The position numbers were made by a program, and so were the translations under genes. From the NCBI GenBank assembly GCA_003818285.1, contig RPRB01000022.1:1-42694 (forward strand): DNA of 42,694 bases, written 5' to 3'. Below, in pieces: positions 1 to 42,694 of this stretch. The first letter of the stretch is position 1; each line of letters opens with the position of its first letter. The notes under the pieces were generated by a model that was given only the letters and a program-made list of their open reading frames with translations, was not told the DNA's origin and searched no databases. This stretch comes from Myxococcaceae bacterium (lineage in GTDB: Bacteria; Myxococcota; Myxococcia; Myxococcales; Myxococcaceae).

Positions 1-72
1 CGGCTCTTCTTCCCCGAGGAGTTCCCCGACCTGATCGCCGAGGAGGCCCGGGCCCTCTGGGCCGCAGCCTGA
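1..72 (+). CDS. C-terminal fragment of an unidentified protein
   Basis: The first reading frame is open from the window edge and ends at TGA 70-72, giving 23 residues ending in EEARALWAAA. The gene's start lies outside the window. The piece is acidic and alanine-rich and probably helical, but too short to assign to a family. Its stop lies 18 bp from the stop of the convergent GH63-like gene, which fits a genuine gene end. Function unknown. Confidence 0.5.
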   Translation, partial: RLFFPEEFPDLIAEEARALWAAA

Positions 73-90
73 CAGCGACTTTCGACACCG

Positions 91-2799
<2,709 letters not shown>

Positions 2800-2876
2800 G
2801 TCGGAGGCCGCAACGGGAGAACAGCAGCAAGAAACGGCAAGCGCGTGGCGCCGGCGCTAGTGAGACTCCCGTCGTC

Positions 2877-3830
2877 ATGAGCCCCACCGGTTCCGCATCG
2901 TCGACCAGTCGTCTCGCGGTGGGCCTCGCCCTCTTCTCCCTCTACGTCATCTGGGGCTCGACCTACCTGGCGATGCGGGTGGCGATGGAGGGCTTCGGGC
3001 CCTTCACCATGGCGGCGATCCGCTTCCTCGTCGCCGGGGTGGTGATGCTGGCCATCGCCCGGGCGCGCGGTGAGCCGTTCCCCACCCGGGTGCAGTGGCG
3101 CAACGCGCTCCTCGTCGGGACGCTGCTCCTGGCCTGCGGGAACGGCGGCGTGGCCATCGCCGAGCAGACGGTGAGCTCCGGCCTCGCCGCGCTGATGGTC
3201 TCGGCGATGCCGCTGTGGATGGCGCTCTTCGGCGGCCTGTGGGGCCGGTGGCCCACCACCAAGGACTGGGTCGCCCTCGTGATCGGGTTCGGGGGCATCA
3301 TCCTCCTCAACGTCGGCAGCGAGCTGCGCGGCAGCCCGGGCGGCGTGGCCGTCCTGATGTTCGCCACCGCGGCGTGGGCCTTCGGCTCGCTCTGGAGCCG
3401 CCGGCTCGACCTGCCCAAGGGGATGATGGCCGCCGGAGCGGAGATGTTCACCGCGGGGTTCGTCCTGGTGGCGCTCAGCCTGCTCCACGGCGAGCGGCTG
3501 CCGCCGGTCGTCCCCGGACGAGCCATCGCCGCGATCGCCTACCTGGTCGTCTTCGGCTCTCTGGTGGCGTACACCTCGTACCTCTACCTGCTGGCACGGG
3601 TGCCGGCACCGGTGGCGTCGAGCTACGCCTACGTGAACCCGCTGGTGGCGCTGGTGCTCGGTGCCGCCCTCTACGGAGAGCGCCTGCCCCAGGCGCTGCT
3701 GGTCTCGGTGCCGCTCATCCTCGCCGCGGTGGCGCTGGTGCTCCGTCCGTCTCCGGGCCGCGCGAAGGAGCCGGCTCCGGCCACGCCGGTCAGCCCCCCG
3801 CTCAGAACTCCACGCCCCAACCGAGGGTGA
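2877..3830 (+). CDS. yedA: EamA/DMT-family exporter, YedA-like
   Basis: A 317-residue inner-membrane protein with about ten transmembrane helices in two EamA repeats. The first begins with the typical LFSLYVIWGSTYLAMRVA and includes GNGGVAIAEQTVSSGLAAL. The second includes LVVFGSLVAYTSYLYLL and SYAYVNPLVALVLGA. These segments closely match the YedA branch of the drug/metabolite transporter superfamily, whose members export small metabolites or drugs; the substrate is unknown here. The C-terminal 30 residues are a Pro/Arg-rich cytoplasmic tail. The start is ATG 2877, giving residues MSPTGSASS before the first helix. The last 29 bp overlap the end of the convergent small secreted-protein gene. 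Confidence 0.9.
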   Translation: MSPTGSASSTSRLAVGLALFSLYVIWGSTYLAMRVAMEGFGPFTMAAIRFLVAGVVMLAIARARGEPFPTRVQWRNALLVGTLLLACGNGGVAIAEQTVSSGLAALMVSAMPLWMALFGGLWGRWPTTKDWVALVIGFGGIILLNVGSELRGSPGGVAVLMFATAAWAFGSLWSRRLDLPKGMMAAGAEMFTAGFVLVALSLLHGERLPPVVPGRAIAAIAYLVVFGSLVAYTSYLYLLARVPAPVASSYAYVNPLVALVLGAALYGERLPQALLVSVPLILAAVALVLRPSPGRAKEPAPATPVSPPLRTPRPNRG

Positions 3831-4302
3831 GTCGCGCTGGAGTCCCCGCGTCCGGCCGCTGGACCGGCGAGGGCTCCCCGGTGGTGCCGACGAAGGTGAA
3901 GACGCGCTGGTCGCGCGGCTGGAGCCAGCGGAGAACGCAGGCGACCGCCGCCAGGAACGCGCCGTCCTGATGATCCGGGGCGGTGAGCTCCGTCCTCTTC
4001 GCCCCGCCCACCGTGCCCTCGGTCAGGGACAGGCGGGCCTCGATCCACCGGGGGAAGCCGGATTCGCCGGTGTGCACCTCGAGCCGGTAGACGAGGCGGC
4101 TCTTCCCCGGCGCGGGAGCGTCGAGCGCGTTGCCCCGGGTCAGTGACAGCCCGGCCCCGAGCGCACCTCCCTGGCGCACCCGTCCCAGACCCACCGAGAC
4201 CGCCGTCTCCGCCGGCTTCGCGGCCGGAGCGACGGGCTGGCCCTCCGCGGCAGGAGAGGCGCCGGGCGCGGCCGCGAGCAGAAGTGCCAGGAACGGACCC
4301 AT
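3802..4302 (-). CDS. small secreted protein of unknown function
   Basis: A 166-residue protein. The ATG at 4302 opens a clear signal peptide (MGPFLALLLAAAPGASPAA) followed by a proline/alanine linker. The mature part is probably beta-rich, with segments such as LVYRLEVHTGESGFPRW, RVFTFVGTTGEPS and a terminal LTLGWGVEF; an aromatic residue at the end recalls outer-membrane or periplasmic beta proteins, but I recognise no family. The reading frame stays open upstream to 4791 only as a shadow of the kinase gene, so the start with the signal peptide is preferred. It lies downstream of the kinase on the same strand with 170 bp between. Its 3' end overlaps yedA by 29 bp in the convergent orientation. 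Confidence 0.6.
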   Translation of the reverse strand: MGPFLALLLAAAPGASPAAEGQPVAPAAKPAETAVSVGLGRVRQGGALGAGLSLTRGNALDAPAPGKSRLVYRLEVHTGESGFPRWIEARLSLTEGTVGGAKRTELTAPDHQDGAFLAAVACVLRWLQPRDQRVFTFVGTTGEPSPVQRPDAGTPARLTLGWGVEF

Positions 4303-4472
4303 CCTATCGACGCCTCCGCCCCTGCCCGGCCAGACAGGAGAGCAGCAGACCGGACAGCGAGCTCCCGCAGCCCACCTCCGAGCCGCCGGCCTCCTTATAG
4401 CGCTCCAGGAACCCCTCCGTCGCCACCGGGGTCGCCCCCACGGCCCTTCCGCTCGAGGTGAGGCCTCTGGTG

Positions 4473-6176
4473 CTACGCCGCAACTGTGTTTCCCATGCTG
4501 GCGCCCGGTGTCGTTCCATGAAGCGGTCCCGACCGGGGGAGCACCAGGGTTGCGCGGGTCCCGGCGTCCGGCCCGGACGCGAGCTCCAGCCGGCCTCCGT
4601 GGGCCTCGGCGATGCTCCGCGCGAGCGACAGCCCCAGCCCGAATCCGCCGGTGCTCCGGCTGCGGCTCCGGTCCGCGCGGAAGAAGGGAGTGAAGACGTG
4701 CGGCAGGTCCTCGGGCGCGATGCCGGCCCCGTGGTCCTCGACGGTGAAGGTCACCTCGCTCGCCGTCCCCTCCACCCCGAGGCGCACCCACCCCGCGGAA
4801 GGGGCCGAGTACTTGGCGGCGTTGTCCAGGAGGTTGTTCAGCACGCGACTGACGAGCGCCGGGTCCGCCTCAAGCCGTCCCGCGGAATCCGCCACCGCCG
4901 CGTCGAGCCGGTGCTGGGGGTGAACGGAGAGGAAGCGCTCGGCCGCGGTCGCGGCCAGGGCGGCGGCCTCGACGGTCCTCGGCCGGAGCGCGGGGGCGCC
5001 GGGGGCGGACTGTCCGAGCTCGAGGCGCGCGGCGGTGAGGAGCTCGTCCACCAGGCGCTCCAGCTCACCGAGGTCGTCGGTGATGTCCGCCAGCGAGGCG
5101 CGAGCGGTGATGATGTCGCCCTCCTCCGCCAGCTCCAGCGCCACCCGGATGCGGGCCAGCGGCGTGCGCAGCTCGTGGGACACCCCGGCGAGCAGCGCCT
5201 TCTCCGCCCGGAGGAGCGCCACCACCCGGTCCGCCATCCCGTCGAAGGCGCGGCCCACCTCCCCCAGCTCGTCGTTCTGGTCGAGCGCGGCGCGGGCGTC
5301 GAGGTCTCCCGCACCGAGTCGGGTCGCGGCCCCGGAGAGCGTGCCGAGCGGACGGGAGATGGAGCGAGCCAGGAGCGCCGAGCCGATGCCCACCGCGGCG
5401 AGCACCAGACCGGCCACGGCCGCGAGCTGCCACGGGGGAGGCATGGGCGGCCGGAGGTCGAGCACGGCCCAGCCCTGCAGCGGTGGGGGGGGAGGCGGCC
5501 CGGGGTCGAGGACGGTCCAGCCCTGCACCGGTGGAGGGGGAGGCGGACTCGGAGGCCGGCCCAGTGGGGGGGTGAGCGCCACGCCGAAGGGTCCGGGAGG
5601 TGGACCGGGCCCGGCGCTCTCGGGTGGACGAAACGGGACGCCCACCGGCCCGGGTGCTCCGGCGGGCGGCGGGGGCGGAGGCCCCGGGCCGAGCTCGGGC
5701 GATTGCATCAGGACCTCGAACGGCCCCGGACCGGGACGCCGCGGTGGGGGCGGACCGACGTGGAAGGCAAGGCCGTGCGGTCCCCGCGGGGGGCGCACCA
5801 GCGGGAGGACGAGCGGCGGCGTCGTCTGGAGGGACGCCGCGATGGGGTCCGGGGGCAGGGGCAGCGCAGGGGCGACGTTGCTCGCGAGCTGCGTCCGGTC
5901 GGGCCGGTACAGCGTCATCCGGGCGCCGGCGGTCTCGCGGAGCTGGGTGAGCGCGCGCTCCAGCCCCGCCGGGTCGTGGAGCACGGGCAGGATCTGCTCC
6001 ACCACGTACCGGCCCTGCCCGCGGAGCCAGGACTCGGGGATCCGCGACTGGTGCATCAGGACGGCGACCCCGACCACCACCACCAGCAGCTGGGCCAGGC
6101 AGACGAGGTAGATCCGCACCACCAGCCGCCCGAGGAGCGGTGGGCGCCGCACGGCAGCCGGGGGGTCCGCGCTCAC
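4473..6176 (-). CDS. sensor histidine kinase with proline-rich sensory region
   Basis: A 567-residue membrane kinase. TM1 is about residues 18-41, the sensor region about 42-248, TM2 about 249-272, HAMP to about 325, and the HisKA dimerisation domain has the phospho-acceptor H334 in GVSHELRTPLARI. The HATPase domain carries the N box (LNNLLDNAAKYS), VEDHGAGIA and GGFGLGLSLA. The GTG start at 6176 overlaps the TGA of the response-regulator gene (GTGA), so the two are translationally coupled. The frame is open further upstream, but there it only shadows the regulator. The sensor region between about residues 120 and 248 is extremely Pro/Gly-rich and holds two tandem 16-residue repeats, unlike ordinary Cpx- or OmpR-linked sensors. 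The signal sensed is unknown. Confidence 0.92.
   Translation of the reverse strand: MSADPPAAVRRPPLLGRLVVRIYLVCLAQLLVVVVGVAVLMHQSRIPESWLRGQGRYVVEQILPVLHDPAGLERALTQLRETAGARMTLYRPDRTQLASNVAPALPLPPDPIAASLQTTPPLVLPLVRPPRGPHGLAFHVGPPPPRRPGPGPFEVLMQSPELGPGPPPPPPAGAPGPVGVPFRPPESAGPGPPPGPFGVALTPPLGRPPSPPPPPPVQGWTVLDPGPPPPPPLQGWAVLDLRPPMPPPWQLAAVAGLVLAAVGIGSALLARSISRPLGTLSGAATRLGAGDLDARAALDQNDELGEVGRAFDGMADRVVALLRAEKALLAGVSHELRTPLARIRVALELAEEGDIITARASLADITDDLGELERLVDELLTAARLELGQSAPGAPALRPRTVEAAALAATAAERFLSVHPQHRLDAAVADSAGRLEADPALVSRVLNNLLDNAAKYSAPSAGWVRLGVEGTASEVTFTVEDHGAGIAPEDLPHVFTPFFRADRSRSRSTGGFGLGLSLARSIAEAHGGRLELASGPDAGTRATLVLPRSGPLHGTTPGASMGNTVAA
5456..5551 (-). repeat. tandem 48-bp repeat inside kinase gene (two 16-residue units)
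   Basis: Two adjacent 48-bp copies (5456-5503 and 5504-5551), clearly related at DNA level, encode successive units of the form PPPPPP-[VL]-QGW-[TA]-VLD. They lie just outside TM2 of the kinase. The period is a multiple of three, so the number of units can change without breaking the frame. Confidence 0.7.
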
Positions 6177-6880
6177 GCCGGGCGGTCCGCGGCGAGCATG
6201 TAGCCCACGCCGCGCACGGTGATGAGCCAGCGGGGAGACCGGGCATCGTCGCCGAGCTTCGCCCGGAGGTGGGAGACGTGCACGTCGATGCTCCGGTCGA
6301 ACGCTTCCTCGGCGCTGCCGTGCACCAGGTCGAGCAGCTGCTCGCGGCTGAGGACCCGGCCCGCGCGCTCGGCCAGGGCCTTCAAGAGCTGGAACTCGTA
6401 GGTGGTGAGCCCGAGCTCGACGCTCCCCAGCGTCACCCGCATCGCCGCCGGGTCCACGGTGAGCGGGCCCACGGTGATGGGGCGGTTGGAGGGGCCGGCG
6501 CGGCCGCGGGAGCGGCGGGCCTGGGCACGGATGCGCGCCAGCAGCTCGCGCGAGCTGAACGGCTTGGGCACGTAGTCGTCGGCGCCGGCCTCGAGGCCCA
6601 GCACCCGGTCCGCCTCCTCGCCGCGGGCGGTGACCATGATGATCGGGACGTCGGCCCGGGCGCGGAGCTGCCGGCAGAGCTCCACCCCGTCGACGTGGGG
6701 GAGCATGAGATCCAGCAGCACCACGTCCGGCCACACCCGGAGCGTCTGGGCCAGCCCCTCGCGCCCGTCCCCGGCGAGCGTGACCACCACCCCGTGCGAC
6801 TCGAGGTAGCGCTGGGTCAGACGGGCGAGCCGCTCGTCGTCCTCGACGTACACGACGGAGATGTGCTCGGGGACGGTCAT
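6173..6880 (-). CDS. OmpR/PhoB-family response regulator
   Basis: A 235-residue two-domain regulator. The receiver domain has the acidic pocket E13-D14-D15, phospho-acceptor D57 in VVLLDLMLP, switch residue T84 and K106 in DDYVPKPF. The C-terminal winged helix ends in SIDVHVSHLRAKLGDD and LITVRGVGYML, which are diagnostic of the OmpR/PhoB family. The start is ATG 6880; the frame continues upstream only as antisense shadow. The stop overlaps the GTG start of the partner kinase by three bases, so this is the first gene of a regulator-kinase operon. It is transcribed divergently from the secreted-protein gene beginning at 6971, with 90 bp between. That gene is a natural candidate target, though only from position. 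Confidence 0.93.
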   Translation of the reverse strand: MTVPEHISVVYVEDDERLARLTQRYLESHGVVVTLAGDGREGLAQTLRVWPDVVLLDLMLPHVDGVELCRQLRARADVPIIMVTARGEEADRVLGLEAGADDYVPKPFSSRELLARIRAQARRSRGRAGPSNRPITVGPLTVDPAAMRVTLGSVELGLTTYEFQLLKALAERAGRVLSREQLLDLVHGSAEEAFDRSIDVHVSHLRAKLGDDARSPRWLITVRGVGYMLAADRPA

Positions 6881-6970
6881 CCAATCCCACCCTACCGCCC
6901 GGGCTCGCACCCCGGCAGGGCGGAAACATGTCTTCACACGCGAACGACCCCTGGTACCGTCCCCGGTCCA

Positions 6971-7906
6971 GTGCTGGTCGCCGTCCTCGTCTTCCTGGCC
7001 GCTTCCCCTCCGGACGTGGTGTGCCTCGAGCCCGGGGTCTGCACCCCGGTGACCCGGGTCGGCCGCGCGGGTCCCGCCGACGTCGTGCGGCACGAGGAGC
7101 GGCTCCCGGCGCGGATCGACCCCGGTTCCCCGTTCGCCGGATGGATGACCTGGCCCCGGCCCCCGGAGGCCGTGCGCCGCAAGGTGGAACAGCGGCAGCC
7201 GGTGGAGATGCGCGCCGTCATTCCCGCCGCGAGGCTCCGGCTCACCGTGGCGCCGGGTCTGCTGACCGAGGGCAACGAGCCCGGGGTGCTCACCTTCCTC
7301 TCCGCGGATCCGCTCGCCGGGGGGAGCGCACCGCCCGCCCTGCCCGACGCGATCTCCGGCGCCGAGACGCTGGAGCTTCTGACTCCGGCGCAGAAGGCCG
7401 AGGTCGCTCGCTGGCGCAGGGCCGCCTCCACCTGGCAGTCGCGGCTGGCGAGCGAGTGGACGGCCTTCACCCGCGCACCCCGGACCGCGTCGGTGCGCAC
7501 GAAGCTGCTCGACACCCTGGGCTCGGCCCCGGCGCCGCCGGTGCCCGAGCAGTTCCTCACCGAGGCCCAGCGGACCGAGCTCCGCCGGAAGGGGCACGCG
7601 CTCGAGGGGCGCATCCTGGTCGAGGACCTTCCGGGCGACGCCTACCGGCTCCGGGTCGAGCGGGTCCCGCTGGATCAGCTGACGGAGGAGTGGAACGCCG
7701 GCCTGCACGGGCTGGTCGGCCGGCTGGAGCGGGTGCCCCGTCCGCGCTTCCGGGTGCGTCCGGGGCACCGGCACGACGAGGTCAGCTTCACCCTCGACGT
7801 GCGCTCCGACGTCGATGAGACCCGGGTCTCGCAGGTGGCGCGCAGGCTCGCGGAGGTTCCGGGGCTGGAGATGGACGGGACGCAGCTCCCGCCGCCGGGG
7901 CTGTAG
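6971..7906 (+). CDS. secreted protein of unknown function
   Basis: A 311-residue protein starting at GTG 6971 with a hydrophobic signal segment (VLVAVLVFLAASPPDVVCLEP). The mature part has no motif I recognise. It contains charged helical stretches (LTPAQKAEVARWRRAASTWQSRLASEW) and a C-terminal segment ending in VSQVARRLAEVPGLEMDG. It could be a lipoprotein only if the Cys near residue 18 were in a lipobox, and the context VVC is poor for that. The frame is open far upstream (to 6140) but antisense to the regulator, so the signal-peptide start was chosen. It is divergent from the two-component operon across 90 bp, which makes co-regulation plausible. Confidence 0.65.
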   Translation: MLVAVLVFLAASPPDVVCLEPGVCTPVTRVGRAGPADVVRHEERLPARIDPGSPFAGWMTWPRPPEAVRRKVEQRQPVEMRAVIPAARLRLTVAPGLLTEGNEPGVLTFLSADPLAGGSAPPALPDAISGAETLELLTPAQKAEVARWRRAASTWQSRLASEWTAFTRAPRTASVRTKLLDTLGSAPAPPVPEQFLTEAQRTELRRKGHALEGRILVEDLPGDAYRLRVERVPLDQLTEEWNAGLHGLVGRLERVPRPRFRVRPGHRHDEVSFTLDVRSDVDETRVSQVARRLAEVPGLEMDGTQLPPPGL

Positions 7907-7994
7907 GTGCTGAGCCGCGGATCCGTCGCGGTCGCGACACGACGCTGCGGCCCATGGATCCGGTTTCCGCGGAACACGGAGCCGACCGAACGAC

Positions 7995-8042
7995 GAGCCC
8001 GTGGGAGACGCGGAAGGGCCGAGGCGTCCGAGGCACGGGCTC
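7995..8042 (+). other. nested hairpin, possible structured RNA element
   Basis: The outer arms GAGCCCGTG (7995-8003) and CACGGGCTC (8034-8042) are perfectly complementary over 9 bp. Inner arms GACGC (8007-8011) and GCGTC (8024-8028) add 5 bp around a 12-nt loop. It lies about 90 bp after the secreted-protein stop. No coding explanation is visible. GC-rich DNA forms such repeats by chance fairly often, so confidence is limited. Confidence 0.4.
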
Positions 8043-8201
8043 TCCCGAGCGGCCTGCGTGACCGCCAGCGCTCCGGCGTGAGCGCGGACGTCTCCAGGCA
8101 CCGCCGGATCCGCCGAATCACCGAGCTTCCGAGGAGGCGAGGCGCCGACCGGTATCCCGGCCCGAGTCCTGCGTCGCGGAGCCGCGAAAGGCCGAGCGCT
8201 G

Positions 8202-8218
8202 GCCCGTGCATCACGGGC
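8202..8218 (+). other. small perfect hairpin
   Basis: Arms GCCCGT (8202-8207) and ACGGGC (8213-8218) close a 5-nt loop. It is the second of three hairpins in the non-coding region that ends at the T-rich terminator-like element. Confidence 0.3.
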
Positions 8219-8275
8219 AGAAGACTTCGAATGAGCGAGAGTCAAGCCGATGGGCGCCTTCTTTCCAGAAAAATC

Positions 8276-8316
8276 ATGTGCGTCCTGCATAGTGAGGCAC
8301 GCATATATTTTTTTTT
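8276..8316 (+). terminator. intrinsic-terminator-like hairpin with T run
   Basis: The strand 8276-8283 pairs with 8299-8306 (eight base pairs including one G-U). Beyond a one-base bulge at 8298, CCT (8284-8286) pairs with AGG (8295-8297), leaving an 8-nt loop. The stem runs into an uninterrupted T run at 8308-8316, preceded by alternating TATA. Such a T run is rare in this GC-rich window. It lies 370 bp past the nearest plus-strand stop codon, so it may end a long 3' UTR or a separate small RNA. On the minus strand only five Ts follow, so the plus orientation is favoured. Confidence 0.6.
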
Positions 8317-8601
8317 GAGACGCCCTCCCTCGGCTGGTCCACGCAGGCATGCGATGTCGCCCAACAGGTCCCGGCCAGCCTCGGAGCGAAGCGCGACAAC
8401 CGGCCGGCGCGCGAGGCTGGAGGCCAGGGCCAGCAGTGGCATTCGCGCGCTGAACCCCGCACGGCCGCGTCCCTCAGGGCAGCGTCGACGCAATCCCATC
8501 TCGCAGATCTCTCGGGGGGCACGTCTCGGGCTTCGAGAAGCGCCTCGATGCATCGGATTGTTGCCTCTCCCTGCCGGCCAGGCAGTCTTGCATCCCATTC
8601 C

Positions 8602-10650
8602 ATGCTCGCCCCCCTCCTCTTGCTGGTGGTCGGCGTCACCCCCGCGCCGCCCCGCTTCGACCAGTCCGGGCGCAGCATCGGCGCGCCGCTGAGCGACCGC
8701 ACCGCGAGCTACGTGCTCGAGGCGCGCTACGACCCGGCCAAGCGGCACCTCACCGGCACCGCCCGCCTCACCTGGACGAACCGCTCCGACCTCCCCCAGG
8801 GCACGCTCTGGTTCCACACGTACTGGAACGCCTTCAAGAACAGCGAGAGCACCTTCGTCCGTGAGCAGAGGCGGGCCGGAGCTGCCCGCGCGAGCACCGG
8901 CCGCTACGCAGGCGAGGACTTTGGCTGGACCGAGCTCCGCTCGGCGCGGCTTCCGGACGGGACCGACGTGCGCTCCACCCTGCGGTGGGAGCGGCCCGAC
9001 GACGGCAACCCGGCCGACCAGACGGTCTTCACCCTCACCCTGCCCGCGCCGGTCCCGCCGGGCGGCCAGGTGACGCTCGACCTCGCCTGGGAGGCCCGTG
9101 TGCCGAAGCTCGCCGCGCGCACCGGCGTCCACGGGAAGTACACGCTCTTCGGCCAGTGGTTCCCGAAGATCGGCGTGCTCGAGGTGCCCCCTCAGCGCGG
9201 CGTCCGCACCCCGACCTGGAACTGCCACCAGTTCCATGCGACCACCGAGTTCTACGCCGACTTCGGCAGCTACGACGCGGCGCTCACCGTCCCGCGCACG
9301 ATGGCGGTGGGCGCTGCCGGCGTCCGCACCGGGCGCACCGAGAACCCCGACGGGACCGTGACCCACCGCTTCCACCAGGACGACGTCATCGACTTCGCCT
9401 GGACCGCCTGGGAGGGCGCGCTGGAGGTGAGCGACGTCTTCCGGAGCGACGGGCTTCCGGAGGTGGGCCTCACCGTGCTGGTGCCACCCGAGGCGCGCCG
9501 GACCGCGCCCCACGTCCTCGCCGCGGCGAAGGTCGCTCTCGAGCACGCCGGGCGCCGCTGGCTGCCGTACCCCTATCCGCACCTCACCCTGGTCGCGCCG
9601 CCGATCGGAGCGAATCTCCAGTCGGGCGGGATGGAGTACCCGACCTTCGTCACCGTGTACGCGCGGACCGACCCCGCCCAGCCGCGCGACTCGCTGCTCT
9701 GGGAGGTGGCGATCCACGAGGTCGTGCACGGCTGGTGGCAAGGGATGGTGGCCTCGAACGAGTTCGAGGAAGCCTGGCTCGACGAGGGCTTCGCCACCTG
9801 GGCGACCACCGAGGTAATGAACGCCGTCGGGCTCGACTGGGATCTCGCGCAGTTCCTCCCCCCGGGGACGCGGTGGTTCCTCGGACCTCTCCTGCGCTCC
9901 AGAATCCCCGAGCGGGACATCCGACCGGCGGGGACCGTTCCCCGCTTCGAGTCGTCGATCCTGAGACCGAGCTGGCGCTTCAAGACCGGCGGGGAGATGG
10001 GCCGGAGCACTTACGGTCGCGCCGCCGCGGCGCTGGCGGTGCTGGAGCAGGAGGTGGGCCCGGAGACCTTCGCCCGGCTGATGCGCACCTATGCCGAGCG
10101 CTGGGCCTTCCGCCATCCGTCGACCGACGACTTCCTCCAGCTCGCCTCCGAGGTCTCCGGCAAGGATCTGCGTCCGCTGGGCAACGCGCTCTTCCGTGGA
10201 ACCGCCGGGCTGGACGACTCCGTCACCGGGCTCCGCTGCGCTCCGCCTCGTCCGCCCTCCGGATTCTTCGACGCCGACGGTGGCACTCCCGTCCTACGAG
10301 CTCCTCGCGCTGCCGACCCCGGGGGCGACGTTCGCTGCGAGGTGCTCGTGGAGCGGCGAGGCGATCTCCCCCTCCCGCTCGACGTGCAGCTCACATTCGC
10401 CGACGGCACGCACCTGCGTCGTGACGTGCCGCCCGGTGAGCTGTGGACCCGCATCGTCACCGAGCGTCCGCCTCCCGGCGGCCGCGTCACCCTGGCCGAG
10501 GTCCATCCCGGCGCACGACCGACGATCGACACCTCGCCGGGCAACGACGCCCGCTCGCTGGACGCCACGCCCGGCCCGGCGCTCACCGTGGGCGGTTGGT
10601 TCCTCTACGCCGCGCAGCTCCTCGCCGCAGCCGTGGGGTCGCTCCTGTGA
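8602..10650 (+). CDS. M1-family metallopeptidase
   Basis: A 682-residue zinc aminopeptidase-like protein. The gluzincin motif HEVVHGWW has ligands H372 and H376 and catalytic E373; the third ligand is E395 in EAWLDEGFATW, giving the canonical HExxH-x18-E spacing. A GGMEYPTFV segment upstream matches the substrate-binding GxMEN-like motif of the family. The N-terminal beta domain (YVLEARYDPAKRHLTGTARLTW) is typical of M1 peptidases. ATG 8602 starts a short signal peptide (MLAPLLLLVVGVTPAPP), so the enzyme is probably exported; an in-frame ATG at 8548 is possible but would put charged residues in front of it. The stop overlaps the GTG start of the downstream membrane-protein gene (GTGA). Substrate unknown. 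Confidence 0.9.
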   Translation: MLAPLLLLVVGVTPAPPRFDQSGRSIGAPLSDRTASYVLEARYDPAKRHLTGTARLTWTNRSDLPQGTLWFHTYWNAFKNSESTFVREQRRAGAARASTGRYAGEDFGWTELRSARLPDGTDVRSTLRWERPDDGNPADQTVFTLTLPAPVPPGGQVTLDLAWEARVPKLAARTGVHGKYTLFGQWFPKIGVLEVPPQRGVRTPTWNCHQFHATTEFYADFGSYDAALTVPRTMAVGAAGVRTGRTENPDGTVTHRFHQDDVIDFAWTAWEGALEVSDVFRSDGLPEVGLTVLVPPEARRTAPHVLAAAKVALEHAGRRWLPYPYPHLTLVAPPIGANLQSGGMEYPTFVTVYARTDPAQPRDSLLWEVAIHEVVHGWWQGMVASNEFEEAWLDEGFATWATTEVMNAVGLDWDLAQFLPPGTRWFLGPLLRSRIPERDIRPAGTVPRFESSILRPSWRFKTGGEMGRSTYGRAAAALAVLEQEVGPETFARLMRTYAERWAFRHPSTDDFLQLASEVSGKDLRPLGNALFRGTAGLDDSVTGLRCAPPRPPSGFFDADGGTPVLRAPRAADPGGDVRCEVLVERRGDLPLPLDVQLTFADGTHLRRDVPPGELWTRIVTERPPPGGRVTLAEVHPGARPTIDTSPGNDARSLDATPGPALTVGGWFLYAAQLLAAAVGSLL

Positions 10651-11567
10651 ACCGGCTGCTCGAGCCCATCCGGGTGGGGTTCGGCGAGTGGCGCACCGTC
10701 GCCGTGCTCCTCTGGGCCAACTGGCTGGTCGCTGGGCTGATGGTCGCTCCCACGGTGCCGACCGTGTGGGCGGCGTTCGGCCACGCGCCGCTGGCGGTGG
10801 GCAAGCCGCTCGTCTCCTCCGAGCTCCTGATCGGCCTTCGCCCGCTCTTCGTCGGCGGTGGAACGCCCTCCGTCGGCGCCCCGCTCCTGCTTCTCGTGGT
10901 GCTCCAGACCTTCCTGGTGGGAGGCGTGGTCTGGCGAGCATCCGCGGGCGGACCGTTCCGCCTGGGGGCGTTCCTCGGGCAGTCGGGCCGGCTCGTCGGC
11001 CGGAACGCGCGGCTCTATCTCTGGCTCCTGCTGCTCCTCGGGGTGGCGATGCTCGTTCCGGTCGGGCTCGCCGCGCTGCTGCACGTCCTCGGCCTCCGCA
11101 CCATCTTCACCATGCCCGGCGAGACCTGGATCTTCGGCAGCCCCTTCGGCGTCACGAGCGTCCTCCATCTCGCGGTGCTCGGCGTGGCCCTCGCGCTGTG
11201 GAGACTCTCGCTCGAGGTGGGACGGGTGCTGATCTTCCGCGACGACCTCCGGACCACCCGCCGGGCGGCGTGGCGCGCGCTGCGGCTCGTGCTGCGCTCC
11301 CCCCTCTCCATCGTGCTCTACGCGGTGCTCGGTGCGGTGGCGACCGGGGCAGCCCTCCTCCTGATGCGGGGGCGAGCGATGCTGCCCGAAGGCAACGCCG
11401 GCCTGGCGCTGCTCGCCCTGGGGGTGGGCCAGACCGTCCTCTGGACCCGCCTGGCGTTCCAGGTCGCGGGAACCCGCTTCGCCGCCGCGCTGGTGCAGCG
11501 CACCGACGCAGCACCGCGGCATGTCGGGCACCTGGAAGAGCCGGTGGAAGCCGCGCCCCCTGTCTGA
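10647..11567 (+). CDS. multi-pass membrane protein of unknown function
   Basis: A 306-residue protein with about six hydrophobic segments, for example TVAVLLWANWLVAGLMVAP, LLLLVVLQTFLVGGVVW, LYLWLLLLLGVAMLVPVGLAALL and SIVLYAVLGAVATGAALLL, separated by short basic loops. The start is GTG 10647, which overlaps the peptidase TGA by three bases, so translation is probably coupled. The frame is open upstream to 10443 only as a shadow of the peptidase. I recognise no family; the layout resembles the integral-membrane proteins found beside secreted proteases, but that is inference. The end is cytoplasmic and acidic (HLEEPVEAAPPV). Confidence 0.75.
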   Translation: MNRLLEPIRVGFGEWRTVAVLLWANWLVAGLMVAPTVPTVWAAFGHAPLAVGKPLVSSELLIGLRPLFVGGGTPSVGAPLLLLVVLQTFLVGGVVWRASAGGPFRLGAFLGQSGRLVGRNARLYLWLLLLLGVAMLVPVGLAALLHVLGLRTIFTMPGETWIFGSPFGVTSVLHLAVLGVALALWRLSLEVGRVLIFRDDLRTTRRAAWRALRLVLRSPLSIVLYAVLGAVATGAALLLMRGRAMLPEGNAGLALLALGVGQTVLWTRLAFQVAGTRFAAALVQRTDAAPRHVGHLEEPVEAAPPV

Positions 11568-11698
11568 CAGTCGGCCGGCGCAAGGGCCTCGCCGGCGCCC
11601 TGGGCGTGGTTACCGTCCATGGTCGAGATGCGTCGCCAGGAGCAATGGATTGTCCTGATCCGGACCGTCTGCCGCGCCACGCCTGCATGGGAGAGTCC

Positions 11699-12025
11699 AT
11701 GCGCCTGAACGTCGGCAAGAGGTTCGGCGTGCACGTGCGGGCGCTGCGCCACGCCCGGCAGTTCACCCAGGAGGGGCTCGCGGAGCGGAGCGAGCTGTCG
11801 GTCGACGCCGTGCGGCGGATCGAGCGCGGCGCGTTCTCTCCGTCCCTGGAGACGGTGAACAAGCTCGCCACCGGCCTCGACGTGTCACTGCGCACGCTGT
11901 TCAACGACTTCGACCGCGACCGGCGAGACCAGGTCGCCGAGCTCTGCGACTACCTCGGCAAGCGGAACCGGAACGAGCTGCGGATGGTGTGGCGAGTCAT
12001 CCGCGCGATGTTCGAGGGGGTCTGA
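11699..12025 (+). CDS. XRE-family helix-turn-helix regulator
   Basis: A 108-residue DNA-binding protein. The HTH_3 domain spans about residues 5-65, with FTQEGLAERSELSVDAVRRIERGAFSPSLETVNKLATGLDV as helix 2 to helix 5. A basic C-terminal tail (DYLGKRNRNELRMVWRVIRAMF) follows. Two in-frame ATGs exist at 11687 and 11699. The GGAG at 11690-11693 sits five bases before the second and would be coding in the first, so 11699 is preferred. The last 29 bp overlap the end of the convergent sensor-kinase gene. Upstream lies 131 bp with a GCCGGCG/CGCCGGC inverted repeat at 11574-11596. Targets are unknown. Confidence 0.85.
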   Translation: MRLNVGKRFGVHVRALRHARQFTQEGLAERSELSVDAVRRIERGAFSPSLETVNKLATGLDVSLRTLFNDFDRDRRDQVAELCDYLGKRNRNELRMVWRVIRAMFEGV

Positions 12026-13316
12026 CCCCGTCGCGCTCGGCCGGACGGCGCACGGTGAAGCCCACGCGCGCACCGCCCTCGGTCCGGTTCTCGGCGAACG
12101 CGCTCCCGCCGTGCGCCTCGGCGATGCGCCGGACCAGCGCCAGCCCGAGACCGAGCCCGTCGCTCGTCTCCCCTCGCTGGAAGGGGTGAAAGACGCGCTC
12201 CCCGTCCCCTTCGAGCCCGGGCCCCGCGTCCTCGACGGAGAAGCGGACCACGCCGTTCGGCACGTCGACCCGGAGCCGGGTGACGCCGCCGCCGTGCACC
12301 CGAGCGTTCTCCAGGAGGTTGGACAGCGCCCGCTGGAGCAGGGTCGGGTCCCCCTCGAGCGAGACCGGGGCGTCGTCCACCTCCAGCAGCGCCGTGGGAA
12401 GGGCCGCGCGCTCCAGCGCCCGGGCTCCGAGGTCACCGGCATCGAGCGGCACCCGGGCCATGGCCGTGAAGTCCAGCCGCGCCGAGGCGAGCAGCTCGCC
12501 CACCAGCGCGTCCATCTCCAGCACCTCGTGCTCGAGCTGGTCGAGCACCGAGGTGTCCCCACCGCGACCGAGCTCCAGGAGGAGCCGGATGCGGGCCAGC
12601 GGCGTGCGCAGCTCGTGGCTCACCGCGGCCAGCAGCTCGCGCTGGTCCTTCAGCTGTCGCTCGATGCGCTCGGCCATCCCGTTCATCACCTCGGCCAGCG
12701 AGCGCACCTCGCCCCGGGCGAAGCGCACGTCGAACCGGCTCTGGAGCCGTCCCTCGCCGAGATCGCGGGCCACGCGGGTCAGCTCCTCCAGCGGCCAGGC
12801 CAGCTTCCAGGCGATGCGCCCGGAGATGGCCCAGAGCGACACCACCGCCACCGCCAGCGCGAGGAGGACCGTCCACCCGCCGCCGCCGCGCGGCCAGGGA
12901 TGCACCCGCACCGTGCCCACCTGCACGCCGTCGCGGAACACGGGCGCGCTCGCGGCCCAGTGAATCGTCGGCGGTCCGAAGCGGGCAAACTCCTTGCCCA
13001 GGGCAACGTCCAGCCGCACCGACCAGCCCAGCTGCCCGGCGATCTCGGAGGCCCAGGCGTCACGGTGGCGGGGATCGTCCCACACCCTCGAAGCCTGCAC
13101 GCCGATGAGCGCCTGCACGTTGTTCCACTGCGCGCGCGCCGACGGCCCGCGGAACCGGTCCACCACGGTGGTGACGGCCAAGACGACGAAGGCGGTGACC
13201 AGGATGGACACCCCGAACCAGACGAACAGCCGCCGCTGCATCCGGGCGCGGTTCCGCCAGCGCACCAGGTCCGGCCAGCGGCTCCGGTGGTGCCAGGGAT
13301 GGCAGGGCGGGACCAC
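11997..13316 (-). CDS. sensor histidine kinase of the Cpx-like operon
   Basis: A 439-residue membrane kinase. TM1 is about residues 30-52, a small periplasmic sensor about 53-146, TM2 about 147-167, followed by HAMP, HisKA with H234 in AVSHELRTPLARI, and HATPase with LSNLLENARVHGG, VEDAGPGLEG and GLGLGLALV. The short periplasmic loop and HAMP match CpxA/EnvZ-type envelope sensors. The start is GTG 13316, three bases after the regulator stop. An internal ATG at the MQRRLFVWFG segment just before TM1 is an alternative. It is the last gene of a four-gene operon headed by a Spy/CpxP-like protein, which suggests it senses envelope stress or metal. The 3' end overlaps the convergent XRE gene by 29 bp. 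Confidence 0.92.
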   Translation of the reverse strand: MVPPCHPWHHRSRWPDLVRWRNRARMQRRLFVWFGVSILVTAFVVLAVTTVVDRFRGPSARAQWNNVQALIGVQASRVWDDPRHRDAWASEIAGQLGWSVRLDVALGKEFARFGPPTIHWAASAPVFRDGVQVGTVRVHPWPRGGGGWTVLLALAVAVVSLWAISGRIAWKLAWPLEELTRVARDLGEGRLQSRFDVRFARGEVRSLAEVMNGMAERIERQLKDQRELLAAVSHELRTPLARIRLLLELGRGGDTSVLDQLEHEVLEMDALVGELLASARLDFTAMARVPLDAGDLGARALERAALPTALLEVDDAPVSLEGDPTLLQRALSNLLENARVHGGGVTRLRVDVPNGVVRFSVEDAGPGLEGDGERVFHPFQRGETSDGLGLGLALVRRIAEAHGGSAFAENRTEGGARVGFTVRRPAERDGVRPPRTSRG

Positions 13317-13319
13317 CGG

Positions 13320-14003
13320 CTACTGCTCCCGGCTGAGCACGTAGCCCACGCCACGGACCGTCTTGATCCGCCGGGGGGAGCGCGGATCGTCGCCGAGCTT
13401 CGCCCGGAGATGGGAGATGTGGACGTCCACGGTTCGCTCGCCCACCACCACGTCGCTCCGCCCGGCCTCGGCGAGGAGGGCATCCCGCGGGATGACCCGG
13501 CCCGCGCGGCGCATCAGCGCGACGAGGATGTCGAACTCCAGTCCGGTGAGGTCCACCGGCTTGCCCTCCACCGTCACCAGCCGGGCCCCGACGTCCACCT
13601 GCACGTCGCACACCGCCAGCTTCTCGCTCACCGCCTCGGGGGAGCTCCGCCGGAGCACCGCGCGCAGGCGGGCCAGCAGCTCGCGGGGGCTGAAGGGCTT
13701 GGGCACGTAGTCGTCCGCACCGATCTCCAGCCCCACCACCCGGTCGGTCTCGTCGCCCTTGGCGGTGAGCATCAGGATCGGCACGCGGCTCCGGGTCCGG
13801 ATGCGCCGGAGCACCTCCAGCCCGTCCATGCCCGGGAGCATGATGTCCAGGAGCACGGCGTCGAAGGCGGAGGCGTCCAGCGCCTGGATGCCGCTCTGGC
13901 CGTCGTAGGCCGGCGTCACCTGGACGCCGTTCTGGCCGAGCCAGCTCACCAGCAGCTCTTGCAACCGGCGGTCGTCGTCGATGCACAGCACCCGGACGGA
14001 CAT
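13320..14003 (-). CDS. OmpR-family response regulator (CpxR-like)
   Basis: A 227-residue regulator. The receiver has D9-D10-D11, phospho-acceptor D53 in AVLLDIMLPGMDG, T80 and K102 in DDYVPKPF. The C-terminal winged helix contains TVDVHISHLRAKLGDD and IKTVRGVGYVL. The SDVVVGERTVDVHISHLR stretch is very similar to CpxR, and the partner gene order supports that relationship. It starts at ATG 14003, 15 bp after the 67-residue membrane protein, and ends three bases before the GTG of the kinase. It is likely to control its own operon through the region upstream of 14721. Confidence 0.92.
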   Translation of the reverse strand: MSVRVLCIDDDRRLQELLVSWLGQNGVQVTPAYDGQSGIQALDASAFDAVLLDIMLPGMDGLEVLRRIRTRSRVPILMLTAKGDETDRVVGLEIGADDYVPKPFSPRELLARLRAVLRRSSPEAVSEKLAVCDVQVDVGARLVTVEGKPVDLTGLEFDILVALMRRAGRVIPRDALLAEAGRSDVVVGERTVDVHISHLRAKLGDDPRSPRRIKTVRGVGYVLSREQ

Positions 14004-14018
14004 GGCAGGCCGGGAACT

Positions 14019-14222
14019 CTAACGTCCTGCCTCGTCCGGTGGCAGGAACGCCGGGGGCTGGCGGGCCTGGGCGCCCCGTGCGGCGTCCACGCACAGCCCC
14101 GCCATGTGCCGCTCCCAGGCCAGGCGGCGCTCCCAGTGCCGCATCCGGAGCGAGTGGAACCCGGAGCCGAAGCCGACCAGGACCCCGGCGGTGAGAAGCA
14201 CGATGCGCACGTCGCGTCTCAT
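14019..14222 (-). CDS. small single-pass membrane protein
   Basis: A 67-residue protein with an N-terminal transmembrane helix (VRIVLLTAGVLVGFGSGFHSL) and a short basic/His-containing tail (MRHWERRLAWERHMAGLC). The start is ATG 14222, preceded by a GAGGAG Shine-Dalgarno sequence eight bases or so upstream. It lies 13 bp after the Spy/CpxP-like gene and 15 bp before the response regulator, so it belongs to the operon. No family recognised. Its size, topology and place suggest a small modulator or anchor in the envelope-stress pathway, which is inference. Confidence 0.65.
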   Translation of the reverse strand: MRRDVRIVLLTAGVLVGFGSGFHSLRMRHWERRLAWERHMAGLCVDAARGAQARQPPAFLPPDEAGR

Positions 14223-14235
14223 GACCCGCTCCTCC

Positions 14236-14721
14236 TCACCACCGCCGGCGCCAGCCGGAGGACAGGAGATCCGCCAGCTCGGCCCGCTGCCGGGAATCCA
14301 GCGCCTCGTGGACGCGCGCCGCCTGCCCGCGCAGCGTCTCGCGGACGGTCGCCATCCGCGCCTCGGCCCGGGCGAAGGCCTCCTCCAGGGCCGCGGCGTC
14401 GAACGTCTCGCCCCGGATGCTGCGGGCCACGTCGGAGCGCATCCGCTCGGCGTCGTCGTGCCAGCCGCGCATCGTGCCCCGGAGGGCATCGGCTGCCTCG
14501 GCGATCACCCTCTCCTGCCCGGGCGAGGTGTCCATCCGCTCGAACAGCCAGCGCAGCGGGCCACGGGCACCGCGACCCGGTCCGTGCCAGCCCTCATGCC
14601 GCCAGCCGCCCCAGCGGTGGCGGCCCCAGGGGCCCGGGCCGTGGGCGTAGGGCCATCCGCCCCCGCGCATCGTCCGGACGAGGGCGTAGAGACACACCGC
14701 GCCCACCAGAAAACCCAGCAT
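14236..14721 (-). CDS. Spy/CpxP-like periplasmic metal or stress sensor
   Basis: A 161-residue protein. An N-terminal membrane anchor (MLGFLVGAVCLYALV) is followed by a Gly/Trp/His-rich linker (residues 20-52, with HGPGPWGRHRWGGW) and a long helical domain. That domain ends in LDSRQRAELADLL, the pattern matching the LTxxQ motif of Spy/CpxP/CnrX-type proteins. Members act as periplasmic chaperones or metal-sensing inhibitors of envelope-stress kinases. A GGAGAG Shine-Dalgarno sequence precedes ATG 14721; the upstream ATG at 14742 has none and would put this site inside the gene. It is the first gene of the operon with the small membrane protein, regulator and kinase. The His-rich linker suggests metal binding, as inference. 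Confidence 0.8.
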   Translation of the reverse strand: MLGFLVGAVCLYALVRTMRGGGWPYAHGPGPWGRHRWGGWRHEGWHGPGRGARGPLRWLFERMDTSPGQERVIAEAADALRGTMRGWHDDAERMRSDVARSIRGETFDAAALEEAFARAEARMATVRETLRGQAARVHEALDSRQRAELADLLSSGWRRRW

Positions 14722-14854
14722 CGTTTCTCTCCAGTCCTGCATGGCGACGGAATTGCCGCCCGCGAGGAGAGAGGTAAGCGGGGGGTGTGAAGCGCCCGCG
14801 GGGTCTCCGGTGAAGAAGTGCAAACCCCGGCGCCGGACCCCCTGGATCGCGCCG

Positions 14855-16012
14855 TCAGCGGGGGGTGAACGGCGCCCCGGCCTCGAGCCGCTCGGCCTGC
14901 TCGCGCACCGTGGCGGACTGCGGCGGGAGCCGGACCCAGCCCGAGGTGTGCTCGGTGCGGGCGTACCACTCGGGACCCGCGCGCCCGAGCTCGAGGAAGC
15001 CCAGCGGACGGCGGTCGCGGCTGTACTCGACGCGGACGGAGAGCGCCGGTGTCCCCTCCCGCGGGGTCTCCCCGCGTCCCAGCACCTCGAGCGGAGCCAG
15101 CCGCCACACCCGCTCGGCCCAGGCCGTCGCGTCGGCGCTCGGGTCGTCGGGGTTCTCGGCGGGGGCGACGCGGGTCGCGCCCTGCACCTTGCGGACGACG
15201 AAGGCGCGGGTGCGGCCGTCGAGCTGGAGCTGCAGCGCGTCCGGCTCGTCGGCGCGGAAGGCGTGGAGCCGCCGGTCCACCAGCCGGCTCGCCGCCGCCG
15301 AGAGGTCCTGGACCAGCGACTCCTGGACCAGCCACAGGTGCCCGTCCGGAGCGAGGAGGTAAGCGCCGGCGGCACCGGGGGGTGTCGACACCGCGTACTC
15401 GAGGCTGCGGCCCGGTGCGGACGGGCCCTGCCCGGTGTCGAGCCGGAGCCGCTTGCTGGAGGCGGCGAGCCCCAGATCGCTCCGGCGCTCGGGCGTGGCG
15501 ATGCCCAGGTCGCGGGTGGCCATGGGCGGCGAGACGCGATCCAGCAGCTGCTCGGCCACCTCGTTGCCGCGCAGATCGCGCGGAGGTGGGGGCGGAGCCT
15601 CGCGGACGGCGCGCAGCGCGTCCGGGAGGCCGGCGTCGGCGCGGGCGCGAATGCCGGCGTCGGCGGGCGCGGCGCGCGCGGCCGGTCCTGCATCGGGCCG
15701 AGAACCCTGGGGCGCGGTGCCGGCGTCGGCGGCGACACCCCCGTCCGCGCCGGCCCCTCCGTCCGGGGCCTGCAGGGAGGGGCTGGTGGCGATCCGCACC
15801 CAGACGGTGCGATCGGAATCGCTCACGCGGAAGACGTCCACCCGGTGCGAGCCGTCGTCCCAGAACACCGCCTTCACCTCGCCACGGCCGAGCGATGCCA
15901 CCGGAACCTCGCCCGGGGCACCCTGGCGCGGCGGACGGAGCCAGACCACCGCGGCCAGCGCCAGCGCGCCGGCGGCGACCGCGACCTGTGCCAGGACCGG
16001 GCGCCCCCTCAT
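14855..16012 (-). CDS. DUF4340 domain protein of the GldG-type exporter operon
   Basis: A 385-residue protein with one N-terminal transmembrane helix (QVAVAAGALALAAVVWL) and the rest presumably outside the membrane. A low-complexity Ala/Asp/Gly stretch (about residues 85-125, repeated DAG and ADAG units) separates two beta-rich parts. The C-terminal region (LHAFRADEPDALQLQLDGRTRAFVVRK) resembles DUF4340 repeats. DUF4340 genes commonly follow GldG-like ABC-2 auxiliary genes, as here. ATG 16012 overlaps the GldG stop (ATGA), so translation is coupled. It is the last gene of the four-gene operon. The biochemical role is not established. Confidence 0.75.
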   Translation of the reverse strand: MRGRPVLAQVAVAAGALALAAVVWLRPPRQGAPGEVPVASLGRGEVKAVFWDDGSHRVDVFRVSDSDRTVWVRIATSPSLQAPDGGAGADGGVAADAGTAPQGSRPDAGPAARAAPADAGIRARADAGLPDALRAVREAPPPPPRDLRGNEVAEQLLDRVSPPMATRDLGIATPERRSDLGLAASSKRLRLDTGQGPSAPGRSLEYAVSTPPGAAGAYLLAPDGHLWLVQESLVQDLSAAASRLVDRRLHAFRADEPDALQLQLDGRTRAFVVRKVQGATRVAPAENPDDPSADATAWAERVWRLAPLEVLGRGETPREGTPALSVRVEYSRDRRPLGFLELGRAGPEWYARTEHTSGWVRLPPQSATVREQAERLEAGAPFTPR

Positions 16013-17832
16013 CCGGTCCTCCTCCGCCGCGTCACCCAGAAGCCCGCGCCGAGCATCGCCAGCGGGGCGACGAACACGGTGACGTAGAACCAGGCCACCT
16101 CCTGGCCACGGGTGTGCTGGATGGGGAAGTCGGTCTCGCCGCCCGGAGCGCCCAGGGATTCCTCACCGAGCAGCCAGCGCACCGCGTCCAGCGCGAAGGC
16201 GCGGTTGCCGGGGCTGACGTCGAGGACCAGGTCGGTGAAGGCGTCGGAGTCGGCCACCACCACCGCTCGCCCCTCCTCGTTGCCCCTCTTCGGGAGGGAG
16301 ATCGCGGCGGCCACCTCCCAGGCCTTCCGCTTCTCGGCGCGGGGATCGAAGGCGTAGCTCCCGTCGAGGTCGCGGAACGTCTCGGGGAGCGCGGAGATGG
16401 TGAAGACCACGTTCACCCCGGCCGGCTTCTGGGTCAGCATCTCCAGCGAGCCGGCGCCGAGGAGGAACACCGGGAGCCGCCCGCTGGCCCGCACCAGGGT
16501 GCCGACGCTGGCGTGCGGCCCGAAGGTCGCGGTCACCAGCTGCGCTCGATCGCTGGGCTGATGCGTGCGTGCGAGGTACACCCGGTCGTTCACCAGCGTC
16601 GTGGGCACGAAGCGCACGCCGATCGGCTGGAGGAGGGCATCGAACTGCGAGCCGGACTCGGGGTCGAGCGCCACCAGGAGCCGGCCGCCCCCGCGGACCC
16701 AGCGGACCAGCGACTCCACCTCCTCGCGGAGGAAGGGGGTGGTGGGGCCCAGCACCAGCACCGCGGCTGCATCGCGCGGTACCTCGGTGGCCAGGCCCTG
16801 GGCAGCGCCGAGCGGACGGACCTCGTCGTTCTGCGCCCGGAGCAGATCCTGGAACGTCTTCACCGTGCCCCGCGGGTCGGAGAGGTCGGCGTTCATCGCC
16901 GCCCGCTCGCCGTGTCCGGTGGTGACGTAGAGGACCTTCTGGGCGCGGGCGACCTTGTACAGGCGCTTCTGCACCTCGGGGTCCAGCTCGCGGAGCTGAC
17001 TCCTCGAGGAGTCGAGCGTGGTTCCGGTGAGGTAGGTCTCGTGACGCTCGCCGCGGCTCACCGCGATGGCGCCGTTGCCGCTCACCCCCACCGCGCGGGC
17101 CCGGGCGAGGTCCACCGCCGCGTCCAGGCGCTCGACGCGGAGGAGCGGGCTCTCCGCCGCGAGGGACTCGGCGTAGTCGCGCACCGCCGCCCCGGCCTCC
17201 GAGCCGGGCGGGAAGAACAGCGTGAGCGTGACCGGCTCGGTGAAGCCGCGCACCAGGCCGCGGGTCGACTCGCTCGGCCGACCGGGACGGAAGTAGCTCC
17301 AGTCGCTGGACACGTCCGTCGCATCCGCCACCCAGCCCAGGGAGAGCGCGGTGGTGAGGACCGCCACCAGGGCCGCGCCGGTCCCGACCGCGTCCTGCAC
17401 CCGGCTCACCTCCACCTCGGGCGCGCGGGCCATGGCCGCGTACGCCAGCTCGCCGACGAGCAGCGGCCCCACCGCCGCCGAGGCGAGGAGCGCGGTGGCC
17501 AGCCCGAGAACCGTGGCCAGCCGGGGGAAGCTCCGGGGAACGTCCGGGCCGCCGGCGGCGAGGACCACGTCGGATTGCGCGAACCAGGCGAGCAGCGCCA
17601 GGAGCGCGAGGGTGGAGAGCAGCGCGAAGAGCCGCTCCACCCGGGCCCGCGGCGCGGCGGCGGAGAGCGCCGAGCGGCTCCAGCGCAGCACGGTGGCGGT
17701 CGCGACCGCGAGCACCCCCACGAGGTCCAGGACGACGCGGAGGGCTCCCGACCCCACCACTCGCTCGCCGAGGAAGACGGCGAGGAGCCCGAGCACCGTG
17801 GCAACGGTGAGGAGGCCGCTCCTCGCGTTCAT
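16009..17832 (-). CDS. GldG-type ABC exporter auxiliary subunit
   Basis: A 607-residue protein. The N-terminal third carries four or five transmembrane helices. A large extracytoplasmic GldG/IFT52-like domain follows, with LTLFFPPGSEAGAAVRDYAESLAAESP, KVLYVTTGHGERA and AAVLVLGPTTPFLREEVESLVRWVRGGGRLLVALDP, which is typical of the family. A last helix (VAWFYVTVFVAPLAMLGAGFWV) and basic tail (RRRRTG) anchor the C-terminus. Known relatives work with GldA and GldF ABC components; in Bacteroidota they are tied to gliding, but elsewhere the substrate is unknown. The start ATG 17832 overlaps the permease stop (ATGA), and the stop overlaps the DUF4340 start in the same way. Confidence 0.87.
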   Translation of the reverse strand: MNARSGLLTVATVLGLLAVFLGERVVGSGALRVVLDLVGVLAVATATVLRWSRSALSAAAPRARVERLFALLSTLALLALLAWFAQSDVVLAAGGPDVPRSFPRLATVLGLATALLASAAVGPLLVGELAYAAMARAPEVEVSRVQDAVGTGAALVAVLTTALSLGWVADATDVSSDWSYFRPGRPSESTRGLVRGFTEPVTLTLFFPPGSEAGAAVRDYAESLAAESPLLRVERLDAAVDLARARAVGVSGNGAIAVSRGERHETYLTGTTLDSSRSQLRELDPEVQKRLYKVARAQKVLYVTTGHGERAAMNADLSDPRGTVKTFQDLLRAQNDEVRPLGAAQGLATEVPRDAAAVLVLGPTTPFLREEVESLVRWVRGGGRLLVALDPESGSQFDALLQPIGVRFVPTTLVNDRVYLARTHQPSDRAQLVTATFGPHASVGTLVRASGRLPVFLLGAGSLEMLTQKPAGVNVVFTISALPETFRDLDGSYAFDPRAEKRKAWEVAAAISLPKRGNEEGRAVVVADSDAFTDLVLDVSPGNRAFALDAVRWLLGEESLGAPGGETDFPIQHTRGQEVAWFYVTVFVAPLAMLGAGFWVTRRRRTG

Positions 17833-18551
17833 TGCCACCGCCGCGCCTCGAGCACCCGGGTGGTGGCGAAGAGCGCCACCCAGGTCACGAGCAGGTAGTA
17901 GGCCACGTCCCGCAGATGCACCTGGCCCGACTGGAACGGGGGGAAGTGAGCGTTGTGCAGAGCAATGGCGGCGAAGAGCTTCGAGAACGGCGGCTCGGTG
18001 ACCGACGCCAGGAGCCAGGCCACCAGCAGCGACACCAGGAGCGCCGCGCCGAGGATGGCGGCGATGATCTGGCTCCGGGCGAGCGACGATCCGAGAGTCC
18101 CCAGACCGAGCGACGCGCTGCCGAGCAGGAGCAGGCCGAGGTAGCCGGCGAGCAGGTGCCCCAGCGAGATCTGCCCGTGCACCAGGATGAGCAGCGGCAT
18201 GTACACCGTGGCCAGGGTGACGCCGGAGAGGAACGCCACCGCACCGAGGAACTTCCCGAGCACGATGTCCCGATCTCGCACCGGGGAGGCGTAGAGCAGG
18301 GGCAGGGTCCCCAGCTGCCGCTCCTCGGCCAGCAGCCGCATGGCGAGGAAGATGGCCGCGACCATCGTCGGCCCGGAGGCGAAGTAGAAGAACCGGGTCA
18401 GGACCTCGGTGGAGCGGCGGGAGCCCTCGAGGGCGAAGGCGTTGAACAGCAGGCCATCGATGAGCAGCACCGACGCGGCGATGATCCACCCGGTCATGGT
18501 GCGGAGGTAGCCGCGGAGCTCCCGGCGGGCGATGAGGAGCACCGGGCTCAT
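17829..18551 (-). CDS. ABC-2 type permease (GldF-like)
   Basis: A 240-residue integral membrane protein with about six helices. It begins MSPVLLIARRELRGYLRTMTGWIIAA, the usual cytoplasmic coupling segment of ABC-2 permeases. Later helices include FFYFASGPTMVAAIFLAMRLL followed by EERQLGTLPLLYASPVRDRDIVLGKFLGA, the conserved GldF/NosY-like signature. It pairs with the ATPase encoded immediately upstream; ATGA overlaps join it to both neighbours. The predicted complex is an inner-membrane exporter of unknown substrate. Confidence 0.9.
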   Translation of the reverse strand: MSPVLLIARRELRGYLRTMTGWIIAASVLLIDGLLFNAFALEGSRRSTEVLTRFFYFASGPTMVAAIFLAMRLLAEERQLGTLPLLYASPVRDRDIVLGKFLGAVAFLSGVTLATVYMPLLILVHGQISLGHLLAGYLGLLLLGSASLGLGTLGSSLARSQIIAAILGAALLVSLLVAWLLASVTEPPFSKLFAAIALHNAHFPPFQSGQVHLRDVAYYLLVTWVALFATTRVLEARRWQ

Positions 18552-19483
18552 GCCGACGCGCCCCTCCCGGTGAGCTTGAGGAAGAGCGACTCCAGCCGGT
18601 CCGCCGAGACGTCGAGCCGGAAGAGCTGGGCGCCCGCGGCGAGCGCCGCCTGGGCCAGCGCGGGCCGGAGCGCGTCGGGCGCGTCCACCCGGAGCACCGC
18701 CCGGTCGGGCGCCACCATCTGCACGGCGACCGCGCGCACGCCCGGAACGTTCCGCAGCGCCGAGGCCACCGCCTCCACCGGTCCGGCGATTTCCAGCTCG
18801 ACCCCGGTCCCGACGCCGAGACGCTCCTGGAGCTCGGCCTCGCTTCCCTGGGCCACCAGCTCGCCGTCACGAACCACCAGGAGGCGGTCACAGGTCTGGG
18901 CGATCTCCGGAAGGATGTGGCTGGAGACCAGCACGGTGTGGTCTCCGCGCAGGCTCCGGACGAGGGCGCGCATCTCCACGTTCTGCACCGGGTCCAGGCC
19001 GTTGGCCGGCTCGTCGAGGAGGAGCACCTCGGGCGCGTGCACCAGGGCCTGGGCCACCCCGACCCGCTGGCGGAACCCGTGACTGAGCGTCGAGATGCGC
19101 TCGGCGTCGATCGCGGCGAGGCCGGTGCGCTCCTCGGTCTCCCCGACCCGCGCCGGGATGCGCGCCGGGTCCACCCCGCGGAGCCCGGCGACGAAGGCCA
19201 GGTACTCGCCCACGGTCATGTCCTCGTAGAGCGGCGGGGTCTCGGGCAGGAAGCCGATGCGGGCCTTGAGCTGCCGGGGAGCCGACAGCAGATCCTGCCC
19301 GTCGAGCCGCACCGTTCCCGAGGTGGGGAGCAGCACGCAGCCGAGAATGCGCAAGGTGGTGGTCTTCCCGGCGCCGTTCAGGCCCAGGAAGCCAACGACC
19401 TCGCCGGAGTCGATGCGGAACGACAGGTTCCGGATGGCCGCCCGTGCTCCGTAGTACTTGGAGAGCTGCTCGACCTGGATCAT
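18548..19483 (-). CDS. ABC transporter ATP-binding protein (GldA-like)
   Basis: A 311-residue ATPase. Walker A is GLNGAGKTTT, the signature is LSHGFRQRVGVAQAL and Walker B is VLLLDEPANGLDP, followed by an H-loop region in LVSSHILPEI. The C-terminal about 90 residues form the extra domain typical of GldA/CcmA-type ATPases. LSHGFRQR rather than LSGGQ is common in this subfamily. The start ATG 19483 is the first of the four-gene operon ATPase-permease-GldG-DUF4340. The upstream gap of 58 bp to the TIGR01777 gene, on the same strand, may allow read-through. Confidence 0.93.
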   Translation of the reverse strand: MIQVEQLSKYYGARAAIRNLSFRIDSGEVVGFLGLNGAGKTTTLRILGCVLLPTSGTVRLDGQDLLSAPRQLKARIGFLPETPPLYEDMTVGEYLAFVAGLRGVDPARIPARVGETEERTGLAAIDAERISTLSHGFRQRVGVAQALVHAPEVLLLDEPANGLDPVQNVEMRALVRSLRGDHTVLVSSHILPEIAQTCDRLLVVRDGELVAQGSEAELQERLGVGTGVELEIAGPVEAVASALRNVPGVRAVAVQMVAPDRAVLRVDAPDALRPALAQAALAAGAQLFRLDVSADRLESLFLKLTGRGASA

Positions 19484-19541
19484 CCCTGGGGGGCGCTCTC
19501 TTCCCAGGCACGGGGCCCCCGGTCAAGGGCGGTTTCCGCGG

Positions 19542-20876
19542 TCAGCCGGTGCTCGGGAGCCGGACCTTTCCGAGACAGAATCGCAACGCGTCCTCCAGCC
19601 CCGGCCAGCGGAAGCGGAAGCCCGCGTCCAGGAGGGCGCGGGGGACGACGTTCGCGCCGGAGAGCACCGACTCCTGGCCCATCTCGCCGAAGATGGCGCG
19701 GATGACCGGCGCCGGGACCGAGGCGACTGTGGGACGATGGAGCACCCGACCGAGCACGTGGGTGAACCCGGCGTTGGTGACCGGCTCGGGGGCGGTGAGG
19801 TTGGCCACGCCCTGGAAGGACGGGGTGCGGAGCGCGAAGTGGATCGCCCCGACGACGTCCTCGAGGGCGATCCAGCTGAACACCTGCCTCCCCGAGCCGA
19901 GCCTCCCGCCCGCGCCGGCCTTGAAGACCGGAAGCATCTTCCCCAGGGCGCCTCCGTCGGGGCTCAGCACCACGCCCGTGCGGAGCCTCACCACCCGCAC
20001 CCCGGCCTCCTCGGCGGGGCGAGTCGCCGCCTCCCAGGCCTCCACCACCTCGGCGAGGAAGCCGGTGCCGCGCGAGGACGACTCGTCGACCGGCGCCTCC
20101 CCGCGGTCGCCGTAGAAGCCGGTGGCCGAGCCGTTGACGAGCACCGACGGGCGGTGGCCGGCGCGGAGGATGCCGGCCACCACCGCCTCGGTGGTGCGGA
20201 CGCGGCTCTCGAGGATCTCCCGCTTCCGGGCCTCGGTCCACCGGCCCGCGCCGACGTTGGCGCCGGCGAGGTTCACCACGGCGTCGAGCCCGTCCACCTC
20301 GCCGGCGTTCTCCCCGCGGCCGAGGCGCACCACCACGTGGCCGCCGGTGGTCAGGAAGTGCGCGAGCGCGTCGCCGATGAGCCCGTGCGAGCCGGTGATG
20401 CCCACGCGGAGCGGCAGGCCGGGCAGCTCGGCGTGCCGCGCGAGATCGGCGGCGGTGAGGGCGTGGCGATAGGCGAAGAGCGACTCGAGCTTCTCCCTCG
20501 CCACGCCGGCCCCGAACGGTCCGAGCGGCAGGGCGTATCGAATCTCGTCCTCGAGGAACGAGCGGTCCGCGCCGTCGGAAACCATCCGGTGCACGTGCTC
20601 CCAGCGGGCGAACGGACCGGACTCCTGCCGATCGGTGAAGGAGCGGCCCTCGTCCAGCGCGGTGTGGACCGCGACGAAGGTCCGGGGCAGCGGCCCGAGG
20701 TGGAGGCGGACGACGGTGCGGGCGCCCGGGGTGAGGCCGCCGGAGCGCTCGAGGATCTCCACCGGGTCGAACGGTGGGTTGAGGCGCTCGAAGGCCCCGG
20801 GGCGGGCGTGCCAGTCGAACAGCTCGCGGGCCGGCACCGGCATGGGGCTCCGCGCGAGGTACCGCTGCTCGTCCAT
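19542..20876 (-). CDS. TIGR01777-family epimerase with N-terminal SRPBCC domain
   Basis: A 444-residue two-domain protein. Residues 1-150 form an SRPBCC/START-like domain (RSPMPVPARELFDWHARPGAFERLNPP, later RWEHVHRMV). Residues 155-444 are a Rossmann fold of the TIGR01777 (YfcH/SDR39U1) family, starting GITGSHGLIGDALAHFL and containing VNLAGANVGAGRWTEARKREI, LVNGSATGFYG and RTGVVLSPDGGALGKMLP. These are NAD(P)-dependent sugar-nucleotide epimerase relatives without a defined substrate; the fusion is a known architecture. The start is ATG 20876, because the open frame further upstream is antisense to the Sua5-type gene. It is divergent from that gene across 49 bp. Confidence 0.9.
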   Translation of the reverse strand: MDEQRYLARSPMPVPARELFDWHARPGAFERLNPPFDPVEILERSGGLTPGARTVVRLHLGPLPRTFVAVHTALDEGRSFTDRQESGPFARWEHVHRMVSDGADRSFLEDEIRYALPLGPFGAGVAREKLESLFAYRHALTAADLARHAELPGLPLRVGITGSHGLIGDALAHFLTTGGHVVVRLGRGENAGEVDGLDAVVNLAGANVGAGRWTEARKREILESRVRTTEAVVAGILRAGHRPSVLVNGSATGFYGDRGEAPVDESSSRGTGFLAEVVEAWEAATRPAEEAGVRVVRLRTGVVLSPDGGALGKMLPVFKAGAGGRLGSGRQVFSWIALEDVVGAIHFALRTPSFQGVANLTAPEPVTNAGFTHVLGRVLHRPTVASVPAPVIRAIFGEMGQESVLSGANVVPRALLDAGFRFRWPGLEDALRFCLGKVRLPSTG

Positions 20877-20925
20877 CGACGGCCTCCGGGGGGCGACCAC
20901 TTCCGGCACCCACCATGCGCTTGTT

Positions 20926-21930
20926 ATGAGCGAGCTTGCTCCACCGCAACTGCCCAGGATGGAAGTGACCTCTCCAGAAAGCATCGCCGCCGCCGTCGCG
21001 GTGCTCCGCCGCGGAGGTCTCGTCGGGCTTCCGACCGAGACGGTGTACGGCCTCGCGGCGGACGCGGAGAACGAGCTGGCGGTGCGGCGCATCTTCGCCG
21101 TGAAGGGCCGGCCATCGACGCACCCGCTCATCGTCCACGTGGCGCAGGCCTCGTCCATGGAGTCCTGGGCGACCAGCGTGCCGCCCGAGGCGCACCGGCT
21201 GGCCTCGGCGTTCTGGCCCGGGCCGCTGACCCTGGTGCTGAAGCGCTCCCCGCGGGCGTCGGACGCGGTGACCGGCGGGCAGGACACGGTGGCGCTGCGG
21301 GTGCCGGGACATCCGGTGGCGCTGGCGGTGCTGCGGGCCTTCGACGGCGGGGTGGCGGCGCCGAGCGCCAACCGCTTCGGACGGGTGAGCCCCACCCGCG
21401 CCGAGCACGTGCGGGCGGACCTGGGGAGCGACGTGGACCTGGTCCTGGACGGCGGTCCCGCGCGGGTCGGGGTGGAGTCGACCATCGTCGACCTGAGCGG
21501 AGACGAGCCGCTCCTGCTCCGTCCGGGTGGCGTGCCGGTGGAGAGCGTGGAGAAGGTGCTCGAGCGGCGCATCTCCCGGGTGCCAGGCCGGAAGATCCGC
21601 GCGCCGGGGCTCCTGCCGTCGCACTACGCGCCGCGGGCCGGGGTGCTGCTGGCCGAGCCGGGCGGGGCGGTGGCGAAGGCCCTGGCGCTCGCCGGGAACG
21701 GCCGCAAGGTGGCGGTCGCCGTCCCCGAGGCGGTGGAGGTTCCCGAGCCGCTGGTGGCGCTGCGCATCCCCGCGGACGTGGACGGCCTGGCGCGCGAGCT
21801 GTACACGGTGTTCCGTCTCGCCGACGAGGCGAAGGTGGACGTGGCCGTCATCTCGGTGCCGGGCGAGGAGGGGCTCGGGCTGGCGGTGGTGGATCGGCTG
21901 CGGCGGGCGGCGGCGCCGCGATCGTCCTGA
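20926..21930 (+). CDS. tsaC: L-threonylcarbamoyladenylate synthase (Sua5-type)
   Basis: A 334-residue enzyme making threonylcarbamoyl-AMP from threonine, bicarbonate and ATP for t6A37 modification of ANN-decoding tRNAs. The YrdC domain shows GLVGLPTETVYGLAADA, KGRPSTHPLIVH (the KxR motif) and APSANRFGRVSPTRAEHV (SxN motif). A second Sua5 domain follows after the linker LLPSHYAPRAGV, a diagnostic Sua5 segment. This makes it the long Sua5 form, not the short TsaC form. ATG 20926 is used; ATG 20959 (MEVTSPES) would fit the family's N-terminus just as well, and neither has a clear Shine-Dalgarno sequence. It is convergent with hemH, 67 bp apart. Confidence 0.93.
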   Translation: MSELAPPQLPRMEVTSPESIAAAVAVLRRGGLVGLPTETVYGLAADAENELAVRRIFAVKGRPSTHPLIVHVAQASSMESWATSVPPEAHRLASAFWPGPLTLVLKRSPRASDAVTGGQDTVALRVPGHPVALAVLRAFDGGVAAPSANRFGRVSPTRAEHVRADLGSDVDLVLDGGPARVGVESTIVDLSGDEPLLLRPGGVPVESVEKVLERRISRVPGRKIRAPGLLPSHYAPRAGVLLAEPGGAVAKALALAGNGRKVAVAVPEAVEVPEPLVALRIPADVDGLARELYTVFRLADEAKVDVAVISVPGEEGLGLAVVDRLRRAAAPRSS

Positions 21931-21997
21931 CGTATCGCTCGGAGCTCCCGACCCGGTCGACCGTCAGCGGGCGCAGCTGGAGCAGCTGAGGGGGCTC

Positions 21998-23056
21998 TCA
22001 AGCGGCTGCGTCGCTCAGCGGCTCGTCCCCGCGCAGCTCCCGCAGCATCTGCGTCAGCCCCCGCACCCAGGACGGATGCGCGTTCAGGCTCGGCACCAGC
22101 GTGAGCGCCTCGCCGCCGCAGGAGAGGAACTGGTCGCGTCCGCGGATGCCGATCTCCTCCAGCGTCTCCAGGCAGTCCGCGACGAACGCCGGGCAGAACA
22201 CCGCCAGCCGCTTCGCCCCGCCGCGGGCGAGCTCGGGGATCACCAGGTCCGTGTACGGCTTCACCCACGGGGTCCGCCCCAGCCGGCTCTGGAACGTCAC
22301 CGTCCACTTCCCCGCCTCGAGGCCCAGCCTCTGCGCCAGCGCCCGCGCGGTGAAGAAGCACTGCATCCGGTAGCACCAGCGGTTGGCGGGGACCTGGGCG
22401 TCGCAGCAGTCCGCCCGCGCGAGGCAGTGCGCGCCGGTAAGGTCGCTCTTCTTCACCTGCCGCTCGGGAAGACCGTGGAAGCTGAACAGCACGTGGTCCG
22501 GCCGCGCCTCGGCCAGCACCGGCCGCCCCACGTCGGCGAAGGCGTCGAGGAAGGCCGGGCGGTCGTAGAAGGGCGGCAGGACTCGAAGGCCCTCCACGTT
22601 CCAGGCCTTGCCCACCAGGCGGTACACCTGCTCGAGGCTGGAGCCGGTCGAGCTCGACGCGTACTGCGGATAGAGCGGCACCACCGTCAGCTCGCGGACC
22701 CCTCGGGCGCGCAGCTTCTCGATGGCCGAGCCGAGCGACGGGCTCTGGTAGCGCATTCCCAGCTCCACCACCCACCCGGGGCCGAGCGCGTCCTGGAGGC
22801 GGTCACGCAGCGCGTTCCCGTAGACCAGCAGCGGCGAGCCCTCGGGCATCCAGATCTTCCGGTACGCCTCCGCCGACTTCTGGGGCCGGAAGGGCAGGAT
22901 GACCCCGTAGAGCAGCGCCGCCCGCCCCACCGGGGGGATGTCGAGCACCCGCGGGTCGCTCAGGAACTCGCGGAGGTACCGGCGCACCGCCCCCGTTTCC
23001 GGCGCGTCCGGGGTTCCGAGGTTGATGAGCAGCACGCCCTGAGGAGCGGAGTCCAT
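21998..23056 (-). CDS. hemH: ferrochelatase with internal cysteine cluster
   Basis: A 352-residue enzyme inserting Fe2+ into protoporphyrin IX (or the analogous step in the coproporphyrin route). It begins GVLLINLGTPDAPETGAVRRYLREFLSDPRV, a family hallmark. Catalytic H194 lies in FSFHGLPERQ, and an essential glutamate lies in ADCLETLEEIG (E297/E300). Cysteines at 211, 217, 218, 228 and 233 form an internal cluster (C-x5-CC-x9-C-x4-C). An internal-segment [2Fe-2S] ferrochelatase class is known from Myxococcus xanthus, and this arrangement resembles it. ATG 23056 shares one base with the apaG TGA, so the two are coupled. The sequence upstream in frame is antisense or shadow. Confidence 0.95.
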   Translation of the reverse strand: MDSAPQGVLLINLGTPDAPETGAVRRYLREFLSDPRVLDIPPVGRAALLYGVILPFRPQKSAEAYRKIWMPEGSPLLVYGNALRDRLQDALGPGWVVELGMRYQSPSLGSAIEKLRARGVRELTVVPLYPQYASSSTGSSLEQVYRLVGKAWNVEGLRVLPPFYDRPAFLDAFADVGRPVLAEARPDHVLFSFHGLPERQVKKSDLTGAHCLARADCCDAQVPANRWCYRMQCFFTARALAQRLGLEAGKWTVTFQSRLGRTPWVKPYTDLVIPELARGGAKRLAVFCPAFVADCLETLEEIGIRGRDQFLSCGGEALTLVPSLNAHPSWVRGLTQMLRELRGDEPLSDAAA

Positions 23057-23439
23057 CAGTTGAGCGCGTTGGGCTTGGTGAGGGCGAACTCGGCGATCCG
23101 GGCCTCGAAGGTGGACCCGTCGGGCCGCACGAAGGTGTAGCTCCCCCGCATCGTCCCGAAGGGCGTCCGGAGCATCGCCCAGCTCCGGTACTCGAACTGG
23201 TCGCCCGGGCCGAGCCGCGGCGTCTCGCCCACCACACCCTCCCCGCGCACCTCCTCCACGTGTCCGTTGGCGTCGGTGATGATCCAGTGTCGGCTCCGGA
23301 GCTGCGCCGGGGCCGTACCCTCGTTCGCGATCCGCACCGCGTAGCTGAAGGCGAACTGCCCGTTCTCGGGTGCACTGCGCTCGGCCCAGAAGCTGGGTTG
23401 GACGGTGATCCGGATCCCCTCGGTGACGGTGCTGGACAT
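23056..23439 (-). CDS. apaG: ApaG-domain protein
   Basis: A 127-residue single-domain protein with the ApaG immunoglobulin-like fold. It begins MSSTVTEGIRITVQPSFWAERSAPENGQFAFSYAVRI and contains LRSRHWIITDANGHVEEVRGEGVVGE and SWAMLRTPFGTMRGSYTFV. Length and motif order match bacterial ApaG. The molecular function is not firmly established; E. coli links it to cobalt resistance and Ap4A hydrolase operons. The start is ATG 23439, as the family expects; upstream frame extension would add an unrelated Pro/Arg-rich piece. The TGA overlaps the ATG of hemH by one base. Confidence 0.95.
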   Translation of the reverse strand: MSSTVTEGIRITVQPSFWAERSAPENGQFAFSYAVRIANEGTAPAQLRSRHWIITDANGHVEEVRGEGVVGETPRLGPGDQFEYRSWAMLRTPFGTMRGSYTFVRPDGSTFEARIAEFALTKPNALN

Positions 23440-23455
23440 GACCCCCCGGGACCAT

Positions 23456-23571
23456 GACCCGGGCCCCGCCCGGGGTGCAACGGTCATCGCGGAGACCCTG
23501 TGGGCCGGTCGGAAGATTGCGCCGCAATCGCGGCCGAGGGCAAGGAGCGAGGAGGGAGCGGGGCCCGGGTC
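23456..23571. repeat. 14-bp perfect inverted repeat flanking 88 bp
   Basis: Arms 23456-23469 and 23558-23571 are exact reverse complements, each containing the CCCGGG core. They sit in the 206-bp gap between the terC stop and the apaG start. A small hairpin with GATTGC/GCAATC arms lies between them. The repeat could form in the leader of the apaG-hemH message or act as a regulatory dyad. Confidence 0.5.
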
Positions 23572-23616
23572 CCGTGACCGACGAGCGACGCTGGGATCGG
23601 TCGCGAGGGCAAGCAA

Positions 23617-23630
23617 GGGCCGAGCGGCCC
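23617..23630 (-). terminator. possible weak terminator hairpin after terC
   Basis: GGGCC (23617-23621) and GGCCC (23626-23630) pair around four bases. On the minus strand the hairpin starts about 16 bases after the terC stop and is followed by TTGCTTG, a poor T tract. It could end the treY-glgX-terC message, but the evidence is weak. Confidence 0.25.
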
Positions 23631-23645
23631 GCTGGGTTGCCGCGA

Positions 23646-24602
23646 TCAGGCGCCCGGTCCGTCCTGCTCGGTCGATACCGGCTCTCCCCTCGCCTTCCAC
23701 CAGGAGGCCAGGAAGGCCGAGGAGAGCACCCCGATGATGATGGTCAGCGACAGCCAGACGGGCACCCGGACCCACTCCTCGAGGATCATCTTCAGGCCCA
23801 CGAAGCCGAGCACCACCGCCAGCGCCGGTTTCAGGTACCGCAGCTTGGCCAGCAGCGAGCTGAGCACGAAGAACAGCGAGCGCAGCCCGAGCACCGCCGT
23901 GATGTTGCTGCTGTAGAGGATGAACGGGTCCCGGCTGATCCCCAGCACCGCGGGGATGGAGTCCAGGGCGAACATGAGGTCCGTCGTCTCCACGCACAGC
24001 AGCACCAGGAAGAGCGCCGTGACCTGAGTCTTCCCCGAGGGGCTGCGGACGACGAAGCGGTCCGTGGGCGCCGAATCCGCCACCGGGAGCACCCGTCGCG
24101 CGATTTTCAGCACCGGGTTGTGCGCGGGGTCCGCCTCCGGCTCCCCCTCCTTGGCGCGGAGCAGCTTGTACGCGGTCCAGAGCAGGAAGGCGCCGAACAG
24201 GTAGAGGAGCCACGCGAACTCATGGACCAACGCCGCCCCGCCGAGGATCAGCACCCCCCGCATGAGGAAGGCCCCCAGCACTCCCCAGAACAGGAGGAGG
24301 TGCTGCTGCTCCGGCGCGATCCGGAAGTACTGGAACAGCAGGAGGAAGACGAACAGGTTGTCGACGCTGAGCGCGTACTCGATGACGTAGGCGGTGAAGA
24401 ACTCGAGCCCGCGCTCCTGGCCCCGCAGCGCCCAGACGAGGAAGCCGAAGGCGATCGACAGGCTCACCCACAGGAGCACCCAGCGGCTGGCCTCGGCCGT
24501 GGTCTGGGCGCGGTGGCGGCGCCGGGCCAAGCCCAGGTCCACGGCGAGCACCAGCAGGACGGCGGCGTTGAACAGCGCCCAGGCCCACCAGGGAGTCCTC
24601 AT
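23646..24602 (-). CDS. TerC/Alx-family integral membrane protein
   Basis: A 318-residue protein with about eight or nine transmembrane helices. Diagnostic segments are IEYALSVDNLFVFLLLFQYF, with the acidic pair buried in a helix, and CVETTDLMFALDSIPAVLGI, typical of the TerC/Alx family. RSLFFVLSSLLAKLRYLKPALAVVLGFVGLKMIL forms the last conserved helices. Relatives export or balance manganese, or contribute to tellurite resistance; Mn export is the best-supported modern role, but it is unproven here. It starts four bases after the glgX stop, so it is transcribed with treY-glgX despite no obvious metabolic link. No yybP-ykoY-type leader is visible because the upstream sequence is coding. Confidence 0.93.
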   Translation of the reverse strand: MRTPWWAWALFNAAVLLVLAVDLGLARRRHRAQTTAEASRWVLLWVSLSIAFGFLVWALRGQERGLEFFTAYVIEYALSVDNLFVFLLLFQYFRIAPEQQHLLLFWGVLGAFLMRGVLILGGAALVHEFAWLLYLFGAFLLWTAYKLLRAKEGEPEADPAHNPVLKIARRVLPVADSAPTDRFVVRSPSGKTQVTALFLVLLCVETTDLMFALDSIPAVLGISRDPFILYSSNITAVLGLRSLFFVLSSLLAKLRYLKPALAVVLGFVGLKMILEEWVRVPVWLSLTIIIGVLSSAFLASWWKARGEPVSTEQDGPGA

Positions 24603-24606
24603 CGGA

Positions 24607-26759
<2,153 letters not shown>

Positions 26760-26763
<4 letters not shown>

Positions 26764-29700
26764 TCCACCGCCTCCAGGACCGCCACCGGGAAGTCGGTGA
26801 ACAGAGGGCCCAGGGAAAGGCCTCCCTCGAGCGGCTGCACGCGCACGCCGGTCACCACGTTCCGGAAGCGACGCCCGGCGAGGTCGGTGGGGAGCCGCAT
26901 GCGGGTCGAACCGTAGACCGGACCGAGGCCGGCGCGGAGCGCCCGGGTGACCAGTCGCGGCGCGACGACCACCACCGCCTCGTCCCGCAGCCGCCGGGCG
27001 AAGGCCAGCGCTCGGGCGGCGGCGATGCCGTCCAGCTCCAGTGGCTCGTACCCGCCGCGGCGGAACAGCTCGGGCCGGGCCTGGCGAAGCCGGAGCATCA
27101 TCGTGGTCAGGAGCAGCTTGCAGCGTCCGTCGGCCGGGTGCGCCCAGGCGTCGCGGGCCACGCTCACCGGCGCCGAGGCGTGCTGGCGCAACAGCTCGGA
27201 GAGCATCTGCTCGCGGAGCTGGAAGTCCACCGGCCGGCGGTTGTCGGGATCGACCAGCGAGAGATCCCACAGCTCGCAGCCCTGGTAGAGGTCCGGCACC
27301 CCGGGGCCGGCGAGCTTCAGGGCCACCTGCACCAGTGAGTTCACCTGGCCCGGGCGCTCGATGCGCTCCTTGAGCTGCCGCGCCTGGTCGAAGAACACCC
27401 GGTTCAGCCCCGGGTCGAGAACCCGGTCCACGAAGCGGCTGGTGGCCTCCTCGTAATCGGGATCGGGGTTGGTCCAGCTGGTGTGGACCTTGGCCTCGCG
27501 GATGGCCTTGAGCATGTAGTCCCGCACCCGGCCGCGGAACGCCGGCAGCTGCGCCAGGTCCAGCTCGCCCATCGGCCAGGTGCCGAGCAGCGTCTGGTAC
27601 AGGAGGTACTCGTCGTTGCCGGAGGGCGCAGGCTTTCCGGCGAACTCGGTCTTGTGGCCGGCGTTCAGCTTCCGCCAGCTCTCCAGCGCACGCCGCCACT
27701 CGCCCGGCATCTCCGAGAGCACCACCAGCCGGGCCCGCACGTCCTCGCTGCGCTTGGTGTCGTGGGTCGAGCTGGCGACCAGCGCGCCGGGGAAATCGCG
27801 CGCGCGCTCGAGGTTCCGGTGATGGAAGGTGTCCACGCTGGTCCCGAAGTGCTCCGGCTCCCCGCCCACCTCGTTGAGCGCCACCAGGCGGTTGTAGACG
27901 TAGAAGACGGTGTCCTCCAGCCCCTTCGCCATCACCGGGCCGGTGATCTGCTGGAGCTTCATGGCGAAGTGCAGCATCACCTGGCGCTCGGCCACGGCGA
28001 GGTGCTCGGGGTACCGCTTGAGCAGCACGTCCTCGAGCCAGTCGAACAGCGAGGCGTTGGTGGTGGGGTCGGCCACCCGGGCGTGGGCGATGGTCCACTG
28101 GATGTAGTGCGCGTCGCGCTCGTCCACGCCCGGGGCGGCCGAGACGTAGGTCCGGTAGACCGGGAAATGGGCGATGAAGCCGATGAGCGCCCGCCGGATG
28201 GAGTTGAGCGTGAAGTCCCGGGTCCGGCGGTTCATCTCGGAGATCCGGTTCAGCTCGCGGGCGAGTCCGTTGATCTCGCTCGACATGCTCACCGCCATCA
28301 CCTGCTTCTTCTTCTCCACCAGGAGCGACTCGAAGCCGATGGGGTGGGCGATGAACTTCTCGTAGATGTCGGTGAACTCCCGGCCCGCCGAGGCATCCAC
28401 CAGCACCCCGGTGGTGAGGTTGGCGAAGCGGTAGCCGGTGGTGCCGTGCACCGCCCAGTCGTCCGGGATGCGCTCCTTGCCGCCCTGGATCTTCTCCACC
28501 ACCACGTAGAGCGCACGGCGGAGGGGGGAGCTCGGCTCCGCCGCGTCGGGTTGCCAGCGCCGGAGGACGGCCTCGCACACCGCGGGCCAGCTCGCGTCGT
28601 CCACCGCCTCCCCGGCGAGCTTCCGTGCCTGGTCGAGGAAGTACTTTTCCTGGAGGCGGAGGAAGTAGCCGCTCGGGTCGAACAACCCGTCGGGGTGGTC
28701 GATGCGCAGCCCGTGCACCATGTCCCGGGCGAGGAACTGGAAGGTGAGCGCGTGCGCCTCGTCGAAGACGTCGCGATCCTCGACCCGGATGGCCGCGAGG
28801 CTGTTGATGTCGAAGAAGCGGCGGTAGTTGATCTCCTCGCCCGCCACCCGCCAGTGGGCGAGGCGGTACGGCACGTAGCGCTCGAGCAGCCGATCCAGCG
28901 CGTCGAAGCTGCGCGGGTCGTTCGGATGCCCGTTGAGGAGTGCGAGGTTGCTCCGGAGGTGCTCGGCCACCGCCGGCGAGCCGCTCACCAGCGAGTTCAG
29001 CCGGCGCTTGAGGACCTCCTTCTCGCGGCTGCGCTCCAGCACCTTCGCCAGGGAGGTGTCCCCCCGGGAGGGCAGGTTCCTGAGACCGGTGAGGATGCTC
29101 TGCAGTTCCACGTAGTCGGGATGGGACTCGCCGACCTGCGCCCCCACCTGGTCCACGCCGGGTCCGAGGACGTCCTGGTAGGCGCGCGGGTTCAGGGGGA
29201 GGCGCTGGTCGAAGTAACGGAGCCAGATCGTGCCGCCCTGGTACTCGAGCTGCAGCTCGCCCCGATCCAGCACGACGCCGTACTGGTCGCCAAGGATGGG
29301 GAGGAGGACCTTGTTCCGCAGCTCGGCCTTCACCGGGTCCCACTCGATGTCGAAGAAGTGGGCGTGGACGGCGGCCGGGCCGTTCTCGAGGACGTCCTCC
29401 CAGAGGGGGTTCCCCGCGGCGATGCCCATGTGGTTGGGGACGGTGTCCAGGACCAGCCTCAGCCCGTTGCTGCGGAGGGTGTCCGAGAGAGAGGCGAAGC
29501 CCATGGCCCCGCCGAGCTCGGGGTTCACCTGGGTGTGGTCGACCACGTCGTACCCGTGATTGCTCCCGGGCATCGCGCGGAGGATGGGCGAGGAGTAGAG
29601 GTGGCTGACCCCGAGCCGTGCCAGGTAGGGGACGATGGCCGCGGCCTTCGCGAAGTCGAACTCCCTGTGAATCTGGACCCGGTAGGTCGCGAGGGGGCTC

Positions 29701-29825
29701 TGCTGCTGGCCGAGGAGATGCTCCCGGGTGCGGCGGTAGAGCGACTCGGCGATGGCGGGCTCCTCCACCGGACGGGATGTGCCGGGCTGGTCGGCCTCTC
29801 GAGCCTCCTCGGGGTGGGGGTCCAT
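26760..29825 (-). CDS. treY: maltooligosyltrehalose synthase
   Basis: A 1021-residue GH13 enzyme that isomerises the reducing-end alpha-1,4 bond of maltodextrins into an alpha,alpha-1,1 trehalose bond. It contains ATYRVQIHREFDFAKAAAIVPYLARLGVSHLYSSPIL, DTVPNHMGI, the nucleophile region GLRIDHPDGL, the acid region VVEKIQGGKE and STHDTKRSEDVRAR, all specific to TreY. The start ATG 29825 (MDPHPEEAREA) is chosen; the frame is open to 29939 with a GTG and an ATG at 29906, but these add a non-conserved stretch. The stop overlaps glgX by four bases. TreZ, which would release trehalose, is absent from this window. Confidence 0.95.
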
Positions 29826-29982
29826 GGCTGTCGGGGTGATTACCGGAGGTGGTCCGAACTCACGGCCGGCGAATGTGGGGATGCGCGTGCCAGCCAACAA
29901 TCCCATCGCTCCTGGGTCCGGAATGCTCCCGTCGGCCACCCCGGGGGCGCTGGGCGTCTCGGCGGCGACACTGCAAGCGCGC

Positions 29983-30927
29983 TCAACCCCGGCGAGTGGT
30001 CCCGGGGTCGAACGTCACCATCCGCCCGTCCGAGGTGTACCGGACCCGCTCGCCATCGAGGCTCGCCAGCGCGGGGCCTTCTCGGACGAGCACCGTCGCT
30101 CGACCGGTGGCGGGATCATCGGCGGTGTACTGCCCCGTGCTCGCATCGCGGCCGGTGACGCAGATCCAGTGCTGCCGCGCTCGCCCCTGCACGTCGTGCA
30201 CGACCCTGAGCAGCACCGGGTGCCCCGCGTCGAGCTCGCGGTCCACCCGGGCACAGTCGAGGTCAGCGGGGCTGGCGCGAGGGCGGCGCGGAATGGCGGC
30301 CCCGGCGGCGCTCCAGTCGAGGAGCGGCCCCTGGAACCCGCCGGAGGCGCGGAGGTGCCGCAGGAGCGCATCAGGGGTGAGCACCGTTCCGCCGATCCGG
30401 CTCAGGGCCATGGCGCAGGCCGTGACCGCGCACCCGGCCTGGGCGAGCGTGGGTCCCTCTCCGGAGACGCCAAGGCGCTCGGAGCGCCAGGCCGGATCGG
30501 ACTGCCGGAAGCGGGGAGCCACGGCCGGAGGACGCGCCGGGGCCGGCTCGGGGGGGACGCGGTGAACCCAGCGAAGGAGTGCGTTCTCCAGCCGAGCCCG
30601 CTGCTCGTCGACCTGCATCCGGAACGTCTCGGCGCCGTGCCGCGCGGTGCGGCCGAGGACGGAGACGAGGTCCTCGTCGATCCGCGGGCGCTCCGCGCGC
30701 GGCGGCAGCGTGAGCACCTGCCCCACCTCGATATGGTCCGGGTTGGCGATGCCGTTGAGCCGGACGAGCGCCCGGATCAGCTCGGCAGTGGTGCCGGGGA
30801 CGCCCTGTCGCTGGAGCTGGTGCGCGATGCCGGAGAGGGTGTCTCCCCGCTGGACGACCCAGCTCGCCGCGTCGAGCGACGGTCCGGACACCTCCGGCGA
30901 ACCGGGAGAGACGGGACGGACGGACAT
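29983..30927 (-). CDS. LysM / C39-like cysteine protease
   Basis: A 314-residue protein with two recognisable domains. LysM covers residues about 22-76 (WVVQRGDTLSGIAHQL, then GQVLTLPP), which binds peptidoglycan. A papain-like C39_2 domain covers about 140-305: RQSDPAW, catalytic C166 in AQAGCAVTACAMAL, H253 in RQHWICVTGR, and an Asp in TADDPATG that completes the usual site. No signal peptide is visible from ATG 30927 or from the longer ATG start at 31005, so export, if any, is by another route. It lies downstream of SWIB and upstream of treY on the same strand, with 221 and 157 bp gaps. A role in cell-wall peptide cleavage is inferred from domains only. Confidence 0.8.
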   Translation of the reverse strand: MSVRPVSPGSPEVSGPSLDAASWVVQRGDTLSGIAHQLQRQGVPGTTAELIRALVRLNGIANPDHIEVGQVLTLPPRAERPRIDEDLVSVLGRTARHGAETFRMQVDEQRARLENALLRWVHRVPPEPAPARPPAVAPRFRQSDPAWRSERLGVSGEGPTLAQAGCAVTACAMALSRIGGTVLTPDALLRHLRASGGFQGPLLDWSAAGAAIPRRPRASPADLDCARVDRELDAGHPVLLRVVHDVQGRARQHWICVTGRDASTGQYTADDPATGRATVLVREGPALASLDGERVRYTSDGRMVTFDPGTTRRG

Positions 30928-31077
30928 CGAGGGCACCCCGCTGCCAGCGAGACGCACCCCACCGGTGCACCGAGCGGGCCACCGCGGACACGGGGCGGTG
31001 ACCACCTCGGTGAGGAGCCGCTCCGGTCGAGCGCGTCCACGCTCGAGGACGGGAGGCCGGGGCTCCGGACGGACGAA

Positions 31078-31116
31078 GGGCCCCGTGGTCGCTTTCGCGC
31101 GCTGACCACGGAGCCC
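31078..31116 (-). terminator. long hairpin after the SWIB gene
   Basis: Arms 31078-31090 and 31104-31116 pair over 13 positions with one mismatch, around a 13-nt loop. The hairpin begins 33 bases past the SWIB stop on the minus strand. No proper T tract follows, only TTCGTCC, so it may act as a GC-rich terminator or mRNA-stabilising hairpin. Confidence 0.45.
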
Positions 31117-31148
31117 TGGGATGCCGGGAACGAGCCCCGGCGGAAACG

Positions 31149-31451
31149 TCAGCTCAGGTGCTTGTTGACCAGCTTGGTCATCTCGAACATCGAGACCTGC
31201 TTCTTGCCGCCGAACACGGGCTTCAGCTTGTCGTCGGCGTTGATCATCCGCTTCTCCTTGGGGTCCTGGAGATTGTTCTTGCGGATGTAGGCCCAGAGCT
31301 TCTTCACCACCTCGGTACGGGGAATCGGCTTGGTCCCGATGACCTGCGCCAGATCCTCGGAGGGCATCATCTCCTTCATGAACGCGGCGTTGGGCTTGCG
31401 CTTCGCTCCAGACTTCTTTGCCGACTTCTTCGCGGGCTTCTTGGCGGCCAT
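31149..31451 (-). CDS. SWIB/MDM2-domain protein with lysine-rich tail
   Basis: A 100-residue protein. Residues 1-21 are a histone-H1-like basic tail (MAAKKPAKKSAKKSGAKRK). Residues 22-100 form a SWIB domain (LAQVIGTKPIPRTEVVKKLWAYIRKNNLQDPKEKRMINADDKL, then SMFEMTKLVNKHL). SWIB domains occur in chromatin proteins of eukaryotes and in chlamydial and some bacterial nucleoid proteins; here a nucleoid-associated role is likely but unproven. Start ATG 31451 has a purine-rich GGGAGGGAG about ten bases upstream. It is divergent from the epimerase gene across a 167-bp repeat-rich gap. A long hairpin follows its stop. Confidence 0.93.
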   Translation of the reverse strand: MAAKKPAKKSAKKSGAKRKPNAAFMKEMMPSEDLAQVIGTKPIPRTEVVKKLWAYIRKNNLQDPKEKRMINADDKLKPVFGGKKQVSMFEMTKLVNKHLS

Positions 31452-31469
31452 TCGGTCGAATTCTCCCTC

Positions 31470-31483
31470 CCCCTCTCGAGGGG
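31470..31483. promoter_or_regulatory. CCCCTC/GAGGGG dyad upstream of SWIB
   Basis: A 6-bp perfect inverted repeat (31470-31475 and 31478-31483) around two bases lies just upstream of the SWIB ribosome binding site, overlapping its purine-rich part. It may influence translation of SWIB or bind a regulator. Low certainty. Confidence 0.3.
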
Positions 31484-31512
31484 ATGTTTTACGGCTCGTC
31501 GGTCGAGTCGAT

Positions 31513-31532
31513 GGCTTCGGGTCGACGAAGCC
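31513..31532. other. perfect 7-bp hairpin in the SWIB-epimerase gap
   Basis: GGCTTCG (31513-31519) and CGAAGCC (31526-31532) pair around a 6-nt loop. No T run follows on either strand, so it is not a standard terminator. It could be part of the epimerase leader. Confidence 0.35.
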
Positions 31533-31552
31533 AAGGCTGGGCGGATATCAGG

Positions 31553-31617
31553 TTTCAGAGGAGAAAACACCCGTGGAACAAGTTCTCCCCTCTGAAAATC
31601 CTGGGAGGCCCCTCTGA
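31553..31617. promoter_or_regulatory. CCTCTGA repeat cluster before the epimerase start
   Basis: TTTCAGAGG (31553-31561) and CCTCTGAAA (31589-31597) are perfectly complementary, and inner AGAA/TTCT bases extend the dyad. A direct copy of the nine bases CCCCTCTGA occurs at 31587-31595 and again at 31609-31617, 22 bp apart, the second ending two bases before the start codon. Either an operator or alternative mRNA hairpins that hide the start region is plausible. Confidence 0.5.
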
Positions 31618-31618
31618 C

Positions 31619-32590
31619 ATGGAGGTCCTGATCACCGGTGCAAACGGTTTCCTGGGGAGCGCCCTGAGCCGGCGGCTGGTGGGGGAAGGGCACCGGGTCC
31701 GGGCCCTGGTCCGTCCCGGAAGTGACGCGTCCGCCCTCGACGGGGTGGCGCTGGAGCGGGTGTCGGGAGACGTGACCGACCCCGGCTCGGTGGCCCGGGC
31801 GGTCCAGGGGGTGGAGGTCGTCTTCCACCTTGCCGGGCTGAGGCGGGCTCCGGAGCGCTCGGCCTTCTTCCGGGTCAACGCCGAGGGGACTCGCACCGTG
31901 TGTGACACGATGCTCCGGGCGGGGGCGCGGCGGATGGTCCTCGCCGGGTCGCTCGCCGCCATCGGCCCGTCGCGGCCGGACCGGGCCCACGTGGAGACGG
32001 ACCCCTTCGCCCCCGAGGAGTGGTACGGCGAGAGCAAGGCCGAGGCGGAGCGGATCGCCCTCGGGACCGAGGGGCTGGAGGTGACGGTGGCCCGGCCGCC
32101 GCGGATCGTCGGACCGGGCGATCGCGAGAATCTGGTTTTCTTTCGTCTGGTGAAACGAGGGTTGCGGCTGGAGATCGGGGGTGGGCCCCGACCGCTCTCG
32201 GTGGTGGACGTGGACGACGTGGTCGAGCTGTTGCTGCTGCTCGCCAGGCGGCGCGAGGCGGTGGGCGAGGCCTTCTTCGCTCCCGGGCCGGACCGGACGA
32301 CGCTGGAGGAGATCCAGGCGCTCGGGGCGGAGGTGCTCGGGGTGCGGACCCGGACGATCCGGCTCTCGCCCCGGCGGCTCGAGGCGCTGGCGGCGATGGC
32401 CGACGGGTTCAGCCGGCTGACGGGGAAGCACCTGCCCCTGAACCGGAAGCTCGCGCGGCAGCTGCTCGCGCCGGCGTGGACCTGCAGCGGGGAGAAGGCG
32501 CGGGCGCTCCTCGGGTGGGTCCCCCGGATCGAGGCGCGTACCTCGATTGCCCGGAGCGCCGCGTGGTATCAGGCCCAAGGCTGGCTATGA
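31619..32590 (+). CDS. NAD-dependent epimerase/dehydratase-family protein
   Basis: A 323-residue extended-SDR protein. The NAD-binding [11 protein letters not shown] is at residues 6-16. The catalytic-like triad is S111 in [11 protein letters not shown] with Y136 and K140 in [15 protein letters not shown]. The C-terminal substrate domain ends [11 protein letters not shown], the usual end of this family. It is close to sterol- or sugar-type epimerases, but the substrate cannot be assigned. The start ATG 31619 follows a GGGAGG about 10 bases upstream. The stop overlaps the ATG of the HAD phosphatase (ATGA), giving a two-gene operon. The leader contains repeated CCTCTGA motifs. Confidence 0.9.
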
Positions 32591-33252
32591 GCGCCAAGGC
32601 GGCTTTCTACGACGTCGACGGAACGCTGGTGCGGACGAACATCGTCCACACCTACGCGTACTACGCGATGAACCGCGGCTCGCTCACGGGCATCGCGGCG
32701 CGCACGCTGGCCACGCTGGCGCAGATCCCGGTCTACGCCGGGCTGGATCTCATCAACCGGAAGGTCTTCAACGAGTACTTCTACCGGGCCTACGAGGGCC
32801 TCTCCGAGGACCGGCTGGTGACGCTGGGCGAGGAGATGCTGCAGGACGTGCTGAAGCCGGCCATCTTCCCCAAGGCCCAGGACCTGATCGACGAGGCGCG
32901 CCGGGCGGGATGCCGCATCGTCCTCATCACCGGCGCGCTGGACTTCACCGTGCTCCCGCTGGCGCGGCATCTCCGGGCGGACGACGTCATCGCCAACAAG
33001 ATGCAGTTCGTGGGAGGCATCGCCACCGGGAAGGTCATCCCCCCGATCATCGAAGGGGCGAACAAGGCGCACGCCATCCGCGAGTACTGCGTGAAGCACC
33101 AGCTGCAGCTGGACCAGAGCTTCGCCTACTCCGACAGCTTCAGCGACTACGCGATGCTGGCGATGGTGGGCCGGCCGACGGCGGTGAACCCGGACGTTCG
33201 GCTGCGATCGGTCGCCCGGGCGTACCACTGGCCGGTGCTGGATCTGCGCTGA
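32587..33252 (+). CDS. HAD-IB family phosphatase
   Basis: A 221-residue protein of the HAD-superfamily IB type (SerB/CicA-like). Motif I is D9-V-D11-GT with the catalytic aspartates. Motif II is [10 protein letters not shown], and motifs III/IV are [11 protein letters not shown] and [16 protein letters not shown]. The helical cap ([29 protein letters not shown]) resembles the HAD part fused to PlsC acyltransferases in some bacteria. This suggests a lipid-like or phospho-intermediate substrate, as inference. It is translationally coupled to the upstream epimerase, so the two probably act on related intermediates. No further gene follows on the plus strand before 34052. Confidence 0.9.
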
Positions 33253-33321
33253 GGACGGACCCCGGTGGGCGACGCGGCGCTGTCGCGCCCGGCGCTTGCA
33301 GGGGTTGAAGAGGGCGCCCGA

Positions 33322-33957
33322 TCAGGAGGCCTCCGGCTCGAGGCCCGTCGCGACGGCGAAACGAGAGACCATGTTGTAGCCGGCGATGGTGCCGATGAGC
33401 TCGACGACCTGCTCGTCCGGTAGCACGGCGCGGATTCGCTTCATCGTCGCGGGCTTCACCTCGATGTTGCGCGTCATCTCGGACGTCAGAGCGAGCGTGG
33501 CCAGCTCGGCCTCGTCGAAGTGCTTGCTGTCCTTCAGCGCGGCCGAGGCATTCTTGAGAGCTGCGAGCTGCTCCTTGGTGCCCCCCGCCTTGAGGAACTC
33601 TCCCTCGTGCTGGAACCATTCGTAGTCGGCGTGGTTGAGCACGCCGATGGACATGATCGCGAGCTCGCGGAGCTTGGCCGGCACGGCGAGCTTCTGGCGG
33701 ATGGTCCCGAACATGGTGTTCCATGCCTGAGCGAAAGCCGGGCTGTTCAGGAGCATCCGGTCGAGGTTGAGCAGCTTGCCCCCGGGTCGGCGGGCACGGA
33801 TGGGGGCCACGACGTCGGCTGGCCCGGCGGCGTCGCTGTCGGGACGGTAGGGGATTCCGGATCTGGACACGTTCGGGGGCTCCGCGGCGCTCGCCGAGGC
33901 AAGAGGAATCGCGCTCGCGAGAAGTACCCCGAGGACGGCCGTGTGCATCGTCTTCAT
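33322..33957 (-). CDS. secreted carboxymuconolactone decarboxylase-like protein
   Basis: A 211-residue protein. ATG 33957 opens a signal peptide (MKTMHTAVLGVLLASAIPLASASAA), with AAAGGGGA-like bases upstream. The mature domain belongs to the AhpD/CMD superfamily: LLNLDRMLLNSPAFAQAWNTMFGTIRQKLAVPAKLRELAIMSIGVLNHADYEWFQHEGEFLKAGG, with the conserved E in LRELAI and H in ADYEWFQHE. No CxxC peroxidatic pair is present, so it is not an AhpD-type peroxidase. Most CMD proteins are cytoplasmic; a periplasmic member is unusual. It is divergent from the YwqK-like gene. Confidence 0.88.
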   Translation of the reverse strand: MKTMHTAVLGVLLASAIPLASASAAEPPNVSRSGIPYRPDSDAAGPADVVAPIRARRPGGKLLNLDRMLLNSPAFAQAWNTMFGTIRQKLAVPAKLRELAIMSIGVLNHADYEWFQHEGEFLKAGGTKEQLAALKNASAALKDSKHFDEAELATLALTSEMTRNIEVKPATMKRIRAVLPDEQVVELIGTIAGYNMVSRFAVATGLEPEAS

Positions 33958-34051
33958 CAGGAGTCCCCTTTTGTCTGCGAGTGGGCGGACTCGCATCCTG
34001 CCGGATCCCATTGCGTGCGGACCGTACGCCGGGCGCCACCGGGCAGGTAGA

Positions 34052-35344
34052 GTGTCGGGTGTGGCTCGTCTGCGCACAGCGCGAAGCTCGGTGCAGCTCG
34101 GTTGCCTGTTCGTGGCACTCCTGAGCAGCGCAGTCGCCCACGCGGACCAGTGCACCTTCATCGCTCGCGCCGGGGCCAAGGTGTCTCCGCGATCGGGGAG
34201 CTGCTCCCGCGACAATCAGTCAATCAAGAACGGGCAGGAGGTCTGCACCCACGAGGGCCGGACGATCTCCGAGACGACCTTTCGCGGGGGCGAGCCACAG
34301 GGCCCGGGCTGGTACACGGACTACAACAACCAGAAGCTCGAGGTCCGCTGGAAGGGCGCGGTCGTCGATGGGCCGGTGAGGGTCTTCGACAAGACCGGGG
34401 CGCTCGAGTGCACGATGACGGTGGTGAACGGCAAGGCCGAGGGGGTCGTCCGCGAGCTGTGGCCGGGCGGGAAGCCGAAGCGCGCGATGCTGTTCAAGGG
34501 TGGTGAGGCGTCCGGTCCGAAGCTGGGGCTGCTCGAGGACGGGAAGGTCTTCGAGCTGACGTGCGGCGAGTCGTCGTTCACGCCCGAGGACCGGAAGCTC
34601 TGTGGGTTCGAGGGCGGGGTCTCGACGGTTCAGTTCGTCCAGCCGGACGGCCGCCCGCGGGCATACCTGGCGCGGTACCGCGGCGGGCAGCTCCTGGAGG
34701 AGGAGACGGTGGACGAGAAAGGCCGGCCGATGGTGCGGAAGCACACGGGCGATCGGGTCGACGTGACGCGTCGGTTCGAGAACGGGAAGACGTACCGCAC
34801 CTACTCCACGGTGAAGGGCGACTACGACGGCGACCTCAAGGAATGGAACGAGGAGGGTCGCCTGGTCGAGGAGGCCCGTTACGGGAAGGGCCGGGTCATC
34901 AACCGGACGCGTTACTACCTCAACGGGAAACCGAAGCAGGAGCTGTCGGTCGACCCGAAATCCGGGGTGATCACCGCGAAGGAGTTCTACGACACCGGGA
35001 CGCCGAAGAAGGGCGGGACCTATCAGCCGTGCCGGAACGATCGGTGTCTCGACTACCCGACGCCGGACGGCACGGTGCGCGAGTTCGCCGAGGACGGCCG
35101 GCTCGAGCGCGAGAGCACGTACGCGGCCGGCCAGCTGGATGGCGTGCGGCGCGTGCTCCACAAGAACGGGAAGCCCGCGAGCGAGGAGATGTACGCCAAG
35201 GGGCAGGTGCGGAAGCTTCGCTGCTGGGCGAGCGACGGGAAGCTGCAGCTCGAGGAGGAGTACTTCGAAGACGGCTCGCGCAAGTCGGGCTCGCCGGCGC
35301 CGTCGAGCGAGGAGCGCGCCCGGCTCTGTCGCCCCGACACCTGA
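34052..35344 (+). CDS. secreted YwqK/MORN-type repeat protein
   Basis: A 430-residue protein with a signal peptide (LGCLFVALLSSAVAHA, then DQC). The mature part is made of repeated MORN-variant units, for example DGPVRVFDKTGALECTMTVVNGKAEG, DGDLKEWNEEGRLVEEARYGKG, GVRRVLHKNGKPASEEMYAKGQ and LEEEYFEDGSRK. Such YwqK-like proteins bind surfaces or partners; a toxin-antitoxin role is annotated for some but is not indicated here. Cysteines in CTHEG, CGESS, CGFEGG, CRNDRC and CWASDG suggest disulfides in the periplasm. GTG 34052 is used, and the GTG at 34061 is equally possible. It is divergent from the CMD gene and 63 bp upstream of the LarA-like gene. Confidence 0.78.
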   Translation: MSGVARLRTARSSVQLGCLFVALLSSAVAHADQCTFIARAGAKVSPRSGSCSRDNQSIKNGQEVCTHEGRTISETTFRGGEPQGPGWYTDYNNQKLEVRWKGAVVDGPVRVFDKTGALECTMTVVNGKAEGVVRELWPGGKPKRAMLFKGGEASGPKLGLLEDGKVFELTCGESSFTPEDRKLCGFEGGVSTVQFVQPDGRPRAYLARYRGGQLLEEETVDEKGRPMVRKHTGDRVDVTRRFENGKTYRTYSTVKGDYDGDLKEWNEEGRLVEEARYGKGRVINRTRYYLNGKPKQELSVDPKSGVITAKEFYDTGTPKKGGTYQPCRNDRCLDYPTPDGTVREFAEDGRLERESTYAAGQLDGVRRVLHKNGKPASEEMYAKGQVRKLRCWASDGKLQLEEEYFEDGSRKSGSPAPSSEERARLCRPDT

Positions 35345-35407
35345 TGGACGCGTCCTGGCGTAGGGGGGTTCGCCAAAGAGCCCGTACCGTCGTAAGAGTC
35401 TGTCCCG

Positions 35408-37021
35408 ATGCGCCAGCTGAAGACGCTGAAGCGGCTCTACGACGAGGAACGGCACGTCGTCATCACCGAGAAGGGAAGCCCGCCCCGGGTGCTCTTCTTC
35501 GGCGAGGACTTCCTGCTCGAGGACCTGCCGCTGGACACGCGGGTCATCTTCCCCCGACCGCCGCTGCAGGGCGTGCCGAACGTCAAGGCGGCGATCCGCT
35601 GGGCGATCAACCACCCCGAGGGAATGGAGCCTCTGCACGCACTGCTCCGGCCGGGAATGAAGGTGACGATCGCCATCGATGACATCTCGCTGCCGCTGCC
35701 GCCGATGGCGCTGCCGGACGTGCGCCAGACCATTCTGGAGATCGTGCTCGAGCTGCTGGCGGACTCGGGCGTGGACGACGTGCACCTGATCATCGCCAAC
35801 GCGCTCCACCGGCGGATGACCGAGGCGGAGATGAAGCGGATGGTGGGCTCGAAGATCTTCGACGCCTACTACCCGGAGCGCTACTACAACCACGACGCAG
35901 AGGACCCGGAAGGGATGGTGGAGCTGGAACGCACCAGCCTCGGTGAGGTGGTGGCCCTCAACCGCCGAGCCGTGGAGAGCGACCTCCTCATCTACGTGAA
36001 CATCAATCTCGTGCCGATGGACGGCGGGCACAAGTCGGTGGGCACGGGGCTGGCGAACTACGAATCGCTGCGGGCGCACCACAACCCGAAGACCATCCGC
36101 GACTCCGAGAGCTACATGGAGCCCTCGCGAAGTGCGCTGCACAAGAGCACCGAGCGCATCGGACGGGTGATCGACAAGAACCTGAAGGTGTTCCACATCG
36201 AGACCGCGCTGAACAACCGGATGTTCGACGGTCCGACGGGATTCCTGGGGAAGCGGGAGGAGGACTACACCGAGTTCGACCGGCTGAAGTTCCAGGGACT
36301 GAAGTACACGCTGTCGAAGCTGCCGCGGGCGGCGAAGCGGAAGCTGTTCATGCAGATCCCCGCGCCCTACCAGGTGACCGGGGTGAACGCGGGGGCGACG
36401 GAGCCCTGCCACGAGAAGACGCTCGAGCTGTGCTGGAAGCAGTACTCGGTGCCGGTGGAGGGCCAGAGCGACATCGTCATCTTCCCGGTGCCGTACATCT
36501 CCCCGTACAACGTGAACTCGATCCTGAACCCGCTCCTGGTTCAGGTGATGGGGCTCGGGTACCTGTACAACCTGAACCGGGGCGTGCCGCTGGTGAAGAG
36601 GGGCGGGGTGATCATCCTCTGCCACCCGGCGTACGACGAGTTCGATCCGGAGCACCACCCGAGCTACATCGAGTTCTTCAACCGTCTACTCCCGGAGACG
36701 CGGGACGCGATGAAGCTCGAGCACATGTACGAGCGGGAGTTCGCGGAGAACCCGAGCTACGTGCACCTGTACCGGAAGGGGCACGCCTACCACGGGGCTC
36801 ACCCGTTCTACATGTGGTACTGGGGCGAGAACGGCCGCCAGCACGTGGGGAAAGTCATCTGCGCGGGCGCGGAGAACAACCACGTGCCGGAGCTGCTGGG
36901 CTGGGAGCGGGCGGACACTCTCGGAGAGGCGATCGACCTGGCCCGCGGCTTCATGGGCCGCAGCGCGAGCATCACCTGTGTGAAGACCGCGCCGATCGTG
37001 CAGTGCGACGTGCGGATCTGA
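35408..37021 (+). CDS. LarA-family (DUF2088) lactate-racemase homolog
   Basis: A 537-residue protein, longer than typical LarA (about 425). It has the LarA N-domain with [12 protein letters not shown]134 in [10 protein letters not shown]162 in YYNHDAED, and K209 in the [10 protein letters not shown] loop, which corresponds to the lysine binding the nickel-pincer cofactor in LarA. H225 lies 16 residues after it, at the spacing of the nickel ligand. The LarA catalytic histidine expected about ten residues before K209 appears replaced ([11 protein letters not shown]). The C-terminal domain contains INPLLVQ-like [19 protein letters not shown]. Whether it is a racemase or epimerase for another 2-hydroxyacid is unknown. 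No larB, larC or larE is in the window. Confidence 0.85.
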
Positions 37022-37076
37022 CTTCCTGGCTTGGCCCACCCGCGCTCTGAGCCGAGCTCGGACAAGGGCAATCTGA

Positions 37077-38492
37077 ATGCCCCGACTTGCTTCACCTCGG
37101 CTCGCCGCAATCCTGCTGCTGGTCGCGGCATGCAGGACCACCGTTCCACCGACGCCATCTCCTCACGCTCTCGTGCTGGCCCACGCGACTGTCATCGATA
37201 CGACTGGCGGACCTTCCATCCGGGATGTGGTCGTCGTCGTTGAGGGCAACCGCGTGAAGGCGGTGGAGCCTGCTGGCAGGGCGACCCTTCCCAAGCACGC
37301 ACGCGTGGTCGACGCAACGGGCAAGTACGTGATCCCCGGCCTCTGGGACATGCACACGCATCTCTTCAGCCACGTGGACCGCCCGGGGACGAACCGCTCT
37401 GCCTGGGCCTTCCCTCTGTACGTTGCCAATGGCGTCACCGGTGTGCGCGACTTGTGGACCGACCCGGACGACATCGCCACTGCTCGCCGCTGGAATGAAC
37501 TACGTGCGCAGGGAACACTGCTGGCGCCGCACCTGGAGTGGAGCAGCCGCATCGTCGACGGCGATCCGCCGCATATCAAAGGCGCCGCCGTCGTCACCAC
37601 TCCGGACCAAGCACGCCAGCTGGTCGAGGAGTTGAAAGCAGGCGGGGCGGGCTTCATCAAGACTTACTGGAACCTGCGACGTGAGGTCTTCTTCGCCATC
37701 GCGGAGCAAGCAAAGAAATCGGGCATTCCCTTCGCCGGCCACGTCCCCTCCTCGGTAAGCGCGTTCGAAGCCTCCGATGCCGGCATGAAGAGCATCGAAC
37801 ATCTCACCGGTATCGAAGAGACTTGCTCGACCCGCTCCGACGAGTTCCAGCGCATTCCCCCTGAGAAGTGGACCCCAAACCTGGGCGATCTGGTGGCGCG
37901 GCGCGCGTTTGAGACCTTCGATGAGAAACGCTGCGCCGATCTGTTCGCGCGCTTTGCCAGGAACGGCACCTGGCAGGTACCGACGCTTCTTCTCCTCCAG
38001 TCGCTGGGGCTGGCGCAGGAAGCGGGCATCGCCTCGAGCCCCGCCCTGGAGTACGTCCCCACGTTCGTCAGAGAGAAATGGCCCGTCCGCGATGGAGCAG
38101 GGCGTCCGCTCGCTCTCCGCCGTGCGCGATTCGCCCGGTTGCTACGGTTCGTCGGCGATCTGCATCGTGCCGGCGTCGGCATCCTCGCCGGGAGCGACTT
38201 CGGCAACCCTCTGATGGTGGCCGGGTTCAGTCTGCACGACGAGCTTGCGCTCCTGACCGAGGCCGGACTGACGCCTCTTCAGGCACTCCAGACCGCGACA
38301 CGGAACGTGGGTGTCTATTTCGGTCGCAACGACATCGGCACGATCAACCAAGGAAGTGTAGCGGATCTGGTCATTCTCGACGCCGACCCGGTGGTGGACA
38401 TCCGCAACACTCGCCGAATCGCAGGTGTCGTTCTCGGTGGGCGCTACGTCGATCGGCAAGAACTGCAGGCGCTTCTTGATGGGCTTCGCTGA
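37077..38492 (+). CDS. lipoprotein metal-dependent amidohydrolase
   Basis: A 471-residue protein with a lipobox (LLLVAAC, Cys19), so it is probably membrane-anchored and periplasmic. The amidohydrolase fold shows H93 and H95 in LWDMHTHLF, a possible carboxylated K195 in FIKTYW, H222 in FAGHVPSS, H242 in SIEHLTG and the final Asp in LAGSDFGNP. The C-terminal beta domain ends GSVADLVILDADPVVDIRNTRRIAGVVLGG, the usual imidazolonepropionase-like closure. Substrate unknown; relatives cleave peptides or other amides. Base use is visibly less GC-rich at third positions than in most neighbours. It starts 55 bp after the LarA-like gene, on the same strand. Confidence 0.9.
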   Translation: MPRLASPRLAAILLLVAACRTTVPPTPSPHALVLAHATVIDTTGGPSIRDVVVVVEGNRVKAVEPAGRATLPKHARVVDATGKYVIPGLWDMHTHLFSHVDRPGTNRSAWAFPLYVANGVTGVRDLWTDPDDIATARRWNELRAQGTLLAPHLEWSSRIVDGDPPHIKGAAVVTTPDQARQLVEELKAGGAGFIKTYWNLRREVFFAIAEQAKKSGIPFAGHVPSSVSAFEASDAGMKSIEHLTGIEETCSTRSDEFQRIPPEKWTPNLGDLVARRAFETFDEKRCADLFARFARNGTWQVPTLLLLQSLGLAQEAGIASSPALEYVPTFVREKWPVRDGAGRPLALRRARFARLLRFVGDLHRAGVGILAGSDFGNPLMVAGFSLHDELALLTEAGLTPLQALQTATRNVGVYFGRNDIGTINQGSVADLVILDADPVVDIRNTRRIAGVVLGGRYVDRQELQALLDGLR

Positions 38493-38542
38493 GCAGCGGG
38501 TGGCATGCTCGGCGATGTCCCCAGGAAGCCACGAGGTCCTCG

Positions 38543-39010
38543 ATGCCCGAAGCGCATCTGACACCGGAGGATGCGAACCGCCGGAGCTGGGCCATCCTCA
38601 TCGCCCGCCTGATCCTGGCGTTGATCTTCTTCATGGCCGGCGCGTGGAAGGTCTTCGGCCTCGGTCCCCTGGAACACGCGCGCCGGCTCTTCGTCGAGCC
38701 CTACGCGCGGACGTTCCTTCCGACGTGGGCTCTCTGGGCGACCGGGACCGCCGTTCCGTTCGTGGAGCTCGTCGCCGGGGCGCTGCTCCTGGTGGGGTAC
38801 CGGAGCCGGGAGGCGCTGCTGGCGCTCGGCGGCGTCCTGGTTCTGGTCACCTTCGGCCATCTGCTGGCCGAACCGCTCTACGAGTTCCACACCCACGTCA
38901 TTCCGCGAGCCGCGCTGCTGCTCTTCGTGCTGGTGATGCCCGCCGAGCAGGATCGCTTCTCCGTCGATGCCTGGTGGCGGGTGCGGCGCAGGGTCGGCCG
39001 ATCGGCGTGA
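38543..39010 (+). CDS. DoxX-family membrane protein
   Basis: A 155-residue inner-membrane protein with four helices. Helix 1 is WAILIARLILALIFFMAGAWKVFGLGP, with the DoxX-typical G-x-x-K start, followed by TWALWATGTAVPFVELVAGALLLVGY, LLALGGVLVLVTFGHLL and IPRAALLLFVLVMP. DoxX proteins are thought to interact with oxidoreductases, but the function here is unknown. ATG 38543 has GAGG five bases upstream. It converges with the hydrolase-LuxR gene, six bases apart. It is 50 bp from the amidohydrolase stop and may share its message. Confidence 0.88.
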   Translation: MPEAHLTPEDANRRSWAILIARLILALIFFMAGAWKVFGLGPLEHARRLFVEPYARTFLPTWALWATGTAVPFVELVAGALLLVGYRSREALLALGGVLVLVTFGHLLAEPLYEFHTHVIPRAALLLFVLVMPAEQDRFSVDAWWRVRRRVGRSA

Positions 39011-39016
39011 GATTCC

Positions 39017-40093
39017 CTACGACGCTCCGAATCCCCGGTCCCTGGCAAAGACGATCGCCTGAGCCCGGGTCCAGACGCCCAGCTTGTCGAACAGGTTGGA
39101 GAGGTGGTTCCGGACCGTCTTCTCGCTGAGGGAGAGTCGTTCTGCGATGTCGGCGTTGCCCAGGCCCTCGGTGAGGAGGGTCAGCACCTCGCGCTCGCGC
39201 CCCGTCAGCTTGCGGAAGATCGGGTCCTCCCCCACGGTCCGCCCCAGGCCGGTGAACTCCAGGGCGGCGCTGCGGAAACGTTCCCAGGCCGGTTCGGCCT
39301 CCAGGAGAATGTGGTTGCTCGAGTCCAGCTCGACGAACTCGGCCCCCGGAATCGCCGAGGCGATGAGGCGACCCTCGGCCAGGGGAACCACCTGATCGTT
39401 CCGGGCGTGAACCACCAGCGTCGGGGCCCGGACCCGCTCCAGCACGTCGACGACGTCGACCTTGCCCCGCGCCTCCATCAGCTCCGCGGCGATCTTCGGG
39501 GAGGTGGTCTTCCGGCACAGCTCGTTGAACCAGTTCATCTGCTCCTCCGTCGCTCCGGGGACGAAGCGGGAGGTGAAGATCTGCCGGAAGGCCGGGTTCT
39601 CCTCTCCCCAGCCGAAGCGGACCAGATCGGTGATCGCCTGATAGGTCCGCAGGGCATCCGGGTCCCCTCGCCTGGACCAGCCGCGGGCATAGCCCCCGTA
39701 GATCAGCAGGTGCGAGACCCGGTCCGGGTGACGGGCGGCGAATGACACCGCGGCGACCGTTCCATGGGAGATCCCCAGCAGGGCGAACCGCTCTCGCGGG
39801 GCGACGGCCGCCACCAACGCCTCCAGGTCTACGAGCCACCGATCCGGAGACAGGTCCCCCACGCTGCGGTCGCTCATCCCGCACCCGCGCTCGTCGTACC
39901 GAACGAGCCGGAAGTGGCTGGAGAAGAAGCGAAGCCAGTGGCCCCACAGCGGGCTCTCCCATTCGTACTCGAGATGGGTGAGCCAGTTGGCGGCCTTCAC
40001 CAGCAAGGGGCCGGCGGAAGCGTCCGCCCAGGCCAGCTGCACTCCGTCAGTGGTGCGGAGGTAGTGAATGCGCTGTCGCGGCCGCTTTTCCAA
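39017..40093 (-). CDS. alpha/beta-hydrolase fused to LuxR-type DNA-binding domain
   Basis: A 358-residue fusion. Residues 10-280 form an alpha/beta-hydrolase with nucleophile S109 in ALLGISHGTVA, acid D233 in HARNDQVVP and H261 in DSSNHILLE, so the triad looks complete. Residues 295-350 are a LuxR/FixJ HTH (KLTGREREVLTLLTEGLGNADIAERLSLSEKTVRNHLSNLFDKL). The start codon is TTG at 40093, with an AGGGGG tract a few bases upstream; no in-frame ATG lies near the N-terminus. It is divergent from the diiron gene across a 133-bp region with dyads, suggesting that it controls that gene, perhaps sensing an ester or lactone ligand. The last point is inference. Confidence 0.9.
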   Translation of the reverse strand: MEKRPRQRIHYLRTTDGVQLAWADASAGPLLVKAANWLTHLEYEWESPLWGHWLRFFSSHFRLVRYDERGCGMSDRSVGDLSPDRWLVDLEALVAAVAPRERFALLGISHGTVAAVSFAARHPDRVSHLLIYGGYARGWSRRGDPDALRTYQAITDLVRFGWGEENPAFRQIFTSRFVPGATEEQMNWFNELCRKTTSPKIAAELMEARGKVDVVDVLERVRAPTLVVHARNDQVVPLAEGRLIASAIPGAEFVELDSSNHILLEAEPAWERFRSAALEFTGLGRTVGEDPIFRKLTGREREVLTLLTEGLGNADIAERLSLSEKTVRNHLSNLFDKLGVWTRAQAIVFARDRGFGAS

Positions 40094-40100
40094 GAAACCC

Positions 40101-40170
40101 CCTGTCCCTCGCGAGAGTCGGGACGATTGTCCCGCGATCCGCGGGCGAAATCAGCTCCACCCGGGACAGG
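40101..40170. promoter_or_regulatory. nested GGGAC/GTCCC dyads between divergent genes
   Basis: CCTGTCCC (40101-40108) is the reverse complement of GGGACAGG (40163-40170). Between them, CGGGAC (40119-40124) and GTCCCG (40129-40134) form a tight dyad around GATT. The left copy lies eight bases upstream of the TTG start of the hydrolase-LuxR gene. The arrangement fits a regulator-binding region shared by two divergent genes; which protein binds is not known. Confidence 0.5.
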
Positions 40171-40226
40171 ACTCCCATGGTGAAGGCCAGCCCTCCCACG
40201 CATCGTTCTCTCCAGGAGGACACACC

Positions 40227-41141
40227 ATGCTGAGCCACACGTACGACTACCCATCCATTCTGGAGACGTCACAGCGGATCAACTGGAAGCTCGAGGACGT
40301 CATCGGCGGACGGACCTTCGACTTTTCCCGCCCGTTCCTGCCCGATTCGCTCGCCGGGGTCGCCGGGATCCGCTGCCTCGACGACAAGGAGAAGCTCAAG
40401 CTCAATCACATCCGCGGCTTCACCTACCTGTCCCTGTTCGGCCTCGTGGAGGAATACATCGTCCCCTCGGTGCTCGACCACGTTCGCGGCGGGGTACACG
40501 AGGGGCAGGAGCGAAGGGCTCTTCTTCGCTTCGCCGAGGAGGAAGCGAAGCACATCGAGCTCTTCCGGTGGTTCGTCCGGGAGTTCAAGTCCGGTTTCGA
40601 CACTGAATGCGGTGTGATCGGTCCAGCCAGTGAGATCGCTTCGGCCATCCTGGCGCACTGCCCGCTGGGCGTGTTCCTGACCACCCTGCACATCGAGTGG
40701 TTCACCCAGAAGCACTACGTGGAATCGGTGAAGGACAACGCCGCCGAGCACCTCGACGCGCTCTTCTGCAGCCTCCTCAAGCATCACTGGATGGAGGAGA
40801 GTCAGCACGCCAAGCTCGACACTCTGATCGTCGACGAGATCGCCAGCACCCTCGGGCGGAAGGAGATCGAGAAGGGGATCGACGACTACATGGACATCGG
40901 CAAGCTCCTCGACGGAGGACTGCAAGCCCAGGTCCGCATGGATCTGGAAAGCCTGCAGAAGGCGATCGGGCGCGTGCTCGGGCCCGCGGAACGGGCGGAG
41001 ATCGAGGCAGCACAGCTGAAGAGCTACCGCTGGACGTTCCTGCTCAGCGGGATGACTCACCCCAACTTCGACCGCAGCCTCCGCGAGCTGAGCGTCGACG
41101 GACACCGGCGGGTCGGAGAGCTGGCCAGGGCCATCGCCTGA
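40227..41141 (+). CDS. ferritin-like diiron protein
   Basis: A 304-residue helical protein with the full four-helix diiron pattern: E75/E76, E106-x-x-H109 in EEEAKH, E157 in HIEW and E191-x-x-H194 in MEESQH. This is the layout of AurF-type diiron oxygenases and related ferritin-like enzymes, but sequence alone does not tell oxygenase, N-oxygenase or desaturase. No signal peptide. ATG 40227 follows AGGAGG eight bases upstream, the best Shine-Dalgarno in the region. The frame open to 40068 is only extension. It is divergent from the hydrolase-LuxR gene and 148 bp upstream of the secreted amidohydrolase. Confidence 0.85.
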   Translation: MLSHTYDYPSILETSQRINWKLEDVIGGRTFDFSRPFLPDSLAGVAGIRCLDDKEKLKLNHIRGFTYLSLFGLVEEYIVPSVLDHVRGGVHEGQERRALLRFAEEEAKHIELFRWFVREFKSGFDTECGVIGPASEIASAILAHCPLGVFLTTLHIEWFTQKHYVESVKDNAAEHLDALFCSLLKHHWMEESQHAKLDTLIVDEIASTLGRKEIEKGIDDYMDIGKLLDGGLQAQVRMDLESLQKAIGRVLGPAERAEIEAAQLKSYRWTFLLSGMTHPNFDRSLRELSVDGHRRVGELARAIA

Positions 41142-41289
41142 GGCGGGTGCGGCCCTCGGCGCCTGTCACACCGGGCGCCAGCGGACGCATCACCTGCGTG
41201 AAGCTTCCCGTCAGCCCCGACCGGACCCCTTGCTCGAGACCCGGGCGCGGACGGACCCTGGCGCTGGGTCCTCGGCAAGGGGTTCCGAC

Positions 41290-42291
41290 ATGAAACTCCC
41301 CTCCGTCATCATTCTGTCTTTCGCTGCAAGCGCAGTGAACGCCCAGGAGCCGATCATCGATGCGCACGTGCACGCTTCGGAGATTGCGTCGTTCGCGGCT
41401 CTGGCCAGGCCACCGCCGATTCCGCACTGCATTCCGATGACCGACTATCCGGTTCCATCCTCCGGCAAGGACTGGCCCGCGATCTTCAAGTCGGGAAAGC
41501 CTCCTTGCCGCGCAACGTGGTCGCCGGCGACGGACGACGAGGTGCGCGAACGGTCGCTCGCAATCATGAAGCGTCGCAACATCTACGGCGTGGTGAGCGG
41601 CTCGCACGTCGCTCGCTGGCACGCTGTCGCACCCGAGCGAGTCATCCGGAGTCTCGGCTTCGGCGGCCCCGGCGCGATGTCCGTCGACTCGATGCGCAAG
41701 GAATTCAAGGAGGGCCGGTTCGCCGTCCTCGGCGAAGTCACCACGCAGTACAGCGGCCTGAGTCCGGACGACCCTTCACTCGCCCCGTACTGGGCGCTGG
41801 CGGAAGAGCTCGACGTCCCCGTCGGCATCCACATCGGCACTGGACCTGTGGGAGCGCCCTATCTGCGTTTCGATCGTTACCGCGCCCGCCTGCACAGCCC
41901 ACTCGGTCTCGAGGAGGTGCTCGTTCGAAATCCCGGGCTTCGCGTCTACATCATGCATGCCGCCTGGCCGATGATCGATGACCTGCTCGCAGTTCTCTGG
42001 ACTCATCCACAGGTCTACGTCGATCTCGGAGCAATCAATTGGGCCCTGCCCCGCGCCGAGTTTCATCGCTACCTGCAGCGGATCGTCGAGGCGGGGTTCG
42101 GGAAGCGCGTTCTCTTCGGCTCCGATCAGATGATCTGGCCGGAGACGATGGAGATGGCGATCGAGGCCATCGAGTCGGCGACCTTCCTCACCGCGGAGCA
42201 ACGTCGCGACATCTTCTTCAACAACGGCGCGCGCTTCTTCCGCTTGTCACCTGAGCGCATCGCCGCGATGCGGGGCAAGAAGCCGAACTGA
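41290..42291 (+). CDS. secreted amidohydrolase (COG2159-like)
   Basis: A 333-residue protein. MKLPSVIILSFAASAVNA is a signal peptide with a plausible cleavage after NA. The mature TIM-barrel shows H26 and H28 in IIDAHVHAS, H in VGIHIGTGPV, H in IMHAAWPM and D in FGSDQMIWPE, the metal-binding pattern of amidohydrolase-2 (decarboxylase or hydrolase) family members. Export is unusual for this family. ATG 41290 has AAGGGG eight bases upstream. Codon use is less GC-biased than its upstream neighbours, as in the 37077-38492 gene. It sits between the diiron gene and a truncated esterase on the opposite strand. Confidence 0.9.
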   Translation: MKLPSVIILSFAASAVNAQEPIIDAHVHASEIASFAALARPPPIPHCIPMTDYPVPSSGKDWPAIFKSGKPPCRATWSPATDDEVRERSLAIMKRRNIYGVVSGSHVARWHAVAPERVIRSLGFGGPGAMSVDSMRKEFKEGRFAVLGEVTTQYSGLSPDDPSLAPYWALAEELDVPVGIHIGTGPVGAPYLRFDRYRARLHSPLGLEEVLVRNPGLRVYIMHAAWPMIDDLLAVLWTHPQVYVDLGAINWALPRAEFHRYLQRIVEAGFGKRVLFGSDQMIWPETMEMAIEAIESATFLTAEQRRDIFFNNGARFFRLSPERIAAMRGKKPN

Positions 42292-42339
42292 GCTTCGCAA
42301 GCGCGGCTGGGCCCTGCCGGAAGCGCGCTCGCCTTGCCC

Positions 42340-42694
42340 TCACGCGTGCCGACGGATGAAGGCGCCGGCATTGGCGAGAGCTTCACGCCCGGGTGCCAGC
42401 CGCGCATTCCACACCGGCCACGCGTGGATCATGTGCGGCCAGATCTCCAGCGTGACCGGCACGTCGGCGGCACCGGCCGCAGACGCGAATCGGGTGGCGT
42501 CGGCGAGCAGTGTCTCGGCCGAACCGACCTGGATGAGCAACGGCGGCAGCCCGGAGAGGTTCGCGTAGAGCGGCGAGACCCGCGGGCCTCTCGGGTCCAT
42601 CCCCTTCGGCAGGTAAGCGGAGGCGAGCTCTCGAAGGTAATCCTCGTGAACGAGCGGGTCCGTCGCAGCCTTGGTCGCCAGCGTCGATCCCGAG
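42340..42694 (-). CDS. HSL-type alpha/beta-hydrolase, C-terminal part
   Basis: The gene runs off the right edge; 117 residues plus the stop are visible. DPLVHEDYLRELASAYLP and SPLYANLSGLPPLLIQVGSAETLLADATRFA match the hormone-sensitive-lipase/acetyl-hydrolase family, with the catalytic Asp region near ETLLAD. The catalytic His is in WPHMIHAWPVW. The nucleophile Ser and oxyanion HGG lie outside the window. It is convergent with the amidohydrolase, 48 bp apart. Substrates are probably short-chain esters, by family. Confidence 0.85.
   Translation of the reverse strand, partial: SGSTLATKAATDPLVHEDYLRELASAYLPKGMDPRGPRVSPLYANLSGLPPLLIQVGSAETLLADATRFASAAGAADVPVTLEIWPHMIHAWPVWNARLAPGREALANAGAFIRRHA

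Follow-up and report, generated by a model that had tools for sequence, protein, structure and literature searches.

We describe a divergent gene pair in which an alpha/beta-hydrolase fused to a LuxR-type DNA-binding domain faces the gene for an AurF/CmlI-like diiron protein. We consider it highly likely that the pair is a one-component module. In this reading, the hydrolase would act as the sensor, the LuxR domain would bind two sites, A and B, and the fusion would control the diiron gene and probably itself. Such control had been raised as a possibility in a first-pass annotation. It is now supported by comparative evidence: the pairing recurs with exchanged DNA-binding domains, and the gap between the genes contains a candidate operator. 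Features are listed in Table 1. Throughout, "the window" denotes the whole stretch of DNA analysed (42,694 nucleotides).

Table 1. Features of the divergent gene pair, numbered by window position.
Feature	Position	Strand	Remarks
Alpha/beta-hydrolase-LuxR fusion regulator	39017..40093	-	358 aa, TTG start
LuxR/GerE helix-turn-helix	39044..39211	-	residues 295-350; recognition segment SEKTVRNH
Alpha/beta-hydrolase (sensor) domain	39269..40075	-	residues ~7-275; domain search, alignment, fold match
Triad codon H261	39311-39313	-
Triad codon D233	39395-39397	-
Triad codon S109	39767-39769	-
Divergent intergenic region with proposed operator	40094..40226	.	133 bp
Extra half-site GTCCC	40104..40108	.	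forms GTCCC-N11-GGGAC with site A
Proposed operator site A, GGGACGATTGTCCC	40120..40133	.	GGGAC-N4-GTCCC
Proposed operator site B, GGGACAGGACTCCCATG	40163..40179	+	43 bp after site A
Shine-Dalgarno AGGAGG of diiron gene	40215..40220	+	read directly
AurF/CmlI-like diiron protein	40227..41141	+	304 aa, ATG start
Diiron-protein ligands E75, E106, H109, E157, H187, E191, H194			alignment

Pfam searches matched the first part of the fusion to Abhydrolase_1/Hydrolase_4 (E 1e-13 to 1e-14). The C-terminal part matched the GerE helix-turn-helix (PF00196; residues 295-350, E 2e-19, 69.4 bits against a cut-off of 23.5). In an alignment of homologues, S109 is retained in 32 of 35 proteins, D233 in 34 of 35 and H261 in all 35. 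The fusion therefore has both the fold and the Ser-Asp-His triad that define the alpha/beta-hydrolase superfamily. Hence, the domain matches and the alignment bore out the initial reading of an intact hydrolase joined to a LuxR helix-turn-helix. The 133-bp gap between the divergent genes was likewise correct. A model of the protein has a pLDDT of 87.5 and is least confident, among inner stretches, around residues 281-290. Structure comparison of this model placed the hydrolase domain closest to esterases, lactonases and perhydrolases. Pfam gave no match in the fusion to the autoinducer-binding domain PF03472 or to a receiver domain, and neither Pfam nor NCBIfam found an adenylate cyclase domain in its C-terminus. 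Hydrolase-LuxR proteins are labelled "alpha/beta fold hydrolase" by NCBI, an annotation that apparently overlooks the helix-turn-helix.

The fusion and diiron frames have coding-like GC3 values (0.89 and 0.84, respectively) and many homologues. Hence, neither is a chance open reading frame, and the Pfam matches also speak against a reading artefact. A longer diiron frame, starting at 40068, is a mechanical extension of the open reading frame. A role in anti-phage defence was rejected because PADLOC returned only helix-turn-helix-level matches, and nothing for the diiron protein.

The partner protein had been read as ferritin-like, with ligand motifs E, ExxH, E and ExxH. All of these motifs are present but the ferritin label did not stand, since H187 is an additional ligand. 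Hence, the set is that of AurF and CmlI, which we take to be E, ExxH, E, HxxxExxH. The ligands (E75, E106xxH109, E157 and H187xxxE191xxH194) are invariant in 10 homologues, and all seven are retained in the Burkholderiales partner proteins. The best fold matches of the protein model (pLDDT 89.8) are CmlI (Z 20.7) and AurF (Z 20.4). The next family, R2-like oxidases, follows about 4 lower (Z 16.6). Each of the 10 relatives has a PF11583 match at E<=0.1, the best being 1e-12. The window protein scores 19.3 bits, below the gathering cut-off of 29.6, and we therefore describe it as AurF-like without assigning it to the AurF family. No credible relative emerged from a sequence search of solved structures, and no natural-product cluster was seen beside the gene.

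Among the best 80 diiron loci, 24 have an OsmC gene near the diiron gene, usually directly downstream. This suggests a peroxide- or thiol-related role for the diiron protein. Examples of an OsmC-family gene directly 3' of the diiron gene are found at L145 (6943-7503), L192 (6952-7524) and similar loci, and the two genes are neighbours in many Alphaproteobacteria, Acidobacteria and others. Further diiron loci carry different dedicated regulators upstream (AraC with a cupin, BTAD-AAA or BTAD-TPR). Hence, the diiron gene is regularly found with a switch of its own.

The first-pass annotation had made its proposal dependent on conservation of the pairing in related genomes. Within the phylum, the pairing is not conserved: of 195 sampled genomes, the diiron gene is found in 47 and a close hydrolase in 6, and the two occur together in none except the source genome. 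Beyond the phylum, distant lineages overturn this objection and rule out a pairing restricted to one genome. In a member of the same genus (G001, genome 82% complete), the hydrolase (79%) ends right after the hydrolase domain. In that 82% complete genome, the hydrolase lacks the LuxR domain, and neither a diiron orthologue nor the A-B site was found. The hydrolase gene sits there behind what we take, from the sequences alone, to be a succinate dehydrogenase gene set.

Relatives of both genes were observed elsewhere in the source genome. Contig C228 (5975-6223; L040) carries a truncated diiron gene, a remnant of a second copy: only the final ~249 bp are present (84% nucleotide identity), fused to unrelated sequence. 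Contig C120 (L042, 1380-2450) encodes a 356-aa relative of the fusion that aligns over nearly its full length. Contig C66 (L041, 4255-6024) encodes a hydrolase relative with an N-terminal Trans_reg_C domain and adjoins an Abhydrolase_3 gene. A partial gene of that same family lies at the window edge (42340-42694, minus strand). The window also contains a gene for a lactate-racemase-type (Lar_N) protein upstream (35408-37021, plus strand). At 11997-14003 on the minus strand, a response-regulator-like frame is followed by one resembling its sensor kinase, as judged by reading the sequence only.

In Alpha- and Betaproteobacteria, the same hydrolase adjoins a diiron gene of this family at about 27 further loci. 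In the genome_contigs collection, the hydrolase is found within 6 kb of the diiron gene (<=6 kb) at 12 of the best 80 diiron loci, mostly in divergent orientation. Our Sphingomonadaceae-type sample comprised 298 genomes, 14 with the diiron gene and 284 without. The hydrolase occurs in 12 of the 14 but only 15 of the 284 (Fisher p about 2e-12, which is optimistic because the sampled genomes are related). The two genes are adjacent and divergent in 11 of the 14. In seven paired Sphingomonadales genomes, the paired hydrolase is the sole such hydrolase at E<=1e-30. A full-length hydrolase-LuxR gene adjoins the diiron gene on 6 of 10 diiron-bearing plasmids, and these six genes are the six best of 97 plasmid matches. 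The pairing is also found in Rhodospirillaceae, other Alphaproteobacteria, unclassified Proteobacteria and Burkholderiales plasmids.

The hydrolase is joined to different DNA-binding domains beside the diiron gene. A C-terminal LuxR domain is found in the window, at L075 and on six Cupriavidus and Caballeronia plasmids. An N-terminal Trans_reg_C (OmpR-like) domain occurs at L083, L116, L082, L074, G228 and G447. Most Sphingomonadales have an N-terminal SARP-like domain; this assignment draws on homology and sequence pattern, since the Pfam signal by itself is weak in these proteins. Paired loci of the Trans_reg_C type are mixed with those of the SARP-like type in the hydrolase tree. Hence, the output domain has been switched while the neighbour stayed unchanged. 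These loci are a clear example, from nature, of regulators evolving in a modular way: the DNA-binding domain is swapped while sensor and target are kept. In G447, a tandem second hydrolase regulator beside the diiron gene (L162, 231-1052) has Ser to Ala and Asp to Asn changes in its triad. This copy is likely to be a catalytically dead sensor.

We turn now to the proposed operator. Site B of the window reads GGGAC-N6-CCCATG, a single mismatch from GGGAC-N6-CTCATG. The GTCCC-N11-GGGAC spacing upstream is identical in three Caballeronia loci. Sites A and B recur next to hydrolase-LuxR genes of Caballeronia, Cupriavidus, Rhizobium, Bosea and Paracoccus, with different downstream genes; in Caballeronia and Cupriavidus the loci are paired ones, while in Rhizobium and Paracoccus the sites precede a methyltransferase gene. 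The distance from A to B falls into two classes (42-43 or 53-55 bp), one helical turn apart. Downstream of site B, at a distance that hardly varies, lies a conserved promoter-like stretch.

Hydrolase-LuxR genes adjoin genes other than the diiron gene, encoding a methyltransferase (Rhizobium, Paracoccus, Bosea) or an NnrU-like protein (G008). Hence, the diiron gene is not the only target of the family. On Rhizobium, Paracoccus and Bosea plasmids (L193, L194, L197, L200 and L201), a class I SAM methyltransferase gene comes after the hydrolase-LuxR gene, with the proposed operator between them. The L193 methyltransferase has a winged helix-turn-helix and is Rv2258c-like.

Of 23 genes in the hydrolase-LuxR family, 11 have an exact copy of site B alongside, whereas 1.36 Mb of other loci contain none. 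The A and B prediction was fixed before five further family genes were fetched. In three of these held-out loci (Bosea and two from Rhizobium), both sites were present at 42-43 bp. The Bradyrhizobium and Mesorhizobium loci had no A or B site; the Mesorhizobium gene lacks a detectable LuxR domain and the Bradyrhizobium gene is among the most divergent. A scan of 57 Mb gave 7 matches to the compound A-B pattern, of which six fall at hydrolase-LuxR genes. In the 5.77-Mb source genome it matched exactly once, at the window locus. Some of these loci had served to shape the pattern. The independent evidence therefore comprises the held-out loci, the match at G203:C39 (one of the six, not used in shaping the pattern) and the near-absence of other matches in those genomes. 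Specificity is a property of the compound site only. Site A alone was rejected as a regulon predictor, since its genome-wide count is near chance (16 vs 10 for the control). Site B alone was rejected as a specific marker, as large genomes contain other exact matches.

No A or B site was found at L075, which is paired and of the LuxR type. The compound site is also absent from paired loci with SARP-like or Trans_reg_C domains. Family members with KTVRN in the recognition helix have the site in 14 of 16 cases, compared with 1 of 5 for KTVKN (p about 0.01), a correlation that is only suggestive. Comparative evidence shows that the putative operator tracks the hydrolase-LuxR gene across phyla, regardless of the target gene. 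Very probably, then, the bipartite site between the genes is where the fusion regulator binds.

These comparisons strongly imply that the fusion would bind at, and control, the diiron gene; we infer that binding to the operator would be direct. Briefly, a ligand would most likely enter the hydrolase pocket and alter the dimer or the linker (around residues 281-290). The helix-turn-helix would then occupy sites A and B, so that the diiron promoter is activated and the fusion's own promoter modulated. We favour activation over repression because site B is just upstream of the promoter-like element, the spacing of A and B changes by one helical turn and the helix-turn-helix is of the LuxR type. 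The hydrolase domain would thus serve as a ligand-binding, possibly ligand-cleaving, sensor. From its fold and triad, the ligand may be a small hydrophobic ester or lactone. Given the recurring methyltransferase neighbours, a methylated or esterified compound is a reasonable first guess.

A broader interpretation can be drawn by analogy with plants, where D14 and KAI2 couple signal perception to hydrolysis. The hydrolases would constitute a widespread, hormone-receptor-like family of bacteria with exchangeable DNA-binding domains. An ester or lactone signal, perhaps shared and diffusible, would be perceived by hydrolysis-coupled switching and activate an enzyme, oxidative or methylating, by which the signal is itself made or destroyed. 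We regard this extension as tentative and rather improbable.

A different account, which we consider unlikely, gives the fusion a chiefly hydrolytic role in the pathway of the diiron protein, for example in cleaving the product of that protein. Adjacency would then reflect the shared pathway, and the helix-turn-helix would be autoregulatory only. Triad retention in most homologues fits this account, as does the resemblance to esterases, lactonases and perhydrolases. However, at co-directional loci (Caballeronia, Rhizobium, Bosea and Paracoccus), the A-B site lies between regulator and target, in front of the target. Furthermore, fusions of the hydrolase exist with three different DNA-binding domains, and in a few paired homologues the nucleophile is Cys or Ala. 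Still less probable is that another conserved regulator binds the site, with the hydrolase-LuxR protein as a co-regulated target. The window site is near the start of the fusion gene, as the operator of another factor would be. However, hydrolase-LuxR is the only gene common to the compound-site loci, and paired loci with other DNA-binding domains lack the site. That the genes are functionally unrelated chance neighbours, and the palindrome a hairpin or terminator, is barely credible. In its favour, other sampled genomes of the phylum lack the pair and GGGAC-N4-GTCCC could form a 5-bp hairpin. Against it, the two genes are found together repeatedly in distant lineages, and the genome has a single copy of the compound site. 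Moreover, no T-run follows the palindrome, which in the window is placed between two divergent starts and not at a gene end.

The preferred reading, a one-component module, links a regulator family with its putative DNA site and target gene. This makes the system directly testable. Through the conserved operator and diiron partner, one could approach both the ligand of a transcription factor built on a hydrolase and the substrate of an AurF-like family found in many phyla. In the open-access literature, we found no published description of hydrolase-LuxR or hydrolase-SARP regulators with AurF-like proteins, in agreement with the earlier impression that the pairing is not a described system. 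One-component regulators with enzyme-derived sensors are known as a general kind. The combination of sensor, partner and operator appears to be new.

Several known systems share parts of this arrangement. LipJ (Rv1900c) also has an N-terminal alpha/beta-hydrolase and a signalling output domain, and its family (NF058673) is the best NCBIfam match of the fusion (94.6 bits, far below the cut-off of 800). However, the output of LipJ is an adenylate cyclase, whereas that of the fusion is a DNA-binding domain. RsbQ, KAI2 and D14 (DAD2) use a triad-bearing hydrolase fold as receptor, and KAI2 (4hta) and DAD2 (6uh8) are among the fold matches of the hydrolase domain. The resemblance is one of fold only; those receptors signal via partner proteins, whereas the fusion carries its own DNA-binding domain. 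LuxR solos and NarL/GerE one-component regulators likewise combine a C-terminal GerE helix-turn-helix with a ligand-binding N-terminal domain. The fusion differs in that its sensor is an alpha/beta-hydrolase, with neither PF03472 nor a receiver. Finally, the diiron protein shares its fold and seven-ligand pattern with the arylamine N-oxygenases AurF and CmlI. It differs from them in its low identity (10-14%), its PF11583 score and its genomic setting, in which no natural-product cluster was seen.
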